From Candidatus Nanohaloarchaea archaeon (GTDB lineage: Archaea > Nanohalarchaeota > Nanosalinia > Nanosalinales > Nanosalinaceae), in the NCBI GenBank assembly GCA_013343275.1, contig CP046106.1, positions 744,001 to 808,000 on the forward strand: a stretch of DNA of 64,000 nucleotides, in the 5' to 3' direction. Shown here piece after piece: positions 1 through 64,000 of this stretch. A program made the position numbers and the translations under genes. Position 1 is the first letter of the stretch, and every line of letters begins with the position of its first letter. The notes beneath the pieces are model-generated. The model was not told the origin of the DNA. It did not search any database and worked only from the letters and a program-made list of their open reading frames with translations.

Positions 1-1248
1 GAGAAGATTTCCGAGAATTATTGAAGAAGCTGTGGCGGTGGCTGCGCCTACTATTCCGTAGATAGGTATAAGTATAACATTCAGTATCAGATTGAGGGCT
101 AGTGCGGCAATGTTGTTATAGAGAAGGTATCTGGTATAACCTTCTGCTTGGAGGTAGCTGCCGACCCGACCTACCAGTGCGTCGAAGAGGTAACCTGTTG
201 CGAGTATAGATAGCGCCAATGAGGCTCGTGTGTATGTATCCCCCCAGAGAACCTCCAGTACCTGTTGAGAGAAAAGTAGTAAAATTAGGAATGTAGGGAA
301 GACCAGTGAGAAAACCCATCTTGTAGCAGTCTGTAGCGAGCTTTCGATACTCTGTTCGTCCCTCTCTTTCAGTTCTGAGAAAGAGCTGAGAGCTAGGCTT
401 CCGATTGCTTTGTGAGGCAAAAGGATTAGCATTGCGGTAGGTAATGCTGCATTGTACAGGCCTACTTGTAGGTCTGTCATGTAGTAACCAAGGAACGCTG
501 TATCGGCCCATCCCATCATTGTTCCGATTAGGCCTGATAGGAGTAGTGGTGAGGAAAAGCGTAGCAGTTTCTTTCTGTGGTATTCTGGCGTTATATCTGA
601 TGTTATTACCGGCCCGACTTTCTTCTCGAGGAAGTAGTATCCTAGTACCATTGCGACTAGACTTCCGGCTAGCCATCCCCAGGCCGCGCTTACTACGTTG
701 AATCCAAATAGTAGAAGGCCTATGGTTACTCCTAGCTGGATTACGTTTTGCAGGATTCTGATTGTCCCAGTCTTATAGATTATCTTGTTGAACCCGATTG
801 TGGTATCGAAGAATGTACGGGTCAGCGATCCTGTTATGATAGTGAAAGAGATTATCTTGATCAGCGGAATGATCGCAGTATTCTGGAAAAAAGTCGTCGC
901 TATATATTCAGCTCCGAAAAACGTTATGGCCCAGAGAAGTACTGAGACAGGCAGTGTCAGGTGAATGGCGCTGAGAACCAGACCTTTGATACTGGCAAAG
1001 TCGTCTTTAGTTCTGAACTCAGGGATGAACTTCTGGAGGCCTTGACCCATGGCCAGATAAGCAATAGTCGAGGCGATACCGGTCACCATCAACGCCAGAG
1101 AAAGCTGTCCGTAGGCCTCTGGCCCAACGAAACGAGCGATCGAAATCCGGTAGAAGTATGTCAAGGCCTTCGATACCATCATGCCAACCGCAGTTACTCC
1201 TGCTCCTTTAGCCAGTGCGTTCAAGGCTTTTTGATCGGCATCTGTCAT
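1..1248 (-). CDS. Polysaccharide/lipid-linked oligosaccharide flippase (Wzx/MATE-like), 3' end outside window
   Basis: The reverse strand is open from an ATG at 1248 to the window edge, 416 codons without a stop, so the C-terminus is missing. The protein has about twelve hydrophobic segments with short loops. Its start (residues about 10-45) has the pattern of polysaccharide-export flippases, with ...SKALTYFYRISIARFVGPEAYG followed by Leu-rich helices, and a later membrane block contains MMGWADTAFLGYY. The family moves lipid-linked glycans across the membrane. The nearby glycan genes and aglB fit a role in flipping the N-glycan donor, but the substrate is inferred. Forward-strand ORFs over 444-1305 are shadows of this gene. 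Confidence 0.85.
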   Translation of the reverse strand, partial: MTDADQKALNALAKGAGVTAVGMMVSKALTYFYRISIARFVGPEAYGQLSLALMVTGIASTIAYLAMGQGLQKFIPEFRTKDDFASIKGLVLSAIHLTLPVSVLLWAITFFGAEYIATTFFQNTAIIPLIKIISFTIITGSLTRTFFDTTIGFNKIIYKTGTIRILQNVIQLGVTIGLLLFGFNVVSAAWGWLAGSLVAMVLGYYFLEKKVGPVITSDITPEYHRKKLLRFSSPLLLSGLIGTMMGWADTAFLGYYMTDLQVGLYNAALPTAMLILLPHKAIGSLALSSFSELKERDEQSIESSLQTATRWVFSLVFPTFLILLLFSQQVLEVLWGDTYTRASLALSILATGYLFDALVGRVGSYLQAEGYTRYLLYNNIAALALNLILNVILIPIYGIVGAATATASSIILGNLL

Positions 1249-1331
1249 ATCAAAGTTTTTGGCAGTGTAAACTGTTTAAACTTCGTCCAGGACCGAGACC
1301 TTTAAGAAGCATTTTGCATAAGTTATGCATT

Positions 1332-1523
1332 ATGCCGAGGAAAACTATTTCCTTGCCTGAGGATCTGGCGGATTTTGTTGATGAGAATCACATTAATCTG
1401 TCCAGGTTTGTTCAGGACAAGTTGAGAGAGCTTTCTGAGTCCGAGAACAGCGATGAAGATCTATCCGATGATGAAGCGAAAGAGATCGCTCAGAAGCTTG
1501 AGGATCTAGGTTATCTAAACTAG
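1332..1523 (+). CDS. Small ribbon-helix-helix (CopG-like) protein
   Basis: This 63-residue acidic protein starts with MPRKTISLPEDLADFVDEN, the strand-helix pattern of ribbon-helix-helix DNA-binding proteins. The start is set at ATG 1332 because the family begins just before this strand; the longer reading from 1215 overlaps the divergent flippase promoter. A TTTAAG box lies about 27 bases upstream, as expected for a leaderless gene. The C-terminus ends KLEDLGYLN, closely resembling the end of the next protein. The next gene starts 12 bases after the stop, so the two probably form an operon. It may be a regulator or antitoxin-like protein; neither is shown. Confidence 0.75.
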   Translation: MPRKTISLPEDLADFVDENHINLSRFVQDKLRELSESENSDEDLSDDEAKEIAQKLEDLGYLN

Positions 1524-1535
1524 GTGAAACACATA

Positions 1536-2453
1536 ATGCCAGAAGCACCTGTTACACGAGACGAAATTGAGAACGCACCAATCAAAGCCAAAATCAAAGC
1601 AGGAGAAGAAGTCGTCAAAAGAGCGCTTGAAGAGTACGATCCTTCCAAGACCGTAATCGGTTTCACAGGAGGTAAAGACTCTACAGTCACTGCGTGGCTT
1701 GTCAAGAGGGTCTGTGAGGAACATGGATTCGAGAAACCGCGTTTCATGTTCGTGGATCACGGCCAGCACTTCGACGAGCTTGAAGGATACGTAGAAAGGC
1801 TTGCAGATGACTGGGGATTCGATGTCATGGTTGCAAGAAACGATGATCTGATCGACCAGGCCGATGAGCCAGGAGACTATGTTCCAGTCGCAGAGCTCAA
1901 CGAACGCAACCAGGAAGAGGCCAAGAGAATCGACGAAGACCTCGAAGAGGTCCAGTGGTTGATGGATACGGAGTCCGGAAACCATCTTCTCAAGACAGTA
2001 CCTATGAACGAACTCCTGGAAGAGGAAGGAATCGAGGCCGTGATCAACGGAGTCCGATGGGACGAACACGAATCCAGAGGCGATGAAGACTTTTACTCTC
2101 CGAGAGACACTCCGGAGCACATGAGAGTCCATCCAATCCTCCAGCTAACCGAGAGAGACATCTGGGATGCATCATGGTTCCACATGGTACCTGACATCAC
2201 AGGAATCGATATCAACTCCTACCCTGAGGACGAAGACGATCTACCGGAAGGCCTCTCCAAGGACGATGTACCTATCAGTCCAAAGTACTGGGCAGGATTC
2301 AGATCTCTTGGATCAGAAGTATCGACAGACAAGACAGAGGAGACTCCGGCCTGGCTCCAGGACGTAGAGAACACAAAAGAAAGAGCAGGAAGAGCACAGA
2401 ACAAGGATGAGAAAGAGATAATGAATAAGCTCAGAGACCTAGGCTATATGTGA
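1536..2453 (+). CDS. PAPS reductase / ATP-pyrophosphatase family protein
   Basis: The protein has 305 residues and a PP-loop, VIGFTGGKDSTVTAW, near residues 40-55, the signature of the adenine-nucleotide alpha-hydrolase superfamily that includes PAPS reductase and sulfate adenylyltransferase subunit 2. VNGVRWDEHESR-like residues (seen as VINGVRWDEHESR) and HPILQLTERDIW follow, as in PAPS reductases. I place the start at ATG 1536 rather than GTG 1524, because GGTGA at 1523-1527 then acts as the ribosome binding site; the GTG belongs to it. No other sulfate-assimilation gene is visible, so the substrate is uncertain; tRNA thiolation or another adenylation is possible. The C-terminus ends KLRDLGYM. 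Confidence 0.85.
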   Translation: MPEAPVTRDEIENAPIKAKIKAGEEVVKRALEEYDPSKTVIGFTGGKDSTVTAWLVKRVCEEHGFEKPRFMFVDHGQHFDELEGYVERLADDWGFDVMVARNDDLIDQADEPGDYVPVAELNERNQEEAKRIDEDLEEVQWLMDTESGNHLLKTVPMNELLEEEGIEAVINGVRWDEHESRGDEDFYSPRDTPEHMRVHPILQLTERDIWDASWFHMVPDITGIDINSYPEDEDDLPEGLSKDDVPISPKYWAGFRSLGSEVSTDKTEETPAWLQDVENTKERAGRAQNKDEKEIMNKLRDLGYM

Positions 2454-2540
2454 GGCCTTCTCAAATCCTATAACGCTTTTTATTTTCTTCTCTATTTTCT
2501 CTATGGAAAGCCAATTAACTTTTGATCTCAAACTTTCTGT

Positions 2541-2852
2541 ATGGAATTTGACAAGTACCAGGAAGGAACCGGAAAGACTGCGGTGTATCCTGAGGATCAG
2601 AAGATAAGCTATCTAGCACTGGGTCTTAACGGTGAGGCTGGTGAGGTGGCTGAAAAAGTCAAGAAATCGATAAGAGATGATAAAGAGCTCGGAGAGGAGA
2701 CCAGGGATGAGCTTGGAGATGTGCTCTGGTATTTAACTCGGTTAGCTGACGAACTCGGGTACGATCTTTCAGATATTGCTAATAGAAATCTGGATAAGCT
2801 GCTGGACAGGAAGGAGCGTGATAAAATCCACGGCAGCGGTGACAACAGGTGA
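2541..2852 (+). CDS. MazG-like nucleotide pyrophosphohydrolase
   Basis: This 103-residue all-alpha protein carries the MazG metal-binding pattern: GLNGEAGEVAEKVKK around residues 28-42 and ELGDVLWYL around residues 63-71 supply the Glu/Asp residues that hold Mg. Family members hydrolyse (d)NTPs to NMP and pyrophosphate, often as housecleaning. The stop codon is embedded in the GGTGA ribosome binding site of the next gene, so translation is probably coupled to the formyltransferase. A T-rich stretch near 2475-2505 probably ends the previous transcript. The substrate is unknown. Confidence 0.88.
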   Translation: MEFDKYQEGTGKTAVYPEDQKISYLALGLNGEAGEVAEKVKKSIRDDKELGEETRDELGDVLWYLTRLADELGYDLSDIANRNLDKLLDRKERDKIHGSGDNR

Positions 2853-2860
2853 AAGAGAAT

Positions 2861-3544
2861 ATGGATGCAGTATTTCTCGGAATAAACGATGCAGGAGAGG
2901 AAATCTACAGCTGGCTGAACCAGCGAGAAGACATTGATGTCAAGGCCCTGCTAACAGAGAAAGAACAGCTTGATCTAATCAAGGAGCTGGAACCGGAAAT
3001 CGTTATATCAGCGGGTTTCGAGCACAAGGTTCCCGAAGAGATAATTGAAGTACCGGAGAAAGGTATAGTCAACGTGCATCCATCATTCCTGCCACACAAC
3101 CGTGGATCCTATCCCTATATCTGGCCTATCATGGATAAAACGCCGGCAGGAGTCTCGATCCACTACATGACGGACGGCATAGATGAAGGACCGATAATAG
3201 ACCAGATGGAGGTACCTGTCAAACCTGATGACACCGCTAAAGATCTCTACGAGAGACTTAAGGCCGAATCAGTTCTCCTCTTCAAGGAGTCATGGCCTGA
3301 GATAAAGAAAGGTGTGAAAGGCAGGACACAGGACCTGGATGTAGGACAGGTCCACTACATGGATGAAATGGATGATATAGTAGAAATAGACAGAGATGAG
3401 AAAGTCCGGGCCGGAGAGCTGATCGACAGGCTGCGAGCGCTGACCTTCCCGCCACACAGGAACGCATTCTTCACGGAGAAGGGAGAGAAATACTTTATCG
3501 AAGTGGAGATAACACCGGAATCAGAGATGGATGAAAGGCCTTAA
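2861..3544 (+). CDS. Formyltransferase (Fmt/ArnA-like, probable sugar N-formyltransferase)
   Basis: The 228-residue protein has the formyltransferase core: NVHPSFLPHNRG supplies the catalytic Asn and His, and DGIDEGPI supplies the Asp. The family transfers a formyl group from 10-formyl-tetrahydrofolate. It is shorter than methionyl-tRNA formyltransferase (about 310) and ends with LRALTFPPHRNAFF and a short beta segment, which fits the sugar N-formyltransferases. Its place among nucleotide-sugar genes supports an amino-sugar substrate. I use ATG 2861, with GGTGA at 2848-2852 as ribosome binding site, instead of GTG 2849. Its TAA overlaps the stop of the convergent epimerase gene. Confidence 0.8.
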   Translation: MDAVFLGINDAGEEIYSWLNQREDIDVKALLTEKEQLDLIKELEPEIVISAGFEHKVPEEIIEVPEKGIVNVHPSFLPHNRGSYPYIWPIMDKTPAGVSIHYMTDGIDEGPIIDQMEVPVKPDDTAKDLYERLKAESVLLFKESWPEIKKGVKGRTQDLDVGQVHYMDEMDDIVEIDRDEKVRAGELIDRLRALTFPPHRNAFFTEKGEKYFIEVEITPESEMDERP

Positions 3545-4443
3545 AGCCTTTCAATTACTTCCCGAGCAGTCCTGCGCACTGACTCGGCAGAGTTCCTCTC
3601 AGGCTCCCAGCCCTCTGACTTCAGCTTCTCGATGTCCAGACGCATCTCGGGTACATCTCCGGTCCAGCCCTTCTCGCCACCGGTGTACGAAAACTCCGGA
3701 GTCAGGCCCATCTCATCAGCTACAATATCAGCGATACCATCGACATCGATAGAATCCTCCGAACCGATGTTGAAAACAGATTTATCTGATTTCCAGGCCT
3801 CCAGAATTCCGCGCACAGTATCGTCGATGTAGATATAGGATTTTCTCTGCTTTCCGTTGCCGAGGATAGTTAGCTCCTCTGGGTTCTCATCTAGTTTGTG
3901 CACGAAGTCGTAGATAACTCCTTTAGGGTTCTTCCCGCCGATAATATTAGCCAGTCTAACTATTGTAGTATCTATACCGAATGTCTGCCCGTAGACCTGA
4001 ACCATGTGTTCGTCGCCAGCCTTTGTAGCACCGTACATAGAAATAGGATCAAGCCTGTGATCTTCAGGTGTAGGAATTTCGGCCTCCTCCCCGTAAACAA
4101 CGGAAGAAGATGCAAATACGATATCGCCTACGTCTGCATCGACGCATGCATCCAGCACGTTTTTAGTACCTACAAAGTTCTCGTTAAAATCTTTCTCACG
4201 ATCATCCGGGAAAGTGTTGACTTTAGGGTTCGCGGCGAAGTGGAAAACAGTATTGACATCTTCAAGGTACTCTGCAAGACCTTCTTCCTTGATATCGAAC
4301 TCCAGGATCTCTACTCCTTCAGGCACATTCTCTTCTCGGCCTGATGAGAAATTGTCGATCACCAGGATCTCGTGTTCGTCCTTTAATTCTTCCGCAAGGG
4401 TTGATCCGATGAAACCTGCTCCGCCGGTAATCCCAATCTTCAT
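3541..4443 (-). CDS. NAD-dependent sugar epimerase/dehydratase (extended SDR)
   Basis: This is a complete 300-residue extended short-chain dehydrogenase. The N-terminal TGGAGFIGS is the NAD-binding glycine motif, ASSSVVYGE holds the catalytic Ser region, and YGATKAG near residue 140 is the YxxxK catalytic pair. The C-terminal half is the substrate domain typical of UDP-glucose 4-epimerases and related NDP-sugar enzymes. The exact sugar cannot be read. It is divergent from the fusion gene at 4495, with TATA-like AT-rich sequence between them, and convergent with the formyltransferase, sharing TTAA at their stops. Confidence 0.9.
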   Translation of the reverse strand: MKIGITGGAGFIGSTLAEELKDEHEILVIDNFSSGREENVPEGVEILEFDIKEEGLAEYLEDVNTVFHFAANPKVNTFPDDREKDFNENFVGTKNVLDACVDADVGDIVFASSSVVYGEEAEIPTPEDHRLDPISMYGATKAGDEHMVQVYGQTFGIDTTIVRLANIIGGKNPKGVIYDFVHKLDENPEELTILGNGKQRKSYIYIDDTVRGILEAWKSDKSVFNIGSEDSIDVDGIADIVADEMGLTPEFSYTGGEKGWTGDVPEMRLDIEKLKSEGWEPERNSAESVRRTAREVIERL

Positions 4444-4494
4444 ATCTTGGAATTAGGCCTCATTCATTAAAATATCAACGCGGAATCTTTGTAC

Positions 4495-5241
4495 ATGGGC
4501 AAAAAGAGGATCTCCCTCACTCTCGACGAAGATCTTGTGGAAAAGATAGATGCAGAGGCGGAAAGCCTTGATATCAACCGCTCTCAGACTGTAGAAAAGA
4601 TTGCAGAGGAATATTTCAAAGGTAAAGGCCTTAATACAGCAGTAATTCTGTGTGGGGATCCTGAGAACAAGACCTTGAATCTCTACGAGGGCAAACCAGT
4701 TCTAGGCCATATACTTGAGAACTTGAGTGGGCAGGGCGTCTCCAGAGTTATCTTGCTCGCCGGCCAGAATCGCGATGAGATCAGAGAACAGTTCGGAGAC
4801 GGCTACGATAGCATGACTCTGGAATATATCGAAGATCAATCGGAAGGCACTGCTGCAGCTCTTTCAAAGGCCGAGAAAAAAGTTAACGAAACATTTGTCG
4901 CACTCAACGGCCATGTCGTGGCAGATGTTGATTTAGAGGATATGCTGAGGGTTCACAGAGAGGAAGATTCTTCGGCAACTATGGCGCTGACAACAGTCAG
5001 CTCTCCATCGAACTATGGTGTAGCCAGGCTGAAAGGCCGGAAAATTCTTGGTTTCGAGGAAAAGCCTGAGAGAGGTGAAGAGCCTTCACAGCTGATCAAC
5101 GCAGGTACCTACATTCTCGACGAAGATATATTCCAGCATCTCAACGCCGAATCACTAGAAAAGGCCTTCGAGAACCTTGCAGATGAAGGCCTCCTGTCGG
5201 GTTACATCTACGGTGGGAAGTGGAAGGATATCGATCGCTAG
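4495..5241 (+). CDS. Ribbon-helix-helix domain fused to sugar nucleotidyltransferase
   Basis: Residues 1-45 form a ribbon-helix-helix unit (MGKKRISLTLDEDLVEKID... with a second helix RSQTVEKIAEEYF). From about residue 50 to the end is a nucleotidyltransferase fold: TAVILCGDPENK, KPVLGHILENL, the LNGHVVADVDL metal-binding region, NYGVARLKG, and FEEKPERGEEP, as in glucose-1-phosphate thymidylyltransferases. The usual GxGTRL glycine loop is replaced by CGDPENKTL, so activity is doubtful. The start is ATG 4495 with AT-rich TTAAAATA 23 bases upstream. A DNA-binding domain on such an enzyme suggests a sugar-sensing regulator, which is inference. Confidence 0.82.
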   Translation: MGKKRISLTLDEDLVEKIDAEAESLDINRSQTVEKIAEEYFKGKGLNTAVILCGDPENKTLNLYEGKPVLGHILENLSGQGVSRVILLAGQNRDEIREQFGDGYDSMTLEYIEDQSEGTAAALSKAEKKVNETFVALNGHVVADVDLEDMLRVHREEDSSATMALTTVSSPSNYGVARLKGRKILGFEEKPERGEEPSQLINAGTYILDEDIFQHLNAESLEKAFENLADEGLLSGYIYGGKWKDIDR

Positions 5242-5276
5242 GCTTTTTAGCGGGCGTTTCCTGGTTGAACCGATCA

Positions 5277-5284
5277 TTTATAAA
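5277..5284 (+). promoter_or_regulatory. TATA box of the HIT-like gene, followed by a direct repeat
   Basis: TTTATAAA lies 24-31 bases before ATG 5308, the spacing of archaeal TATA boxes to a leaderless start. Between them the 8-mer ATCGTAAT occurs twice, separated by two bases (about 5290-5307), which could be a regulator site or chance. Confidence 0.55.
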
Positions 5285-5307
5285 TCAGAATCGTAATACA
5301 TCGTAAT

Positions 5308-5988
5308 ATGGATGAGGAGTTCAGTGATTCTCTCGCTGTTCTGAGAGACGAGCCAGAAGGCACCAACATCGTCGAAGAGGCTCTGGAAGACGAGTATCAG
5401 GAAGGCCAGAGATTTGATCTGCCGGAAATGGACGACTGCGCACTATGCAGAATAGATAAAACACCTCACACTGCCGGAGAAAACATTTACTGGCGCGACA
5501 GCGACGACAACTACGTGGTCGAGGCTGCCAACAAGAAAGGCCATCCGGTTAGAAACATGATGGTCTACGGCGATCACGGATACTTCCCTACAGATGCCGA
5601 TATGGAGATGCAGGATGAGGATCCTTTCAGAAGGCTTTTCGAGATCAGCGCTTCTCAAGTATACCATTCGGAAGATATAGACGACGACCAGCTGATCCAG
5701 ACAGTCGGAATGAACTCGGTACCCGGACATGCTCATGTAATGGCCTCAAATCTGGATATTGAGGCAGATGAAACAACCGATCACGCACTTACTGGGAGCT
5801 ATATCAGGTGGGATCTGTCCGATGGTGATTACTCTTTCGAGAACCCGGACGAAGTTATGATAAGAGACAGTATCGGCCGCGAAGTACTTGACAGGATGTA
5901 CAGGAACTCTCTAGGGCTTTCACCTGAAGAAGATTATGGCCAGGCCTCGGCAAGAGTTTCCGAGGAGCCGGCCTTTGGAATGGATTAA
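5308..5988 (+). CDS. Divergent HIT-like protein
   Basis: The 226-residue acidic protein is not clearly recognised. Residues 45-160 have features of the histidine-triad fold in order: a CALC pair, the strand GHPVRNMMVYGDHGYFP (comparable to the GHxLVxPxxH strand), a helix with DPFRRLFEISAS, and GHAHVMA, where HIT proteins have HxHxH. Only two of the three triad histidines are seen, so catalysis may be altered or absent. The N-terminal 40 and C-terminal 60 residues are acidic and of unknown role. It stands alone behind its own TATA box, with the epimerase gene following 26 bases later. Confidence 0.6.
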   Translation: MDEEFSDSLAVLRDEPEGTNIVEEALEDEYQEGQRFDLPEMDDCALCRIDKTPHTAGENIYWRDSDDNYVVEAANKKGHPVRNMMVYGDHGYFPTDADMEMQDEDPFRRLFEISASQVYHSEDIDDDQLIQTVGMNSVPGHAHVMASNLDIEADETTDHALTGSYIRWDLSDGDYSFENPDEVMIRDSIGREVLDRMYRNSLGLSPEEDYGQASARVSEEPAFGMD

Positions 5989-6014
5989 AAGAACTTAGAG
6001 GAGGAAACTTTACT

Positions 6015-6974
6015 ATGAGCGAAAACAGTACTATGGAAAAAGCATTGATTACAGGAGGAGCTGGATTTATCGGCTCCAATATTGCAGAGAAACTGGTGGA
6101 GGAAGGAGTTGAAGTAGTCGTACTTGACTCTCTCTACCTTGGAGAAGAATCAAACTTGGAAGAGGTCAGAGATGAAATAGAGTTCGTGGAGGGATCTGTA
6201 CTTGATACTGATACGGTAGAGGAGGCCATCGAAGGCTGTGATACTGTATTCCATCAGGCCGCAAGAAGCTCAAGTCCGATGCACAAGGATGATGCTGCAG
6301 AAGGCGCAAGAGTAAATATCGAAGGATTCATCAATACGATCGAGGCCGCAAAGGAAGAGGAGAACATGGAGAAAGTCGTCTACGCATCCACATCCTCAAT
6401 GTACGGCAGCGTAGAACCTCCACACAAAGAAGATCAGGGAGAATACCCGACCAACCTCTACACAGCCTCCAAGATGAGCAGAGAGCTTTACGCAAAGGTG
6501 TACTCTCAGCAGACCGATATGCATTTCACAGGTCTCAGATATTTCTCGGTTTACGGCCCGCATGAGAAAGGAAAAGGAAAGTACGCCAACGTTGTCACCC
6601 AGTTCCTATGGAAGATGATGGACGGTGAGCAACCTGTCATATGGGGCGATGGAACCCAGAGCAGAGACTTCACTTTCGTCGAAGACATTGCAAGGGCCAA
6701 CTACCTGGCCGCAGAGAGGAAGGACGAGACTAACGGCGAGTACTACAACATTGGTACAGGCCGCGACATCGATTTCAACTCTCTGGTTGAGAAACTGAAT
6801 GAGGCCCTGGGGAAGGATATCGAACCGGAGCACATCGAACATCCGAGGGATAACCCTGTAATGACCACAAAGGCCGATTACTCCCGTGCAAAAAGAGATC
6901 TGGGTTACGAGCCTCAGTACAGTTTTGAGGAAGGCCTTGAGAAGACTGTGGAGTACTACAGGAATCACCTATAA
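6015..6974 (+). CDS. NAD-dependent nucleotide-sugar epimerase/dehydratase (UDP-glucose 4-epimerase type)
   Basis: The 319-residue extended SDR has TGGAGFIGSNIAEKL at the N-terminus (NAD binding), ASTSSMYGSVEPP (catalytic Ser/Thr region) and YTASKMSRE near residue 155 (YxxxK), followed by LRYFSVYGP and the FTFVEDIARA substrate-domain motif common in UDP-GlcNAc or UDP-Glc 4-epimerases. A purine-rich ribosome binding site GGAGGAAA lies near 5999-6006 before ATG 6015. It differs clearly from the epimerase at 3541, so the two probably act on different sugars. A T-rich stretch follows the stop, then the cupin gene. Confidence 0.92.
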   Translation: MSENSTMEKALITGGAGFIGSNIAEKLVEEGVEVVVLDSLYLGEESNLEEVRDEIEFVEGSVLDTDTVEEAIEGCDTVFHQAARSSSPMHKDDAAEGARVNIEGFINTIEAAKEEENMEKVVYASTSSMYGSVEPPHKEDQGEYPTNLYTASKMSRELYAKVYSQQTDMHFTGLRYFSVYGPHEKGKGKYANVVTQFLWKMMDGEQPVIWGDGTQSRDFTFVEDIARANYLAAERKDETNGEYYNIGTGRDIDFNSLVEKLNEALGKDIEPEHIEHPRDNPVMTTKADYSRAKRDLGYEPQYSFEEGLEKTVEYYRNHL

Positions 6975-6999
6975 GAGATTTAATTTTTCTTTTTCTTCC

Positions 7000-7383
7000 A
7001 TGGGAAGAATTGAGAAGCCCTGGGGATACGAGGAACACGTACTTAGCACACAGGTAGATGTAGGTGACAAGGTAGGTATGCTTGGCATCAGGAGACTTGT
7101 GATCGATGCCGATGAAATGACTTCTTACTCCTACCACGAAGAGCAGTCAGATATCATCTACCTGGAGGAAGGAAACGCCCAGATCAGGAAAGAAGGCGGA
7201 ATCCAGGAGCTTGAGAAAGGAAACGCAATAGTAATACGATCCAACGAGAAACACCAGATCCAGAACATCGACACACAGGTAGCTAAGATACTGGAGATCT
7301 CATTCCCTTACAAGCCTGAAGACCTTCACAGGGTAGAAGACCCTTACGCAGAAGCAAGGGACGATGACGAGCAGGAAGAATAA
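7000..7383 (+). CDS. Cupin-domain protein (sugar isomerase-like)
   Basis: This 127-residue protein begins MGRIEKPWGYEEHVLST, typical of cupins related to mannose-6-phosphate isomerase C-terminal domains, and has the cupin pattern YSYHEEQSDIIYLEEG...AQI (motif 1) and GNAIVIRSNEKHQIQN (motif 2). The metal-binding residues H, E and H are present. The start is ATG 7000, behind TTTAATTTTTC; an earlier reading from 6886 overlaps the epimerase gene in another frame. It probably acts on a phosphosugar or nucleotide sugar in the surrounding pathway, substrate unknown. The acidic tail DDDEQEE is a halophile trait. Confidence 0.82.
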   Translation: MGRIEKPWGYEEHVLSTQVDVGDKVGMLGIRRLVIDADEMTSYSYHEEQSDIIYLEEGNAQIRKEGGIQELEKGNAIVIRSNEKHQIQNIDTQVAKILEISFPYKPEDLHRVEDPYAEARDDDEQEE

Positions 7384-7391
7384 ACTATCCT

Positions 7392-8501
7392 TTACAGAGC
7401 TCCTGCAACTCCGAACAGGTATAGCCCTGCCAGAACAATAACTGCCTCCAGACCCATCAACGCCAATGTAATCTGGCGCTCGTCAAGACCTCTACGCATC
7501 AAAGGATGAGTCAGGGAGTAGTTCTTATCGTACTTAGGCCTCAGCTCTCCATCAACTAGATCTCCCCATGAGGCCGCGTTGAAGCCACTTCTCAGCTTCA
7601 GAATGAACTCGATCAGCCAAGGTGCAAATATGAATACTCCGAACTTCTCCATGTTCCCTATTACGATAGCTGAGAACAGTGCCGCACCGGCAAGATAGGT
7701 CATTGAATCCCCTGGAAGAATCGAGGCGGGATAGAAGTTGTAGTACAGGAAGGCCGCCAGAGAAACTGCGAGACTGAAGGAGATGATCATGGCCTCGTTA
7801 CTTCCTATCATGTAACCCATGGTTCCCAGTCCTGCAGCTGCAATCATAGCCATGCCTGCTGAGAGGCCGTTGGTTCCCGCAAGCATATTCACCACGTTCG
7901 AAACGAACAGAAGGCCTAGAGGAAGAAGCACCAATGGATAGATAATTCCCCAGTTGATCTCTCCGATCACAGGGAAATGCATTGTCCAGGAGCCGGCCTT
8001 TACCGCCATCAGAGGAAATACTGCGGGAAGCACGAAAAGCATCTTCGGCAGCTGGGAAAGGCCTTTCCGATGCACCTCTGCTCCTTTGGCAATATCGTCT
8101 ACCAGCGGGATATCGAACTCTACTGAACTCTCTTTCTCTCCCTCACCTTCCAGCTCTATATCGATCTCGTACTCCTCCTTCACGTATTCATCAATCCTGA
8201 TGTGGATATCGTCGATAAACCCGATCAATGCGATTATGGAGACCGAGCTCAGTGCGGCGAGAAGTAGAGATACGTCTGCTGGCGGAGCGGATGAGAAAGA
8301 TATTAGACCAAGGTAGAGCGTCATCGATACCAGGAATCCGAAGAAAACCACTACGCCGCCTGAGGTCGGCAGCCGTGGCTTATCTTCTTTCTGCTGGTCC
8401 ACTCCGTAGATTCCGGAGCTGAAAAGGTATTTTCTGGCGAAAGGAACTCCTAGGAATGTAACCAGGAATCCCGCAACCAGAGATACAGCCAGGTACATCA
8501 T
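7392..8501 (-). CDS. aglH: GlcNAc-1-phosphate transferase-like polyprenyl/dolichyl-phosphate glycosyl-1-P transferase (GT4, MraY/WecA/AglH type)
   Basis: The 369-residue polytopic membrane protein has about ten hydrophobic segments and the motifs of the family: DKPRLPTSGGVVVF on the first cytoplasmic loop, IGFIDDIHI with the DD pair, NVVNMLAGTNGLSAG (equivalent of NxxNxxDGxxGL) and LPGDSMTYLAG. The enzyme transfers a sugar-1-phosphate from a UDP-sugar to the lipid carrier, the first step of N-glycan assembly. Its start overlaps the aglB stop by four bases (ATGA), so both are translated together. The loop at residues 110-145 is unusually acidic. The symbol follows the archaeal N-glycosylation gene and is likely, not proven. 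Confidence 0.85.
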   Translation of the reverse strand: MMYLAVSLVAGFLVTFLGVPFARKYLFSSGIYGVDQQKEDKPRLPTSGGVVVFFGFLVSMTLYLGLISFSSAPPADVSLLLAALSSVSIIALIGFIDDIHIRIDEYVKEEYEIDIELEGEGEKESSVEFDIPLVDDIAKGAEVHRKGLSQLPKMLFVLPAVFPLMAVKAGSWTMHFPVIGEINWGIIYPLVLLPLGLLFVSNVVNMLAGTNGLSAGMAMIAAAGLGTMGYMIGSNEAMIISFSLAVSLAAFLYYNFYPASILPGDSMTYLAGAALFSAIVIGNMEKFGVFIFAPWLIEFILKLRSGFNAASWGDLVDGELRPKYDKNYSLTHPLMRRGLDERQITLALMGLEAVIVLAGLYLFGVAGAL

Positions 8502-11164
8502 TCTCGATCAACTTTCCACATTCTCACGTAACCGTTTGATCCACCAGGAACAGGCTCCGCATACTCTACTCCATGACCGTTCATAAGGTAGAGCCTTACA
8601 AGCACAGTATCCGAAATCTTCCGCGGAACCAGAACCATTCTGGAGGCCTGTGCCCGGATATTAGATCTCTGAGCTGTCAGGAACCCTCTCTCCATAGTGA
8701 AGAAAGGACTTTCAGCAATACAGACCTCGCCCATACCCTGCAGCTGGACAGGATTCGAAACGTTGTAGTTGACAATTCCCTGATCCTCTGTAAGCTTGCA
8801 GCCGATAGGCCTTTGACCTCCGGAAGTCCGGACTGTAGGAGTATCGGTGATATCTATTCCGGTTCTCGAGGAGAGATTTGTAGGCACATATACTGACAGG
8901 CCTCCTCTACTGAACCTTACCAGTGTCTGATTGCCCTGAGTGAATGTCGACTGCCTGATATCGCTCGTTGTGTACAGCTGCAGCATGGAGTTGAACTGTG
9001 AATTGTTCCTGTTGTGAATCTGACTTACTGCCGAGTACTTGCCGATCATACTGTGGTCAAGCACTATGTAATCTACAGACATCTTCTGCAGCAGATCTGT
9101 GTTCTCGTCAGGTGGAGTTGCAAGATAGTCGGCTAGTGGGTAGTTGACAGGCCCACCATCTGAGTAATATGCAAGGTTACCTCCATCTGCAACAGATGCT
9201 CTTCTGCCAATGGTCTGGAAATGGTATCCGTAGTCCCACCAGGAAAGAATCACTGATCCGTTCTCAGTGTTGTCTTCCATGTATTCAAGGTTCTGATCCC
9301 ACAGACTGTTGGGAGACCCGCCTATCTGGCTGGAAGCTACAAGCCCTGTTGCCACGTTCGGAATTGCTACTGCAAGCACTACAACTGTAATTGCTGCAAT
9401 TCGACCGGCCTCAGCTTTGCCCTCTAGCAGCATCTCAAGATCTGCATCTCTGAGCCAGGTAACTGCTCTGGCAACCGTAATGCCTGCTACCAGTGCTACA
9501 GGGAAGACTGCCAGAGTCATAAGCCGGGACTTTGAAATAGCGCTCAAGAAGTTTGTCAGCATCCATAGAAGCGGCAGCAGCTGATACCACTCAATATTCA
9601 CAGCTACCTTCTTCAGGTTCTCTGTATAGTAGACTATACCTATAGAGCCAAGTACAGCTAACGTTGCTGGCAGAGCAGCTCTTGCAGAGTTAAGCTGTCC
9701 TGTAACCATCATCAGCTGTGTGGCTGCTGTGAACCCGAGAACCATCATCTCTAGGCTGAAAAGCGACTCTTCATCTGTATAGAGCAGCAATGTCCAGTAA
9801 CTTCCAAGGATTACTAAGGTAAGAACGATTCCTGGAAGAACAAATCCTTCGAAGAAACTTATGAAGAAGATGCTCCAGGCAGAGTAAGTTGCTGCGAGCG
9901 CTGCGTAGTACTGTTTGCCACTCACTTCTTCCTCAATGTAACCGTATTTCTTCAGAAGCATTAGGCCTACCTTAGTTCCTAGAATGGCTGTTCCTATCAA
10001 CGCTAGCTGTAAAGCCCCGGTAAGATTGCCTAGCGCTGCTAGGAATCCAAGGCCGAAGTTCGAAAGTAAAGGTTGAGCATAACTTGCTCCCAGGCTTGAT
10101 ACAAGGCTGCTGAAGCTTGCGGCCTGGTTTTCTGCTACTGTTCGGAGGATAACGCTTGTTCCCCCTGCTCCTGCTGCTTTGGAAATCAATCCAAAGAACT
10201 TGTCGGCAAGGAACTGCGAGTAAAGCGGTGAGAGCAGCAGAGCTATTAGTCCGAATACCGACATTGTTGGAACGTAGTATGATAGCTGTCTGTCAGAGAG
10301 CCAGTTAAATTCTCCGAGCAGGTAGCGGCTCCAAAGGAATCCAAGCATCCCAAAGTTGACGACCGCTAGATCGCCAGTGATCCAGAAACGGCTGTAATTG
10401 AAAACAGAGGCAACGCCAACCCCAAGAACAACTGTAGGTGTGTAAACTGTTACGAGCCTTCTTATGTCTTCGTTCAGCAGCATTACGATACCTACCGTCA
10501 TAGGGTAAAGCATCCAGAGCATCTTGGCTCCTCCCCAGGTAATAGTAAATGCACCTAGAGAGAGTCCTGCCAGAGCTCCCGAAATATGGCTATTGCGTTT
10601 CCATGAACGTGTGAAAAAGTAGAGCGAGGCCATCATCAGGAAGGTTCCGATCGGTTCCTTCTCGAAGAAACCCGCGGAGGTTCTGTGCATAATCCCTGCG
10701 ACTGTCGCAAGGAAGAAAGCTGATGAAAGACCTGTAACTTTCCCGTACAGCTCTTTACCTAAAAAGTACATAACTACGACACTGAAAGCACCCATTAAAG
10801 CAGGGTAAAACTGAGCCCACTCTGTAAAGTTAGCGAAAATTGCTGAAGGGCCTAGATGGTACATTATTGCTGGGAATACGATATCTCCCTGATTGAGAAC
10901 ATAGTTGGGGGCATTGTATGGGAAGTAACGCATAAAATCAGTTAGAGGTATATTGCCGGAAAGAGCGAGGTGACGTGACTGTCGGAATATGAAGTAAGGG
11001 TCCAGGGCCTGAAGATACTGCATACCTTGCTCAGGAAGGTATCTAAGCCATAGGGCGAGACTGAATATAGCTGTTATGCCTATTCCGCCCCAGTACTTCT
11101 TAACGGTTTCCAGACTTGCTTTCTCCTTAATATTCTCCTCACTGAGCATTTCCTTATAAGACAT
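8498..11164 (-). CDS. aglB: Oligosaccharyltransferase AglB (STT3 family)
   Basis: At 888 residues this has normal size for archaeal AglB. The N-terminal half has about thirteen membrane segments and the first-loop acidic motif in YLQALDPYFIFRQSRHL (near residue 55), where STT3 proteins bind the metal and lipid-linked sugar. The periplasmic-side domain carries the diagnostic WWDYG at residues 642-646, in SVILSWWDYGYHFQTIG. It transfers the glycan to Asn in N-x-S/T sequons of secreted proteins; the surface proteins at 38-51 kb are rich in such sequons. It is the first gene of an operon with aglH and divergent from secF. Confidence 0.96.
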   Translation of the reverse strand: MSYKEMLSEENIKEKASLETVKKYWGGIGITAIFSLALWLRYLPEQGMQYLQALDPYFIFRQSRHLALSGNIPLTDFMRYFPYNAPNYVLNQGDIVFPAIMYHLGPSAIFANFTEWAQFYPALMGAFSVVVMYFLGKELYGKVTGLSSAFFLATVAGIMHRTSAGFFEKEPIGTFLMMASLYFFTRSWKRNSHISGALAGLSLGAFTITWGGAKMLWMLYPMTVGIVMLLNEDIRRLVTVYTPTVVLGVGVASVFNYSRFWITGDLAVVNFGMLGFLWSRYLLGEFNWLSDRQLSYYVPTMSVFGLIALLLSPLYSQFLADKFFGLISKAAGAGGTSVILRTVAENQAASFSSLVSSLGASYAQPLLSNFGLGFLAALGNLTGALQLALIGTAILGTKVGLMLLKKYGYIEEEVSGKQYYAALAATYSAWSIFFISFFEGFVLPGIVLTLVILGSYWTLLLYTDEESLFSLEMMVLGFTAATQLMMVTGQLNSARAALPATLAVLGSIGIVYYTENLKKVAVNIEWYQLLPLLWMLTNFLSAISKSRLMTLAVFPVALVAGITVARAVTWLRDADLEMLLEGKAEAGRIAAITVVVLAVAIPNVATGLVASSQIGGSPNSLWDQNLEYMEDNTENGSVILSWWDYGYHFQTIGRRASVADGGNLAYYSDGGPVNYPLADYLATPPDENTDLLQKMSVDYIVLDHSMIGKYSAVSQIHNRNNSQFNSMLQLYTTSDIRQSTFTQGNQTLVRFSRGGLSVYVPTNLSSRTGIDITDTPTVRTSGGQRPIGCKLTEDQGIVNYNVSNPVQLQGMGEVCIAESPFFTMERGFLTAQRSNIRAQASRMVLVPRKISDTVLVRLYLMNGHGVEYAEPVPGGSNGYVRMWKVDRE

Positions 11165-11237
11165 GGCCCTGTTCTTGGATTAGGCATACATGTTTTTTAT
11201 TGCTTGCATGCGCTTCTCTACACCGCTGCCGCATGGT

Positions 11238-11245
11238 TTAAAAAC
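11238..11245 (+). promoter_or_regulatory. TATA box for secF-secD
   Basis: TTTAAAAA lies about 21-28 bases before the GTG start of secF at 11266, consistent with a leaderless transcript. The 101-base gap is shared with the divergent aglB promoter; AT-rich TTTTTTATTG near 11191-11200 could serve aglB. Confidence 0.55.
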
Positions 11246-11265
11246 GTTCTAAATGACTCTTTTTC

Positions 11266-12189
11266 GTGGACCTCGAAAAAAGATTCAATAATATATACGC
11301 AGATTTTGACAAGTACATCTGGATACCAATAGGCCTTGTTCTGGTCTCGCTGCTTATTCTCGGAGGAAACTATCTGGCTACAGGAGAGTTCGTAGGAAAA
11401 GGCCTGGATTTCACAGGAGGTACCGAGGTCACATATGCCGTAGAAGGAACGTTCAGTACGGGAGAGGTCGAAGAGGTATTCGCCAATCAGGGATATATGG
11501 GAGTAAATGCATTAAGACTGGAGTCTCAGGGATCAAACCAGTCTCAGCTTGTTGTACAGATCCCGCCGCCCAGCATTAATGGCTCGGAACAAGCAGAGCA
11601 AATTATGGAGAATGCAGGTTACAATGCAACTGCAAGAAGCTTTACCTCCATATCTACAGCAGTCTCAGGACAGTTCTTCCTGCAGGCCTCGCTCGCTTTC
11701 GCCCTGGCATTCATGATCATGAGTCTGGTAATATTCGCAGCATTCAAAGACGTAGTACCGTCAATGGCAGTAATATTTGCAGCTACAGGAGATATTATAG
11801 TTGCTCTGGCAGGAATGGCCTTGTTTAACATCCAGTTAACACTCGGCTCGTTCGCCGCATTACTGATGCTTATCGGTTACTCGGTCGACACAGATATCGT
11901 TCTGTCAACCCGCGCACTGAAGCGTGAGAGAGGAACACTGAGAAAGAGAATGTGGGAGTCGATGAAGACAGGAGTCACAATGAGCTCGGGCGGAATAGCA
12001 GGATTCACACTGCTCTTCATGGTATCCTATGCAATAGTCGGGCCTTCAGAACTCTCAAACATCGCCTCTGTAATGCTTATAGGCCTGCTGGCAGACATGC
12101 CGCTTACCTGGTTCGGAAACGCTATAATACTGAAAAAATACATTAAAGGAGACTTCAGCAGCCTGGAGGATATAATAAAATGGAAGTAA
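11266..12189 (+). CDS. secF: Protein-export membrane protein SecF
   Basis: The 307-residue protein has one N-terminal membrane segment, an external domain with GLDFTGGTEVTY, the SecD/SecF signature, and five clustered membrane segments from residue about 145, including LIGYSVDTDIVL. SecDF assists late steps of Sec translocation using the ion gradient. The start is GTG 11266; the nearby ATG 11253 is out of frame. secD overlaps the end by ten bases, in the usual archaeal order secF-secD. Confidence 0.95.
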   Translation: MDLEKRFNNIYADFDKYIWIPIGLVLVSLLILGGNYLATGEFVGKGLDFTGGTEVTYAVEGTFSTGEVEEVFANQGYMGVNALRLESQGSNQSQLVVQIPPPSINGSEQAEQIMENAGYNATARSFTSISTAVSGQFFLQASLAFALAFMIMSLVIFAAFKDVVPSMAVIFAATGDIIVALAGMALFNIQLTLGSFAALLMLIGYSVDTDIVLSTRALKRERGTLRKRMWESMKTGVTMSSGGIAGFTLLFMVSYAIVGPSELSNIASVMLIGLLADMPLTWFGNAIILKKYIKGDFSSLEDIIKWK

Positions 12190-13847
12190 AGGAATTCATG
12201 AAGGAATGGAGAGTATGGGTACTACTGCTAGCGCTAGGTATCTCAACGCTGTGGATAGGCCCCTCATATGAGACAAGAAATGGAGAAGTAGTTCTAACGA
12301 CCCAGCTCGAGGATAGGACAGGAATACAGTTCTCTGGAGGAACACGGATGCTGCTTACACCGCAGACAAATGCCACAGGCCAGGAACTGCAGGATATCGC
12401 AACTGACGTCAAGGATGTTCTCGGGCTCCGTATAGCGACATCCAGTATAGCTGATGCACAGGTAAGAGTGGTGGATCTTGGAGATGGCAATTACAAGTTG
12501 CAGCTGCAGACAGCAAACACCAATCAGACCAAACTGAAAGAACTAATTAAACAGCAGGGGAGCTTCGAGGCCCGGATGCCGCTATATGTCCGAGATGCGG
12601 AAAATATAACTGTAAACTATCAGAACAGGACAGTTCTCCAGTTCGATAAGCAGGAACAGAATATCTCGGTAAGCAGGTTCTCTGATACTGGAGAAGTTAA
12701 GATAGCAGAGTACCAGCCAGGAACAACCTTTATAGCCGCCGATACTACGTTTATCTACAAGAACTCTACTGAAGCAGTCAGCAAACTCGAGATAGTGGCC
12801 TACACAGGAGAAGATATACTTGAAGTCAGCTGGAACGAGAGAAGGACAAGAGGTTCCGGAAACCAGTTCAGAACCAGCTTCCCGATCCAGTTGCAGCGTT
12901 CAGCAGCTATGGATACAGGCCTTATATTCAGCAACTACTTGCCTTCCATAACAGGCGATAATTCACAGCTAGTACTTGAAAATGGTAGCGCAGCAAGACT
13001 TAGACTCTATGTGGACAGCGAACTGAGGAATGCTCTAACAGTGGCTGCAGGCCTGGGGGAGGAGCCTTACAGTACGACATCCTCGATCTCTGCGGTGGGA
13101 AGCACTCCTTCGGAGGCCCGTGATAATGCTAAAGAGCTGCAGACAATACTTAAATCAGGTAAGCTGCCTGTTCCTCTGAAGATAGAGAGTGTTTCCCGTA
13201 TCTCTGCGGCCCTGGGTTCTCAGTTCATGCTGGCCTCTATTCTATCTATTATAGGATCTCTGGTTGCTGTAGGAGCACTGGTGTTTGTGAGGTACGATGA
13301 TATCCGTTATGCTCTGCCTATTGTTCTTACCGGTGCTTCGGAAGTCTACATTCTTCTGGGTTTCTGGAGCTGGTTTACACAGCTGGGAAGCATCAGTCTA
13401 TCAGCGATCGCAGGTATAATTGCTGCGGTAGGTACAGGAGTAGACGATCAGATAATTATAACAGACGAATCCGGTAAAGAGCAGGTCAGAAGCGTATCGG
13501 AGAGGATGAAGAGAGCTTTCTTCGTAATCTTCACGTCAGCCGCTTCAACGATCGGTGCCATGTTCCCAATCCTCAGCGCGGGTACTGCAAGCACACTGAT
13601 CGGTATTGCAGGAGCAGGCCTGATCGGATACGCTTTCTACTCCAGGAACACCAACTACAGCTACGTGGCGATCGGCAGCCTGGCACTGGCAATGTCTGTA
13701 GTCACTTCGGCAGTCGGGCCTTCAAGTGCAGCGCTTCAGACAATCCACGGGTTCGCAGCAACTACAATCCTTGGAATCCTGATCGGAATCACAGTTACAA
13801 GGCCTGCCTACTCGAAATACGTCGAGTACATTGAGAAGGATAAGTAG
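12180..13847 (+). CDS. secD: Protein-export membrane protein SecD
   Basis: The 555-residue partner of SecF has an N-terminal membrane segment, the RTGIQFSGGTRMLL motif, a long external region (about 45-345) and a C-terminal block of membrane segments with AIAGIIAAVGTGVDDQIIITDE. GGAGG at about 12165-12169 inside secF provides a ribosome binding site before ATG 12180, so expression is coupled. The lower similarity of the external domain to bacterial SecD is normal in archaea. Confidence 0.95.
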   Translation: MEVKEFMKEWRVWVLLLALGISTLWIGPSYETRNGEVVLTTQLEDRTGIQFSGGTRMLLTPQTNATGQELQDIATDVKDVLGLRIATSSIADAQVRVVDLGDGNYKLQLQTANTNQTKLKELIKQQGSFEARMPLYVRDAENITVNYQNRTVLQFDKQEQNISVSRFSDTGEVKIAEYQPGTTFIAADTTFIYKNSTEAVSKLEIVAYTGEDILEVSWNERRTRGSGNQFRTSFPIQLQRSAAMDTGLIFSNYLPSITGDNSQLVLENGSAARLRLYVDSELRNALTVAAGLGEEPYSTTSSISAVGSTPSEARDNAKELQTILKSGKLPVPLKIESVSRISAALGSQFMLASILSIIGSLVAVGALVFVRYDDIRYALPIVLTGASEVYILLGFWSWFTQLGSISLSAIAGIIAAVGTGVDDQIIITDESGKEQVRSVSERMKRAFFVIFTSAASTIGAMFPILSAGTASTLIGIAGAGLIGYAFYSRNTNYSYVAIGSLALAMSVVTSAVGPSSAALQTIHGFAATTILGILIGITVTRPAYSKYVEYIEKDK

Positions 13848-13885
13848 AAAAGGTAGTGAAAAAATGCGGAAAAAATAGGCCTGGT

Positions 13886-14194
13886 TTACTGTAGATCCAT
13901 TACTGCTCCGGCTACGTCTTCGTTCTCTTCCAGAGCGTTCTTGGCTTCTTCTTCTGAGGCCCCGGTCTTCTCCATAACTAGCTGTACGTCTTCCCCACTG
14001 ACGTCTTCTTCCTCGGAGTAGTCGCCCTGAAGCTGGAACATGTCCTGTCCCTGAACTGAGATCTTGGAGAGTTCAGGATTGTTGAATACCATTTTCTTGT
14101 CACCGATTTCTACTACTACGCGATCGGCATCGATCTCTTCCATATCCATGCCCATCTGCTTCATCATTTTCGACATATCTTGGCCGCCAAACAT
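13886..14194 (-). CDS. nac: Nascent polypeptide-associated complex protein (NAC alpha homologue)
   Basis: The protein has about 102 residues: Met-rich MSKMMKQMGMDM near the start, the NAC beta-barrel region RVVVEIGDKKMVFNNPEL...QMFQLQGDY-type strands, and a C-terminal UBA helix bundle (VQLVMEKTGASEEEAKNALEENEDVAGAVMDL). It binds ribosomes and shields emerging chains. I choose ATG 14194 over TTG 14200; TTTAAA at about 14217-14222 is a suitable TATA box. It stands divergent from the TctA-like gene and convergent with secD. Confidence 0.92.
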   Translation of the reverse strand: MFGGQDMSKMMKQMGMDMEEIDADRVVVEIGDKKMVFNNPELSKISVQGQDMFQLQGDYSEEEDVSGEDVQLVMEKTGASEEEAKNALEENEDVAGAVMDLQ

Positions 14195-14227
14195 ACCCAA
14201 ACATTACACCCTGCTCTTTAAATCCGC

Positions 14228-15436
14228 TTGCCCGGTCAAAACAAAAATATCTCGATACAACTAATTCTGATAATTCTGGCCGGAGTAACAGCAGGAGTCT
14301 TCACAGGGATAATACCTGGGATACATCCAAACACTGTGGTTTTCACCTCTCTGCCCTACTACTTCGCAGTACAGCCAGAACTCATGAATTATCTGGTCTT
14401 CATTGTGGCGATATCTGTCTCCCACACCTTCCACGACTTCCTGCCCGCAATTTTCCTGCACGCACCGAACTCAACAACAGCACTCTCCACAATGCCGGGA
14501 GCAGAGGCAGTATCGAAAGGAGAGGGCCTGGAAGCATTCTACAGGACCGCGGCAGGAGGCCTGATAGCAGTTACAGGTATCCTGGTTCTACTGCCAGCTC
14601 TCTTCCTCCTGCTTAAACCGATATACTCTTTCATTGAACCTTTAATGCTGTACATCCTTGTGTTCTTCCTGATCTTCACCGTACTGAAATCAGATAGAAC
14701 TTTCCTGGCATTACAGATAGCAGCCCTCGCAGGGTTCCTGGGCCTTTACAGCTTTAACCTGCCCGTTAACCAGAACTACATCCTGATACCGGTATTTACA
14801 GGCCTTTTCGCAGTACCAGCAATGTCGTCAGCTCTTGGAAGAGAAGAAGGCCTTACAGATCAGAGTAGAGAAATTGAAGTGGATGTAAGTGCATCTTCTG
14901 GCATTATTGGAGCCGCTGCGGGCCTACTGGCTGGCGTAGTGCCTGGTATAGGCCCGGCGATCTCCACAAGCTTTCTAAGCCCTCTTTCCGAGGACAGCAG
15001 TTTTGTTGCCTCGCTTGGAGGTGTTAACTCCTCAGATATTGTCTCATCTCTAGTAGCTCTTTACCTGCTTAACGCTCCCAGAAGCGGTGCTTCGGTAGCT
15101 ATAAACCAGATTACATCTCTTTCAGCTCAGACAATGGTGGTTCTTGTAGGTGCAGCAGCTTTCTCAACTGCGGCATCCTTCTTTGTCTGCCTGAAGATGT
15201 CACGTTACTATGTGTCGTTCCTGGAGAAATTTAGCTACAGAAAAATTATCTACGCTGTAATGGTTCTGCTGTCAGGCCTTATCTTCTACTTTACCGGGTT
15301 TCTAGGGTTGCTCGTGCTATTCACTGCGTCTATGATAGGTTTCTGTGCGAAGGCTGTCGGCGAGAGAGCTGTTCTCATGTCGGTTCTGATGGTTCCTGCC
15401 GTTCTTTTCTTCTCCGGCACTGGAGTAGTTATGTAA
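14228..15436 (+). CDS. TctA-family (DUF112) integral membrane protein
   Basis: This protein of about 400 residues has roughly ten membrane segments and two copies of the glycine/proline motif of the TctA family: GVTAGVFTGIIPGIHPN near residue 20 and AAAGLLAGVVPGIGPA near residue 230, showing the internal inverted duplication. Bacterial relatives are permeases of tripartite tricarboxylate transporters; archaeal members usually lack partner subunits, as here. The start is uncertain: TTG 14228 is the first codon available, but it lies very close to the TTTAAA box of the divergent nac gene. The substrate is unknown. Confidence 0.82.
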   Translation: MPGQNKNISIQLILIILAGVTAGVFTGIIPGIHPNTVVFTSLPYYFAVQPELMNYLVFIVAISVSHTFHDFLPAIFLHAPNSTTALSTMPGAEAVSKGEGLEAFYRTAAGGLIAVTGILVLLPALFLLLKPIYSFIEPLMLYILVFFLIFTVLKSDRTFLALQIAALAGFLGLYSFNLPVNQNYILIPVFTGLFAVPAMSSALGREEGLTDQSREIEVDVSASSGIIGAAAGLLAGVVPGIGPAISTSFLSPLSEDSSFVASLGGVNSSDIVSSLVALYLLNAPRSGASVAINQITSLSAQTMVVLVGAAAFSTAASFFVCLKMSRYYVSFLEKFSYRKIIYAVMVLLSGLIFYFTGFLGLLVLFTASMIGFCAKAVGERAVLMSVLMVPAVLFFSGTGVVM

Positions 15437-15461
15437 AACTCTGTAACAGAGGTTAAACTGT

Positions 15462-16463
15462 ATGAACGAGCAGAAAAGCTTTCTGGTCTTCTTCATAGCA
15501 GCTATTGCAGCAGTTGCTGCACTGATGATAAAGCCTTTTCTGCCTTACGTGATGGGTGCCGCAATACTGGCCTTTATCTCAAGGCCTCTGCACAGAAAGC
15601 TTTCTGGTGGCATCGGTGAGGTTGCCAGCGCAGGATTCCTGGTATTTCTATCCATTTTTCTGGCCATAGTTCCGATGGTGCTGGCAGCTACAGTAGTTAT
15701 GGACGATGCACAGGACCTTGCAAACAGGGTAGGCGATCTTGAAACTATAGACCTGTCGAAGATAGATGCCAAAATCCACCAGCTTACAGGAGAGGATCTT
15801 AATATAGAGCAGAACGTCAGGGAGGCCGTCAAGAGATTTGCATCCCTTTCATTCGGAAATGTCTCACAGCTTTTCAACCTGATAGCTAACCTGGCGATAG
15901 GAATGTCGTTGATGCTTTTCCTGCAGTACTACTTCATCAAGGACGGCGACCATCTGATCGAATGGCTGAAGGAGATGACTCCTCTACCTGAAGACATACA
16001 GGACAGCCTGATAGAGAGAACAAATACAACTACATGGGCCGTAGTCAAAGGCCACGTACTCGTAGCTATTGCGCAGGGACTGGTAGCAGGAATAGGCCTC
16101 TACGCTACAGGAGTACCAAACCCTTACTTCTGGACCTTCGTCATGACATTACTGGCCTTCCTGCCTATAGTAGGATCATTCCTTATCTGGGGGCCTGCAG
16201 GGGTATACCTGATAATGATCGATCATATCACTGCCGGAATAGCCCTCCTTATCTACGGCGTGATAGTAGTCGGCCTCACAGACAACTTCCTGAGACCTAT
16301 AGTAGTGGATAAATCTGCAGAGCTACATCCCGCCGTCATAATAATCGGGGTTCTTGGAGGCCTGTACGTCTTCGGAGCGCCAGGCCTGTTTATTGGCCCT
16401 ATAGTCCTCGGTATTCTTCGATCAGCGCTTGTAGTCTTCAACAACCACTATTCGGAACTCTAG
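15462..16463 (+). CDS. AI-2E family transporter (PerM/TqsA-like)
   Basis: The 333-residue membrane protein has two N-terminal helices, an amphipathic region (about 75-130), and a C-terminal set of helices containing VKGHVLVAIAQGLVAGIGLYATGVPNPYFW and DNFLRPIVVDK, both characteristic of the AI-2E/PerM family. Members export small molecules or act as cation/proton antiporters; the substrate here is unknown. It follows the TctA-like gene by 25 bases with a GAGGTTAA binding site and is probably cotranscribed. Confidence 0.9.
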   Translation: MNEQKSFLVFFIAAIAAVAALMIKPFLPYVMGAAILAFISRPLHRKLSGGIGEVASAGFLVFLSIFLAIVPMVLAATVVMDDAQDLANRVGDLETIDLSKIDAKIHQLTGEDLNIEQNVREAVKRFASLSFGNVSQLFNLIANLAIGMSLMLFLQYYFIKDGDHLIEWLKEMTPLPEDIQDSLIERTNTTTWAVVKGHVLVAIAQGLVAGIGLYATGVPNPYFWTFVMTLLAFLPIVGSFLIWGPAGVYLIMIDHITAGIALLIYGVIVVGLTDNFLRPIVVDKSAELHPAVIIIGVLGGLYVFGAPGLFIGPIVLGILRSALVVFNNHYSEL

Positions 16464-16510
16464 AGATGGCCCAAGGGTTAAAAGAGACCGGCGGGTAATT
16501 CGGGGTTACA

Positions 16511-17308
16511 GTGGAATCCAAGAAAGATACTGTAGTAACTGCTCTGGTAATTACTCTTGTTATATCTATCCCGGCGGCAGCACAGAGTATCGAGCTGGAT
16601 CAAGGCCAGAATAAATTCTTCAAATCTGATACACAGGGAAAGTTTGGATCCAGCTTCCAGCTAGATTTCTCCAGTGCCAGGAGATCTTCGTACCTCAAAA
16701 CACCTCAGTACTCGGTATCATCCACGACAACACCACAGAAAACAGTCAAAACGTATTCTACTGCAAAAGCAGATCTTACTATCTCTTATATTAACGCAAC
16801 AACTCGTATCGAAAAGATAACTACGCCTTATGGAACACTGGTTACAGGGGTCAGGAACGGCCGCCGATTTGAGAGGTTCACAGGGGTAAACAGAACCAGA
16901 GTAGAGAAGATAAAGTCCGAAGTCAAAGAGAAATACCATAAAAGCATATCGGAGCTGGAAAAAAGGGAGACAAAGGCCATAAGATCTGAACTACCTGACC
17001 TGAAGGTAGGGATCAAGGAAGGCGAAACAGAGTACGTAAACATTACAAACCAGGCCTCTGAACCTGTAGATCTATCAGGATGGAAGATGGTAAGTACTTC
17101 ATCAGATCTCTCCGATAACTTCACTGTGGGACAGGTGACGATACGACCAGGTCATACATACACTTTCTACGAGGGTGAAGGCCGGCGCGGTGAGTTGAAG
17201 ACAAATGCGGTTTACGATACAGGGTTGACAATCTACAGTGGCTCGGGGAGGCTGAAGGTGTATACTGACAGTGGCCTCACCTATGCAGATATACATTACT
17301 ACAGCTAA
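16511..17308 (+). CDS. Secreted protein with C-terminal lamin-tail domain
   Basis: The 265-residue protein has a signal peptide (TALVITLVISIPAAAQS, about residues 10-26), a Ser/Thr-rich region with N-x-T sequons, a basic-acidic helix (about 125-160), and a C-terminal lamin-tail (LTD) fold: KEGETEYVNITNQASEPVDLSG...GWKMVS, followed by IRPGHTYTFYEG and alternating strands. LTD domains occur in exported nucleases and surface proteins of archaea and bacteria; no nuclease motif is seen here. The start is GTG 16511 with GTTAAAAGA about 25 bases upstream. Function is unknown, probably cell-surface. Confidence 0.75.
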   Translation: MESKKDTVVTALVITLVISIPAAAQSIELDQGQNKFFKSDTQGKFGSSFQLDFSSARRSSYLKTPQYSVSSTTTPQKTVKTYSTAKADLTISYINATTRIEKITTPYGTLVTGVRNGRRFERFTGVNRTRVEKIKSEVKEKYHKSISELEKRETKAIRSELPDLKVGIKEGETEYVNITNQASEPVDLSGWKMVSTSSDLSDNFTVGQVTIRPGHTYTFYEGEGRRGELKTNAVYDTGLTIYSGSGRLKVYTDSGLTYADIHYYS

Positions 17309-17592
17309 TTCTCCTCAACCTTCTCCAGAGTTCCGTTTACCACGTACTCATCGCCTGTAAACAGGCGCTTGACCTTCTGCTCTTCATCCTCAACTGCAAT
17401 CATAATCTGACCAAAGACTGATTCCAGGCCCATCGACTCCGATCTCACGTTAATTACTATCCCCATCAATACGTTAAGGTAGAGTAGTACGTTAAGAGAG
17501 GCCTGATTGAAGCCCAGAAACTCTACTGTTGCATATGTCAGGCCTGCGAAAATAAGTCCGTAGATAGCGCCGTCGCGTAACTCCTCTCTCAC
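17305..17592 (-). CDS. Small hypothetical membrane protein
   Basis: This 95-residue protein has two hydrophobic segments (about residues 10-30 and 33-50) and a charged C-terminal half with GDEYVVNGTLEKVEEN. I do not recognise a family. Its GTG start is divergent from the GIY-YIG gene, and its stop overlaps that of the lamin-tail gene by four bases. Confidence 0.6.
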   Translation of the reverse strand: MREELRDGAIYGLIFAGLTYATVEFLGFNQASLNVLLYLNVLMGIVINVRSESMGLESVFGQIMIAVEDEEQKVKRLFTGDEYVVNGTLEKVEEN

Positions 17593-17622
17593 AATACAAA
17601 AAGCTCTGCCCGACTTGTTAAA

Positions 17623-17991
17623 ATGTACAGTATGAAAGGAGTCTACCTGCTATTCCTGGAGCTTGAAGAAGACAGAGAAATAGAGATAGGCGCTCTAGGC
17701 CAGATAAACTTCTCCAAGGGAAAATACGTCTACGTGGGCTCCGCACAGAACTCTGTAGAGAAAAGGCTGCAGCGCCACTTCTCCACAGACAAGAAACTCC
17801 ACTGGCATATCGACTATCTACTCGAAGAATCGAGACCCTATGACTACTTCATACTACCTGAAAAGTCGGAATACGAACAGGTAATGGCCTCAATCATGGA
17901 AGAGATAGCTGAACCGGTGCCGGAGTTCGGGGCCTCTGACTCCAGCAAGAACTCTCATCTGTTCAGGTTACCGAAGAGCTTAACAGAATAA
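17623..17991 (+). CDS. GIY-YIG-type endonuclease domain protein (DUF123)
   Basis: The 122-residue protein matches the archaeal DUF123/GIY-YIG group: KGVYLLFLELEED, then GKYVYVGSAQNSVEKRLQRHF, where YVG and the Arg/His pair correspond to the nuclease motif, then HWHIDYLLE and a C-terminal SHLFRLP. Family members may cleave or bind DNA; the biological role is not established. The start may be ATG 17623 or ATG 17632, since relatives usually begin at MKGVYLL. Confidence 0.8.
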   Translation: MYSMKGVYLLFLELEEDREIEIGALGQINFSKGKYVYVGSAQNSVEKRLQRHFSTDKKLHWHIDYLLEESRPYDYFILPEKSEYEQVMASIMEEIAEPVPEFGASDSSKNSHLFRLPKSLTE

Positions 17992-18008
17992 CAGCACAAT
18001 CATCAGTT

Positions 18009-18203
18009 ATGTCCGAGGTCTTCTACCAGTGTCCTGACTGCGGCTACAAGCAGCGTAGCAAGGCTCAGAAAAGAGTACAGTGCCATCAGTGCGGACGCAG
18101 CTACCTGAAGAGAGATGCCAAGAAGACTAAAGACAAGTCCGACGACTTTGATGAGGAGAAAGGTACAGGGTTCTTCAAGTACTCTAAAAGTGACTCGGAA
18201 TAA
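18009..18203 (+). CDS. Small zinc-ribbon protein
   Basis: The 64-residue protein has one treble-clef/zinc-ribbon with CPDCGYKQRSKAQKRVQCHQCG, four cysteines in two CxxC pairs, then a Lys/Asp-rich tail. It may bind nucleic acid or a protein partner. It lies between the GIY-YIG gene and the glycosylase gene; a DNA-repair link is only suggested by position. Confidence 0.75.
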   Translation: MSEVFYQCPDCGYKQRSKAQKRVQCHQCGRSYLKRDAKKTKDKSDDFDEEKGTGFFKYSKSDSE

Positions 18204-18230
18204 AAACATTTTCTCACTATTAGAGTATCT

Positions 18231-19118
18231 ATGCAGAAATTCTCGATACCGGCGGAGGACTTCGACCTGGAGCAGACAATGACCTGCGGCCAGACATTCT
18301 GCTGGCATCGAATAGATGGAAAACTCTACGAAGACGGATCTGAAGATCAGAGTTCTTCAAAACCACATTTCTACACTTTCAGAAACGGCGAACCGGTAAT
18401 TGTAGAGGAGAAAGATGACGAAATAATAGTTGAAACAGAGCTACCGCGAGAGGAAGTGGAAAAGGCCCTCGGAGTGCACCACGATCTGGAGGAAGTTTTC
18501 TCAACATTTCCTGACAATGAGAAGCTTTCAGACGCGAAAGAAGAGCTGTGGGGCCTGAGAATTGTTCAGGACGAGTTCTTCCCGTGCCTTATCTCGTATC
18601 TTCTATCACCGCAGATGAGGATACCGCGTATCAAGAAGATGCACAACGAGATCGCCAGAAAATACGGCGAAGTAAGAGAGGTAGATGGAAAAGAACTCCT
18701 GAGATTCCCGACAAGAGAAGAACTTTCACAGGCCTCTGAAGAAGAGCTCAGAGAACTGGGAACAGGCTACAGGGCCAAGTACATTGTAGAAACTTTGAAG
18801 ATTCTGGAGGAAGAAAATTTCGACCCTGAAGAGGTAAGAGAGATGGAGTACGGAGAGGCCCGTGAAAAAATGAAGGATCTGTACGGTGTCGGCGATAAAG
18901 TAGCTGACTGCGTACTTCTCTTCTCACTAGGATTTTACGAGGCCTATCCAATTGATACATGGGCGGACAAAGCCCTGAAGAACCACTTTGAAGATCTTTA
19001 TTCCAATAACTACAACGAACTCTCCGAAAATATGAGGGAGCACTTCGGCAAGTATTCGGGTTACGCCCAGGAATATATCTTTCACGCTGCAAGACAAGGA
19101 CATATAGAGGTCGAATGA
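18231..19118 (+). CDS. ogg: 8-oxoguanine DNA glycosylase/AP lyase (OGG1 family)
   Basis: The 295-residue protein has the OGG1 architecture: an N-terminal beta domain (FDLEQTMTCGQTFCWHRI), then the HhH-GPD core with LISYLLSPQMRIPRIKKM and the hairpin LYGVGDKVADCVLLFSLG. The catalytic Lys is K223 and the Asp is D242 (in PIDTW), spaced as in OGG1 enzymes. It removes 8-oxoguanine from DNA and nicks the abasic site, useful in sunlit brine. The next gene begins four bases after the stop. Confidence 0.94.
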   Translation: MQKFSIPAEDFDLEQTMTCGQTFCWHRIDGKLYEDGSEDQSSSKPHFYTFRNGEPVIVEEKDDEIIVETELPREEVEKALGVHHDLEEVFSTFPDNEKLSDAKEELWGLRIVQDEFFPCLISYLLSPQMRIPRIKKMHNEIARKYGEVREVDGKELLRFPTREELSQASEEELRELGTGYRAKYIVETLKILEEENFDPEEVREMEYGEAREKMKDLYGVGDKVADCVLLFSLGFYEAYPIDTWADKALKNHFEDLYSNNYNELSENMREHFGKYSGYAQEYIFHAARQGHIEVE

Positions 19119-19121
19119 AGA

Positions 19122-19439
19122 ATGTCTCTCCGCGAACAACAGAATAGAGTATCAGAATTTCTTGAGGAAAACGACATGCAGGCCCCGCCAGAGTTCAGAA
19201 TTATGGACTTCATCTCGGAGGCCGGAGAAATAGTAAAGGATGCAGTGAAGACTGCTGACTACGGAGAGGCCCGTGAAGACCTGAAGGTCAAAGAGGATGA
19301 GATCGGCGACGTACTTTTCTCAATTCTCGCCGTAGCTGACGCACTAGATATAGATGCCGAGAAGGCCTTCGAGTCTGCGATGGAGAAGTATGAGGAAAGA
19401 ATAGCTGAGAAAGGTGATGCAGGATCAGGATCACACTAG
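19122..19439 (+). CDS. MazG-like nucleotide pyrophosphohydrolase (second copy)
   Basis: The 105-residue all-alpha protein has the MazG pattern FISEAGEIVKDAVK and KEDEIGDVLFSILAVADAL, holding the acidic metal ligands. It differs from the copy at 2541. Following the 8-oxoguanine glycosylase, it may clean damaged nucleotides, which is inference from context. Its last codons overlap the start region of the ThiS-like gene. Confidence 0.87.
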   Translation: MSLREQQNRVSEFLEENDMQAPPEFRIMDFISEAGEIVKDAVKTADYGEAREDLKVKEDEIGDVLFSILAVADALDIDAEKAFESAMEKYEERIAEKGDAGSGSH

Positions 19440-19636
19440 TAAGAGACGATCTGGAAGAGGAGGTTGAAAGAGAGGTAGAGGTCGACAGAGACGTATCTGT
19501 ACAGCAGTTCCTGAAGAATGAGGGAATTTCTGTTGAAGAAGTTCTTGTGTCGAAGAACGGCACTATAATCTCCAGCAGACATGAACTTGAGGACGGCGAC
19601 AGGATTCGAGTCTTCGATGTAATTGCCGGTGGCTGA
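19424..19636 (+). CDS. ThiS/MoaD/SAMP-like ubiquitin-fold protein with probable non-standard ATC start
   Basis: An open frame between 19418 and 19636 encodes a 70-residue beta-grasp-like protein with a DLEEEVEREVEVD region, VSVQQFLKNEGIS, and the C-terminus DRIRVFDVIAGG. The terminal Gly-Gly and the layout match ThiS, MoaD and archaeal SAMPs, sulfur carriers or protein modifiers activated by an E1-like enzyme. No ATG, GTG or TTG opens the frame. The family N-terminus aligns at ATC 19424, and GGTGA at 19413-19417 is correctly placed for it. A sequencing error is the alternative. It overlaps the MazG gene. No E1 gene is seen in the window. Confidence 0.7.
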   Translation: MRITLVRDDLEEEVEREVEVDRDVSVQQFLKNEGISVEEVLVSKNGTIISSRHELEDGDRIRVFDVIAGG

Positions 19637-19673
19637 TAAGTTTTTATTACTGGCCTAATAGAAATTTCTCTAT

Positions 19674-20000
19674 ATGGATTTCTTTGATTTGGAGGGGAAG
19701 GAGGACGAAGATATAATCTTCGACATATTCGATCTTAACTCGCTACAGAAACAGATATTCGACGAACTGAAAGACAAACAATTGACAGTACAGGAACTGG
19801 CCTCAGAAGTAGATAGAAATCGCTCTACAGTCCAGAGAGCGCTCCAGGACATGCTTAACAAAGATATAATTATGAGAGAGGGTAAAACTGACAAAACAGT
19901 TTACTACGTGTACACAACGCTACCTTTCGAGGAGCTGAAGCAGATTGCGAAACAGGCCCTCGACTCTTGGCACGACAAAGTAAAGTCGAAACTTCAGTAA
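19674..20000 (+). CDS. Winged-helix transcriptional regulator (TrmB/MarR-like)
   Basis: This 108-residue protein has an acidic N-terminal 20 residues and a winged-helix domain: LQKQIFDELKDKQLTVQELASEVDRNRSTVQRALQDM-type helices, then a wing with EGKTDKTVYYVYTTLP. It lacks a ligand domain. TTTTTATTA about 25 bases before ATG 19674 suggests a leaderless transcript. The target is unknown. Its end overlaps the convergent membrane gene by seven bases. Confidence 0.85.
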   Translation: MDFFDLEGKEDEDIIFDIFDLNSLQKQIFDELKDKQLTVQELASEVDRNRSTVQRALQDMLNKDIIMREGKTDKTVYYVYTTLPFEELKQIAKQALDSWHDKVKSKLQ

Positions 20001-20290
20001 ACCCAGAAAAGGTATCCCAGATAGGCCAGAGCAATTACCTGACTGACCTCAGATAAAACCGGCGATAGTTGAAGACCTAGCCCTGCGGAAATAACTCCTA
20101 GCAGGAGAAGGCCCAGGATAAATACGCGAGAGTTGTCCAGAAGGCTTTCCTGGAAACTTTCTAAATCAAGATTTTTTCTGTAGGCCAGGTAGAGAACTGT
20201 GGCGAGAATGTAGTATTTTACAATTACTGAGGCTGCCGTCCAGCTTGCCTTGATTATTTCGTGGCCTACTGCTACCAGAGCCTGGAGCAT
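19994..20290 (-). CDS. Small hypothetical membrane protein
   Basis: The 98-residue protein has three hydrophobic segments (about residues 20-38, 56-74 and 82-98) and ends directly after the last one. No family is recognised. It begins one base after the stop of the PRC-barrel gene, so the two are an operon. Confidence 0.65.
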   Translation of the reverse strand: MLQALVAVGHEIIKASWTAASVIVKYYILATVLYLAYRKNLDLESFQESLLDNSRVFILGLLLLGVISAGLGLQLSPVLSEVSQVIALAYLGYLFWVY

Positions 20291-20291
20291 G

Positions 20292-20567
20292 CTATTCTTC
20301 GTTCTCTCCTACGTCGCTTGTCTGGAAGTCACTGATGATTATGATGTCGTCGATTGACTGCACCATGTTGTACGGGATTACGACGTTCTTGGAGCCGCCT
20401 ACTTTCTGTGCAAGGTACGAGCCTGGTTCTGCCGCGACTACAACAGCTCTAACGGCGAACTTGCCGAGATTAAGCTCTACATCTTTGACTTTTCCACAGT
20501 AAGAACCTTTTTTCGTGAAGACGTCCTTGCCCTCGACATCCGAAAAATCGATGATATTCTCTGACAT
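20292..20567 (-). CDS. PRC-barrel domain protein
   Basis: The 91-residue protein has the PRC-barrel layout: EGKDVFTKKGSYCGKVKDVELN, alternating strands AVRAVVVAA, and a VIPYNMVQSIDDIIIIS ending. In archaea, such small proteins bind RNA or are tied to division or ribosome maturation; this one cannot be placed further. An AT-rich gap of 110 bases separates it from the divergent gene at 20678. Confidence 0.85.
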   Translation of the reverse strand: MSENIIDFSDVEGKDVFTKKGSYCGKVKDVELNLGKFAVRAVVVAAEPGSYLAQKVGGSKNVVIPYNMVQSIDDIIIISDFQTSDVGENEE

Positions 20568-20677
20568 TTTTTGTTACAACTCCTTATACCTCAAATAAAC
20601 AGTCTGAGACTTAAATAATTTGGTAAAGCCGTCGACCTGCAGGTTTTAAGTCTTAACCGTCAAATACAGAGATACGG

Positions 20678-21088
20678 ATGGGCTTTAGAAAAAAAGTAGT
20701 AAAGGGCTTCACAGACGCATACCTGAGAGCAGAAAGAAGACTTGTAGTCGATCTGCTCAGAAACGGCCGTCTTACCCGCGGAGAATGGCAGGAGATAGCG
20801 GACAGCCTCAACGAGATCGCCCAGAAATACAGCGAAGACCAGATAGATAACAGCAGATTCCTGCAGGACCGCAAACAGATCGAACGGCAGATAGTAGGAG
20901 AGAGAAGGGAGAAAAAACAGGGCCTGACAGGAGAAGAGGCCCGAACCCTGTACGAATCATACCGGCAAAGACATCAACCGGTGATGGAGCAGGCCTTCCA
21001 TAACTCCGGTAGAAACACTTTCTACTTCATCTACAAGCTGCCGGTAGTCAAAACACGCTACATGATCACAGGCCTCAGAATGCAGTAA
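20678..21088 (+). CDS. Hypothetical basic protein
   Basis: The 136-residue protein is mostly helical and unusually rich in Arg/Lys for this proteome (AERRLVVDLLRNGRLTRGEW, RQIVGERREKKQ). It has no membrane segment. I do not recognise a family; a nucleic-acid-binding role would fit the charge. It precedes tRNA-Ser by about 50 bases. Confidence 0.65.
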   Translation: MGFRKKVVKGFTDAYLRAERRLVVDLLRNGRLTRGEWQEIADSLNEIAQKYSEDQIDNSRFLQDRKQIERQIVGERREKKQGLTGEEARTLYESYRQRHQPVMEQAFHNSGRNTFYFIYKLPVVKTRYMITGLRMQ

Positions 21089-21139
21089 AAACCAGGTTGA
21101 ATTTTAAAGACTGACGATCCCAAACTATACTACACTACT

Positions 21140-21226
21140 GTCGGGGTGGCAGAGTGGCTTAACGCGATGGCTTGCTAAGCCATTGGGCTTCTAAAGCCCG
21201 CCCGGGTTCGAATCCCGGCCCCGGCG
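21140..21226 (+). tRNA. tRNA-Ser (GCT)
   Basis: A complete cloverleaf folds: acceptor GTCGGGG with CCCCGGC, anticodon stem ATGGC/GCCAT with loop TTGCTAA (anticodon GCT), a long variable arm with GGGCTT/AAGCCC as in class II tRNAs, and T arm CCGGG/CCCGG around TTCGAAT. Discriminator is G; no CCA is encoded. No intron is present. Confidence 0.97.
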
Positions 21227-21235
21227 CTCACAAAT

Positions 21236-21505
21236 TTATTCTGACTGAACCTTCTCTATTAATGCGTCCAGCACCAGTCTTTCTGCACGGAAATGCGAGG
21301 CTGCATAACCTGAGAACATAGAAGATGCACCTACAATAGTTAAAGTGTACTTCATGAGCTCTGGCGCGGCTAGGAAGTATGCTGAGCTGCACGTAACTGC
21401 TGTAAGTATTCCTCCGACTAGAAAGGCCTGTCTGTCCTTGCGGTAGAGAAGGAAGGCAGCTACTGCTACTGCGACATGAGGGATGTACTGCTCGATAAGA
21501 ACCAT
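21236..21505 (-). CDS. Small hypothetical membrane protein
   Basis: The 89-residue protein has three hydrophobic stretches (about 8-22, 29-47 and 52-68) and a soluble helical tail RAERLVLDALIEKVQSE. No family is recognised. Its stop lies nine bases after the convergent tRNA-Ser. Confidence 0.6.
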   Translation of the reverse strand: MVLIEQYIPHVAVAVAAFLLYRKDRQAFLVGGILTAVTCSSAYFLAAPELMKYTLTIVGASSMFSGYAASHFRAERLVLDALIEKVQSE

Positions 21506-21554
21506 AACGTGGTTTTGGTCTCCGATTTTAATTTGTTTGCGGGAGGTTTTTCCT

Positions 21555-21602
21555 ATGAGGATGTCTATTCTCGAGCATGATTTTCGCGAGATGAAAGATT
21601 AA
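21555..21602 (+). CDS. Possible 15-residue micro-ORF with strong ribosome binding site
   Basis: In the 127-base gap before the YdjM-like gene, ATG 21555 follows GGGAGGT (21541-21547) at seven bases and opens a short frame, MRMSILEHDFREMKD, ending TAA. A full-strength binding site in an otherwise empty gap is notable, but the length gives little support. GGA and TCC around the start could also pair. Confidence 0.3.
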   Translation: MRMSILEHDFREMKD

Positions 21603-21632
21603 TTTAAGGCCGTCTGTAATTAAAATACAGAG

Positions 21633-22103
21633 ATGGGAGACTTCAGAGAACACGTGCTGTTTGGTTTTCTTGCTGCAGCATTAGTAAGCTACTTTTTGAA
21701 AGATATGCTTGTTCTTAACCCTATAGAAACAATGGTATCCTCAATAGCTATAGTAGTAGGTTCTGTACTACCAGATATAGATCACAAGAATGCTTATGTC
21801 CATAGAGCGGCTAAAGCTTTCTTCAGTATAGGCCTTGCTATTCTTGGAATAGTCTTTCTCCCTCTACCGCTGCACGTCAGGTTTGCAGTAGCTTCAGGGA
21901 TCTTTCTGTTGAGCTACGTCGGGTTCTCCTCTATAAGAATGAAGCACAGAGGATTTACTCACTCCTTCACATTTCTGCTGCTTGTCAGTTCAGGAGTGGT
22001 AGTTGGCGGCGTCTACAGCTTTGCATCTCCGCTTCCTGGCATTGCAATGGCTCTAGGTATTCTATCCCACCTGACGCTTGATCAGGAGTTCAAGATGACC
22101 TAG
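21633..22103 (+). CDS. YdjM-like membrane-bound metal-dependent hydrolase
   Basis: The 156-residue protein has four to five hydrophobic segments and the metal motifs of the YdjM/DUF457 group: VGSVLPDIDHK near residue 45, KHRGFTHSFTF near residue 110 and a final SHLTLDQ. The family is annotated as membrane-bound metal-dependent hydrolases, substrate unknown. Its stop overlaps that of MBF1 by four bases (CTAG). Confidence 0.87.
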   Translation: MGDFREHVLFGFLAAALVSYFLKDMLVLNPIETMVSSIAIVVGSVLPDIDHKNAYVHRAAKAFFSIGLAILGIVFLPLPLHVRFAVASGIFLLSYVGFSSIRMKHRGFTHSFTFLLLVSSGVVVGGVYSFASPLPGIAMALGILSHLTLDQEFKMT

Positions 22104-22558
22104 TCTTCCTTGACTTCTGCCACGTCGCCAAGAGTGGCTGATCTGTTATCGCCGGAGTCTGTTTCCTGATCCCAGGCCTCTGGAACTGTGTAAAGCTCGA
22201 TATTGAACTTTTTCTCCAGTTTCTGAGCCAGACTTTTCTCAGGCTTCAATTCCTGCTGCTCGATCTTCTTGAGCAATGACTCTTTCTCATTGAGGTCGTC
22301 GGCAAGCTCGCTGATCGAAAGCTGCTTGGATTCACGGGCCTTCTTCACTTCCTGACCGTAATCGTTGATCAGTACCTCCTCATTCCTCTTTCTTTGCCTC
22401 TTACTCTTCTTCTTTTTCTTCTGCTTTGATTTCTTGGAACTGGTCTTTACCTCCTCACCCATATCTGCGCATGAGTCACAGACCTGTAGAACCGCTCCTT
22501 CGATTTTAGTTTTGGTGGTTGAATCAGTTTCTTCTCCACAAAGTTGACATGTAGCCAT
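22100..22558 (-). CDS. Archaeal multiprotein bridging factor 1 (MBF1)
   Basis: The protein of about 152 residues starts with a zinc ribbon (CQLCGEE...CDSC), followed by a Lys-rich linker (KKSKQKKKKKSKRQRKRNE) and a Cro/C1-type helix-turn-helix (YGQEVKKARESKQLSISELADDLNE). That order is specific to archaeal MBF1, a conserved putative transcription/translation factor. I use ATG 22558 rather than GTG 22567, since the GTGA there can act as the ribosome binding site and the family starts just before the zinc ribbon. Confidence 0.93.
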   Translation of the reverse strand: MATCQLCGEETDSTTKTKIEGAVLQVCDSCADMGEEVKTSSKKSKQKKKKKSKRQRKRNEEVLINDYGQEVKKARESKQLSISELADDLNEKESLLKKIEQQELKPEKSLAQKLEKKFNIELYTVPEAWDQETDSGDNRSATLGDVAEVKED

Positions 22559-22667
22559 TTCTCTCACTTGATGAAAATCCTGTTTTGGTTAGAATAGTTT
22601 TCAGTTTGAACTTTTTCTCTAACAGTTTAAGGACGTTGAAAGTTTAATAATTGCAGTGCTGACTTCA

Positions 22668-23204
22668 CTACTCCTGCAGCTGGTTCATAACAAGGCCGTA
22701 GATAATTGCAGAAATCGATATCGTCAGAAACCCGAGGCCCATGAAGAAGAAAATTTGCTCGGGATTACTGGAGGAGGCCTTCTCTGCCGCTTTCGGCGCC
22801 GACTCCATGCTGTGAGCCATTATTCCTGCGCTCCTGTCAGCGGCGTAGTTCTTCACTTCATGTTTCGGTGCTTCAATAAAGCTGGATCCTAGAAATCCAA
22901 GGCCTACTAGACCGGTGACTGTTGAGGAAACAATTGAGAACTTGACCTTCTTCTCTTTCTCATTAACTATTGTACGGGCCTTGTCTGTCGGATGGTAGAC
23001 CACTCTCTTCCTTCCGTCCTCCGAGTCCTTCTCAACCAGGCCTGAGCTCACCAGTGTTTCCAGGTGTGAGGAGATAGTGGATTTGCTTTTCCCTATGTCC
23101 TTACTGAGGTCTGTCGGTGTGTACTCTTTCTCCAGTACACGGCTTAGTATCTTTATGCGGGTTGGAGAGCTGAGGGCCTTCACGGTTTTGAAGTCTAACT
23201 CCAT
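22668..23204 (-). CDS. ArsR-type winged-helix protein with membrane segments
   Basis: Residues 1-75 form an ArsR-like winged helix (LSSPTRIKILSRVLEKEYTP, KSKSTISSHLETLVSSGLV, then a wing RKRVVYHP). The rest has two hydrophobic segments (about 90-108 and 152-172) separated by a soluble stretch. This architecture is a membrane-tethered regulator, frequent in haloarchaea. Signal and targets are unknown. Confidence 0.83.
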   Translation of the reverse strand: MELDFKTVKALSSPTRIKILSRVLEKEYTPTDLSKDIGKSKSTISSHLETLVSSGLVEKDSEDGRKRVVYHPTDKARTIVNEKEKKVKFSIVSSTVTGLVGLGFLGSSFIEAPKHEVKNYAADRSAGIMAHSMESAPKAAEKASSSNPEQIFFFMGLGFLTISISAIIYGLVMNQLQE

Positions 23205-23344
23205 GTTTGATCAGTAGAGCTGGTAATTTTTAATTTAACCATGTTTATTCGGAATTTTTCGAACAAATCTTTCACTTCAACCTGATAACAAAAAATTGTT
23301 TTTCAGGCCTTGATAAGTTGCTTTTCCGGGTTTATTCCCCGTAC

Positions 23345-23353
23345 CTATAAAAA
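23345..23353 (+). promoter_or_regulatory. TATA box of the histone-like gene
   Basis: CTATAAAAA lies about 30 bases before GGTGA at 23376-23380 and about 35 before the GTG start at 23387, giving a short leader. It is one of the clearest TATA boxes in the window, in keeping with a highly expressed gene. Confidence 0.6.
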
Positions 23354-23386
23354 AGAGGCAAGACAATACTTCTATGGTGATTTCAC

Positions 23387-23554
23387 GTGGTAGACGTACT
23401 AAAGAAGTCCGGAGTACGTGACGCTGCTGATGGCGTCAACGTAGGATCTGACTTCTACGACGCTCTAGATGAAGAAGTTAAAGACCTCATCGAGAGAGCT
23501 GTAGAAAGAGCAGACGCAAACGGACGTAAGACCGTCAAGGCAAGAGACGTATAA
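23387..23554 (+). CDS. Archaeal histone-like protein (DUF1931 type)
   Basis: This 55-residue protein, too short for most ORF filters, reads VDVLKKSGVRDAADG, VGSDFYDALDEEVKDLIERA and ends KTVKARDV. It has the second half of a histone fold and matches the short haloarchaeal DUF1931-type histone-like proteins (the pattern MNVASDFYDALDEEV...RKTVQPRDL in relatives). It may bind DNA or pack with partners. GTG 23387 is preceded by GGTGA seven bases upstream; an overlapping ATG is out of frame. Confidence 0.85.
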   Translation: MVDVLKKSGVRDAADGVNVGSDFYDALDEEVKDLIERAVERADANGRKTVKARDV

Positions 23555-23583
23555 GTCTCTCACTCTTGACATACAACATTTAC

Positions 23584-23599
23584 TCTCTTTTCTCTTTTT
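23584..23599 (+). terminator. T-rich terminator after the histone-like gene
   Basis: Runs of T in the coding strand (CTCTTTTCTCTTTTTG) follow the stop by about 30 bases, the usual form of archaeal intrinsic terminators. The convergent gene ends at 23608. Confidence 0.5.
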
Positions 23600-23607
23600 G
23601 ACTTATT

Positions 23608-23823
23608 CTAAAGCTCTTCTCCACGTCGCTCAGCTTCCTTCAACTCTTTCTCAACCTTATCCAGAGCTTCACGAAGCTGCTCAACAGTATCCAGATTCTC
23701 AACAGGTAGACGGCCTAAATCTCCGCCGTTAACCTCGATAACTGCTTTACCATCTTTCATCTTAACACTGTACTCGAGCACATCATAAGGCCCTTCTTCA
23801 AAATTATAGATAACTTCTGCCAT
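23608..23823 (-). CDS. Small hypothetical protein
   Basis: From ATG 23823 the protein has 71 residues: a beta-rich start (MAEVIYNFEEGPYDVLEYSV), then a charged helix (REALDKVEKELKEAERRGEEL). No family is recognised. It starts 25 bases after the mutase stop, so it is probably cotranscribed with it. A longer reading to 23928 overlaps the mutase and is unlikely. Confidence 0.6.
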   Translation of the reverse strand: MAEVIYNFEEGPYDVLEYSVKMKDGKAVIEVNGGDLGRLPVENLDTVEQLREALDKVEKELKEAERRGEEL

Positions 23824-23848
23824 GTACAAAAACAGGTGAAAGAAAGTT

Positions 23849-25159
23849 TTATGCTTTCTGCAAAATATCCAGCGCGACCTCAAGACCTCGCTCAGCAACA
23901 TCTTCCCTCTCGGCCTCGGAAATAACACGGATCTTGGGTGAAGAACCTGACGGCCTGATTAATACCTCTGCTCCTTCAATCCAGGCCTTTACTCCGTCAA
24001 CCATGGAAAGCACCTCATATTCATCTTCCACAGCTTCTGAGGTCAGAACCATCTTCTCGTTCTTGTCCTCAACCTGAATGCTGTCGCGTCTAACATGGTA
24101 TGTTGGAACTCTCTCCAGGCCTGAATCAATGTCTGATCCGGCCAGAATAAGGCCTGTCAGACTCCCGGAGTTGTACGGTACGAAGTCGAGGACAGAGTAG
24201 TGGCCGTTCGGCTCTCCGGCCAGAGAAGCATCGACTTCAAGGGCCTCGTCCATTACGAAAGGATCTCCAACACGAGTATAGTAAATTTCGTGGCCGTTGC
24301 TGCCTACAACATCTTCTACAGCCTGGGATGTATCTATAGAGGCTACTGTTGTTCCGGGAACTTTTTCCGCCATCAAGCAGAAGATTTCGCTCCCGGTGAT
24401 AAACTCGCCGTTGTATAACGTTACCCTATCCGCATCCATGTCTGTGGCAATGCCTAGATCTGCGTTCTCCTGTTTCACTCGATCTTCAAGTTCTTCAAGG
24501 TTCTCGGGCTTCGGATTTGGAGGATCCTGGTAGGGGTGTTTCTCTTTCTCCTCTGCAATATCTACTACTTCAGCTCCAAGCTCTTCCAGTGCCTCGGCCA
24601 GGAAATCTGTGGCTGCACCACCAAGAGAGTCTACAACTATCTTTTTATCGAAGTCTCCGTCGCTGTACTTTTCAGCAGTCTCAATGAGTTCTGTCCGGTA
24701 ATGATCTTTCATTGTTTCTGCTATGCTTTCTACAGTTCCTTCCCTGGCTGCAAAATCCTGGTTGCGGAATAAGTCTTTTACAGTATTCAAATCTTCATTT
24801 ACAAATCCGTTACCTTCTGGGTAGATCAGCTTGAAACCGTTAAAGTTCAAAGGCATGTGTGAAGAAGTTACCTGGACTGCAACAGCATCTCTCTTCATAC
24901 CTGAGAAAGCTGAGTAATCTGTAGGCCCGATGCCTGCGTCAAGAACTTTTACACCTGTAGATAGAAGGCCCTCGATCAATTTTTCCTTTAGAGGGCCTGA
25001 AGTTTCCTTGTTATCCCTGCAGACTACTACTTTGTCGCTAAAATTATTTTTTGCAAATGTTCCTATAGATTTTCCAAGTCTCTCCGCGAATTCTTCGTTC
25101 AGTTCTTCCGGGTATCGGCCGCGGATGTCGTATCTTTTGAAGACTTTCTCCGGCTTCAT
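23849..25159 (-). CDS. manB: Phosphomannomutase/phosphoglucomutase
   Basis: The 436-residue protein has the four alpha-D-phosphohexomutase motifs: the catalytic loop VTSSHMPLNFNG (phosphoserine S100), the Mg loop TDMDADRVTLY, the sugar loop GEPNGHY and the phosphate-binding RPSGSSPKIRV. The catalytic loop is TSSHMP instead of the usual TASHNP. It interconverts hexose-6-P and hexose-1-P, supplying the nucleotidyltransferases encoded upstream in the same operon. Symbol by family; mannose or glucose specificity not determined. Confidence 0.9.
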   Translation of the reverse strand: MKPEKVFKRYDIRGRYPEELNEEFAERLGKSIGTFAKNNFSDKVVVCRDNKETSGPLKEKLIEGLLSTGVKVLDAGIGPTDYSAFSGMKRDAVAVQVTSSHMPLNFNGFKLIYPEGNGFVNEDLNTVKDLFRNQDFAAREGTVESIAETMKDHYRTELIETAEKYSDGDFDKKIVVDSLGGAATDFLAEALEELGAEVVDIAEEKEKHPYQDPPNPKPENLEELEDRVKQENADLGIATDMDADRVTLYNGEFITGSEIFCLMAEKVPGTTVASIDTSQAVEDVVGSNGHEIYYTRVGDPFVMDEALEVDASLAGEPNGHYSVLDFVPYNSGSLTGLILAGSDIDSGLERVPTYHVRRDSIQVEDKNEKMVLTSEAVEDEYEVLSMVDGVKAWIEGAEVLIRPSGSSPKIRVISEAEREDVAERGLEVALDILQKA

Positions 25160-25161
25160 GT

Positions 25162-25641
25162 CTATCTATCCTCCAGAAATTCCAGTAAATCTTTTACTGA
25201 GTCGTCAGGCCTCTGAAAATGGAAACCTTCTACTCCTGCATCTTCAATTTCCTTTTCAAGGTCGTCTACAAGGAATTCAATGCCTTTCACGTCCTTGGAT
25301 TTTTCCTGCACAACTACGTGATCTTCAACAAATTTCAGCGCGCCTGAGCGCTCTACTTTCTCTTCCTGGAAGACCGGATCTCCTCTTGTAACTATGATAA
25401 ACTCGTGCTCAGACTCTTCCAGAAGTTTGATATCTTCGTATAGATACTCCGAGGCCTTGTCCAGGCTTTCCATTATTTTCTTCACAGAGATCCCGAGTTT
25501 CTCTGCGTGCTTCTCAGGGCTGTAAACTCCGTCAATCTTCGAGTATGTTTCCTGAAAGTTCTCTATCTCTGAGAAAAGCACTTCTTCCTTGAACTCGTCG
25601 GTTCTGAAAAGCACTCTGTCGAAATCAATACCTATTCTCAC
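25162..25641 (-). CDS. HAD-superfamily phosphatase-like protein
   Basis: The 159-residue protein has HAD motifs: GIDFDRVLF (nucleophile D6 and D8), IIVTRGD (motif 2 Thr), a Lys in EKSKDVKG, and FLVDDLEKEI (motif 4 Asp pair). A small helical cap lies between residues 20 and 75. Position between a nucleotidyltransferase and a phosphomannomutase suggests a sugar-phosphate substrate. It overlaps the upstream gene by four bases. Confidence 0.8.
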   Translation of the reverse strand: MRIGIDFDRVLFRTDEFKEEVLFSEIENFQETYSKIDGVYSPEKHAEKLGISVKKIMESLDKASEYLYEDIKLLEESEHEFIIVTRGDPVFQEEKVERSGALKFVEDHVVVQEKSKDVKGIEFLVDDLEKEIEDAGVEGFHFQRPDDSVKDLLEFLEDR

Positions 25642-26837
25642 ACTACACCGCCATCTTTCCAGGTTCTACCACTTGGAACATTTTTACCGACTTTCTCGCC
25701 GCTGTCAACAGACGCGTCAAAACCAATCTTTCGGCCTGGCTTGATAGAGGTGTTAACCCCAATCTTGGCCTCCGATCCAATAATCGCACCCATCTTTCTC
25801 ATGCCTGTATCCATAAGCTCCCCCTTAACTGCCATTCTGACTGTAGCATCGTCGTTTCTCAGGTTAGCTGTCTTTGCGCCAGCCCCGATATTCACGTTTT
25901 TACCTATGTAGGAATCTCCTACATAACTGAAGTGGGGAACTGCCGAGCCTTCTCTGATTACAGTATTCTTAACCTCGGATTTTCCAACTTCAACGTTTTC
26001 ATGCAGGACTGTGCCCTCTCGTATGTATGCGTCGGGCCCTACTTCTGCACCTGATCTGATTATCGCCGGACCTTCAATTACGGAATGCTCTTTTACCTCG
26101 GCGCCTTCTTCTACTATAACATCCTCTTTAACGACCGCAGTTTCGTGAACTTCGCCATCGATACTCTGCTTTATATTTTCCAGTAGAGAACTGTTGGCCT
26201 CTACCATCTGCCATGGATAGCTGCATGGAAGCCATTCATCTGTTTCAAGGATTTTGACTTCTTCCTCTGCGATATACATGCTCAATGCGTCCGTTATCTC
26301 GTATTCTCCTCTCTGCGAGATCTCTACGTCCTCCAGGAGTTCGAAGAATCTCGGCTTTACAAGGTAGCAACCAATGTTTACGAGGTCGGATGGAGGTTCA
26401 TCCGGTTTTTCTACTATTGATTTAACCTCTCCATCCATTGTGTCCAGCACTCCGAAGTTTTCTGGATTGTCCGCTCTTGCAGCTGCAAAGGCTGTTTCAT
26501 GCTCCTTGATCTGTTTAATTGAGCTACCGTAGATATCGTCGCCGTTCATGATCAATGTTCTTTCATCGATAAGATCACGGGCCTGGAGAGCAGCGTGCGC
26601 GGTGCCCTGAGTCTCTTCCTGCTCTACAATTTTCACAGAAGTGTTTGAGAAGTATTCTTCGAACTGTTCGATTTCGTATCCAGCGACGACTATAATCTCG
26701 TCGACAAAATCCTGGATCAAATCGATATTGTGCTGAATGATCGGTTTGCCAGCTACAGGTAGAAGAGGTTTTGGCGTGTCCTCGGTTAGAGGCCTCATTC
26801 GAGTTCCTTCGCCGGCTGCAAGTATTACTGCCTTCAC
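25638..26837 (-). CDS. Bifunctional sugar-1-phosphate nucleotidyltransferase with C-terminal left-handed beta-helix (GlmU-like)
   Basis: The 399-residue protein starts with the nucleotidyltransferase loop KAVILAAGEGTRMRPL and KPLLPVAGKPIIQH, has NGDDIYG for metal binding, and from about residue 245 shows hexapeptide repeats (HETAVVKEDVIVEEGAEV...). Archaeal relatives act as UDP-GlcNAc pyrophosphorylase/acetyltransferase or glucose-1-P thymidylyltransferase. GTG 26837 is chosen because AGGTG lies five bases upstream and the family begins at KAVILAAG. It precedes the HAD and mutase genes in one operon. Confidence 0.9.
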   Translation of the reverse strand: MKAVILAAGEGTRMRPLTEDTPKPLLPVAGKPIIQHNIDLIQDFVDEIIVVAGYEIEQFEEYFSNTSVKIVEQEETQGTAHAALQARDLIDERTLIMNGDDIYGSSIKQIKEHETAFAAARADNPENFGVLDTMDGEVKSIVEKPDEPPSDLVNIGCYLVKPRFFELLEDVEISQRGEYEITDALSMYIAEEEVKILETDEWLPCSYPWQMVEANSSLLENIKQSIDGEVHETAVVKEDVIVEEGAEVKEHSVIEGPAIIRSGAEVGPDAYIREGTVLHENVEVGKSEVKNTVIREGSAVPHFSYVGDSYIGKNVNIGAGAKTANLRNDDATVRMAVKGELMDTGMRKMGAIIGSEAKIGVNTSIKPGRKIGFDASVDSGEKVGKNVPSGRTWKDGGVV

Positions 26838-26889
26838 GGTTGCACCTACCAATGTTAATGAGAGGAATGCTTAACTTTCTAATCAATCT

Positions 26890-27984
26890 TTACTTGCTGA
26901 TCTCGGATAGATCGGTCCTGGCATCAGGTACGAACTTCACGCCACGGATTGAGTTGTTCATGTCGACAAAGCTGCGTGCACCGATGAATGATTCTCTGAT
27001 GACTGAGCCTGACTTGAAGTCTCCTTCCTCGCCGATAATACAGCCTTCGATCATGACGAACGGGTCGACAATATTTTCCTCGAATAGTATGCTTCCGTCG
27101 ATCTCTGCGTTCCTGACCTGTGCGCTTTCTCCGACAGTGGAGTTCCTGATAACGGTGTTCGGGCCGACGACTGTGTTCTCTCCGATATAGCATTTTCCTT
27201 CGATAACTGTGCCTTCCTTCACTTCTGCCCCTGGCTCAACGACAGCATCACCTACTATTTCGGCTTCCTGGCTGACATCGGCATCCGGATTGATCTCTGT
27301 CTCACTGATCTCTTCTCGCTTAATTCTGTCGGCTTCCTGAAGCTTCCTAGGCCCGCCTATATCGAGCCAGTAGTTCTCGATCATCTCGAAATAGGCCTCA
27401 CCTTTTTCCGCGAACTCTGAGACTGCATCGGTCAGACTGCTGGATTCAAGGCCTTCAATAGTATCGAAGATCTCCGGATTCAGAATATAGATGCCTGAGT
27501 TCACGAGGCTGTTATCCGCCTCCTCCGGTTTCTCGGTGATGGAGTTCACCTGGTCGTGCCGGATGCTGAGCACTCCGAACTTCTCGGGCTTGTCCTCGTG
27601 AGCTGCCAGGATCGAGGCCTTGCCGCCGCTTTCGTCGTGTTTGTCTTTCAGGTTCTGTAGATCGGTCTCTGAGATCATTACGTCGCCGTTGACAACGAAG
27701 AAGTCTTCTTCAATAAAATTACAGGCCTTTACTGCGTCGGCTGTGCCTCCAAGTTCTTCCTGGTGTACAATATTGATGTTTGTGTATTCTTCGAATCTTT
27801 CCTCGAACTGTTCTTCGAGATGGTTGGTTACAAGGTAGATGTCGTCGACTCCGATCTCTTCCAGGCTTCTGATCAGGTGCTGGACAAGTGGCTTTCCTCT
27901 TACAGGCAGTAGAGCTGTTGGCTTGGTTTCGGAGAACGGGAACATTCCTTCCTTCTTTTTGGCGCAGGGTATTACAGCTTTCAT
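26890..27984 (-). CDS. Nucleotidyltransferase/hexapeptide paralogue with altered active-site loop
   Basis: The 364-residue protein has the same two-domain form as the gene that follows it: an N-terminal nucleotidyltransferase (KPTALLPVRGKPLVQH, VVNGDVMIS, EKPEEADNSLVNSG) and a hexapeptide beta-helix from about residue 235. The glycine loop GxGTRxxP is replaced by CAKKKEGMFPF, so the NTP-binding loop is missing key residues. It may be regulatory or use another donor. It lies between the GFO/IDH/MocA-type gene and its paralogue. Confidence 0.85.
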   Translation of the reverse strand: MKAVIPCAKKKEGMFPFSETKPTALLPVRGKPLVQHLIRSLEEIGVDDIYLVTNHLEEQFEERFEEYTNINIVHQEELGGTADAVKACNFIEEDFFVVNGDVMISETDLQNLKDKHDESGGKASILAAHEDKPEKFGVLSIRHDQVNSITEKPEEADNSLVNSGIYILNPEIFDTIEGLESSSLTDAVSEFAEKGEAYFEMIENYWLDIGGPRKLQEADRIKREEISETEINPDADVSQEAEIVGDAVVEPGAEVKEGTVIEGKCYIGENTVVGPNTVIRNSTVGESAQVRNAEIDGSILFEENIVDPFVMIEGCIIGEEGDFKSGSVIRESFIGARSFVDMNNSIRGVKFVPDARTDLSEISK

Positions 27985-27990
27985 AATTGA

Positions 27991-29244
27991 TCAACCGGCG
28001 ATAGTGCTACTTTTCTCTGCGTCAGGAATTTTTTTATCTTCAATTACTTTCTGCCGCATGATTTTCTGGGCCTTCTCCAGCTCGTCGAAGAACTTGCCCG
28101 AGTTATCTACGGTCTCCGTCCTTATGTCGAACAGGAGATCCATGAACTCCTCGGTCTCTCTTTCCGATACGCTGTCGTCTCGCTCTCCGGCCGCATTCAG
28201 CACACCTTTCTTCAGTACACGGTAGAGCTGGTCATGCATCAGATCGGGTACGTCAACTTTCTCACCGGAGTCGAGATTGTAAAGCTCGCCGTGAAGAAGG
28301 TCTCCAAGAAGATTAACCTCTCCCTCAACCACGAAGAAACGGCACTCCTCGTCGGAGAAGGCCTTTTCGCCTGCCTTGCTGTAGCTTTTATCAGATAGCT
28401 CCAGTCCGTGATCCTTCTCTATTTCCTTGCTGTCGGAGCTGAGGCCTATCCAGCTGGAATACATCTCTATATCAGTATCTCCTGCTGAAATGCTTGCTGA
28501 GGTCCTTGCAGTGGCAGCCTCCTCTATTTCCTGTGTCTTGCTACCTTTCAGGGTCATCATGCTGTCAGATCCTGCAGTTTTCGGCATGAAAAGTGATTCG
28601 GCATCTTCCAGCGATAGTTCTTCCTCGTTACCTGAGGCCTCGAGAAGATCCAGCAGGTATATCTCGTTGATCATCTTGTCAAGTATATCGCCGCCTTCCG
28701 TACCTGAGAACTTTGCAGGATCCAGAGATTTCTGAACTCCTGCCGTGCTCTCCCTGAAGGCCTTTAAATTATCTATTTTCTTTCCTTCTACCATTTCCAG
28801 TGCTTTCTGCACTACAGGGCTTTCTCTCTCGATGAAATCTACCTTCCACATCACGTCTTCCTGCTCGGCCAGTTTCTTCTCCTGCTTGTGCTGTTCCCGG
28901 GTCAGTGAAGGAGGTCTTTCAGCTATATGGAAGAAGTTCCTCCGCAGCGATTCATAGATATGTGTCGAGTGAGTGGCTGAGTTGCTGGCATCGTACACCA
29001 GAACCGGCGCATCATGTTTCTCCGCATGACTGTACATCTCGTCGGAGTCCTGGAATGTTTCAATATCTATATTGTTGGCCTCGGCAAACTTCTCCGCATC
29101 CTCCAGTCTCTCGAAATCTCTGTCGCATACGCCTGCAAGCTCCAGGTCGGCCTCCTGAAGATGGTTGTGCATATCTACAAACTTCTCGAAACCGTACCTT
29201 CCGAAGCTGCCGACACCTATCTGGTAAACTTTGACCTCTGTCAC
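27991..29244 (-). CDS. GFO/IDH/MocA-type oxidoreductase-like protein
   Basis: The 417-residue protein has an N-terminal Rossmann fold (VYQIGVGSFGRYGFEKF) and a segment HIAERPPSLTREQ at the position of the EKPxxxT motif of GFO/IDH/MocA enzymes; the Lys is replaced by Arg. The C-terminal half is a large, acidic alpha/beta domain with unclear relatives. It probably oxidises or binds a nucleotide sugar or polyol. It is first in the operon that runs down to the mutase. Start is GTG 29244. Confidence 0.75.
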   Translation of the reverse strand: MTEVKVYQIGVGSFGRYGFEKFVDMHNHLQEADLELAGVCDRDFERLEDAEKFAEANNIDIETFQDSDEMYSHAEKHDAPVLVYDASNSATHSTHIYESLRRNFFHIAERPPSLTREQHKQEKKLAEQEDVMWKVDFIERESPVVQKALEMVEGKKIDNLKAFRESTAGVQKSLDPAKFSGTEGGDILDKMINEIYLLDLLEASGNEEELSLEDAESLFMPKTAGSDSMMTLKGSKTQEIEEAATARTSASISAGDTDIEMYSSWIGLSSDSKEIEKDHGLELSDKSYSKAGEKAFSDEECRFFVVEGEVNLLGDLLHGELYNLDSGEKVDVPDLMHDQLYRVLKKGVLNAAGERDDSVSERETEEFMDLLFDIRTETVDNSGKFFDELEKAQKIMRQKVIEDKKIPDAEKSSTIAG

Positions 29245-29324
29245 ACGTAAGAATTTGGTTTCAAGGGATTAAAACTTCTGCCAACCGATAAAAAACTTTG
29301 CAGTTTTATTATCTGTGAGTAACA

Positions 29325-29783
29325 ATGAGCGATGGTTCTGAAGGTTCGAAGGAGAAAACAGTGTCTGTCAGAGACACTCCTGAGAATGTGGACATCACGT
29401 ATGAACTTCTGGAGGATTCAGATATGTCGATGAGCGACTTCATCAGAACCTCAATGGAGCTCTACCGTGAGGACGAAGACTTCCGGCAGGGCATCAACAG
29501 CTACTGGAACAATGAAGTGGACTCTCTGACAGATTTCTACGACTCAGAGGAAGAAGCACTGGAGGATCTGGCCGGAGCCGTCCAGGAAGAGGCCGAATAC
29601 CTGGATCCGGAACATGTCGACTCGGCGCTCACAGGACTGATGGAGGGCCTCTACAGCAGGGATAGGGAACAGGTATCGGAGGCCGCTAAATATTTCGGAG
29701 CCATGGATCCTGATCTAGGGGTTACTGTGGCCTGGGGTGCAGGAAAATTTGCCGAAGATTACTGGGAAGACTCCTCGAAGTAG
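29325..29783 (+). CDS. Hypothetical acidic protein with ribbon-helix-helix-like N-terminus
   Basis: The 152-residue protein begins with a short strand KTVSVRDTPENVDITYELLE and helix MSMSDFIRTSMELYRED, like a ribbon-helix-helix domain, then a long acidic helical region without known motifs. DNA-binding regulation is possible; the remainder is unknown. It is divergent from the gene at 29244. Confidence 0.6.
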   Translation: MSDGSEGSKEKTVSVRDTPENVDITYELLEDSDMSMSDFIRTSMELYREDEDFRQGINSYWNNEVDSLTDFYDSEEEALEDLAGAVQEEAEYLDPEHVDSALTGLMEGLYSRDREQVSEAAKYFGAMDPDLGVTVAWGAGKFAEDYWEDSSK

Positions 29784-29834
29784 GATACCCTATATAAAAT
29801 TTAAGTTCACGATTTTGTTCACGAGGTATTAATA

Positions 29835-30356
29835 ATGGGAGATAGGCCTGCACGAATTTACAGAGAGCACCCGGGTCAGCCGTATACTCGGCAGAGCCAG
29901 AAAAAGAAAGATAATTACATCAAAGGAGCTCCAGCTCCAAGAATAACACAGTTCGAGCAGGGAGCAAAGAAGAAGGAGTTCCCGAAGTCTCTTGAACTCA
30001 GAATCGAGGAAGAATGTCAGGTAAGAAGCGAGGCTCTGGAGGCAGGCCGTGTAGCAGCAAACTCTCACCTCAGCAAGGTTCTCGACCCTGAGGAAGGATA
30101 CTTCCTGAAGATTATACCTTATCCTCACCACGTTCTACGATACCACCCTCTTGCAGGAGTAGCACAGGCGGACCGTTACTACGAAGGTATGCGTAAGCCT
30201 TTCGGACGACCGATCGGCCGCTCCGCACTTGTAAACGAGGATCAGGCTATTATCCGTGTAGAAGTCGGAGAAGAAGACGTCGATGAGGCACGGAAGGCTC
30301 TCGAGCGTGCAGGCGACAAGATGCCTGTAACATGTAGAGTCAGGGTCGTAGAGTAG
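29835..30356 (+). CDS. rpl10e: Large ribosomal subunit protein L10e (uL16)
   Basis: The 173-residue protein is a full-length L10e: MGDRPARIYREHPGQPYTR, the KIIPYPHHVLRYHPL loop and GMRKPFGRPIGRSALV are diagnostic. It sits near the peptidyl transferase centre. GAGGT about ten bases upstream serves as binding site. It stands apart from the main ribosomal operon. Confidence 0.97.
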   Translation: MGDRPARIYREHPGQPYTRQSQKKKDNYIKGAPAPRITQFEQGAKKKEFPKSLELRIEEECQVRSEALEAGRVAANSHLSKVLDPEEGYFLKIIPYPHHVLRYHPLAGVAQADRYYEGMRKPFGRPIGRSALVNEDQAIIRVEVGEEDVDEARKALERAGDKMPVTCRVRVVE

Positions 30357-30410
30357 AGAAACCCTCTTTTCCCCTTAACTATTAATCCGGCCTCTCCACA
30401 AATATTTTCT

Positions 30411-31991
30411 ATGGTTCAGTGGAAAGGCGAAATAAGTAAAGAGAAATCCGGCCGGAAAGCCGCACTTCTAGACCAGGTTTCCGGACTGAACGTACCTAAC
30501 TTCTTCACACTCACAAAGAAAGATGTAGAAACACTTGTAGGTGATGCACAGGATCCTGAACAGGTACTCAACACCAATCTATCCTCAGATATTATAGATG
30601 AGATAAGATCGGCGTACAAACAGATAGGGATGAGCTCAGAGGTCAGAGAGGCCTCTGGGAAGGCAAAAAGCCTGGTAGGAGGCCAGAGAGATACCGGTCG
30701 CGTTGCCATAAGAGTTTCAAACGATACACGCGGAATATACGACTACAAACTGAACGTAGGCCTTTCCAACATTGAGAACGCTTTGAAGAAAGTGATCTCA
30801 TCGTACTACAGGAAAAACGACAGTGGTTCTCCGGCTATAATAGTGCAGAAAATGGTGGAGCCAGGTCATACTGGCGCTGCAATAAATGGATATCTGGGCA
30901 ACTACACGCTGGTTGAATCAGTGGAAGGCCTGGGGATTTCTCTTGAAGAGGGTATTACGTCTCCAGAGACCTATCTTGTCGGCAACAATGAAGTGATCGA
31001 CGATAACGCGCCGGAATCGCAGATAAAAATTACCAGAAACCCGATGAACGGCCAGCACAGGAGGAAGAGGACGGGAGGTGACTCTACTTCCATACCGCAC
31101 TCCAAGATAACTGAGATGTGCGAGGAACTGGCTGACAACAACTACAGCATAAAGTTCGTGTACAAGAGAGGCACTTTCTACGTAGTGGATGTCTTCCAGA
31201 CGGAAAAGGACTACAACCCGTTCGAATCAAACAAGCCATCGCTCAACGCAGTCAGGGTCAGCCCTGGAAAGATAGAGGGCAGAGTAGGCAGAGATATCAG
31301 ATTCTCCGAGCAGACACATCCGCCCGAGTCCTACAGCAAGGCCCTTATCGCAAGGAAAGGAGGCTTTACCTCGACCGATGCACAGAAAGCGAGGAAGGAA
31401 GGAAAGCCGGCGATCTTCAACTACAGCGGCGAACTGGAAGAAGGCCAGAACCTGACAGTAGAGGAAGGTTCTGTAGAGATACAGCAGAGTAAGGGCCGCA
31501 GAAACAGTCGGGGCGGAAACCGCTCCCGCAGATCGACCTCGCGAGAAGAGAGGCCTAGAGAAGACAGTTCTTCACCTGCTTCACTGTCTGAAACAGTATC
31601 TGCTACAGAGGTCCTGCCGATCGATGGCAACGGCCGATCAGTCCATCTCTCACCTCCGTTCGGAGAAGGATACTCTGTAGGATACAGCGACAGGGAAGGT
31701 GCTGTCTCTTCCGAAGGATACCTCACAGAGTACTCCGAGGTGTTCGCATTCGATGGCAAAAAGGCAGTCCTCGATGCGCGGAAACTCTCTGACAGAGGCC
31801 TGGAAGAGGCTGTACGCTACCTGGACGCAGATCTGAAGATTCTTCTGGTCGAACAGCCAGATCAAGGCCTGGTAAGAGAAGCTGTACGGCAGAGATTTGA
31901 TGTAATTGCCTCGCAGATAGATCTGGATACGCTGGAGAAAGCAGTTCTGCGTGAGGAGAAGAAGTTCATCATGGATAATCTTGCTGATTAA
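30411..31991 (+). CDS. PEP-synthase/PPDK-like protein lacking the catalytic histidine
   Basis: The 526-residue protein has an ATP-grasp-type N-terminal domain like PEP synthase (RVAIRVSNDTRGIYDYKLNVG, SPAIIVQKMVEPGHTGAAI, ESVEGLGISLEEG) and a swivelling domain (SPGKIEGRVGR, LIARKGGFTSTDAQKARKEGKPAIF, LTVEEGSVEI). In true enzymes the motif is GGxTSHAAI with the phosphohistidine; here the His is gone. A Ser/Arg linker (about 360-385) joins a C-terminal domain of about 130 residues with no known relatives (YLDADLKILLVEQPDQGLV). The PEP-binding barrel is absent. It is not PEP synthase; the role is open. Confidence 0.75.
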   Translation: MVQWKGEISKEKSGRKAALLDQVSGLNVPNFFTLTKKDVETLVGDAQDPEQVLNTNLSSDIIDEIRSAYKQIGMSSEVREASGKAKSLVGGQRDTGRVAIRVSNDTRGIYDYKLNVGLSNIENALKKVISSYYRKNDSGSPAIIVQKMVEPGHTGAAINGYLGNYTLVESVEGLGISLEEGITSPETYLVGNNEVIDDNAPESQIKITRNPMNGQHRRKRTGGDSTSIPHSKITEMCEELADNNYSIKFVYKRGTFYVVDVFQTEKDYNPFESNKPSLNAVRVSPGKIEGRVGRDIRFSEQTHPPESYSKALIARKGGFTSTDAQKARKEGKPAIFNYSGELEEGQNLTVEEGSVEIQQSKGRRNSRGGNRSRRSTSREERPREDSSSPASLSETVSATEVLPIDGNGRSVHLSPPFGEGYSVGYSDREGAVSSEGYLTEYSEVFAFDGKKAVLDARKLSDRGLEEAVRYLDADLKILLVEQPDQGLVREAVRQRFDVIASQIDLDTLEKAVLREEKKFIMDNLAD

Positions 31992-32017
31992 AAAGAATTC
32001 GCTCTCATTCAAACTAT

Positions 32018-33028
32018 ATGACAGAAGAAAAATCCGAGGCCGAACGCAACCAGTGGAACTACGAATCAATCGAAGAAATTCTCGAAGCAATTGAAGACAA
32101 GGATCACGAAAAGATTGGTCTACAGGGCCCTGACGGCATCAAGCCTCAGATAATTGAATACGCACAGAAGCTTGAGGAAAGAGGTTACGAAACAGTAATT
32201 ATCGGGGCCTCGACATTCGGAGCGTGCGGAATTGCCGATGAGAAAGCCGAGAGAATGGGTGCCGACGCACTGATCCACGTAGGCCACACACGTTTCCTGC
32301 ACCCTGAGAAGGCCGACATGGACGATATCAATGTTTACTACCTTCCTTACCGGGAGGATCGAGATCTCATGAGCGTTCTGAAGAACCACTACGACGAGAT
32401 AGATGAAGACGAAAAGATCGGTCTGGTAGGAGTCACACAGTACATGGACAGAGCGGAAGAAGCCCGAGAGTTCCTGGAAGAGAAGGGATATGAAGTTGTA
32501 GAAGGCAAGACAGGCCTGAGAACTACTGAGGTCGGCCAGGTGCTTGGATGCGATGCAGGAGCAGCCCACAATATTTCTCACAAGGTTGATGCGTTCGTAT
32601 TCTTGGGATCAGGCCATTTCCATCCTTCACAGGTTTCCGAGACGGGGAAGAAGGTCTATGTAGTCGATCCTTACGAAGAGCATATCTGGGTTGAACCAGC
32701 GAACTCTCTGGACGATGAGAAGAGGGCGGAGTACGCACGTGTAATGAAGCACAAGGACAAGAAGAAATGGGGTATCGTAACCTCCAGCAAGAAAGGCCAG
32801 AACTATCAGCAGGCAGTCCAGATCGCAAAAGAGAAGCTGGAGAAGCATGGAAAAGATGTCTACGTATTTGTAGAGGACAGGATCTTTGAATCCGACTACA
32901 AAGGCTTCGGAATCGACATCTACGTAAACTGTGCCTGTCCAAGAATGACAAAAGACTGGCAGGACCTCGCATTCGTATCAACACAGGCCCTCGATGTTCT
33001 TGACGAAGCGGAAATCAACCACGACTGA
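32018..33028 (+). CDS. dph2: 2-(3-amino-3-carboxypropyl)histidine synthase Dph2
   Basis: The 336-residue protein has the three-domain Dph2 form with cysteines for the [4Fe-4S] cluster: GAC70G, LGC178DAG and NC305AC307PR. It starts diphthamide synthesis on a histidine of elongation factor 2 using S-adenosylmethionine as radical 3-amino-3-carboxypropyl donor. Archaea use a single homodimeric enzyme, as here. Confidence 0.95.
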   Translation: MTEEKSEAERNQWNYESIEEILEAIEDKDHEKIGLQGPDGIKPQIIEYAQKLEERGYETVIIGASTFGACGIADEKAERMGADALIHVGHTRFLHPEKADMDDINVYYLPYREDRDLMSVLKNHYDEIDEDEKIGLVGVTQYMDRAEEAREFLEEKGYEVVEGKTGLRTTEVGQVLGCDAGAAHNISHKVDAFVFLGSGHFHPSQVSETGKKVYVVDPYEEHIWVEPANSLDDEKRAEYARVMKHKDKKKWGIVTSSKKGQNYQQAVQIAKEKLEKHGKDVYVFVEDRIFESDYKGFGIDIYVNCACPRMTKDWQDLAFVSTQALDVLDEAEINHD

Positions 33029-33076
33029 GCTCTCCCGACAGAGATAAAAAGCTTATTTGTTATCTTTTAGTCATAA

Positions 33077-33310
33077 ATGTCTTTTCTCGGGGTTGGTTAC
33101 GGCGACAGGTTTAACGGCCAGCACAAGACTGTGTTCAGGAACAGAGATGAGCTGATATACACTGCCAATCCGGACGATCCGATGTCTGTCATCGGCGATG
33201 AGGAATGGTATGATGAGGCCGCGCTTCAGGTAGAGGTCTGGGAGCACAATATAGACAGCCTTCAGGACGCAGGCCTCCCTCTCACCTTCCATGATATGAG
33301 CCTGATATGA
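33077..33310 (+). CDS. Hypothetical protein, possible N-lobe of a split kinase-like protein
   Basis: The 77-residue product starts with a glycine-rich segment GVGYGDRFNGQHKTVFRN, reminiscent of a kinase glycine loop, then an acidic helix AALQVEVWEHNIDSLQDAGLP. It overlaps the next gene by four bases with a -1 frame relation, and the pair together resemble one kinase-like domain. Read as two proteins or one frameshifted protein; kinase identity is inference. Confidence 0.55.
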   Translation: MSFLGVGYGDRFNGQHKTVFRNRDELIYTANPDDPMSVIGDEEWYDEAALQVEVWEHNIDSLQDAGLPLTFHDMSLI

Positions 33311-33741
33311 TGTTCTACGAGGTAGATGACGACAGGATAGATGGCAAGCTCATGGCGCCCGCAGTAAGAGTGCAGGACTACCAGTGGGTTGAACCCTACG
33401 ACAAACAGACAAGTTTTGAGGAAATCAGCGACAGCGAGGAACAGCAGATCAGATGGATGCAGGAAACACTAGACGAACTGATAGAAGATGGAGAGATCGC
33501 AGTACAGGAAAGAGAACTGGCAGAAAACGACTACCGGGGCCCGGGCTGTCTGAGACAGTGGGGCAGAACCGAAGACAGAAAGGTGTATCTTCTGGAATTC
33601 GGAGAGTTCCACAACCAGCTAGAAGGCCCGTACACTGGAGAACAATTCCTCGAGGAACACGAGATAGAAAGAAAGAAGCACGGAGTCAGATCGCCAATAA
33701 TGCTGGGAGACATGCCCGGGTTCTCGTGGAAAAGAGACTAG
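33307..33741 (+). CDS. Hypothetical protein, possible C-lobe of a split kinase-like protein
   Basis: The 144-residue product contains VQDYQWVEPYD (hinge-like), a helix pair, and GPGCLRQWGRTEDRKVYLLEFGEFH, which looks like the N-loop and DFG strand of kinase-like folds with the catalytic residues altered (LEFG for DFG). It starts in the overlap with the previous gene. It may be an independent protein or the rest of a frameshifted one. Confidence 0.55.
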   Translation: MMFYEVDDDRIDGKLMAPAVRVQDYQWVEPYDKQTSFEEISDSEEQQIRWMQETLDELIEDGEIAVQERELAENDYRGPGCLRQWGRTEDRKVYLLEFGEFHNQLEGPYTGEQFLEEHEIERKKHGVRSPIMLGDMPGFSWKRD

Positions 33742-33790
33742 GTCTTTCTACACCACAACCTTTTTATGTTGTCATGAGTAAGTAACAACT

Positions 33791-34540
33791 ATGAGTTCTG
33801 ATGTTTTCAAACCTGTAAACGAGATGCTCTCGGGGGAGAGGGAACTACGTGAATGGGCCGATGAGAACGGCCAGAGAGTAGGAGCCAACGCTGACGAAAT
33901 GTCTGTCGGCGAGATCGATGGTGAGAGATACTTTGTCAAACAGGACCTGCCTGAGGCCGAGAAAGCGGCACACCTTGCTGCAGCGCCACTGATGGAGCAA
34001 CTGGATAGAGCACCGGAGATACTTTACGATACTGAAACAGAAGAGGTAGCAATATCTGAGCTCGGTGAGAATGCCAGGCCTCCTAACTCTGCACTTTTAT
34101 CGGATGAACTTTACAGTCCTGTAGCATCTGTAGATGAAGAATCCTTCTATGAAGTCGCGGCCCAGAGATGGATGCTCGGCGACTCAAACGTATACGACAA
34201 CATGCTGGTTGAATCAGTAAGTCCACGAAGCCTGATGCCTGGAGAAGAAAGAGAAGTATACCTACATGACTTCGACCACGCCGGTAAACACAGCAGTAGA
34301 GGCCGTATAAGAGGATTTAGAGAGGCCTTCGAATATGTGGCAGAAAAACTCGATATAGATTACAGCCACCGCAGACTCAAGAAAGAGATAGGAGAGCTAG
34401 GAGATCAGCTGAATGCTGAGGCCTACGAGCAGAGAGTAGATGAGATGGAGGAAGGCCTGAGAGATGATCTCTACGGTAGAGTCCAGGAGCACAGCCAGAA
34501 AATCGCTGATAATATTCGACGTGCCGAAGAGGTGTTCTAG
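33791..34540 (+). CDS. Kinase-like protein (APH/HipA-like fold)
   Basis: The 249-residue protein shows kinase-like landmarks in order: a lysine strand ERYFVKQDL, helix EAEKAAHLAAAPLMEQL, strand EEVAISEL, the catalytic-loop-like WMLGDSNVYDNMLVE and the metal-site-like EVYLHDFDHAG. The order and spacing fit aminoglycoside phosphotransferase/HipA-type kinases, with GDSN and DFD replacing HxD...N and DFG/DxD. The last 80 residues are a helical acidic extension. The substrate is unknown. The next gene starts immediately after the stop. Confidence 0.62.
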   Translation: MSSDVFKPVNEMLSGERELREWADENGQRVGANADEMSVGEIDGERYFVKQDLPEAEKAAHLAAAPLMEQLDRAPEILYDTETEEVAISELGENARPPNSALLSDELYSPVASVDEESFYEVAAQRWMLGDSNVYDNMLVESVSPRSLMPGEEREVYLHDFDHAGKHSSRGRIRGFREAFEYVAEKLDIDYSHRRLKKEIGELGDQLNAEAYEQRVDEMEEGLRDDLYGRVQEHSQKIADNIRRAEEVF

Positions 34541-34948
34541 ATGGTAGGAACGCCTCAAAGCAAGAAGACACGATTCGGAAAAGTACCGGATTTCTACAAG
34601 GCCAGCAATGAACTGGATGAAGAGGAGGTCGGAGAACTGGTCGAGGATATCGCTGACTATGAAAACGGTGTTTATAGTGGTGCACAGGAAGTAGCACGAG
34701 CGTTCCACGAAGACGATGCGGAGAGATACAACCGTAATCAGATGCTCGTACGTGAAACAGCTAAACAGCAAGTCGATAAACACAGCCAGCCTGACTGGGC
34801 CTGGAGCCTGCTCTCCGTTTACTCTGAGGACATGGGCACCAAACTACTTGACGTCCCGAGCGACGGCTCGAGCAAAGGCCTTCTGGTAGATGAAGAATTT
34901 GAAACAGCATTTCTGTACCCTAAAAAGGCAGACGGGATATCTGCGTAG
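34541..34948 (+). CDS. Hypothetical protein, 5' part of a gene interrupted by a frame change
   Basis: The 135-residue product is helical and acidic (LDEEEVGELVEDIADYENGVYSG...) and stops at TAG 34946. The -1 frame has no stop from 34924 and reads on in good coding style (VDHVRRWYDNGVNAQDIGYE...) into the following ORF. The intact protein would have roughly 310 residues. Sequencing error, recent mutation or programmed shift are all possible. Confidence 0.55.
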   Translation: MVGTPQSKKTRFGKVPDFYKASNELDEEEVGELVEDIADYENGVYSGAQEVARAFHEDDAERYNRNQMLVRETAKQQVDKHSQPDWAWSLLSVYSEDMGTKLLDVPSDGSSKGLLVDEEFETAFLYPKKADGISA

Positions 34949-35022
34949 ATCATGTTCGCAGATGGTATGACAACGGTGTAAATGCACAGGATATAGGTTA
35001 TGAACTGCCTGCAGAGGACCTG

Positions 35023-35484
35023 GTGAGGACAGCACTCGATATAGGAGAAGAAACCGGAGTTCCTGTCCTGGCAATGGATTACAACGCGGATATGGTTATC
35101 GACTCCAAAATAAGCGATTTCATCGAGGAGAATACTGGCCTAGAGCTACAGGACAGGGACAACTGGGTTAAGGACCAGCAACCTTCTAGAAGAGAGTACC
35201 TTGAATCTAAAGAGGTTGAAAACGTAGATGACTGGGTTACAGGCCTCGAATTCCTGATAGACAACGATTACCTGGAGAACTGGGGTGCTGTCGAGTACAG
35301 GAAAGGCAGAGACAATACCGCTATAGATCCTGAAACCGGAGAACGTATAATAGTGGATCTCGGCGAGTACAGGGTTAAAGATGATGAAGACAGCGATGAT
35401 TTCGATCCGGATCCAAATATGTCTTCAAGCTCAATGTCACAGGAACTAACACCTTCAAGGAGCGATTCTCCAGAAGGCTACTAG
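35023..35484 (+). CDS. Hypothetical protein, 3' part of the frame-changed gene
   Basis: From GTG 35023 the product has 153 residues, but coding character extends upstream to about 34945 in this frame, so it is probably the continuation of 34541-34948. ENWGAVEYRKGRDNTAIDPETGERIIVDLGEYRV resembles the catalytic-loop/DFG region of kinase-like proteins (N, then VDLG). The acidic Ser-rich tail (MSSSSMSQELTPSRSDSPEGY) is probably disordered. Confidence 0.5.
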   Translation: MRTALDIGEETGVPVLAMDYNADMVIDSKISDFIEENTGLELQDRDNWVKDQQPSRREYLESKEVENVDDWVTGLEFLIDNDYLENWGAVEYRKGRDNTAIDPETGERIIVDLGEYRVKDDEDSDDFDPDPNMSSSSMSQELTPSRSDSPEGY

Positions 35485-35485
35485 C

Positions 35486-36679
35486 TTACTCCCAGAAACT
35501 TTTCTCCAGCAAGGCCGCTCTATCCTCAAACTCTTCCTTGTCGTGGATAAGTTCCTTGATCTTCTCCTGGCCTTTCGTATAGCCTATCATAACGGCGCCA
35601 ACCAGGCGATCGCCATCGAAGAACAGTCTGCGGTACTCGTCCTCAGAGTACTTCTTCGAAAGGCCTTCACCACTCCAGTCGCCGATCGCAAGGAACTGGA
35701 CATTGAAATGGCCTACACCATAAGTATTCACGTAATCAAACTCTTCATTCTGGCCGAGCATATTCTTCCCTGCTGTTTTTCCCATGGCCTCGCTGTGATC
35801 CCAGGAACCTTTCACAGTCCGCTCCTCGAAGATCGGAGAATAATACTCGACCATGTTTCCTGCCGCATAGATATCATCGTCCGAAGTCTGAAGGTATTCA
35901 TCTGCCTTGATAAGGCCTCTATCAGTCTTCTCCACGTCTACAAGATCAGAGTTAGGAGTCTGACCGATCGCAACTGCCACGTTATCGCAATTGAAGGATT
36001 CTCCTGATTTAGTGACTGCGGCAGTAATTCTGCCGTCTTCAGCCTCTAGATCAGCTACTTCTGTATCTGTAACAATATTAATTCCAAGATCTTCCAACTT
36101 CTCGTGGATAATCTCCGCACCTTCCTGATCGAGGCCTCTGTGCCACCAGCATTCGTCCTTAATCAGGTAATGAGTATCTGCACCGTTCTCGGCAAAAGCA
36201 ACGGCCAGATCAATACCAAGCAAACCGCCACCTATCACAACGGCCTCTTCAGAGCCCTCAGCAGCATTCTTGATGCTCTCAGCGTCATGCATAGTCCACA
36301 TGTAATGCACGTTATCGTAGCCTTCATCAGCAGGAAGTTTCCGCGGTGAACCCCCGGTAGCAACCAAAAGCTTCTCATATGAAAACTCTTCGCCACCTTC
36401 CACCTTCACAACTTTCTCATCCCTGTCAACAGAGGAGGCCCGAGTCTCCAGATGCAGCTCTATATCCCGATCCTCGTACCAGTCCTCGTCATGCACCTGG
36501 GTGTACTGCTTCGGCAAAGTACCTTTCATGAAGTTCTTCAACATAATCCTGTTATACAGGGCCTCATCCTCATCAGTCAGAACTGTAATAGAGGCCTCTT
36601 CGTCTTCGTTTCTAATTGTTTCAGCGGCTGTAGCACCTGCGTTACCGTCTCCGATTATCAGGAATTTCGACTGTTTCAT
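35486..36679 (-). CDS. FAD/NAD(P)-dependent oxidoreductase (NirB/rubredoxin-reductase-like)
   Basis: The 397-residue protein has two nucleotide-binding folds: FLIIGDGNAGATAAETIR near the N-terminus (FAD) and AVVIGGGLLGIDLAVAFAENG near residue 145 (NAD(P)H), then the GQTPNSDLV and IYAAGNMVEY flavoprotein motif. The family transfers electrons from NAD(P)H to a small partner or substrate such as rubredoxin or nitrite. No redox-active CxxC is seen. I choose ATG 36679, 21 bases after TTTAAAG on this strand; the longer TTG start would sit on that box. Confidence 0.88.
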   Translation of the reverse strand: MKQSKFLIIGDGNAGATAAETIRNEDEEASITVLTDEDEALYNRIMLKNFMKGTLPKQYTQVHDEDWYEDRDIELHLETRASSVDRDEKVVKVEGGEEFSYEKLLVATGGSPRKLPADEGYDNVHYMWTMHDAESIKNAAEGSEEAVVIGGGLLGIDLAVAFAENGADTHYLIKDECWWHRGLDQEGAEIIHEKLEDLGINIVTDTEVADLEAEDGRITAAVTKSGESFNCDNVAVAIGQTPNSDLVDVEKTDRGLIKADEYLQTSDDDIYAAGNMVEYYSPIFEERTVKGSWDHSEAMGKTAGKNMLGQNEEFDYVNTYGVGHFNVQFLAIGDWSGEGLSKKYSEDEYRRLFFDGDRLVGAVMIGYTKGQEKIKELIHDKEEFEDRAALLEKSFWE

Positions 36680-36731
36680 ACATGAAAAATCCTGCTTCAA
36701 ACTTTAAACCTGCTTCCAAAAATACTTCTCC

Positions 36732-37478
36732 ATGAACCTGCTGCTGCCGGCCACGATACTCCTTCTCGGAGGCCTGGTAAAAGGCCTCAACGGCTTCGGC
36801 TACGCAGTAGTATCCACAACACTCCTCACCACAGTAATGCCCGCACAGCAAGCCGTAGCAACTATGATAATACCATTGATACTGGCCAACATACAGCTGC
36901 TATCACAGGCAACAGTACAGGAGATAAAGGCCTGCATACAGAGATTCGCTCCCTACCTGATCACATCGATAGCAGGAGTACTGGCAGGAACACTGCTAAT
37001 AGACACGATACCGCAGAAACTGCTCGCAAAGACAATAGGCCTCCTGACACTCCTCTTCGTAGCCTCCAAGATAGATCCCATATCAGATCTTTTTCACACA
37101 GGCCTCGAATTCTGCGCGGAAAACCCCAAGATAGAGCCGCTGCTAGGCCTCTTATCTGGAACAGTATTTGGCACATCAAACATAGGCGTACCCTTCATCG
37201 CATACTTCCAGCAAATAGGCCTAGAAAAGAAAAAGTTCGCAACAATGATCGCACTCACAGTACTACTCACCTCAGCAATCAGAATACCTCTCTCCGCATA
37301 CCTAGGAATGTACTCAGGCCCACAGAACATAATAATCTCGGCCCTACTAGCAATACCAGGACTAGCAGGAGTATACACCGGAGAAAAACTCTCAGAGAAA
37401 CTACCGGACAGACACATCTACAGGGCCTCACTGCTGCTTATGACAGTCATAGGGTTCAAACTTCTCGGGACCTTTTAG
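36732..37478 (+). CDS. TauE/SafE family transporter
   Basis: The 248-residue protein has about eight membrane segments and the TauE pattern LLGGLVKGLNGFGYAVVSTTLL in the first half, repeated in modified form as SGTVFGTSNIGVPFIAYF in the second. The family exports sulfite, sulfoacetate or similar anions. It is divergent from the oxidoreductase. With the PAPS-reductase-like gene far away, a sulfur link is not supported by position. Confidence 0.88.
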   Translation: MNLLLPATILLLGGLVKGLNGFGYAVVSTTLLTTVMPAQQAVATMIIPLILANIQLLSQATVQEIKACIQRFAPYLITSIAGVLAGTLLIDTIPQKLLAKTIGLLTLLFVASKIDPISDLFHTGLEFCAENPKIEPLLGLLSGTVFGTSNIGVPFIAYFQQIGLEKKKFATMIALTVLLTSAIRIPLSAYLGMYSGPQNIIISALLAIPGLAGVYTGEKLSEKLPDRHIYRASLLLMTVIGFKLLGTF

Positions 37479-37554
37479 TGTGGACTGCATCCGGCTGAAA
37501 ATCTCGCTACATAAGGTGTTAAAAAATTCACTGTCTACTTAGTTTCTACGTTCC

Positions 37555-37603
37555 TACCAACACATGTTGGTAAATCAAGGGTACGAAGATCGGTTTGATC
37601 TTC
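37555..37603 (+). promoter_or_regulatory. Two inverted repeats upstream of tRNA-Asp
   Basis: The 147-base gap between the TauE gene and tRNA-Asp contains no clear ORF. It holds TACCAACA-CA-TGTTGGTA (37555-37572), an operator-like palindrome with a two-base centre, and GAAGATC/GATCTTC with a five-base loop (37585-37603), a good RNA hairpin. A TATA-like TTAAAAAATT lies near 37518. They may form a pre-tRNA leader or separate regulatory sites. Confidence 0.5.
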
Positions 37604-37625
37604 TGACCTCGGCAAGTACATATTT

Positions 37626-37700
37626 GCGGAGCTGGTGTAGTCTGGCCCATCATTTCACCCTGTCACGGTGAAGACGCGGGTTCAAATCCCGCGCTCCGCG
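37626..37700 (+). tRNA. tRNA-Asp (GTC)
   Basis: Acceptor GCGGAGC pairs with GCTCCGC, the anticodon stem TCACC/GGTGA holds loop CTGTCAC (anticodon GTC), and the T arm GCGGG/CCCGC encloses TTCAAAT. Discriminator is G, CCA is not encoded and no intron is present. Confidence 0.96.
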
Positions 37701-37721
37701 CTCTAACGTTTTCTAAAAGCT

Positions 37722-38006
37722 TTAAATATTATAAAATGCTTTTATACTCTTTTTTTTTGGCCTTGGTCTAATTTTGTTTGATGGATAGAAATTGCCATCG
37801 CCGGCGAATATTCTGCATAGCTCGCCTATTACTTCTTCATCTTTGGGGATCTGAAGGGAGTTTTCTTTCTGCTTCTGACCGGCCTCTTTCCTGAAGTGGT
37901 AGTAGACAGTCGACTTTGGAAGGTCTAGTCTTTCCTTTATAGAGTTGACAGAATCTCCTTGTACAGCAAGAGATTTTATCTCATTAATCTGGCTCTCTGA
38001 GGCCAT
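37722..38006 (-). pseudogene. Truncated HTH / LAGLIDADG-type endonuclease remnant
   Basis: The 94-residue product begins with a helix-turn-helix (QINEIKSLAVQGDSVNSIKERLDLPKSTVYYHF) and ends soon after GELCRIFAGDGNFYPSNK, which looks like the start of a LAGLIDADG homing-endonuclease domain (family pattern FxGxFxGDGxFY). The rest of that domain is missing: after a nine-A run the frame stops 22 bases from tRNA-Asp. I read it as a decayed selfish element near a tRNA; a short functional HTH protein is the alternative. Confidence 0.55.
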
Positions 38007-38093
38007 TAAAACTGTTATTGTCTTCTACAGGTTTAATGTTGGCGACTGCACAGGACCACGCAAAGTAATTAAAACAAGCATGAATCAACCAAT

Positions 38094-40199
38094 ATGTATA
38101 TGATCGTAGGCGGTTACCAGATCAGCAATATTCTAATCGCGGCCCTTCTTGTATCTTCAGTAGCAGGACTAGGAGTATCGACAGATTCCTTCTCAGGTAT
38201 AACTGATTCAATGTCCAATATACTGCCCACAGGCTCTGTGGATTCTGGCAACCAGACAGATCAGAACAATACCAACAGCCAGGGAGATTCAGATCAAAAT
38301 ACGGGAGGCCAGGACTCTGATCAAAACAACCAAGGTTCGGGAGATGGTTCTTCTGGAGATAATACTGATACAGGCCAAAATACTGGATCAGATAATGATA
38401 CTGGAACCGGAACTCCTACTGACGGCAATAATACGCAGGATGTAGTTAACGAGACAGAACAAACTGTAAACGAGACAACAGGAAACCAGACAGATGGGAC
38501 TGTAACCAATGAGACAGAACAAACTACGGGGGATAATCAGACAACTACTGATGGAAACGAGACCAACACGGATACTTCTGATCATATTAGCTTCTTCGAG
38601 CCGTCAGAAGGCTACGAACTAAATACTTCATCTCTTCCTGCATCTTTCTCCTTGCTAGCTTCTATTAGCGCCTCCAATGCCAGTTACGAAGTTAGAATGG
38701 AGGGTTCCATCCGTTTATCAGGGCAATTAGATGGTGATAAAACGCTGGATAAAAGCTTGCAGGTAGACTCTGAAGGACAGCACACCTTAGATATAATTTT
38801 GTTCAAAGATGGAAGTCAGCTAGCGAAGGAATCTCGAACGTTTACCGTAAACCTTGATGGCAGCTCAACAACCACAACAGGGTTCTACATTCCTGGCAAT
38901 CTAACGGCTGAAGAATATTCTACTCTAACCTTATACGATGAAAACGGAAATACTGTAAGCGGCAAGACAATATATCTTGACGGCAGCAGCATAGGAGAAA
39001 CAGACCAATACGGCCAACTAGAGTTCCTAGTACCTAACAAGCAAGAAATAACACTATCTACAGATTCGAGACAGAAAACATATCAGGTACATAACTACAC
39101 TGATTCAAGTATTGATCTGTCTCTTAGTTTCGCTAAAAAAGTATATCAGGGCAGAACTAACACTCTTACAGTAACAAATAATGGAGCGGCTGTTGAGAGC
39201 GCAGAAGTATACGCTAATGGTGTTCCAAAAGGTTCTACGAACTCTAGTGGTCAAGTCAAGTTCACTATACCAGAAGAAAGCTCGATTACAATTAAAGTAA
39301 ATAAGAATGGATCTTCTGATGATGAGACATTTACAGCAGAAGTACCTCCTATAGATGTGACGTTCTTGAACCCTGATAAAGGAGAGAGTATAGAGGACTA
39401 CAAACTGGAGTTCGACTTCAATGTCGAGCTTACTGAGTCAGGAACTGTAACTTTATCTGTAGAAGGATCACAAGTTCTCCAAAAGAGCTTAGGCGCTGGT
39501 AAGACTAAAATAACAAAAAAGATGGAATTTGTAAATTCTGGGACAAGACAGTACACTGTAACAGTAGACACATCATCCGAAACAAGAACTCATTCGAGAG
39601 AATTCACTACAACGCAAGACATGCCGCCTATAGATATCAATATTACTTCTCCAAATTCAGGTGAATCTATCAGCAACTACAAAACGACTGTTGATTACAG
39701 TATAAGATCTCCAGAAAGCTTCGACTACAAAGTGACTGTAGATGGAAGAGAACTAGTTGATCTAGGTTATCCGGATGGCCAGCTTTCCAAGACAACGCAG
39801 GCTAACTGTCTAGATTCAGGATCACACACTTTGACTGTAGAGGCGACAGGAGATCAGAGAGGAACTACCTACTCCGAATCCGTACAGTTTGACACTACTG
39901 AATCACACCCAATAGCTGACATGGTTATAAGTGGTCCTTCAGAAGGAGAAACGGTCAGTTCGCCGTTCTCGGTTAACTACACTGTCTTCACTTGCACAAG
40001 CATGAGTTTCGAATCAAGAATAGAACAAAGCGGCAGCACAGTCAAGACAGTACAGGGAGGAGGACAAACCCTAGGCGCTTACTCCTACATCAGATCCCCG
40101 ACAACAGAGTACGACCTTAGCTCAGGAAGCTACAGTCTGGTGCTCGAAGCCAATGCTGGAAGCACACTGACAAAATCAAACTCATTCGAGGTGAATTAG
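38094..40199 (+). CDS. Membrane-anchored surface protein with Ig-like domains (unit 1)
   Basis: The 701-residue protein has one N-terminal membrane segment (ISNILIAALLVSSVAGLGV, about residues 10-30), a disordered Asn/Gln/Asp/Thr/Gly linker (about 40-160) full of N-x-T sequons, and four or five beta-sandwich domains from about 165 to the end, with carboxypeptidase-regulatory-like repeats such as NGVPKGSTNSSGQVKFTIPE and the DMPPIDINITSPNSGESI boundary. The outside is probably N-glycosylated by AglB. TAATTAAAAC about 26 bases upstream of ATG 38094 suggests a leaderless start. The secreted partner starts six bases downstream. Probably a cell-surface stalk or adhesin anchor. Confidence 0.8.
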   Translation: MYMIVGGYQISNILIAALLVSSVAGLGVSTDSFSGITDSMSNILPTGSVDSGNQTDQNNTNSQGDSDQNTGGQDSDQNNQGSGDGSSGDNTDTGQNTGSDNDTGTGTPTDGNNTQDVVNETEQTVNETTGNQTDGTVTNETEQTTGDNQTTTDGNETNTDTSDHISFFEPSEGYELNTSSLPASFSLLASISASNASYEVRMEGSIRLSGQLDGDKTLDKSLQVDSEGQHTLDIILFKDGSQLAKESRTFTVNLDGSSTTTTGFYIPGNLTAEEYSTLTLYDENGNTVSGKTIYLDGSSIGETDQYGQLEFLVPNKQEITLSTDSRQKTYQVHNYTDSSIDLSLSFAKKVYQGRTNTLTVTNNGAAVESAEVYANGVPKGSTNSSGQVKFTIPEESSITIKVNKNGSSDDETFTAEVPPIDVTFLNPDKGESIEDYKLEFDFNVELTESGTVTLSVEGSQVLQKSLGAGKTKITKKMEFVNSGTRQYTVTVDTSSETRTHSREFTTTQDMPPIDINITSPNSGESISNYKTTVDYSIRSPESFDYKVTVDGRELVDLGYPDGQLSKTTQANCLDSGSHTLTVEATGDQRGTTYSESVQFDTTESHPIADMVISGPSEGETVSSPFSVNYTVFTCTSMSFESRIEQSGSTVKTVQGGGQTLGAYSYIRSPTTEYDLSSGSYSLVLEANAGSTLTKSNSFEVN

Positions 40200-40205
40200 T
40201 TTCCG

Positions 40206-43200
40206 ATGAGCAGTATCAGAAAGTTAAGTATTTTTCTTATTCTTCTGCTTGTTTCTTCATCTCTTGCTTCATCGGCTTTAATTGATAGGGATTCTTGGGA
40301 GTGTACTAATGAGGGCTGGAGCTTCTCTGAGAACACTGGAGACTCTGGAGACTGGGGCTGGAACTCTTGTTCCACTAACTATGTGACCTACGGTAGCTAC
40401 TCTGCTAGAATGGGGTCGATGGTAGGAAGCGGTAGTACTTATGGAGATAGCGTGGCTTCGGGGACATGGGGCCAGATATACAAGACTTTCGACCTCACAA
40501 ATGTTAACCAGATTACTTTCGATATCAGGACTCGATGGAACAGCAGAGCGACTGTAGATGTTATAGTAGGAGGTAACACTCTTTGGAGTAAAGGCGGATG
40601 CGGATATACTTGTACCTATACAGACCAAACTATAGATGTTTCAGGATATTCTGGCAATACACAAATTAAGATAAGACAAACTTCTACTACGTCCAACTAT
40701 GATTACTGGTATGCTGTGGATAACTGGAGAGTACAAGGTAATACTAACTCAGCCCCTTATGCTCCTTCCAGCCCTAACCCAAATAATGGTGCCTCGGATG
40801 TCTCCACTTCTCCCTCCATCTCCGCTTACTATAATGACCCGGATGGAGACTCAGGTACTCTTTACTACTATACTGGGGGAGGCAGTTTTATTGATTCGTG
40901 CGGAGTTTCAGACGGATCTCGCTGTAGTGTAACATATAGTGGAGCAAGTAGTTCTGGTACTACTTATGACTGGTATGCTGTAGCTGATGATGGTTCAGCC
41001 AGTACATCATCTAGCACTTGGAGCTTCACGACCAACTATGCGCCTAGCGCGCCATCGAACCCTTCTCCTAACAACGGGCAGGATACGGTTTCTACTAGCC
41101 CTACTCTTAGTGTAGATGTTAGTGATCCAGATGGAGATAGTATGGATGTAAGGTTCTATGACGGTAATGGGGACTTGATTGGTACTGATACAAGCGTAGG
41201 TAGCGGGTATACTGCATCTGTTACTTGGAGCGGTCTTAGTACGGGTACTACTTATGACTGGTATGCTGTGGCTGATGATGGTCCAGAAACTACTTCATCT
41301 AGTACTTGGAGTTTTACTACAGTCCATAAGCCAAATCAACCGTTTAATCCAGCGCCGTTTGATGGGGAGAATGATGTTTCAACGTCTCATAATCTTTATG
41401 TTGATGTTAGTCATCCTGATGGCCTGAGTATGGATGTAGATTTCTATATAGATGATGGTGGTGGTTTCACATATGTTGGAACAGATACAGGTGTTTCTGA
41501 CGGTGGTAGGGCTTCGATTAACCCTTCGTTAAGTACGGGAGGTGGTTATAATTGGTATGCTGTTGCGAAAGCTCAGGGTCATTCGCGCCAAAGCCCTACA
41601 TGGGGTTTCTCCACAAATGATATTCCTTCAGTAGATAGTGTCTCAAAGACAGATTCATCAAATAACCATGCTTTTAGCAGTGTTACAGCTATGGTCAGAG
41701 ACTCTGATGGACAGGGGGATATCTCTTCTGCAACTTTAACTGTTGATGATGCTGATGGTAATACACAGAGCTATTCAGGAACTATTGATACTTCTGCAGG
41801 AGGATCTAATGAGGCGCGAGTGAGCTTCGGATCTGTTAGCTACTCTGATAATGCTGGGTGGGGAGGAAATGAACAGGTACAGCTAGATGTACAGGTAACA
41901 GATACTCATAGTAGAACGGCAACAGGTTCATCCTTAGCTCGATTCCCTAACCATGCACCTACTATTTCATCTGGCTACAGTTATAGTGATGATGCCCAGA
42001 ACCATGCTTTTACTTTGAGTATTGATGCGCAGGATGTGGATGCAGGAGGTAGCGAAATCACAAGTTGCACTGTATCTCATAATGATGGTGACGGTAATTC
42101 GTACACGAGTAGTGGAAGTCTTGTACAGGCCGAAACTGCCACATGCAGCTTCACCATTTCAGCCAGTTCCTTCACAGGCTATACCAAAGGAGAAGTCATT
42201 AATCATCAGGTAACTTTCACTGATAGGCACGGCGCAACAGTAATCTCGTCTTCAGGACAGCATAGAATCCCTAACAGCGCTCCTACAGCTACTAATCTCC
42301 AGCCTTCTGGTAGTGAAGTGCAGTATGGCCCTACTTTGAATGCTACCTATAATGATGCTGATGGAGATGTAGGTAATCTGACGTTCTACAATACTAGCAG
42401 TGGCAATGTTATTGGCAAGGTTACAGGTCTCTCTCCGGGACAGCAGGGTAGTATGCAGTGGAGTAGTGCAGATACTCCTGGTACAACTTACAACTTCACT
42501 GTAAAAGCGTTCGATGGGGTAAATGCCACGAATACTACTGAGAACTTCACAACTATCTATGAACCGAAGGAGCCTTATGATCCGTGGCCGACGAACCAGT
42601 CGACGGTAGATACTACGACTAGAACGGATGATGAGATAGCTGCAAGTGTTAAGGTTGTACATCCTGATGGACGTGATATGCATGTTCAGTTTGTGAATGC
42701 GTCTAATGATCAGATTATGGAAATTGATTATGGTGTTGCATCAGGTACTAGGGCCAAGATCACCAACATCGGTAACAAGCTACGTGACAAGACAAACACT
42801 ACCTACAACTGGTATGCTGTATCAAAAGATACGGGAACTGGTGAAAAGACTCGTAGCAGCCTCTTCACGTTTGATACTGTCGAAGTCGGTGATGTTATGT
42901 TTGATGTGATGCAGGGCCGTAATGAGAACATGGATATTACCGGTAACTCTGACAATGGTTACCGGAAGATCAAGTTCGAGATCACTTCAACACAGATGGA
43001 TCCTATTCCAAAAGTTACAGTCAATGAGACCTCTACAGGTGATCTGATTAAGTCGTGGACGGATGTTGCTAACAACTCTGTCTTGACTGTTGACCTGGTG
43101 CAGGATGGGGGCCAGGAATGGAACCTGAATACTGACAGTCAGTATCAGTGGTTTGTTGAGGCTAGTGAGGGGCCTAACATCCTTGGTCAGAGCTTGAATT

Positions 43201-43487
43201 ATACGATATACACCTATAACGTAACTCTTGACTGGGATCGTGCGGAGAAGTACTACAATGTCTACCAATACGATATTTACCGCGCTCAGGACACTGGTGG
43301 CAATCTGGTATTCAACTACGGCAGTGGAGATTATGATGTGGTTGGTTCTCTTCCGGAGACCAGCTTCAATGACTCGGGTCCTGGATTGAGTACTGGTACT
43401 TTCTGCTGGAAGGTAGCAGCCTCCAATCCGACAGGTAGTAGCCCGGCAATACCTTCAGGAGAAGGCAACTGTAAGACACTCAACTAA
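40206..43487 (+). CDS. Very large secreted Ig-repeat protein with N-terminal carbohydrate-binding-like domain (unit 1)
   Basis: The 1093-residue protein starts with a signal peptide (LSIFLILLLVSSSLASSA). Residues about 25-180 form a Cys-containing jelly-roll-like domain (WSFSENTGDSGDWGW, GQIYKTFDLTNVNQITFDI). Repeats of about 96 residues follow from about 182 (SSPNPNNGASDVSTSPSI...GTTYDWYAVADDG...SSTWSFTT), then different Ig/Fn3-like repeats to the end. There is no C-terminal membrane segment or sorting signal, so retention probably depends on its anchored partner. Codon usage is richer in T-ending codons than in the ribosomal genes. Likely role: adhesion or contact with the host cell, inferred. 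Confidence 0.8.
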   Translation: MSSIRKLSIFLILLLVSSSLASSALIDRDSWECTNEGWSFSENTGDSGDWGWNSCSTNYVTYGSYSARMGSMVGSGSTYGDSVASGTWGQIYKTFDLTNVNQITFDIRTRWNSRATVDVIVGGNTLWSKGGCGYTCTYTDQTIDVSGYSGNTQIKIRQTSTTSNYDYWYAVDNWRVQGNTNSAPYAPSSPNPNNGASDVSTSPSISAYYNDPDGDSGTLYYYTGGGSFIDSCGVSDGSRCSVTYSGASSSGTTYDWYAVADDGSASTSSSTWSFTTNYAPSAPSNPSPNNGQDTVSTSPTLSVDVSDPDGDSMDVRFYDGNGDLIGTDTSVGSGYTASVTWSGLSTGTTYDWYAVADDGPETTSSSTWSFTTVHKPNQPFNPAPFDGENDVSTSHNLYVDVSHPDGLSMDVDFYIDDGGGFTYVGTDTGVSDGGRASINPSLSTGGGYNWYAVAKAQGHSRQSPTWGFSTNDIPSVDSVSKTDSSNNHAFSSVTAMVRDSDGQGDISSATLTVDDADGNTQSYSGTIDTSAGGSNEARVSFGSVSYSDNAGWGGNEQVQLDVQVTDTHSRTATGSSLARFPNHAPTISSGYSYSDDAQNHAFTLSIDAQDVDAGGSEITSCTVSHNDGDGNSYTSSGSLVQAETATCSFTISASSFTGYTKGEVINHQVTFTDRHGATVISSSGQHRIPNSAPTATNLQPSGSEVQYGPTLNATYNDADGDVGNLTFYNTSSGNVIGKVTGLSPGQQGSMQWSSADTPGTTYNFTVKAFDGVNATNTTENFTTIYEPKEPYDPWPTNQSTVDTTTRTDDEIAASVKVVHPDGRDMHVQFVNASNDQIMEIDYGVASGTRAKITNIGNKLRDKTNTTYNWYAVSKDTGTGEKTRSSLFTFDTVEVGDVMFDVMQGRNENMDITGNSDNGYRKIKFEITSTQMDPIPKVTVNETSTGDLIKSWTDVANNSVLTVDLVQDGGQEWNLNTDSQYQWFVEASEGPNILGQSLNYTIYTYNVTLDWDRAEKYYNVYQYDIYRAQDTGGNLVFNYGSGDYDVVGSLPETSFNDSGPGLSTGTFCWKVAASNPTGSSPAIPSGEGNCKTLN

Positions 43488-43586
43488 CTACGCAAACCTC
43501 TCTATTTCTTTGTCCTTATACATGCTGATACCTTGATATTTTGGCCCTAGAAGCCTTATAACTGGATAATTCTCATTCAAAGATAA

Positions 43587-46160
43587 ATGTCGAAAGGTTT
43601 AGTGCTCGGCGGATACCAGATCAGCAACGTACTGATAGCAATCCTTCTAGTGGCCTCAACAACAGGCGCAGGAGTAGCCACCGACTCCTTCTCAGGTATA
43701 ACTGATTCAATGTCCAACATTCTACCATCAAACTCTGTAAGCCCTGATAACAAGACAGATCGGAACAGTACTGGCAATCAAGGAGATACAGGAGGCCAGG
43801 ATTCTGATCAAAACGATCAAGGTTCGGAGGATGGTTCTGGTGATGGTTCCTCAGATAGCTCGGATTCTGATTCTGAAGGATTTCTGGACGATATACTAGG
43901 TGGCGATGAAAAGCAGAAAGATCAGAACTCTGACGGCCAAACTGACAATACAACTGAAAAAAATACAGATACTTCAGATAATGAAACTCAGACTCCTGAT
44001 ACAGGCAATACGACAAATACTACAACTGCGAGTATAGCTTCTATCTCGGACCCTCAACCTGCCCAGTACTTCCCTGCCTACGAGACATCCTCTGTACCTC
44101 TATACGTAGAGTTCTCCGGAGAAGACGCAAACTTTGAGATTTGGCTGGACGGCCAGTCCTATCTTACAGGACAGATCTCAGGTACTAAAACAGTAAATAG
44201 GACGCTAGACCTCTCTACAACAGGCAGTCATGAACTGAAGATAGAGGTCAGACAATCAGGAGAAGTAGTCGATTCTCTTACCAGAACATTCGAAATAGCA
44301 GACTCAGCAATACAGGAAACAGGCTTCGAGAAAACAACCACTGTAAGGACAGGAGCAGAAGCAACCTTCAGACTTCTCTACAATGGAGAACCGGTCTCTG
44401 GAGCAGCAGTATCGATGGGGGGAACACAGGTAGGCCAGACGAATCAGGACGGAGAGATAACAGTCCAGGTACCTTACCAGGACACAATTACATTATCGAC
44501 GGACTACCAGGAGATAGGATCTCAAACATTTAACGTAACGCAAGACATACCGGAACCGACAGTAACCCTTGTAAACCCGGTTGACTCGGAAACATTCGAT
44601 ACTCCAACCAGCCAGCAAAAAGACGTACAGTTCAACGCAACAGTCGATATAGCAGAAGACTCCGGTACAGCATCCCTGATGATCGATGGCTCCGAAGTCT
44701 ACTCGCAACAGCTTTCACAGGGAGAAAATACAATTACTACGACACAGAGCCTAGCAGGAGGAACTCACAACTGGAAGATAGAAGTCGACACGCCGGAATA
44801 CAATGTTTCATCCTCCAGTAGAAGCCTGACAGTCAACGAGGTACAGGTGCAGGACGGTATCTCCCTACAGAACACGCCGCCAACAGTTGGGAACGTCAAC
44901 TACGTAAGGCTCTACAACAACGGAGAACCGGTGACAAACCACGACATAACCATCAACGGCCAGACCTACACAACAAACTCTCAGGGAGAAGCACAGTTTA
45001 CAGTACCGAACGCACAGGAACTAACAATCTCTTCCAGTTCTCCCGATTACCAGAAAACATACACTATAGAAGGATACAACCCAGAGATCAGCATGAGCTT
45101 CTCCTTCTCCAAAACCCTGTACCAGGGCCGACAGAATACCTTGACAGTGACCAGCGACGGAAGCGCAGTTAGCGGTGCAACAATCTACGCCAACGGAAAG
45201 CAAAAAGGCCAGACGGACTCCTCTGGCCAGTTAACATTCACGATACCGGAAGAAGACTCTGTCACAATTAAAGCAGTGAAAGATAATTCCGAGAAAAACA
45301 AGACATACACCGCCCAGATTCCACCGATCGATATTACCTGGTTCGGCCCTGACGACGGTGCCAGTATCAATGATTACAAGACAACCTTCGACTTCTCACT
45401 CGGTCTTCAGAGTTCAGCTACCGCCACCCTGACAGTCGGAGGCCAGCAAAGGCTGCAGAAAAGCCTGAGCTCGGGGACTCACAGCATCACCAAAGAAATC
45501 AAGTTCGAAAACTCGGGAACAAGAGACTACACCCTAGAAGTACAGACAGACGGTAATAGAAGGACGAAGACCGGTAGCTTTACAACTGAGCAGGATATGC
45601 CGCCGATACAGATCAGCATCAGCAACCCATCCAGCGGAGAAACCATCAACGACTACAAAACTACGATTCAGTACGGATTTGACTCTCCAGAAGACTTTAA
45701 CTATACTCTTTCAGTAGATGGACGCCATTTAGATAGTTTAAGTCTTCTATCGGGACAGACCTCTAGGCAAGCGGTAGCTAACTGTTTAACTCAGGGGCAG
45801 CATACTTTAGAGATTGTAGCAAAGGGAGAAAAAACAGGGAAGACTACTAAGACCATACAGTTTACTTCGAGCGTAGCACAGCCTTTGGCTGATATACAAA
45901 TTGATTCGCCTAAGTCATCAGAAACCGTTCAGAATCCTGTCGGCTTTTATTATAAGATTACTGCGTGCCAGGATATAAGCTACGATGTCTCTACTGAAGG
46001 CCAAAATCTTGATTCCGGAAGTCTCAGCGCCTATTCTATAGCACTTTCTCCTCCAGGACTTGAAAAAGATTATTCCTCCTTAGGTAAGCATAATTGGACG
46101 ATTTCAGTAAGTAATGGTTCTCAAACTTTGAAGAAAGAAATAATGTTTAGTGTGGAATAA
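43587..46160 (+). CDS. Membrane-anchored surface protein with Ig-like domains (unit 2)
   Basis: This 857-residue paralogue of the 38094 protein has the same N-terminal segment (GGYQISNVLIAILLVAS) followed by TDSFSGITDSMSNILP, a longer acidic Ser/Asp/Asn linker (about 50-150), and five or six beta-sandwich domains. It contains one or two extra domains compared with unit 1, inserted around residues 330-470. The stop overlaps the start of its secreted partner (TAATG). Base composition shifts in the last 500 bases, where AT-rich codons replace the C/A-ending codons used before. Confidence 0.8.
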   Translation: MSKGLVLGGYQISNVLIAILLVASTTGAGVATDSFSGITDSMSNILPSNSVSPDNKTDRNSTGNQGDTGGQDSDQNDQGSEDGSGDGSSDSSDSDSEGFLDDILGGDEKQKDQNSDGQTDNTTEKNTDTSDNETQTPDTGNTTNTTTASIASISDPQPAQYFPAYETSSVPLYVEFSGEDANFEIWLDGQSYLTGQISGTKTVNRTLDLSTTGSHELKIEVRQSGEVVDSLTRTFEIADSAIQETGFEKTTTVRTGAEATFRLLYNGEPVSGAAVSMGGTQVGQTNQDGEITVQVPYQDTITLSTDYQEIGSQTFNVTQDIPEPTVTLVNPVDSETFDTPTSQQKDVQFNATVDIAEDSGTASLMIDGSEVYSQQLSQGENTITTTQSLAGGTHNWKIEVDTPEYNVSSSSRSLTVNEVQVQDGISLQNTPPTVGNVNYVRLYNNGEPVTNHDITINGQTYTTNSQGEAQFTVPNAQELTISSSSPDYQKTYTIEGYNPEISMSFSFSKTLYQGRQNTLTVTSDGSAVSGATIYANGKQKGQTDSSGQLTFTIPEEDSVTIKAVKDNSEKNKTYTAQIPPIDITWFGPDDGASINDYKTTFDFSLGLQSSATATLTVGGQQRLQKSLSSGTHSITKEIKFENSGTRDYTLEVQTDGNRRTKTGSFTTEQDMPPIQISISNPSSGETINDYKTTIQYGFDSPEDFNYTLSVDGRHLDSLSLLSGQTSRQAVANCLTQGQHTLEIVAKGEKTGKTTKTIQFTSSVAQPLADIQIDSPKSSETVQNPVGFYYKITACQDISYDVSTEGQNLDSGSLSAYSIALSPPGLEKDYSSLGKHNWTISVSNGSQTLKKEIMFSVE

Positions 46161-49100
46161 TGAGAAAGTATCTTGCTTTGCTCGGTACTCTAGTATTTCT
46201 TCTGCTGAGTATTCCTGCCGCTACTGCTTCTACCGTCACCTGGTCTGATAGTAGCGACTGGAATAACGCTGTTTCAGATTTTGGTGTCGTTCATGAGTCT
46301 GTCACAAATACTGACCACAACGATGCAGGAAAGCTTCAGAAAGGGTATCCGATTCAGAATCCGGTCGTGAGTTATGGCCTCGTTGGATACTGGCCTCTAC
46401 AAGAGGATAGCGGCGATACGGCCTATGATTTTAGCGGATATAACGATGCATCGGCTAGTGCTCCGACTCAAGGCAGTAGCGGTATTTTAGGATCTTCAAG
46501 TTACTACTTTAATACTGAGAGTGCTGACGCATCTACGATAGACCTGGAGTACTATAGCTTTAACGCCTGGATTAATGATGAAGGAAGTACCTATTACGCA
46601 CGAGCGATGAGTAATGGGCGCGATGGTACTGATCCGAGCGCTACCTATGCAATGGGTTCAAGAAACGGATGGCCGACTGCTGTAATGAGGAAGAATGGTA
46701 ATACTTATACTATTGGCTCGGGTCTAAATCCATCAGATTGGACTATGGTGACTGTTACGTATGATGGCGACACGTTAAAAGTTTATACTGATGGTTCTTT
46801 AACCGGATCCAGTACAGCTCCCTCTGGCCCTATAGGCGATGTTACAGGCCCCTTCAACCTTGGATCGACTGAAAGGTATCCTGGAAATGAAGGTATAACA
46901 GGTTATTTACAAGAGGCAAGTTTGTACAACAGGGCACTTTCTGCCTCCGAGATCCAATCTCTATACGAAGTAGCGGCTACACCAGGAACACTCACCACAG
47001 GATGGAAAACATTCTCATCCAACAGAGACATGAACTCTTTACAATTAGAAAATGTGCAGGCCTCTTTGAATGGCGGTAGTATCACTGTTTATGTGGAGAC
47101 TCAGAATGGCGAGGTCAGCGATCCGATTAGTCTGGATGGTAGTGGTGGTCCTTATAGTGTGACGGGGTTGTCGACTGAGGAGGATCAGTTCCGTTTGGAT
47201 ATCAGGTTGGATAATAGTGATGTGACGAGTACGCCTACTTTGTCGGCGATTGATTTGACGGGTAATAAGGCTAATTCTCCTCCTGCTGCTCCTTCGAATG
47301 AGGATCCTGCTGACAATGCTGATCCTGTATCTTTGAGTCCTTCTTTGAGCGTATTTGTCGACGATCCGGATGGCGATAGTATGGATGTTACTTTCTATGT
47401 TGATACGAATAATGATGGGAGTTATGAGACTACGAAGACTAATACAGGTGTTGCGAGTGGCAGTACTACTTCTGTAAGTCTTTCTTCTCTGGCCACTAGC
47501 CAGACAGTTAACTGGTATGTGGTGGCTGATGACGGTAGAGCTACTACTCAGTCAAGTACTTGGAGTTTCACGACTGTAGGTGTTCCAAGTATTACTTCAG
47601 CGCCTTCTCCGAGTGATGGCGCGGTAGATGTTTCCACCTCTAAGAATCTGGCTATTGATGTTTCTCATCCTGATAATCTAGATATGACTGTTGAGTTCTC
47701 TATGGATGGTTCGTATGTAGGCAGTGATACTGTTGCAGGTAGCGGTACTGCTTCTTACAGTCCTTCCCTGGGTTACAGTGAGGATCATTCCTGGAGTGTC
47801 GATGTCTATACGCAGGGTTACTCCACTCAGACGAGCGGAGGCGCCTGGAACTTCCATACCGTGCATGATGTAAGCGCTTCTCTTTCCGGGCCTTCCAAAA
47901 GCCCTGCCAGTATTGATCCTACGTTGAGTGCGACAGTCAGCCACAGTGATTCTGCTGAGACTGTTACTGTGGATTTCGTTAACACAGATAATGGCAACAC
48001 TATTTGCAGTGTTTCCGGTATAGGGAATGCTGAGACTGCTACCTGTGATACTTCTGGAAGCAGTTTCGGTAGTAGCCCCGGTACGACTTATAACTGGGAG
48101 GTCCAGCTTTCGGGTGATGAGGGCTCTGAGTCGTGGACGAGCAGTCAGAGAAGCTTCACCACTATTTCAAATCCTAACGTGAACAGAGTTGAGCCTGGTT
48201 CGAACTCTGGTGTGTCTACAGACCAGAATCTGGTTGTTGATGTCAGTCATCCTGATGGGAAGAATATGAATGTCGAGTTCATGATCAGGAAAGCAGGGCA
48301 GACATCTTTCAGTACAGTAGATACCAAGACAGATGTTTCTGGCCAGGTTTCGGCCAATCCCTCTTTGAGTGACGGCACAAGTTACGAGTGGCGTGTTGAT
48401 GTAAGGACTGTGGGATACAGTACAGACACAATGAGTTCCATTTGGGGCTTTACCACTAACTATGTGCCTTCAGTCTCAGGCATTACCAAGTATGACGCGT
48501 CTGATGGCCACGCTTTCAGGAACGTTTCTGCTATAATCAGCGATCAGGACGGAGATGACACGATCGTTGATGCAAATCTTACAGTAGATAATGACGGTGG
48601 ACTGGAAACTTATGTTGAGTACGATGAAGTTAGTATTGACAGAAGTTATGGAGGAGACGATAATCAGGCCAACGTAACCTTTGGCAGAGTCAATGTTGGG
48701 GATAGTAACTGGGGCCTAACAGGTATAGATCTTCAGGTTGAAGGTATCGATCAGGAGGGTAACGTTGGGTCAAATACACTATCTAATGTCCAGTTCCCTA
48801 ACCATGCTCCGACAGTAGCCTCAGGTTACAGTTACAGCGATAGTCCGCAGGCCCACTCCTACACTTTGAGTATTGATGCCCAGGATGTGGATGATACTGA
48901 TGAAGAGATTGCTTCATGTACAGTCGACCATAACGACGGCGACGGAAACTCCTATACTGGCAAGGCCGGTAGCCTGGCTTCTGGTGAGACTGCTACCTGC
49001 AGCTTCACGATAGACAACAGTACCTCAGGTTACAGGTTCGGTGAGATGATCAACCACAGGGTAACTTTCAAGGATGCACACGGTAAGACTGTGACCTCAA

Positions 49101-50347
49101 CGTGGGCCTCGCACAGAATCCCTAACAGTCTGCCTTCAGCTACGAATTTGAGGCCTGCTAGTGATAATACTTCGTATGACGCGGATTTGAAGGCTACCTA
49201 CAATGATCCTGACGGAGATGTAGGGAACTTGACATTCTACAATACCACTAGCGGTGAAGAGTTGGGTGCTGTGGCTGACCTTGCGCCCGGAGAGCAGGGA
49301 ACTGTTGATTTGGTTGGAGAGTTAGCTCCTGGTACTACTTACAACTTCACTGTGGAGGCCTCGGATGGTGTTAATTCCACTAACAGTACTGAGAACTTCA
49401 CAACTATTTACAGGCCAGATGAGCCTTATGATCCGTTCCCTGAGAATGACACGGTTATAGATACTACTACCAGGAGCGGAGATGATATTGCAGCGAGTGT
49501 AAAGGTTGTACAGGATGATGGGCACACTATGAATGTACAGTTCATTAATGCAAGCGATGATAGCCCTCTAGGTACAGATTATGATGTGGAGTCGGGTACG
49601 CGTGCCAAGTTGACAAGTATTGGTAATACTTTGCGTGATGAGACGAATACTACGTATCGCTGGTATGCTGTAGCTACAGATCAGACGACTGGAGAATCAG
49701 TGAGAAGTGATACGTTCGTCTTCAGGACTCCCGAAGTAGGTGAGGTAAGGTTTGATGTGATGCAGGGGCGTAATGAGAACATGGATATTACTGGTAACTC
49801 TGATAATGGTTATCGGAAGATCAAGTTTGAGGTTACGTCCACGGAAATGGATCCAATCCCAACTGTGATCGTCAATGAGACCGGTACCGGGAATATGATC
49901 AAGTCGTGGAGCAATGTCGCCAACAACTCTGTCCTAACGATAGATTTAGTGCAGGATGGTTCTCAGGACTGGAATCTAGATACGGACGAAAAGTATGAAT
50001 GGACGGTGGAGGCTCGTGATGGCTCTAATATCTTAGGAAACCGTAGCTACGATATCTACACGTACAACGTGACTCTTGACTGGGACAGGGCTGAGAAATA
50101 CTACAATGTCTATCAGTATGATATTTACCGTGCTGAGCAGAGGTCTGGTGTGGATCTGACCTTTAACTATGGGAACGGAGATTACAATCTAGTCGGTTCT
50201 CTTCCAGAGACGAGTTTCAATGACTCGGGGCCGGGCATTGTTCCCGATCATACAGGTACTTTCTGTTGGAAGGTAGCTGCATCCAACCCTACGGGTAGCA
50301 GCCCGGCGATTCCTTCAGGAGAAGGCAACTGCAAAACACTGAACTAA
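46160..50347 (+). CDS. Very large secreted Ig-repeat protein with LamG-like N-terminal domain (unit 2)
   Basis: The 1395-residue protein has a signal peptide (YLALLGTLVFLLLSIPAATAS), then a LamG/concanavalin-like domain at about 70-275: GYWPLQEDSGDTAYDFSGYN, DWTMVTVTYDGDTLKVYTDG, and GYLQEASLYNRALSASEIQS are diagnostic. From about residue 375 it carries Ig-like repeats (PADNADPVSLSPSLSVFVDDP, SSTWSFTTVG) and ends in the same way as the unit 1 protein. LamG domains often bind sugars or matrix proteins. No membrane anchor is seen. Segments 47040-47900 are notably T-rich in codon choice. Confidence 0.83.
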   Translation: MRKYLALLGTLVFLLLSIPAATASTVTWSDSSDWNNAVSDFGVVHESVTNTDHNDAGKLQKGYPIQNPVVSYGLVGYWPLQEDSGDTAYDFSGYNDASASAPTQGSSGILGSSSYYFNTESADASTIDLEYYSFNAWINDEGSTYYARAMSNGRDGTDPSATYAMGSRNGWPTAVMRKNGNTYTIGSGLNPSDWTMVTVTYDGDTLKVYTDGSLTGSSTAPSGPIGDVTGPFNLGSTERYPGNEGITGYLQEASLYNRALSASEIQSLYEVAATPGTLTTGWKTFSSNRDMNSLQLENVQASLNGGSITVYVETQNGEVSDPISLDGSGGPYSVTGLSTEEDQFRLDIRLDNSDVTSTPTLSAIDLTGNKANSPPAAPSNEDPADNADPVSLSPSLSVFVDDPDGDSMDVTFYVDTNNDGSYETTKTNTGVASGSTTSVSLSSLATSQTVNWYVVADDGRATTQSSTWSFTTVGVPSITSAPSPSDGAVDVSTSKNLAIDVSHPDNLDMTVEFSMDGSYVGSDTVAGSGTASYSPSLGYSEDHSWSVDVYTQGYSTQTSGGAWNFHTVHDVSASLSGPSKSPASIDPTLSATVSHSDSAETVTVDFVNTDNGNTICSVSGIGNAETATCDTSGSSFGSSPGTTYNWEVQLSGDEGSESWTSSQRSFTTISNPNVNRVEPGSNSGVSTDQNLVVDVSHPDGKNMNVEFMIRKAGQTSFSTVDTKTDVSGQVSANPSLSDGTSYEWRVDVRTVGYSTDTMSSIWGFTTNYVPSVSGITKYDASDGHAFRNVSAIISDQDGDDTIVDANLTVDNDGGLETYVEYDEVSIDRSYGGDDNQANVTFGRVNVGDSNWGLTGIDLQVEGIDQEGNVGSNTLSNVQFPNHAPTVASGYSYSDSPQAHSYTLSIDAQDVDDTDEEIASCTVDHNDGDGNSYTGKAGSLASGETATCSFTIDNSTSGYRFGEMINHRVTFKDAHGKTVTSTWASHRIPNSLPSATNLRPASDNTSYDADLKATYNDPDGDVGNLTFYNTTSGEELGAVADLAPGEQGTVDLVGELAPGTTYNFTVEASDGVNSTNSTENFTTIYRPDEPYDPFPENDTVIDTTTRSGDDIAASVKVVQDDGHTMNVQFINASDDSPLGTDYDVESGTRAKLTSIGNTLRDETNTTYRWYAVATDQTTGESVRSDTFVFRTPEVGEVRFDVMQGRNENMDITGNSDNGYRKIKFEVTSTEMDPIPTVIVNETGTGNMIKSWSNVANNSVLTIDLVQDGSQDWNLDTDEKYEWTVEARDGSNILGNRSYDIYTYNVTLDWDRAEKYYNVYQYDIYRAEQRSGVDLTFNYGNGDYNLVGSLPETSFNDSGPGIVPDHTGTFCWKVAASNPTGSSPAIPSGEGNCKTLN

Positions 50348-50388
50348 TGGAAACTGTAAAAAACTAGAGTGAGATAAGTGTTGTTATA

Positions 50389-50952
50389 ATGGATTTGAGC
50401 GATATTAATCCGAGTTTCAAGCAGATTGCTGCAGCGATGGCAGTAGTTTTCTTGCTGATTACAGGCCTTAATACTATGCTTGCGCCTGATGGAGGTTATG
50501 CCGGCGATTTAGCCGATACTATTTCCAACAACGATAATTCTAACAACGGGGATGCACAGAACCAGTCTCAGGATCAGACAGATCCTTACTATGAGAAGGC
50601 CACTGATGATTCTACCAGTTCCGACAGCGGCAACAGTGATGGTTCCGGGTCTCTGAATGAGACTGAGAAGACGAAGATCGAGAACAACTTTGAAGGTTAT
50701 GTAAATGCCAGCAACCGTGATAACGGCATCTATCTTGATAGGAAGGCTGTTGCCGGAGAATGGAACAATATTCAGGTGATGTACAATGGTAATCCTGTTG
50801 AAGGTGCCGAAGTGCTGGTGAACGGCCAGAGTATAGGTGCTACTGGAGAATATGGTGGCGTCTACTTCAAGGTTCCACAGGCCGATCGTATAACTGTGAG
50901 GACGACTACTGAAAACCTTGGAACTGTTGAGAATACTTACAAGGTGTACTGA
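50389..50952 (+). CDS. Small membrane-anchored protein with one Ig-like domain
   Basis: The 187-residue protein has one membrane segment (IAAAMAVVFLLITGLNTML, about residues 12-32), an Asn/Asp/Gln/Ser linker and a C-terminal beta domain with GNPVEGAEVLVNGQSIGATGEYGGVYFKV, similar to a single repeat of the large anchored proteins. It looks like a minimal version of them. AAGGTG before its stop serves the pilin-like gene that follows. Confidence 0.75.
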   Translation: MDLSDINPSFKQIAAAMAVVFLLITGLNTMLAPDGGYAGDLADTISNNDNSNNGDAQNQSQDQTDPYYEKATDDSTSSDSGNSDGSGSLNETEKTKIENNFEGYVNASNRDNGIYLDRKAVAGEWNNIQVMYNGNPVEGAEVLVNGQSIGATGEYGGVYFKVPQADRITVRTTTENLGTVENTYKVY

Positions 50953-50953
50953 T

Positions 50954-51442
50954 TTGAGTAAGTCTCTGGGCCAGTCGGCTATCGAGTACGTGACGACGTA
51001 CGGGTGGATGCTTGTGGCGGTTTCGGTTGCTGCAGGCACTACGTACAGTTTCGTGGATTTCAGCTGTGCCCGGCAGAGTACAGGCTTCTACTCGGAATCC
51101 ATGGCGATAGAGAATTTTGGAGTGACATCTAATGGCACATTAGTTATCTCTGTCAAGAACGATGATTACAACCAGCTGGAGATTACAGGCCTGAATATGT
51201 CCGCTCCTGAGGAGAAAAGATTCAGAAACACGTCTACGGTTATTGAACCAGGTAGTTCCAAGGCTGTAGGGCTACCAGGGTATACTCTTTCTGAACGCTG
51301 CTATGAATACGATGTAACTATGATATACAGCAGAGGGCCTTTGGATGAGCAGAAGCTTAGAGGCACTATAACTGCTCCTATTGCGCCAGGACCTATTCCT
51401 GTTCCTGATGCTCCGGCGAACCTGACTGTAGAGGTAGCTTGA
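50954..51442 (+). CDS. Type IV pilin-like protein with class III signal peptide
   Basis: From TTG 50954 the product starts MSKSLGQSAIEYVTTYGWML, an archaeal class III signal peptide: cleavage after Gly leaves QSAIEY followed by a hydrophobic helix. A beta-rich external domain with two or three Cys and N-x-T sequons follows, ending in a Pro-rich tail. Such prepilins are processed by EppA/PibD. AAGGTG lies eight bases before the TTG, which is why I prefer it to the longer reading from 50918. It may form or join a surface pilus with the neighbouring proteins. No pilus ATPase is seen in the window. Confidence 0.85.
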   Translation: MSKSLGQSAIEYVTTYGWMLVAVSVAAGTTYSFVDFSCARQSTGFYSESMAIENFGVTSNGTLVISVKNDDYNQLEITGLNMSAPEEKRFRNTSTVIEPGSSKAVGLPGYTLSERCYEYDVTMIYSRGPLDEQKLRGTITAPIAPGPIPVPDAPANLTVEVA

Positions 51443-51478
51443 AAACCTGTTATATTCTTTTCTCTTGTAATTCCTGAT

Positions 51479-52054
51479 ATGGAGAGCTACATAGACGAGT
51501 TCAAAAAGGAACGGAACAAAAACTCTGATCTTGTAGTATGCATCAACGGGCCTTCTGGCGCTGGCAAAGGAACTCTTGCGGCCCAGGTGGCTGAGATGCT
51601 TGATGTAGATCATTTCTCTGCTGGCGATGTCTTCCGTGGTATAGCTGCTGACAGAGGTATGGATGTAGTGGAGCTCTCCGAGAAAGCAGATAAGGAAACA
51701 GATCTGGAGGTCGACAGGCGTACACTGGAAAGAGCGCTTGACAGCGACTGTGTAGTTGACTCACGACTTTCCTCCTGGGTGCTTGGCAGCTACGCTGATG
51801 TAAAAATATATATTACAGCAGATATAGAGGAAAGAGCTGCCAGAGTAGCTGAAAGGGAGGAAATAACCCGGGAAGAGGCCCTTGAAAGAATTGAGAAAAG
51901 GGATTCCGACAACAGGGAGCGTTACCAGGATTACTACGGTATCGACGTCGAGAACAGAGAAATATACGACCTAGTTCTGGACAACACTGATTTAGGTATC
52001 GAGGAACAAAGAAAGGTTATAGAATGCTACCTCGAGCAGAGGCTTGAACTCTGA
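51479..52054 (+). CDS. cmk: Cytidylate kinase (archaeal Cmk)
   Basis: The 191-residue P-loop kinase has CINGPSGAGKGTLAAQVAEML (Walker A, about residues 21-41), the FSAGDVFRG NMP-binding segment and RLSSWVLGSYADVKIYI with the conserved D. It phosphorylates CMP and dCMP. The insertion ERAARVAEREEITREEALERIEKRD is the lid. It belongs to the archaeal CMP-kinase subgroup. Confidence 0.92.
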   Translation: MESYIDEFKKERNKNSDLVVCINGPSGAGKGTLAAQVAEMLDVDHFSAGDVFRGIAADRGMDVVELSEKADKETDLEVDRRTLERALDSDCVVDSRLSSWVLGSYADVKIYITADIEERAARVAEREEITREEALERIEKRDSDNRERYQDYYGIDVENREIYDLVLDNTDLGIEEQRKVIECYLEQRLEL

Positions 52055-52066
52055 GGAGGGAAACAA

Positions 52067-52477
52067 ATGGGATACGAAATACTTGAACACACTGCCGACG
52101 AAAAATTCCAGGCCTCCGGAGACAGCCTGGAAGAAGCATTCTCCGAAGCAGTAAAGGCCTTCTCGGAGATAGTCGGCGGCATGAACGGTCAGACGACTTA
52201 CAGTATAGAAATAGAATCAGAAAGCCATGAGGCCCTGCTCTTCGACTTCATGGATAAACTAATCTTCTTGCAGGATGTCAACGATGTAGTCGTCTCTCAC
52301 GCCGAAGACCTTGAAATAGAGGAACTTGAAGAAGGTTACTGGTTGACAGCAGATATCTGGGCCGACAATATCGAAGGCTCAATGAGCGTTATGGATGTCA
52401 AGGCACCAACATACAGCGAGATGTACGTCAGGTTCGAAGACGGCAAGTGGAGACTGCAGGTAGTGCTCGATATATAA
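52067..52477 (+). CDS. Archease
   Basis: The 136-residue protein begins with GYEILEHTADEKFQASGDSLEEAF, the archease signature, and has the metal-binding Asp residues including the C-terminal VVLDI. Archease accelerates RtcB guanylylation and RNA ligation. GAGGAGG precedes the start, and rtcB follows 32 bases after the stop, so they work together. Confidence 0.95.
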   Translation: MGYEILEHTADEKFQASGDSLEEAFSEAVKAFSEIVGGMNGQTTYSIEIESESHEALLFDFMDKLIFLQDVNDVVVSHAEDLEIEELEEGYWLTADIWADNIEGSMSVMDVKAPTYSEMYVRFEDGKWRLQVVLDI

Positions 52478-52509
52478 CTGTAAAAAGAGTTCACGGATAA
52501 TTCTCGAAT

Positions 52510-53931
52510 ATGGAACTCAACAAAATATCCGAAAATATCTACGAAATACCGCAGGAAGGCCAGATGAACAAACCGGCCAGAGTCTACGCCAACGAAGAAC
52601 TTCTCAACGAAATCAGACAGGACGACACACTGGAACAGATAAAGAACGTAGCAACCCTACCAGGCCTTGAAAAGTACTCAATCGTCATGCCTGACGGCCA
52701 CCAGGGCTACGGCTTCCCAATCGGCGGAGTCGCAGCAGTAAACAAAGAAAACGGCGTTATCAGCCCTGGAGGTATCGGCTACGATATAAATTGTGGCATC
52801 AGAGTGCTTAAAACAGACCTCAGCTATGAAGATATCAAGGGCCGGGAGCAACAGCTTGCAAATATACTTTACAGTAAGATTCCATGCGGCCTTGGAAGAG
52901 GAGGTTATATCGATACTGATAGAGAGGATCTTGAAGAAATACTTGAGAAAGGAGCTGAGTGGATGCTTGAAAACGGACACGCAAAGGAGTCCGATATCAG
53001 GAGATGTGAGGAGGAAGGAAGGCTTCCTGGTAATCCTGATAAGGTTCCGGAGGACGCAAAGAAGCGAGGCCTTAATCAGGTGGGGAGCCTCGGTAGCGGA
53101 AACCACTTCCTGGAGATACAGCGCGTCGGAGAGATCTACAACGAGCAGAAGGCGGAGGCCTATGGTCTGGAAGAGGATCAAGTGGTTATCATGATCCACT
53201 CAGGTTCTCGAGGCCTAGGCCATCAGACCTGCACCAATTATCTCAGGAAGTTTGAGAAAGAGTATCCGGAGATTGTAGAGGAAATACCGGATAAGGAGCT
53301 GATCTATGCGCCGATGCAGGATGAGCTGGCTCAGGACTACAAGGAGGCGATGTATGCTGCGGCAAACTATGCGTGGGCTAACCGCCAGGCCATAACTCAG
53401 GGAGTACGTGAATGCCTGGATACTATCTACGATGACGGTGTTGAGACGGAGCTTCTGTACGATGTCTGTCATAACATTGCTAAGGAGGAGACTCACGAGG
53501 TCGATGGCGAGGAAAAGGAGCTTCTGGTCCACAGAAAAGGAGCGACACGTGCTATGCCGGCTGGAAGGCCTGAAGTGCCGGAGGTCTACCGTGATGTAGG
53601 TCAGCCAGTACTTATTCCGGGCAGCATGGGTACTGCGAGCTACGTTCTTTCAGGCGGAGAAAAATCTCTGGAAATCAGCTTTGGATCAACAGCTCACGGT
53701 GCCGGAAGGCTTATGTCCCGGACCCAGGCCAAGCAGGATTACTGGGGAGAAGACGTTCAGGCCGAACTGAAGAGAGACCAAATATTCGTGAAAGCGGCCT
53801 CAGGATCAACCATCGCAGAAGAGGCTCCTGGAGTCTACAAGGATATCGATGAAGTAATCAAGGTCAGCGACGAGCTTGGAATCGGCAATAAGGTTGCGAA
53901 GATGAGGCCTGTTGTAAACATCAAAGGATAA
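52510..53931 (+). CDS. rtcB: tRNA-splicing ligase RtcB
   Basis: The 473-residue protein is a complete RtcB: GHQGYGFPIGGVAA, GGIGYDINCGIR (metal-binding D and C), GSLGSGNHFLEIQ, IHSGSRGLGHQ, CHNIAKEE, RKGATRA and the C-terminal catalytic His region. It joins 2',3'-cyclic-phosphate and 5'-OH RNA ends in tRNA splicing using GTP and Mn. No intein is present. Confidence 0.97.
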   Translation: MELNKISENIYEIPQEGQMNKPARVYANEELLNEIRQDDTLEQIKNVATLPGLEKYSIVMPDGHQGYGFPIGGVAAVNKENGVISPGGIGYDINCGIRVLKTDLSYEDIKGREQQLANILYSKIPCGLGRGGYIDTDREDLEEILEKGAEWMLENGHAKESDIRRCEEEGRLPGNPDKVPEDAKKRGLNQVGSLGSGNHFLEIQRVGEIYNEQKAEAYGLEEDQVVIMIHSGSRGLGHQTCTNYLRKFEKEYPEIVEEIPDKELIYAPMQDELAQDYKEAMYAAANYAWANRQAITQGVRECLDTIYDDGVETELLYDVCHNIAKEETHEVDGEEKELLVHRKGATRAMPAGRPEVPEVYRDVGQPVLIPGSMGTASYVLSGGEKSLEISFGSTAHGAGRLMSRTQAKQDYWGEDVQAELKRDQIFVKAASGSTIAEEAPGVYKDIDEVIKVSDELGIGNKVAKMRPVVNIKG

Positions 53932-53955
53932 AAATTTCGGGGTGTTAACAGAGTT

Positions 53956-54309
53956 ATGGCCTTTGAAGACCTGGAGAGGAAGTTTGAGGAAACGGACAAG
54001 GATGTTGCCGAGATCGAGGAAGAGATAGAGGAGGAAATCGACGATCTATTTGAGGACTACTCTCGGGATGAAATACTGGAAATGGCGGAGCATCTGGACG
54101 ACGAGTTCCAGGAACATGTGAAGACTGTACTTGACATGTATATTATCAGGTACTACTCCGATCTTCTGCGTGAAGGAGAGAATCTGAACGCAGAGCTTGA
54201 AGAGGCTCTGGATGATCTTAAGAGCAAGTATGGCCGTAACGAGATACTTCTTCAGATTGAGGATATGAGTGAAGAGTTCCGGGAACGGGTTAGAGACTAC
54301 TTCGAATAG
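53956..54309 (+). CDS. Acidic helical protein with internal duplication
   Basis: The 117-residue protein contains two copies of a helical unit: YSRDEILEMAEHLDDEFQEHV and YGRNEILLQIEDMSEEFRERV, about 50 residues apart. The N-terminus is a Glu-rich coiled-coil-like stretch. No family is recognised. The T-rich sequence and TATA box of the ribosomal operon follow. Confidence 0.65.
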   Translation: MAFEDLERKFEETDKDVAEIEEEIEEEIDDLFEDYSRDEILEMAEHLDDEFQEHVKTVLDMYIIRYYSDLLREGENLNAELEEALDDLKSKYGRNEILLQIEDMSEEFRERVRDYFE

Positions 54310-54330
54310 GCCTACCTTTCTCTTCAACCT

Positions 54331-54512
54331 TATTTATAAAGTTTGTCTTCTGTTTCAGTTATACCTTCCGGAGATTTTCTTTGGAAGGACAAGCCTTCAC
54401 TTGTAGGGGAGGCCTCTGGTGCTGAAATATTTGCCATCTAGCTGTTGCTAGGTGCAACAATTAACCAATGCCTCTAGTAATATGAGAGGCCTATTGGAGT
54501 TGAAACCAAACA
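54331..54512 (+). promoter_or_regulatory. Promoter and structured leader of the ribosomal operon
   Basis: TATTTATAAAGTTTG at 54331-54345 includes the TATA box. If transcription starts about 25 bases later, the leader before L3 is about 150 bases. It can form three hairpins: CCTTCC/GGAAGG (54364-54388), TGTTGC/GCAACA with loop TAGGT (54443-54459), and GCCTCT/AGAGGC extended by CAAT/ATTG (54466-54495), just before the L3 start at 54513. A leader this long is unusual in this mostly leaderless genome and suggests autoregulation. Confidence 0.65.
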
Positions 54513-55484
54513 ATGTCACAGAAGAATCGATCAAGAAGCGGATCTCTAGGATTCAAGCCTAAGGTCCGAGCAGAAAGAATCTACCCAGACATCGATAACT
54601 GGGAGGAAACAGACGAACTAAAACCGCTAGGCTTCGCAGGCTACAAAGTAGGAATGTCCAGAGTAATGATGATAGATGATACAGAAGGAGCAACACAGGG
54701 ACAGGAAGTAGCAGAAGCAGTAACAATACTAGAAGCACCGCCGCTCAGAGTATACGGAGCACGCTTCTACACACACGACGTTAACTCAGGTAAAGAAGTA
54801 TTTACAGAGGCCTGGACAGAATCTCCAGCACCAGAACTGCAGAGAGCAGTCGATGTACCGAAGGAAGGGAATATGGAGAACCTAGAGAAGGCCAAAGAGA
54901 ACGCAGATAAGATTACAGACATCCGACTGCTGGTCCACACACAGCCAAATCAGGCAGGACTCAGCAAGAAGACGGCAGAGAACTTCGAACTAGGAATCGG
55001 AGGCGACGTAGAAGATCAGCTCGAATACGCAGAAGAGATGATCGGAAAACAGATCGAATTCGATCAGGTATTCGAAGAAGGAGAATACTCAGATGTAGTA
55101 GCAGTAACCAAAGGAAAAGGAATGGAAGGCCCGGTCCAGAGATACGGAATCAAGAAACTCGGCCACAAGACTCAGAAGAAACGAAGAAAGGCCGGAAACG
55201 TAGGCCCATGGCACCCTGATACACTTTCATGGAAGGTACCACTGCCAGGCCAGCAAGGATACAACAACAGGACAGAACTCAACAAGAGAATCCTCGCACA
55301 GGGAGAAGATCCGGAAGACGTACAGAGAGACGGAGGATTCAAGAATTACGGAGAAGTTCAGTCCAACTACATTATAATCAAAGGCTCAGTACCAGGCCCA
55401 TCAGAGAGACTGATCAGGCTTCGAACAGCTATCAGAGAAGAAGGAAAACCAGGAACACCAGAAATTACTTACGTTGACCAATAG
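54513..55484 (+). CDS. rpl3: Large ribosomal subunit protein L3 (uL3)
   Basis: The 323-residue protein has normal archaeal L3 length. GFAGYKVGMSRVMMID, the conserved KGKGMEGPVQRYGIKKLGHKTQKKRRKAGNVGPWHP-type loop and GGFKNYGEVQSNYIIIKGSVPG are diagnostic. It is first in the operon behind a long structured leader. L4 starts 13 bases after the stop with GGGTGA as binding site. Confidence 0.97.
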   Translation: MSQKNRSRSGSLGFKPKVRAERIYPDIDNWEETDELKPLGFAGYKVGMSRVMMIDDTEGATQGQEVAEAVTILEAPPLRVYGARFYTHDVNSGKEVFTEAWTESPAPELQRAVDVPKEGNMENLEKAKENADKITDIRLLVHTQPNQAGLSKKTAENFELGIGGDVEDQLEYAEEMIGKQIEFDQVFEEGEYSDVVAVTKGKGMEGPVQRYGIKKLGHKTQKKRRKAGNVGPWHPDTLSWKVPLPGQQGYNNRTELNKRILAQGEDPEDVQRDGGFKNYGEVQSNYIIIKGSVPGPSERLIRLRTAIREEGKPGTPEITYVDQ

Positions 55485-55497
55485 AGGGTGAAGAAGA

Positions 55498-56256
55498 ATG
55501 ACAGATCTACCAATTCAGTTTACGGAAAGAGTGAGAGATGACCTCGTCAAGAGAGCAAATCTCTCAATCAAATCCAAGAAACGCCAGAGCTACGGAGCAG
55601 ATCCGGAAGCAGGTAACAAGCACGTTACCTACTGGAAGAAGAAGCAGAACGCTTACAGAGGCCAGAAAGGAAAAGGCATGTCCCGAGTACCACGTAAAAT
55701 TACAGTAAGAAGAGGCATGCAGATCTACGGAGAAGGAGCAGAAGCACCGAACACACGTGGCGGACGTAGAGCACACCCTCCAAAAGCAGAGAAAGACTTC
55801 GAAGAAGAAATCAACGACAAGGAAAGAAGAAAAGCAATCAGATCAGCAATCGCAGCAACAGCAGATCAAGACCTTGTCACAGAGAAACACGCATACGAAG
55901 GAGAAGTCCCTCTAGTAGAAACAGGTCTTGAAGACATAGAAAAAACACAGGACCTCAAAGAAAGACTAGAAGAACTAGGTCTTGAAGAAGAACTTTCCCG
56001 AGCCAAGCAGAAGAAGGTAAGAGCTGGCAAAGGAAAGAACAGAGGCCGTAAATACGTTACACGAGCAGGCCCTCTAGTAGTGGTTGCAGAAGATGAAGGA
56101 ATCAAGGACGCAGGAAGCAATCTTGCAGGAGTAGAGGTCTCACTGGTCGATCAGCTTAACGCTGAGAAACTTGCTCCAGGAGCAGAGCCAGGAAGACTTA
56201 CAGTCTGGAGCGAAAAAGCACTGGAAAAACTTGACGAAGAGGAACTTTTCCAATAA
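55498..56256 (+). CDS. rpl4: Large ribosomal subunit protein L4 (uL4)
   Basis: The 252-residue protein has the archaeal/eukaryal L4 pattern: RQSYGADPEAGNKH, TVRRGMQIYGEGAEAPNTRGGRRAHPP in the extended loop, and RAGKGKNRGRKYVTRAGPLVVV. GGTGA before L23 follows its stop. Confidence 0.97.
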   Translation: MTDLPIQFTERVRDDLVKRANLSIKSKKRQSYGADPEAGNKHVTYWKKKQNAYRGQKGKGMSRVPRKITVRRGMQIYGEGAEAPNTRGGRRAHPPKAEKDFEEEINDKERRKAIRSAIAATADQDLVTEKHAYEGEVPLVETGLEDIEKTQDLKERLEELGLEEELSRAKQKKVRAGKGKNRGRKYVTRAGPLVVVAEDEGIKDAGSNLAGVEVSLVDQLNAEKLAPGAEPGRLTVWSEKALEKLDEEELFQ

Positions 56257-56272
56257 AAGGTGACAAAGAAAA

Positions 56273-56542
56273 ATGGAAGATGACAAAGCTTGGGAAATAA
56301 TCGAGAACCCTCACATGACAGAACAGGCAATGGACATGATTGACGAAGAGAACAAGCTTGTTCTCATGGTAGATCTCGACGCAAACAAGAACCAGGTAGA
56401 AGACGCAGTACAGACACTATTTGATGTTGAAGTAACCAAAGTAAATACCAACATCACACCGCAGGCCCAGAAAAAGGCCTACGTAAAACTCTCACAGAGC
56501 GACTCCGCGATGGATGTCGCAACCGAACTAGGTATGATGTAA
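56273..56542 (+). CDS. rpl23: Large ribosomal subunit protein L23 (uL23)
   Basis: The 89-residue protein has the L23 pattern NPHMTEQAMDMIDEENKLVLMVDLDANK and VTKVNTNITPQAQKKAYVKL. It lies at the exit tunnel and contacts SRP and NAC. A mini-ORF starts two bases after the stop. Confidence 0.96.
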   Translation: MEDDKAWEIIENPHMTEQAMDMIDEENKLVLMVDLDANKNQVEDAVQTLFDVEVTKVNTNITPQAQKKAYVKLSQSDSAMDVATELGMM

Positions 56543-56544
56543 GA

Positions 56545-56601
56545 ATGAAGAAAATCGCAGATTTTCAGAGTAGCAGAAAACACAGAGGTGTTTTCAACTA
56601 A
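56545..56601 (+). promoter_or_regulatory. Relay mini-ORF with twin hairpins before L2 (copy A)
   Basis: An 18-codon frame, MKKIADFQSSRKHRGVFN, begins two bases after the L23 stop and its TAA shares an A with the L2 start (TAATG). It contains hairpin 1 GAAAATC/GATTTTC with loop GCA (56550-56566) and hairpin 2 GAAAACA/TGTTTTC with loop CAGAGG (56576-56595), placing the GAGGTG binding site of L2 in the loop and stem. The same design recurs before S3, L24 and S14. Confidence 0.75.
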
Positions 56602-57302
56602 TGGGAAGTCCACTAAGACAACAACGAAGAGGAAAAGGATCTCCGAACTACCAGTCTAACTCTCATAAATCCAAGGGAGATGTAGAGACAAAAAGAGCAG
56701 AAACTCAGGGAACAGTAGTAGATCTAGTACACGACCCAGGAAGAACATCCCCTGTAGCAGTAGTAGAGTTCGAGGACGGAGAAGAAAGAAACATCCTAGC
56801 GCCAGAAGGCCTAGCAGTAGGCGACACAATCGAGCTAGGAGTATCCGCAGAAGTCAAACCAGGAAACACACTTCCTGTAGGAGAGATCCCAGAAGGAGTA
56901 CCAATCCACAATCTAGAACTCCAGCCGAACGACGGCGGCCAGATCGCCAGAAGCAGCGGAACATACGCATTCGTCGTAACACACGAAAAAGATGGGGTAA
57001 GAGTAAAGCTTCCAAGCGGAGACTTCAAAAAGTTGAATACTAGCTGCCGTGCAACAATTGGAAAAGTAGCAGGCGGCGGAAGAAAGGAGAAACCGTTCGT
57101 AAAGGCCGGAAACAAGTCCAAGGCTATGAAGGCCAGAGGCAAGGCCTATCCGAAGGTCTCCGGCGTAGCAATGAACGCAGTAGACCACCCATTCGGTGGA
57201 TCCGCAAAACCAGGAAAAGCAAAGACAGTTTCCAAGCACGCCTCACCAGGGCGTAAAGTCGGAAACATCGGCGCAAGCCGCAGCGGAAAGAAGAAAGAGT
57301 AA
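56601..57302 (+). CDS. rpl2: Large ribosomal subunit protein L2 (uL2)
   Basis: The 233-residue protein is typical L2: MGSPLRQQRRGKGSPNYQSN, RSSGTYAFVVTHEKDGVRVKLPSG and the GVAMNAVDHPFGGS motif near the peptidyl transferase centre. Translation is probably coupled to the mini-ORF whose stop overlaps its ATG. GGTGA after its stop serves S19. Confidence 0.97.
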   Translation: MGSPLRQQRRGKGSPNYQSNSHKSKGDVETKRAETQGTVVDLVHDPGRTSPVAVVEFEDGEERNILAPEGLAVGDTIELGVSAEVKPGNTLPVGEIPEGVPIHNLELQPNDGGQIARSSGTYAFVVTHEKDGVRVKLPSGDFKKLNTSCRATIGKVAGGGRKEKPFVKAGNKSKAMKARGKAYPKVSGVAMNAVDHPFGGSAKPGKAKTVSKHASPGRKVGNIGASRSGKKKE

Positions 57303-57313
57303 GGTGATCAATT

Positions 57314-57694
57314 ATGGCAGACGAAGACTTTACATTCAGAGGAAAAACAATGGACGAACTCCGAGACATGGATCTCGAAGAGTTCGCCGACCTCCTCGAT
57401 GCAAGAGGCCGAAGAAAGATTCAGAGAGGCCTCAGAGAGGACGAGGAGAAGATCCTCGAAGATCTCGAGGAAAAAGACACAGTCAAAACCCACAGAAGAG
57501 GGATGATAGTAGTACCGAAGATGGTAGGAAACACCCTTCAGGTCTACAACGGACAGAGGTTCATCGAAGTAGAAGTCGAGGCACAGATGCTCGGCCACTA
57601 CCTCGGAGAATTCGCAAGAACCCGAAAAGAAGTCGAACACAGCGCACCAGGACTTGGTGCAACACGTTCGTCCAAACACATCCCGCTCAAGTGA
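57314..57694 (+). CDS. rps19: Small ribosomal subunit protein S19 (uS19)
   Basis: The 126-residue protein has an archaeal N-terminal extension (FTFRGKTMDELRDMDLEEFADLL) and the S19 core KTHRRGMIVVPKMVGNTLQVYNGQRF...GHYLGEFARTRKEV. GGTGAT seven bases before ATG 57314 is the binding site. Confidence 0.97.
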   Translation: MADEDFTFRGKTMDELRDMDLEEFADLLDARGRRKIQRGLREDEEKILEDLEEKDTVKTHRRGMIVVPKMVGNTLQVYNGQRFIEVEVEAQMLGHYLGEFARTRKEVEHSAPGLGATRSSKHIPLK

Positions 57695-57702
57695 TTTAAC
57701 CT

Positions 57703-58113
57703 ATGGAACTTGACGCACACCAAGCATTTGCACAGGGCCGAAACATGCCTGTATCATGGAAGGACTGCACAGAAGTCGGACGCTTCATCAAAGGCGACTC
57801 TGTAGAGAAAGCAGAGAGAAAGCTCGAGAAAGTAATCGAGAAAGAACTCGCAGTACCCTACACAAAGTTCGACAGCGATGTCGGCCACAGAAGCGGACAT
57901 GGAGACTCCGGAAGATACCCGGAGAAAGCATCCAAGGAAATCCTGGAAGTTCTCAGATCTGCAGCATCAAATGCAGAGCACGAAGGCCTCAACCCTGGTG
58001 CACTTGAAGTACAGAACGTCATCACCAACAAAGGCCAAGAAATGAGAACTCCCGGAAGACATCCTGGAGAGACAAAAGCAGCACACGTAAAAATAATTGT
58101 AGGAGAGCGATAA
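57703..58113 (+). CDS. rpl22: Large ribosomal subunit protein L22 (uL22)
   Basis: The 136-residue protein has DCTEVGRFIKGDSVEKAERKL, the VPYTKFDSDVGHRSGHG insertion of archaeal/eukaryal L22 and the C-terminal strand KAAHVKIIVGER. A mini-ORF starts one base after its stop. Confidence 0.96.
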   Translation: MELDAHQAFAQGRNMPVSWKDCTEVGRFIKGDSVEKAERKLEKVIEKELAVPYTKFDSDVGHRSGHGDSGRYPEKASKEILEVLRSAASNAEHEGLNPGALEVQNVITNKGQEMRTPGRHPGETKAAHVKIIVGER

Positions 58114-58114
58114 T

Positions 58115-58168
58115 ATGACCGAAAATCAGAGATTTTCTGGGCATGCAAAAGACCGAGGTGGTCTTTGA
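58115..58168 (+). promoter_or_regulatory. Relay mini-ORF with twin hairpins before S3 (copy B)
   Basis: A 17-codon frame, MTENQRFSGHAKDRGGL, begins one base after the L22 stop and its TGA abuts the S3 ATG at 58169. Hairpin 1 is GAAAATC/GATTTTC with loop AGA (58121-58137). Hairpin 2 is AAAGACC/GGTCTTT with loop GAGGT (58148-58166). Compared with copies A, C and D both arms of hairpin 2 have changed and still pair. Confidence 0.75.
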
Positions 58169-59233
58169 ATGCAAGAGAAAAAATTCATTCAGAAAGGAGC
58201 ACGTAAGGTAAGACTTCACGAGTTCCTTGAAGAAGAACTTGAAGGCGCAGGATACAGTCACGCAGACCTGGTAAGAACACCTACATCAGCAAAAATCGTG
58301 ATCTACGCACAGAGACCGGGCCTCGTCATCGGAAGAGGGGGTTCCAGGATCAAGGAACTCACAGCAGATCTCGAAGAAGAATTCGACTTCGATAACCCAC
58401 AGATCGAGGTTAACGAGATCGAAGAACCTGATGCAGATGCAGAAGTAGTAGCAAAGAGCATCGCAAACTGGCTTGAGAAAGGAGGCCACGCCAAACGTGT
58501 AGGATACACCTACATCAGAAGAATGAAGGAAGCAGGAGTAACAGGAGCAGAAGTAGAGATCACAGGAAAGCTCTCCGGAAACAGAGGCCGTACAGAGAAG
58601 TTCTCATTCGGATACGTAAAGAGATGCGGAAACACCTCTAAGGAAAACGTGGATAAAGGATACGAACTGGCCCGTACAAAGCCAGGAGCAATCGGAGTCA
58701 AAGTACGCATGATGAAGGAAATGCCGGACTTCATGCACAGAGACGTCGATGTCAGCGAGGAAATCCTCCACGAATCAGAAGTCTCAGAAGAATCACAGAT
58801 CAAGTCCGACAGAATCCAGCAGGTACTGGAAGAAGCAGAAAGCATGACTTCCTCCGAACTTGAGAGAGCAATCGAAGAGAAGGCAGAGACAATAGAGACA
58901 GGAGACATCTCCAAAGAAGAAGTCAGAGAGGCCTTCGAAGCAAGAGAGGAATCAGAGCCAGAAGAAGTCGAAGCCGAAGAACCAGAAGAGTCTGAATCTG
59001 AAGAAGCATCTTCTGAGGAGCAATCTTCCGAAGAGGAAGAGGACACAGAAGACTCATCTGAACAGGAAGAGACTGAAGAGACGGATGTAGAGGAAATTGT
59101 CTCAGGAACCATCAGCGACGCAAAGGACGCAATCTCAGAAATGGAGGATCCTGACTACGGCGCAATTCTACAGGCCGAGAAAGCCAACAAAAACCGAACA
59201 ACCTTTATTGACTGGCTTGAATCCCAGCAATAA
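58169..59233 (+). CDS. rps3: Small ribosomal subunit protein S3 (uS3) with long acidic tail
   Basis: Residues 1-215 are normal S3, with the KH domain loop GLVIGRGGSRIKEL and the C-terminal S3 fold (GAEVEITGKLSGNRGRTEKF, ARTKPGAIGVKV). Residues about 215-354 form a Glu/Ser-rich extension (EEASSEEQSSEEEEDTEDSSEQEETEETD), ending in a short helix LQAEKANKNRTTFIDWLESQQ that repeats in style the IQQVLEEAE region. The tail is longer than in most archaeal S3 proteins. Start overlaps the mini-ORF stop region. Confidence 0.95.
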   Translation: MQEKKFIQKGARKVRLHEFLEEELEGAGYSHADLVRTPTSAKIVIYAQRPGLVIGRGGSRIKELTADLEEEFDFDNPQIEVNEIEEPDADAEVVAKSIANWLEKGGHAKRVGYTYIRRMKEAGVTGAEVEITGKLSGNRGRTEKFSFGYVKRCGNTSKENVDKGYELARTKPGAIGVKVRMMKEMPDFMHRDVDVSEEILHESEVSEESQIKSDRIQQVLEEAESMTSSELERAIEEKAETIETGDISKEEVREAFEAREESEPEEVEAEEPEESESEEASSEEQSSEEEEDTEDSSEQEETEETDVEEIVSGTISDAKDAISEMEDPDYGAILQAEKANKNRTTFIDWLESQQ

Positions 59234-59262
59234 ATAAAAGGAACTAACAGAAGTGATTAACC

Positions 59263-59460
59263 GTGTCAGAACTTTCAATCTCTGAACTCAGAGAAAAAGA
59301 CGCCTCCGAACTCAAACAGGACCTTACAGATCTACAGAAGGAACTTGTACAGGAAAGAGGCCAGATAGAAGTCGGAGGATTTGCCGACAACCCTGGCCGA
59401 CTCGGAGAAATGAAGAAAACCATCGCACGTATCAAAACAGTTCTCAACGAACGCCAATAA
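59263..59460 (+). CDS. rpl29: Large ribosomal subunit protein L29 (uL29)
   Basis: The 65-residue two-helix protein has LREKDASELKQDLTDLQKELVQERGQ and the final MKKTIARIKTVLNERQ. It uses a GTG start at 59263, preceded by AGTGAT. It sits by the exit tunnel beside L23. Confidence 0.93.
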   Translation: MSELSISELREKDASELKQDLTDLQKELVQERGQIEVGGFADNPGRLGEMKKTIARIKTVLNERQ

Positions 59461-59469
59461 AGAATTATA

Positions 59470-59778
59470 ATGTCAGATCTCAATCCCAACAGCGGACTAC
59501 CCGACGAACTCGACGTCACCGACCAACTAGCAAGATCAGAACAGAAAATCACTGTAAAGATCGACACAAGAAGCTTCGGCAAAGAAGTCACAGTAGTCGA
59601 AGGCCTTGGAGAAGAAATCAACCTCGATGACCTATCCTCCAAACTCAAGTCCAAACTTGCATGCGGAGGAACAGTCAAAGACGGCCACATCGAACTCCAG
59701 GGCGACCACACACGTCGAATCGAAGACGTCCTCGCAGACCAGGGATTCGACAAAGAAAACATCGAAATCCAGAGATAA
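59470..59778 (+). CDS. Translation initiation factor aIF1 (SUI1)
   Basis: The 102-residue protein has the SUI1 core: KITVKIDTRSFGKEVTVVEGL, LACGGTVKDGHIELQGDHTRRIEDVL. It acts in start-codon selection on the small subunit. Its place after L29 is the usual archaeal order. A T-rich stretch at 59806-59815 follows, so this part of the operon may end here. Confidence 0.94.
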   Translation: MSDLNPNSGLPDELDVTDQLARSEQKITVKIDTRSFGKEVTVVEGLGEEINLDDLSSKLKSKLACGGTVKDGHIELQGDHTRRIEDVLADQGFDKENIEIQR

Positions 59779-59805
59779 AATCATCCTCTGGGCCTGTTCA
59801 CATCT

Positions 59806-59815
59806 CCCTTTTTTA
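59806..59815 (+). terminator. T-rich terminator after aIF1
   Basis: CCCTTTTTTA lies 28 bases after the aIF1 stop in the 94-base gap before the metallo-beta-lactamase gene, a plausible intrinsic terminator of the first ribosomal segment. Confidence 0.45.
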
Positions 59816-59872
59816 CTTTCTACCTAGAAACCAACAGTTTCAAGTTGATACCTGCATAAAATCTAACTGGCT

Positions 59873-60616
59873 ATGAAGGCAACAATTCTGGGTTCAGGAG
59901 ACCCTCTAGGAATGCCGGTACCTATGTGTAAATGCAAGTACTGTAGAAAAGGCCCTGAAAGATTGAGAGCAGGCCTTAAGGTGGAGACAGAGGATTCAAC
60001 AGTTGTTTTCGATATAGGCCCTGATCTCCGTCAACAGCTTATCTCAACTGATACTTCGGATGTAGATGCCTTTTTCGCAACTCACGCTCATTTCGATCAC
60101 TTTGGAGGCCTTCCTGAATTAAGTAATCTTGACGTATTTGCTGATGCCGAAATCTCTATCTATGGTAGTGAAGAGGTTCAGAACTACATTGAAGATGTTT
60201 ACAGCTGGATAGATATCGATTACACAGTCTTCGAAGGCAGTACAGAGATCGGAGATCTAACTGTAGAGGCCTTCCCGGTAGAGCACTCGGAGTTCCTTCC
60301 AATGCAGGGTTACGCCGTTGAAAGCTGGGGCAAGAAGGTTGTGTACATACCTGATCTCAAATCCCTTCCGGAAACAGATGTCTACAGGGATGCAGACGTT
60401 CTATTTATTGATGGAATGTACCTGTTCGAGAAACACATGGAAGATGACGAGGATCACGCAGCGAAGGAGGAATTAAAGGCCGAGATAGAGAAATGCAACG
60501 CAGAAAAAGTAGTGCTCTTAGGGATGTCGGAACACTTCAACGAAATGACTGTGGAAGAAGAGAAAGAAAAAACCAGGTACGAGATAGGGAAAGACTTCAA
60601 AGAATACTCTCTCTAG
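59873..60616 (+). CDS. Metallo-beta-lactamase-fold hydrolase (PhnP-like) inside the ribosomal operon
   Basis: The 247-residue protein has PVPMCKCKYCRKG (the PhnP-type Cys cluster), VVFDIGPDLRQQL, the metal motif THAHFDHFGG, and later FPVEHSEFLPMQGYAV and MSEHFNEM. PhnP relatives hydrolyse cyclic phosphodiesters. It interrupts the usual aIF1-rnp1 order. rnp1 follows by nine bases, so they are probably cotranscribed. RNA or nucleotide phosphodiester as substrate is a guess from context. Confidence 0.85.
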   Translation: MKATILGSGDPLGMPVPMCKCKYCRKGPERLRAGLKVETEDSTVVFDIGPDLRQQLISTDTSDVDAFFATHAHFDHFGGLPELSNLDVFADAEISIYGSEEVQNYIEDVYSWIDIDYTVFEGSTEIGDLTVEAFPVEHSEFLPMQGYAVESWGKKVVYIPDLKSLPETDVYRDADVLFIDGMYLFEKHMEDDEDHAAKEELKAEIEKCNAEKVVLLGMSEHFNEMTVEEEKEKTRYEIGKDFKEYSL

Positions 60617-60625
60617 TTAACTAAT

Positions 60626-60901
60626 ATGCCAATAACACCAGAAAACCTCCCGAAACACGAACTCATAGGCCTCCATGTAGAGGTAGTTGAGTCAACAGAT
60701 GAGACTCTCGAAGGCCTTGAGGGAGAGGTTATGGATGAAACCAAGTCCATGCTGAGAATCGACGGGAAACAGATGCAGAAAAAGAACTGCACGTTTCTCT
60801 TCGAGATACCTTCAGGAGAGGAGGTAGAGGTAGATGGGGAGCTTATTGCGAAAAGGCCTGAAGAGCGTACAGGCATGAAACTGCCGGAAAAATACCGGTA
60901 A
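60626..60901 (+). CDS. rnp1: RNase P protein component 1 (Rpp29)
   Basis: The 91-residue protein has the Rpp29 beta-barrel pattern: NLPKHELIGLHVEVVESTDETLEGLEGEVMDETKSMLRI and KKNCTFLFEIP. It is a subunit of RNase P for tRNA 5' processing. Its position before S17 is conserved in archaea. Confidence 0.93.
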   Translation: MPITPENLPKHELIGLHVEVVESTDETLEGLEGEVMDETKSMLRIDGKQMQKKNCTFLFEIPSGEEVEVDGELIAKRPEERTGMKLPEKYR

Positions 60902-60940
60902 AGGCCTTTCTTTGAGTTCCACTTACTACTTCAAAGTACC

Positions 60941-61170
60941 CTTTTAAAGTTTGTCTTTGAATGTGTTCTTACGAACCTCAAAACTTGATTGAGGTCTTGA
61001 TAACCGCTGGAAGTCGAGTCTTTGGCTCGATACTTTCGGTGGTCTGCTTGGAAAACCCACGTTTGTGAGTGTTTTTGCTGCAGACTCTCCGATTTGCTAT
61101 TTCTGGCGGTTGTAGAACCTCCAATCAGATCAATAAACAAACAATTAGACAATCGAAAGGTGAACAAGGC
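60941..61170 (+). promoter_or_regulatory. Mid-operon promoter and long structured leader before S17
   Basis: The 269-base gap has no convincing ORF. TTTTAAAG at about 60942-60949 resembles a TATA box and shares TAAAGTTTGTCTT (60945-60957) with the L3 promoter (54337-54349). Downstream are strong hairpins: ACCTCAA/TTGAGGT (60975-60995), TCGAG/CTCGA (61014-61030), and GTCTGC/GCAGAC (61042-61085) around an inner AAAAC/GTTTT stem. The leader ends with GGTGA at 61159-61163 before the S17 start. It may be autoregulatory or a separate small RNA. Confidence 0.65.
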
Positions 61171-61461
61171 TTGACTGAAACAAATGAATCCAGCGAATAC
61201 CCAATCAGGGGCGGAGTATTTACAGGAACAGTAGAATCCACGAAAATGCAGAAATCCGCAACTGTACGATGGGAACACACACAGGAAATTCCGAAATACG
61301 AGAGAAAAGAGAGAAGAAACACAAAGATCACAGTCCACGTCCCTGAAGACATGGAGATCGAGGAAGGCGACACAGTAAAGGTCGGAGAGACCAAGCCAAT
61401 CTCAAAAACCAAGAGCCATGTAGTAATGGAAAAAATAACCGACGAAGAAAACGAGGAGTAG
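61171..61461 (+). CDS. rps17: Small ribosomal subunit protein S17 (uS17)
   Basis: From TTG 61171 the protein has 96 residues with the S17 core GGVFTGTVESTKMQKSATVRWEH, KYERKERRNTKITVHVP and GDTVKVGETKPISKTKSHVV. The upstream reading to 61069 lies in the structured leader and is rejected, since GGTGA at 61159 sets the TTG. Confidence 0.95.
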   Translation: MTETNESSEYPIRGGVFTGTVESTKMQKSATVRWEHTQEIPKYERKERRNTKITVHVPEDMEIEEGDTVKVGETKPISKTKSHVVMEKITDEENEE

Positions 61462-61468
61462 ATTCTAA

Positions 61469-61867
61469 ATGAAGCCACTAGGAGCAAGCATTACAAGAGG
61501 CCTGGACCAGGGCGCAGAACTAACATGCGCAGACAACTCCGGAGCTAAAAAACTGAAGATCATCGGAGTTAAAAGCCAGAAAGGCCGAAGGTCAAGAAGA
61601 AACTCCGCAGGAATCGCAGACAAAGTAGTAGTAAGAGTCCTCAAAGGAGACGAGGAAACAAAACACGAAATATTCGAAGCAGTAGTTGTCAGACAGAGAC
61701 AGGAATTCGAAAGACCAGAAGGAACACGAGTAAAATTCGAAGACAACGCAGCAGTACTAGTAGAAGAAAACGGGCTTCCAAAAGGTTCAGTAACCCGAGG
61801 CCCAATTGCAAAAGAAGTAGTACAGCGATACTCCCCGATCGGGAAGATCGCATCAAAGGTGGTGTAA
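61469..61867 (+). CDS. rpl14: Large ribosomal subunit protein L14 (uL14)
   Basis: The 132-residue protein has GAELTCADNSGAKKLKIIGVK, VVVRVLKGDEETKHEIFEAVVVRQ and the C-terminal GPIAKEVVQRYSPIGKIASKVV, all diagnostic for archaeal L14. A mini-ORF starts two bases after its stop. Confidence 0.97.
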   Translation: MKPLGASITRGLDQGAELTCADNSGAKKLKIIGVKSQKGRRSRRNSAGIADKVVVRVLKGDEETKHEIFEAVVVRQRQEFERPEGTRVKFEDNAAVLVEENGLPKGSVTRGPIAKEVVQRYSPIGKIASKVV

Positions 61868-61869
61868 CG

Positions 61870-61920
61870 ATGAAAATCGCAGATTTTCGGAGTAGCAGAA
61901 AACAAGGTGTTTTCAACTAA
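61870..61920 (+). promoter_or_regulatory. Relay mini-ORF with twin hairpins before L24 (copy C)
   Basis: A 16-codon frame, MKIADFRSSRKQGVFN, begins two bases after the L14 stop and its TAA shares an A with the L24 ATG. Hairpin 1 is GAAAATC/GATTTTC with loop GCA (61872-61888); hairpin 2 is GAAAACA/TGTTTTC with loop AGG (61898-61914). It is nearly identical to copy A, but with three bases removed from the hairpin 2 loop. Confidence 0.75.
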
Positions 61921-62558
61921 TGAGCAACAACGAATGGAGCAGAAGCTGGAACTCAAGTAAGAACCCGACGAAGCAGAGAAAATACCGTAGAAACGCACCA
62001 CAGCATGTAAAAGATAAACTAGTGTCAGCAAATCTGGCCTCAGAACTTAGAGAAGAGCTAGGAACCAGAAACCTCAATCTCAAAGTAGGAGACAGAGTAG
62101 AGATCATGAGAGGCGACGACAAAGGAACTTCCGGAGTAATCAGCAGCATCGACAGAGAGAACGGAACAGTAACAGTAAACGGCGTAGAGAACGAACGTAC
62201 AGATGGCACATCCAGAGAAAAAACACTACAGCCATCCAACCTCCAGATCCAGGCACTCAACCTCGAAAACGTCTCAAGAATCGAAGCCTACGATGTAGAA
62301 GATACAGAAGCAATCGAAGTAGATGAAGAAGAACTAGAGGAACTTGAGGAAGAAGAGGAAGAAAATGCAATGATGCAGCAAATGCAGGGCGGAGGAGAAG
62401 CCGCAGACATCAGTGAAGAAGAACTCGAAGAGATTGAAGAAGAAATAGAAGAAGAGGAAACTGAAGCTGAAGAAGAGAAAGACACCGAATCCGAAGAGGA
62501 TTCAGACGAAACCACAGAAGAATCCGATGAAGAATCGGAAGAGAAAGGTGAGCAATAA
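61920..62558 (+). CDS. rpl24: Large ribosomal subunit protein L24 (uL24) with long acidic tail
   Basis: Residues 1-125 are normal L24 (SRNPxK-like SSKNPTKQRKYRRNAP, KVGDRVEIMRGDDKGTSGVISSID). Residues about 125-212 are an added Glu-rich extension (EELEELEEEEEENAMMQQMQ, then EIEEEIEEEETEAEEEKDTESEE). Archaeal L24 is usually about 120 residues. The tail may be an adaptation to salt or bind a basic partner. Confidence 0.94.
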   Translation: MSNNEWSRSWNSSKNPTKQRKYRRNAPQHVKDKLVSANLASELREELGTRNLNLKVGDRVEIMRGDDKGTSGVISSIDRENGTVTVNGVENERTDGTSREKTLQPSNLQIQALNLENVSRIEAYDVEDTEAIEVDEEELEELEEEEEENAMMQQMQGGGEAADISEEELEEIEEEIEEEETEAEEEKDTESEEDSDETTEESDEESEEKGEQ

Positions 62559-63215
62559 ATGGGATTCCAAAAACGACTATCAGCACCAAAACACTATCCT
62601 ATCGACAGGAAAAACAACTCTTACGTAGTAGAACTCAAAGGTTCAAGAAGCAAAGACCAGGCTATTCCAACAGCACTATTCCTTAGAGATGTGCTTGGAT
62701 ACGCAGACACAGTAAGCGAAGCCAAGAAAATAGTAAACGATGGCAAAGTCCAGAGAAACGGCGACACAGTAAGAGATATCAAAGAAGGCCTAGGAGTACT
62801 CGACGTAGTCGAAGTAGACGGCCTCGAAGAGACATACAGAATAGTAAAAGACAGCAAAGGCCTCAAATTCATCGCAGTAGAAGATGACAAGGTCCTTGCC
62901 AAGGTAACAGGAAAGAGAGCAGAAGGAGATGAATACGTTTACAGCCTCCACAACGGCGAGAACTACAGAACCAAAGATGAGTTCGAAGTTCAGAGCTCAC
63001 TGATCTTCAACGGAGGAGTCAAGGAAGTACCTCTTGAAGAAGGCGCAGAGGTTCTAATTACAGGAGGCCAGCACGCAGGAGAAACTGCAGAGCTAGTAGA
63101 AGTTAACAGAAGTGGCCTCAAAACCTCAACAGCAACAGTTGAAGAAGCCGACAGACAGTTCGATACACGGCTTGAAAACATTGTAGCAGTTGAAGACGTC
63201 AAGGTGACAGAATAA
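62559..63215 (+). CDS. rps4e: Small ribosomal subunit protein S4e
   Basis: The 218-residue protein has MGFQKRLSAPKHYPIDRK, the S4-like domain with IPTALFLRDVLGYADTVSEAKKIVNDGKV, and a KOW-like C-terminus (EEGAEVLITGGQHAGETAELVEV). Archaea and eukaryotes only. It starts directly after L24 and overlaps L5 by one base. Confidence 0.96.
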   Translation: MGFQKRLSAPKHYPIDRKNNSYVVELKGSRSKDQAIPTALFLRDVLGYADTVSEAKKIVNDGKVQRNGDTVRDIKEGLGVLDVVEVDGLEETYRIVKDSKGLKFIAVEDDKVLAKVTGKRAEGDEYVYSLHNGENYRTKDEFEVQSSLIFNGGVKEVPLEEGAEVLITGGQHAGETAELVEVNRSGLKTSTATVEEADRQFDTRLENIVAVEDVKVTE

Positions 63216-63727
63216 TGACTAACGAGATGAAGCAGATAGAGATTGCAAAAATAACAGTAAATACCTCGGCTGGAGAGGTAGGAGACGAAGTAGAGAAAGG
63301 ATTTACACTTCTCGAAAAGCTTACCGGGAAGCAGCCGGTCAGAACATCCTCGAAAGACGCATCCAAAACGTTCGGACTGAGAGAAGGCCTGAACATTGGA
63401 GCAAAAGTAACACTTCGAGGAGAAGAAGCAAGAGAGTTCCTGGAAAAAGTACTACCTGCGGCAGACAACCAGATCTCTGCAGAATCATTCGACGGAAACG
63501 GAAACTTCGCATTCGGAATTGGAGAATACATCGATGTACCAGGAATGGACTATGATGCCGATATCGGCATGAAAGGATTCGAGGTAGTGGTCAACCTGGA
63601 GAGACCAGGATACAGAGTAAAGCGGAGAGATCACAAACCGGATGAAATCGGCAAAGACCACAAAGTCGATGACGAAGAAGCCAAGGACTTCGTCGAAGAA
63701 GAACTTGGAGCAGAGGTGGTAGAATAA
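63215..63727 (+). CDS. rpl5: Large ribosomal subunit protein L5 (uL5)
   Basis: The 170-residue protein has VTVNTSAGE-like ITVNTSAGEVGDEVEKGFTLLEKLTGKQPVRT, FGLREGLNIGAKVTLRG and FGIGEYIDVPGMDYDADIG, all L5 motifs. It binds 5S rRNA. Its start shares a base with the S4e stop, and its stop shares a base with the next mini-ORF start. Confidence 0.96.
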   Translation: MTNEMKQIEIAKITVNTSAGEVGDEVEKGFTLLEKLTGKQPVRTSSKDASKTFGLREGLNIGAKVTLRGEEAREFLEKVLPAADNQISAESFDGNGNFAFGIGEYIDVPGMDYDADIGMKGFEVVVNLERPGYRVKRRDHKPDEIGKDHKVDDEEAKDFVEEELGAEVVE

Positions 63728-63786
63728 TGATTAGAAATTCGGAGAATTTCATGATCACGCAGAAAACACGAGGTGTTTTCGAGTGA
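63727..63786 (+). promoter_or_regulatory. Relay mini-ORF with twin hairpins before S14 (copy D)
   Basis: A 19-codon frame, [19 protein letters not shown], starts inside the L5 stop (TAATG) and ends with TGA overlapping the S14 GTG (GTGA). Hairpin 1 is GAAATTC/GAATTTC with loop GGA (63734-63750); hairpin 2 is GAAAACA/TGTTTTC with loop CGAGG (63762-63780). Hairpin 1 shows an A-to-T change with matching T-to-A change on the other arm relative to A-C. Confidence 0.75.
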
Positions 63787-64000
63787 GCTACGAAGCAGTA
63801 CTGGAACAGATCAAACACAAGAAAGGAAAAAGACAGAAATTCGAGAAACACAACGCTCCAAAGGAAAGAGACTACGGAAAATCCAAGAAAGAATGCAGAA
63901 GATGCGGAAGAACAGGTAGAGGAGTCATCAGCAAATACGATCTCAACTACTGCAGACAGTGCTTCCGTGAAATCGCAGAAGAACTCGGATTCGAACAGCT
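63783..64000 (+). CDS. rps14: Small ribosomal subunit protein S14 (uS14), runs off window
   Basis: From GTG 63783 the frame reads [19 protein letters not shown]... and carries the zinc motif [10 protein letters not shown]...YCRQCF, standard for archaeal S14. The window ends 72 codons in. Most archaeal S14 genes are about 50-60 codons, so this one has an N-terminal extension (about 30 residues before the zinc site) or starts later. Confidence 0.9.

What the first reader, a model, noticed from the sequence alone, without database searches (positions are those of the whole stretch)
38094..50347. Tandem-duplicated surface modules with swapped N-terminal domains
Two anchored/secreted gene pairs lie in tandem. 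The large secreted proteins (1093 and 1395 residues) share repeats and an almost identical C-terminal region of about 200 residues, but one carries a jelly-roll domain at the N-terminus and the other a LamG domain. This looks like a stalk with exchangeable tips. Secreted partners have no anchor, so the anchored partner may hold them. In an organism likely to live attached to another archaeon, they are candidates for host recognition.
Basis: partly seen in the sequence, partly recalled or inferred. Interest (0 to 1): 0.8.

Follow-up and report, generated by a model that had tools for sequence, protein, structure and literature searches.

The report
Symbiont adhesins with halovirus-like tips
A tiny archaeon related to species that live on the surface of salt-loving archaea carries two tandem stalk-like surface proteins with matching bases but unrelated tips, and both tips resemble parts of the tails of viruses that infect salt-loving archaea, which suggests that symbiont and viruses recognise the host surface in related ways.

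Summary
In detail: A1-B1-A2-B2 at 38094-50347, in a nanohaloarchaeal (DPANN) genome. A proteins have an N-terminal membrane helix. B proteins are secreted, with unrelated N-terminal tips, a shared Fn3-like stalk and a C-terminal ~210 residues that are 80% identical (not 'almost identical'). That C-terminus is constrained by selection (last 90 residues dN 0.08, dS 1.4), not recently copied.

Main new result: both tips, and only the tips, resemble haloarchaeal-virus tail proteins. B2 residues 21-368 match over full length the LamG proteins of HHTV-2, HCTV-2 and HVTV-1/2 (beside the baseplate gene) and the C-terminal half of HHTV-1 gp36 (PHROG E 3e-46). The B1 tip matches the C-terminal domain of the invertible tail fibres of phiCh1/phiH (PHROG E 1e-5; hhalign 93.5%). 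Stalks and A proteins match no phage family.

A second locus, conserved across the family, carries membrane-anchored B-like proteins with one C-terminal family but nine unrelated tip groups, an independent replicate of tip exchange. The A-B pair recurs at two loci; in Nanosalina it adjoins a pilus operon.

Host recognition is favoured; that A holds B is inferred from gene pairing only. New variant of a known kind.

The parts
38094..40199 (+). A1, 701 aa: N-terminal membrane helix (aa 3-21), Ser/Asn/Asp/Thr-rich linker (to ~aa 160), then a rod of about six beta-sandwich domains (aa 160-701)
   Evidence: helix; AlphaFold2 of aa 160-701: pLDDT 86.9, all beta; Ig/macroglobulin-like matches
40206..43487 (+). 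B1, 1093 aa: signal peptide, tip, stalk, C-terminal region; no membrane helix beyond the signal peptide
40272..40772 (+). B1 tip (aa 23-189), jelly-roll/CBM-like; related to the C-terminal domain of phiCh1/phiH tail fibres
   Evidence: fold hits CBM27/29/36, phiCh1 ORF34-5 is the top viral fold hit, hhalign 93.5%, phrog_18723 1.4e-5
40773..42857 (+). B1 stalk (aa 190-884), Fn3-like repeats
   Evidence: homologous to the B2 stalk and to related loci; no phage or PHROG match
42858..43487 (+). B1 C-terminal region (aa 885-1093), probably two Fn3-like domains, with a Cys pair at 1067/1089
   Evidence: 80% identical to B2; dN 0.08-0.18 against dS 1.4-1.6; weak match to a canonical Fn3 domain in another archaeon
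43587..46160 (+). A2, 857 aa: same plan as A1 with an extra insert of about 160 residues
   Evidence: 41% identical to A1 over aa 349-856; first 78 residues 72% identical
46160..50347 (+). B2, 1395 aa: signal peptide, LamG-containing tip, stalk, C-terminal region
46220..47275 (+). B2 tip (aa 21-372): N-segment 'TVTWSDSSDWNNAVSDFGVVHES', LamG, C-segment; matches full-length halovirus tail proteins
   Evidence: 96-99% of the tip aligned to HHTV-1, HHTV-2, HCTV-2, HVTV-1/2 proteins; phrog_18503 2.6e-46; 15 IMG/VR contigs, four of them these isolates, six of the others with tail genes next to it
47276..49708 (+). B2 stalk (aa 373-1183), Fn3-like repeats
   Evidence: no PHROG match
49709..50347 (+). 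B2 C-terminal region (aa 1184-1395)
   Evidence: a 64% identical tail in Nanosalina J07AB43
50389..50952 (+). C, 187 aa: membrane helix, linker and one A-like domain
   Evidence: 28-37% identical to A domains; orthologue in J07AB43 at 43-50% identity
50954..51442 (+). D, pilin-like protein with the class III-type signal 'GQSAIEYVTTYGWML', TTG start
   Evidence: homologues next to pilus operons in relatives
37626..37701 (+). tRNA-Asp just upstream of the cassette

Best explanation
B1 and B2 are secreted host-attachment adhesins of a nanohaloarchaeal ectosymbiont. Each is a long Fn3-like stalk. At its free N-terminus it carries a module of the same families that haloarchaeal tailed viruses carry in their tails: a LamG-containing module on B2 and a CBM-like jelly roll on B1. 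The tips most likely bind glycans or glycoproteins (for example S-layer sugars) of the haloarchaeal host. The constrained C-terminal ~210 residues dock to a common partner on the symbiont, most likely the membrane-anchored A rod encoded in the same pair, possibly together with the pilin-like D and the A-like C. Tips are replaced in evolution while stalk and docking part are kept, which would adjust host range. Shown: gene layout, homologous stalk and C-terminus, non-homologous tips, sequence relationship of the tips to viral tail proteins, strong constraint on the C-terminus, recurrence of the A-B pair. Inferred: ligand, docking of B to A or pilus, effect on host range.
For: Tips and only tips match virus families: B2 tip phrog_18503 2.6e-46, B1 tip phrog_18723 1.4e-5, while both stalks, A1 and A2 match none; phrog_18723 contains phiCh1 ORF34/36 and phiH 165, and B1 aligns to its C-terminal end. 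96-99% of the B2 tip aligns to the virus proteins, which are encoded directly after a T4 gp9/gp10-like baseplate gene or the tape measure. The 75-aa N-segment alone hits only Haloarcula viruses (E 1e-15) and no plasmid, with 63% identity over 70 aa to one IMG/VR contig. hhalign of B1 tip with the tail-fibre C-terminus 93.5%, 2.3e-7. Published: phiCh1 tail fibres have a C-terminal galactose-binding domain and the host S-layer carries galactose (PMC4284463); tail adhesins set host range in one group of haloviruses (PMC8651126); the S-layer protein is the receptor of two archaeal tailed viruses (PMC12494034). C-terminal constraint. A-B pair at two loci. Tip exchange at a second locus.
Against: No binding, expression or localisation data. 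The virus modules are neighbours of virion genes, but their own role in receptor binding is inferred. The B1 match is to one domain and modest (tblastn E 0.03 in the full collection; model pLDDT 56.5), and that jelly roll also occurs in an unrelated archaeon. LamG domains are common; haloarchaeal chromosomes were not searched for the full module. Direction of transfer is unresolved. Tips of the other locus that were tested mostly show no viral match. In G003 and G015 the B next to A has its own membrane anchor.
Confidence: 0.62

Rival explanations
1. Generic halophile surface proteins: LamG and CBM-like domains are common in archaea, so the likeness to viral tail proteins reflects a shared pool of carbohydrate-binding domains rather than host recognition. 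The proteins could scavenge polysaccharide or form part of the cell envelope.
For: LamG proteins are widespread in nanohaloarchaea and predicted for interactions with carbohydrates (PMC10266531). The B1-type jelly roll also occurs in an unrelated archaeon beside DUF2341. The B1 tip resembles CBM27, CBM29 and CBM36.
Against: The B2 match spans the whole module including an N-segment outside LamG that hits only Haloarcula viruses; plasmid LamG proteins, including haloarchaeal ones, match at most 63% of it with E no better than 3e-5. Equally halophilic stalks and A proteins match no virus. No catalytic domain is present.
Confidence: 0.22
2. Pilus-associated adhesins: A, B, C and D are accessory parts of a type IV pilus, with B displayed on the D filament rather than held by A on the membrane. 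(Not exclusive of the best explanation: it differs in the holder.)
For: D carries a class III-type pilin signal and directly follows C. In J07AB43 the A...B-C-D-RtcB block is divergent from and adjacent to PilB-TadC-TadC-pilin; in G010 D alone sits in the same geometry. Same-genus BNXNv lacks this PilB type and all of A-D.
Against: In the window genome the pilus operon lies elsewhere (G000:C1:615802-620838). A-B occurs without D at the AlaX locus in G003 and G015. A and B have no class III signal. Co-occurrence rests on few genomes.
Confidence: 0.35
3. The conserved C-terminus of B is an anchor or sorting signal of its own (S-layer or lipid attachment), and A is an independent surface protein that merely shares the operon.
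For: B-like proteins at the AlaX locus have a C-terminal membrane helix after a 'VPGI...QLL' motif in the same position, so the C-terminus is where anchoring happens in the family.
Against: B1/B2 have no membrane helix and no C-terminal hydrophobic segment; the C-terminus looks Fn3-like with a Cys pair. A and B stay adjacent at two different loci.
Confidence: 0.25
4. Recent duplication or gene conversion explains the similar C-termini, without functional constraint.
For: Synonymous divergence in the C-terminal half (1.1-1.9) is somewhat lower than in the rest.
Against: dS of 1.4-1.6 is near saturation while dN is 0.08-0.18; the same tail is kept in another genus at 64% identity.
Confidence: 0.05

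Closest known systems
LamG-domain tail proteins of haloarchaeal tailed viruses (HHTV-2 gp63, HCTV-2 gp59, HVTV-1/2, HHTV-1 gp36; phrog_18503)
   Same: Homology along the whole of B2 aa 21-368, including the N-terminal segment, LamG and the C-segment; many viral ORFs start where mature B2 should start
   Different: In viruses it is a virion gene beside baseplate or tape-measure genes; here it is behind a Sec signal and in front of a stalk of about 1000 residues
phiCh1 ORF34/ORF36 and phiH PhiH1_165 invertible tail fibres (phrog_18723)
   Same: The B1 tip matches their C-terminal domain, described as galactose-binding for phiCh1
   Different: The repeat shaft of the fibres and the Int1 invertible switch are absent; identity is low (about 34% over 77 columns)
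C-anchored, variable-tip proteins of the MetRS-HAD...AlaX locus in Nanohaloarchaea (described here)
   Same: Fn3-like stalk, signal peptide, N-terminal tip that differs between genomes and between tandem copies
   Different: They end in a conserved domain plus membrane helix; B1/B2 have the ~210-residue Cys-bearing region and an A partner instead
SPEARE giant proteins and LamG operons of cultivated nanohaloarchaea (PMC6642349, PMC10266531)
   Same: Extracellular adhesion domains with LamG; a 3,315-aa protein of G003 (probably SG9) carries two B2-type modules
   Different: SPEARE proteins are giant, membrane-anchored and carry a cytoplasmic ATPase-like domain
Variable surface proteins of Haloquadratum walsbyi genomic island 1 (PMC4535781)
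   Same: Syntenic surface-protein genes with changing domain make-up
   Different: Free-living haloarchaeon; there the variation was explained by escape from viruses, not by host attachment

Membership tests
phrog_18503 / halovirus LamG tail protein module | profile match over the module's whole length | tested here: met
   aa 3-349 of the tip to profile 456-804, E 2.6e-46; 96-99% of the tip aligned to isolates' proteins
phrog_18503 / halovirus LamG tail protein module | N-segment outside LamG ('TW..ASDWD.A..E.GVVHE') | tested here: met
   75-aa N-segment hits 9 Haloarcula virus records only
phrog_18503 / halovirus LamG tail protein module | encoded in a virus tail cluster | tested here: not met
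   B2 lies in a chromosomal surface-protein operon; it shares the module and is not a virus gene
phiCh1/phiH invertible tail fibre (phrog_18723) | C-terminal receptor-binding-type domain | tested here: met
   E 1.4e-5; hhalign 93.5%; top viral fold hit
phiCh1/phiH invertible tail fibre (phrog_18723) | SQTAMDAVS-type repeat shaft | tested here: not met
   B1 stalk has no PHROG or phage match
phiCh1/phiH invertible tail fibre (phrog_18723) | Int1 invertible segment | tested here: not met
   no recombinase recognised among the ORFs next to the cassette
C-anchored AlaX-locus family | C-terminal membrane helix | tested here: not met
   no helix in B1/B2 beyond the signal peptide
SPEARE proteins | giant length, membrane anchor and cytoplasmic ATPase-like domain | tested here: not met
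   1093 and 1395 aa, no such domain in Pfam, no anchor
Type IV pilus component (A, B) | class III signal peptide | tested here: not met
   A and B lack it by inspection of the N-termini; D has it
Host-receptor-binding adhesin | binds the haloarchaeal host surface | not testable with these tools
   needs binding assays

The most novel reading that the evidence does not exclude
An ectosymbiotic DPANN archaeon has built its host-attachment proteins from receptor-binding modules shared with viruses that infect the same kind of hosts. Two such modules of different families are mounted on duplicated stalks, so that symbiont and viruses recognise, and may compete for, the same haloarchaeal receptors. 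Exchange of tips with viruses would then be a route by which symbiont host range changes.
Probability: 0.4. Interest if true: 0.9.

Novelty: new variant of a known kind. Interest (0 to 1): 0.76.

Why it matters
How DPANN archaea choose their hosts is an open question, and candidate adhesins have so far been named mainly by generic domains. Here the two candidate tips belong to families whose other members sit in the tails of viruses that infect haloarchaea, so the receptor can be looked for with existing virus-host systems (Haloarcula with HHTV-1/HHTV-2/HVTV-1, Natrialba with phiCh1, Halobacterium with phiH). It also predicts a testable link between virus resistance and symbiont attachment: host surface changes that block the virus should also block the symbiont. 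The conserved locus with nine unrelated tip groups gives a ready catalogue for relating tip type to host.

Tried and rejected
Virus or provirus origin of the whole cassette: rejected, because stalks, A1 and A2 match no phage record or PHROG family and neighbours are chromosomal and syntenic. Recent duplication or gene conversion as the cause of the similar C-termini: rejected on dS. Homology of the two tips: rejected. Insertion of the cassette into the window genome only: less likely than loss in the same-genus BNXNv, because J07AB43 has A...B-C-D and G010 has D at the same CMK/RtcB position. The C-terminal region elsewhere: no relative in GTDB 220 contigs or IMG/VR by peptide patterns, and only J07AB43 convincingly among 394 genomes (the G020 hit is spurious and the G317 hit is a generic Fn3). 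A solved relative by sequence for B1 tip, C-terminus or B2: none convincing. Close relatives of the B1 tip in IMG/VR: none. Tree of the B2-type module to find the direction of transfer: unresolved, long branches. The A1 rod model matches only generic Ig and macroglobulin chains, so it gives no clue to a partner.
Full report
WHERE IT IS. The window is C1:744001-808000 of a single-contig genome of 915,886 bases. Its same-genus relative G001 is 1,046,959 bases, exactly the length published for Ca. Nanohalovita haloferacivicina BNXNv (PMC10266531). G017 contains a contig of 65,032 bases that is Ca. Nanosalina sp. J07AB43 GL982572.1. So the window is nanohaloarchaeal; cultivated members live attached to haloarchaea (PMC10266531, PMC6642349). 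G010 (973,463 bases) is probably Nanohalobium constans LC1Nh (from memory, not verified). G003 is probably SG9, since it encodes a 3,315-aa giant protein of the published length.

OBSERVATION. A1-B1-A2-B2 are as described, followed by C and pilin-like D, then CMK, archease and RtcB. A1/A2 carry an N-terminal membrane helix; aa 160-701 of A1 fold confidently into about six beta-sandwich domains (pLDDT 86.9). B1/B2 have signal peptides and no other hydrophobic helix. B1 and B2 align from B1 residue 183 to the end at 54.9% identity; the N-termini do not align and their profiles are unrelated (hhalign probability 1.6%). The C-terminal ~210 residues are 80% identical, not nearly identical.

AGE AND CONSTRAINT. 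Along B1/B2, dN falls from 0.60 in the stalk to 0.18 and 0.08 in the last two segments, while dS stays at 1.1 or more, mostly near saturation. The duplication is therefore old, and the C-terminus is held by selection. The same happens at the other end of A: the first 78 residues of A1/A2, membrane helix and juxtamembrane part, have dN 0.19 against 0.4-0.9 elsewhere. The two most constrained parts are thus the C-terminus of B and the membrane end of A.

THE TIPS. The B2 tip (aa 21-368) matches proteins of Haloarcula viruses HHTV-1, HHTV-2, HCTV-2, HVTV-1 and HVTV-2 over 96-99% of its length at 26-30% identity, E 8e-22 to 3e-8. In HHTV-2, HCTV-2 and HVTV the module is the whole protein. In HVTV-2 it directly follows a gene annotated as T4 gp9/gp10-like baseplate protein, and homologues of that gene precede it in HHTV-2 and HCTV-2. 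In HHTV-1 it is the C-terminal half of the gene after the tape measure. A scan of IMG/VR found 15 contigs, four of them these isolates. Of the others, L187, L188, L191 and L194 have the baseplate homologue upstream, and L185/L190 have tape measure plus gp36-type N-terminus. The first 75 residues, which lie mostly outside LamG, hit only the nine Haloarcula virus records (best E 1e-15) and no plasmid, and are 63% identical over 70 residues to one IMG/VR contig. Plasmid-borne LamG proteins, including haloarchaeal ones, match at most 63% of the module, E 3e-5 or worse.

The B1 tip is CBM-like. Its modest model (pLDDT 56.5, pTM 0.58) matches CBM27, CBM29 and CBM36 in the PDB. Its best viral structure match is phiCh1 ORF34-5, and the phiH tail protein is tenth. 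By sequence its only hit among 50,697 phage records is phiH, inside the invertible tail-fibre segment (E 0.03). Profile comparison with the C-termini of phiH, phiCh1 and ChaoS9 fibres gives 93.5% and E 2.3e-7. PHROGs place it at the C-terminal end of phrog_18723 (1.4e-5), the family of phiCh1 ORF34/36 and phiH 165. [quoted passage not shown]

CONTROLS. In one scan of the same operon, the two tips match virus families, and both stalk-plus-C-terminus parts, A1 and A2 match none. tblastn of the B1 stalk and of A2 against phages gives nothing at E 0.1. So halophilic composition alone does not produce the matches. Tips from the other locus in G003 and G001 also give no phage match, so the viral likeness is not general to nanohaloarchaeal surface proteins; a glycine-rich tip in G007 does match PHROGs of unknown function.

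A SECOND LOCUS REPLICATES TIP EXCHANGE. Between MetRS/HAD and an AlaX-like gene, nearly every family genome read there, the window genome included, has one or two tandem B-like proteins, most with a C-terminal membrane helix. Leaving out the helix, 91 of 105 pairs of their C-terminal regions are related at E<1e-3 (one linked family of 14, with only G006 outside), whereas the N-terminal regions fall into nine unrelated groups, 7 of 91 pairs related. Tips include vWA, C-type lectin plus vWA, WD40 propeller, DUF2341 and glycine-rich domains. The tandem pair in G004 is the clearest case: 72.5% identity over the last 360 residues, with a WD40 tip on one and DUF2341 on the other.

THE A-B PAIR AND THE PILUS. 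A lies directly upstream of B in the window (twice), G003 and G015. J07AB43 has an A N-terminus and a B tail around assembly gaps, and G016 has A at a contig end near RtcB. The pair thus recurs at two loci. The unanchored B type is seen only in the window and J07AB43, in both cases with A. In J07AB43 the A...B-C-D block is divergent from a PilB-TadC-TadC-pilin operon, and in G010 D alone sits in that geometry. BNXNv lacks that PilB type and all of A-D. Hence docking to A is my first choice, with a pilus role for C/D and perhaps B as a serious rival; neither is tested.

MECHANISM AND CONFIDENCE. Shown: layout, tip/stalk/C-terminus anatomy, selection on the C-terminus, sequence relationship of both tips to virus tail proteins, recurrence of tip exchange and of the A-B pair. 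Inferred: tips bind host glycans or S-layer; B docks on A or the pilus; tip exchange adjusts host range. Host range in one group of haloviruses is set by tail adhesins (PMC8651126), and the S-layer protein is the receptor of two archaeal tailed viruses (PMC12494034), which makes the inference reasonable. Which way the modules moved between viruses and nanohaloarchaea is unresolved.

NOVELTY. LamG surface proteins and giant adhesins in nanohaloarchaea are known (PMC10266531, PMC6642349). The papers found here did not describe halovirus-type tail modules as tips of tandem symbiont adhesins, nor the family-wide variable-tip locus, but the library holds only open papers and not all were read. I rate it a new variant of a known kind with high interest.

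Noticed in passing
L111:8351-10696 (own genome C1:442350-444695), and L049, L050, L054-L056, L112-L117, L119: Family-wide locus between MetRS/HAD and AlaX with C-anchored surface proteins that share a C-terminus and carry nine unrelated N-terminal tip groups (vWA, C-type lectin, WD40, DUF2341, glycine-rich and others).
   Followed up: yes
L059:187-10134 (-), G003: A 3,315-aa giant protein, probably SPEARE 3 of SG9, carries two copies of the B2-type halovirus module.
   Followed up: partly
window 37722-38006 (-): 94-aa HTH ORF beside tRNA-Asp looks like a truncated remnant of an HTH-LAGLIDADG protein found intact at the corresponding region in G010 and G011 (L082:12477-13220, L088:13157-13903).
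   Followed up: partly
RtcB of G004, G009, G012 (L073, L075, L076, L079, L080, L090): RtcB is interrupted after about residue 96 by a long insert (in frame where read, G009), consistent with an intein.
   Followed up: no
L114:6815-8176, G007: The glycine-rich tip matches phrog_22713 (8e-22) and phrog_7388, families of unknown function; haloviral adhesins can be glycine-rich (PMC8651126), so this may be another virus-like tip.
   Followed up: no
L057:4745-7009, G001: BNXNv has a large surface protein with several LamG-like repeats, a different repertoire from the window genome despite the same genus.
   Followed up: no
L164:1-2385 (-), G297: DUF2341 protein of another archaeon carries two jelly-roll domains like the B1 tip, so this tip family is not confined to nanohaloarchaea and viruses.
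   Followed up: partly
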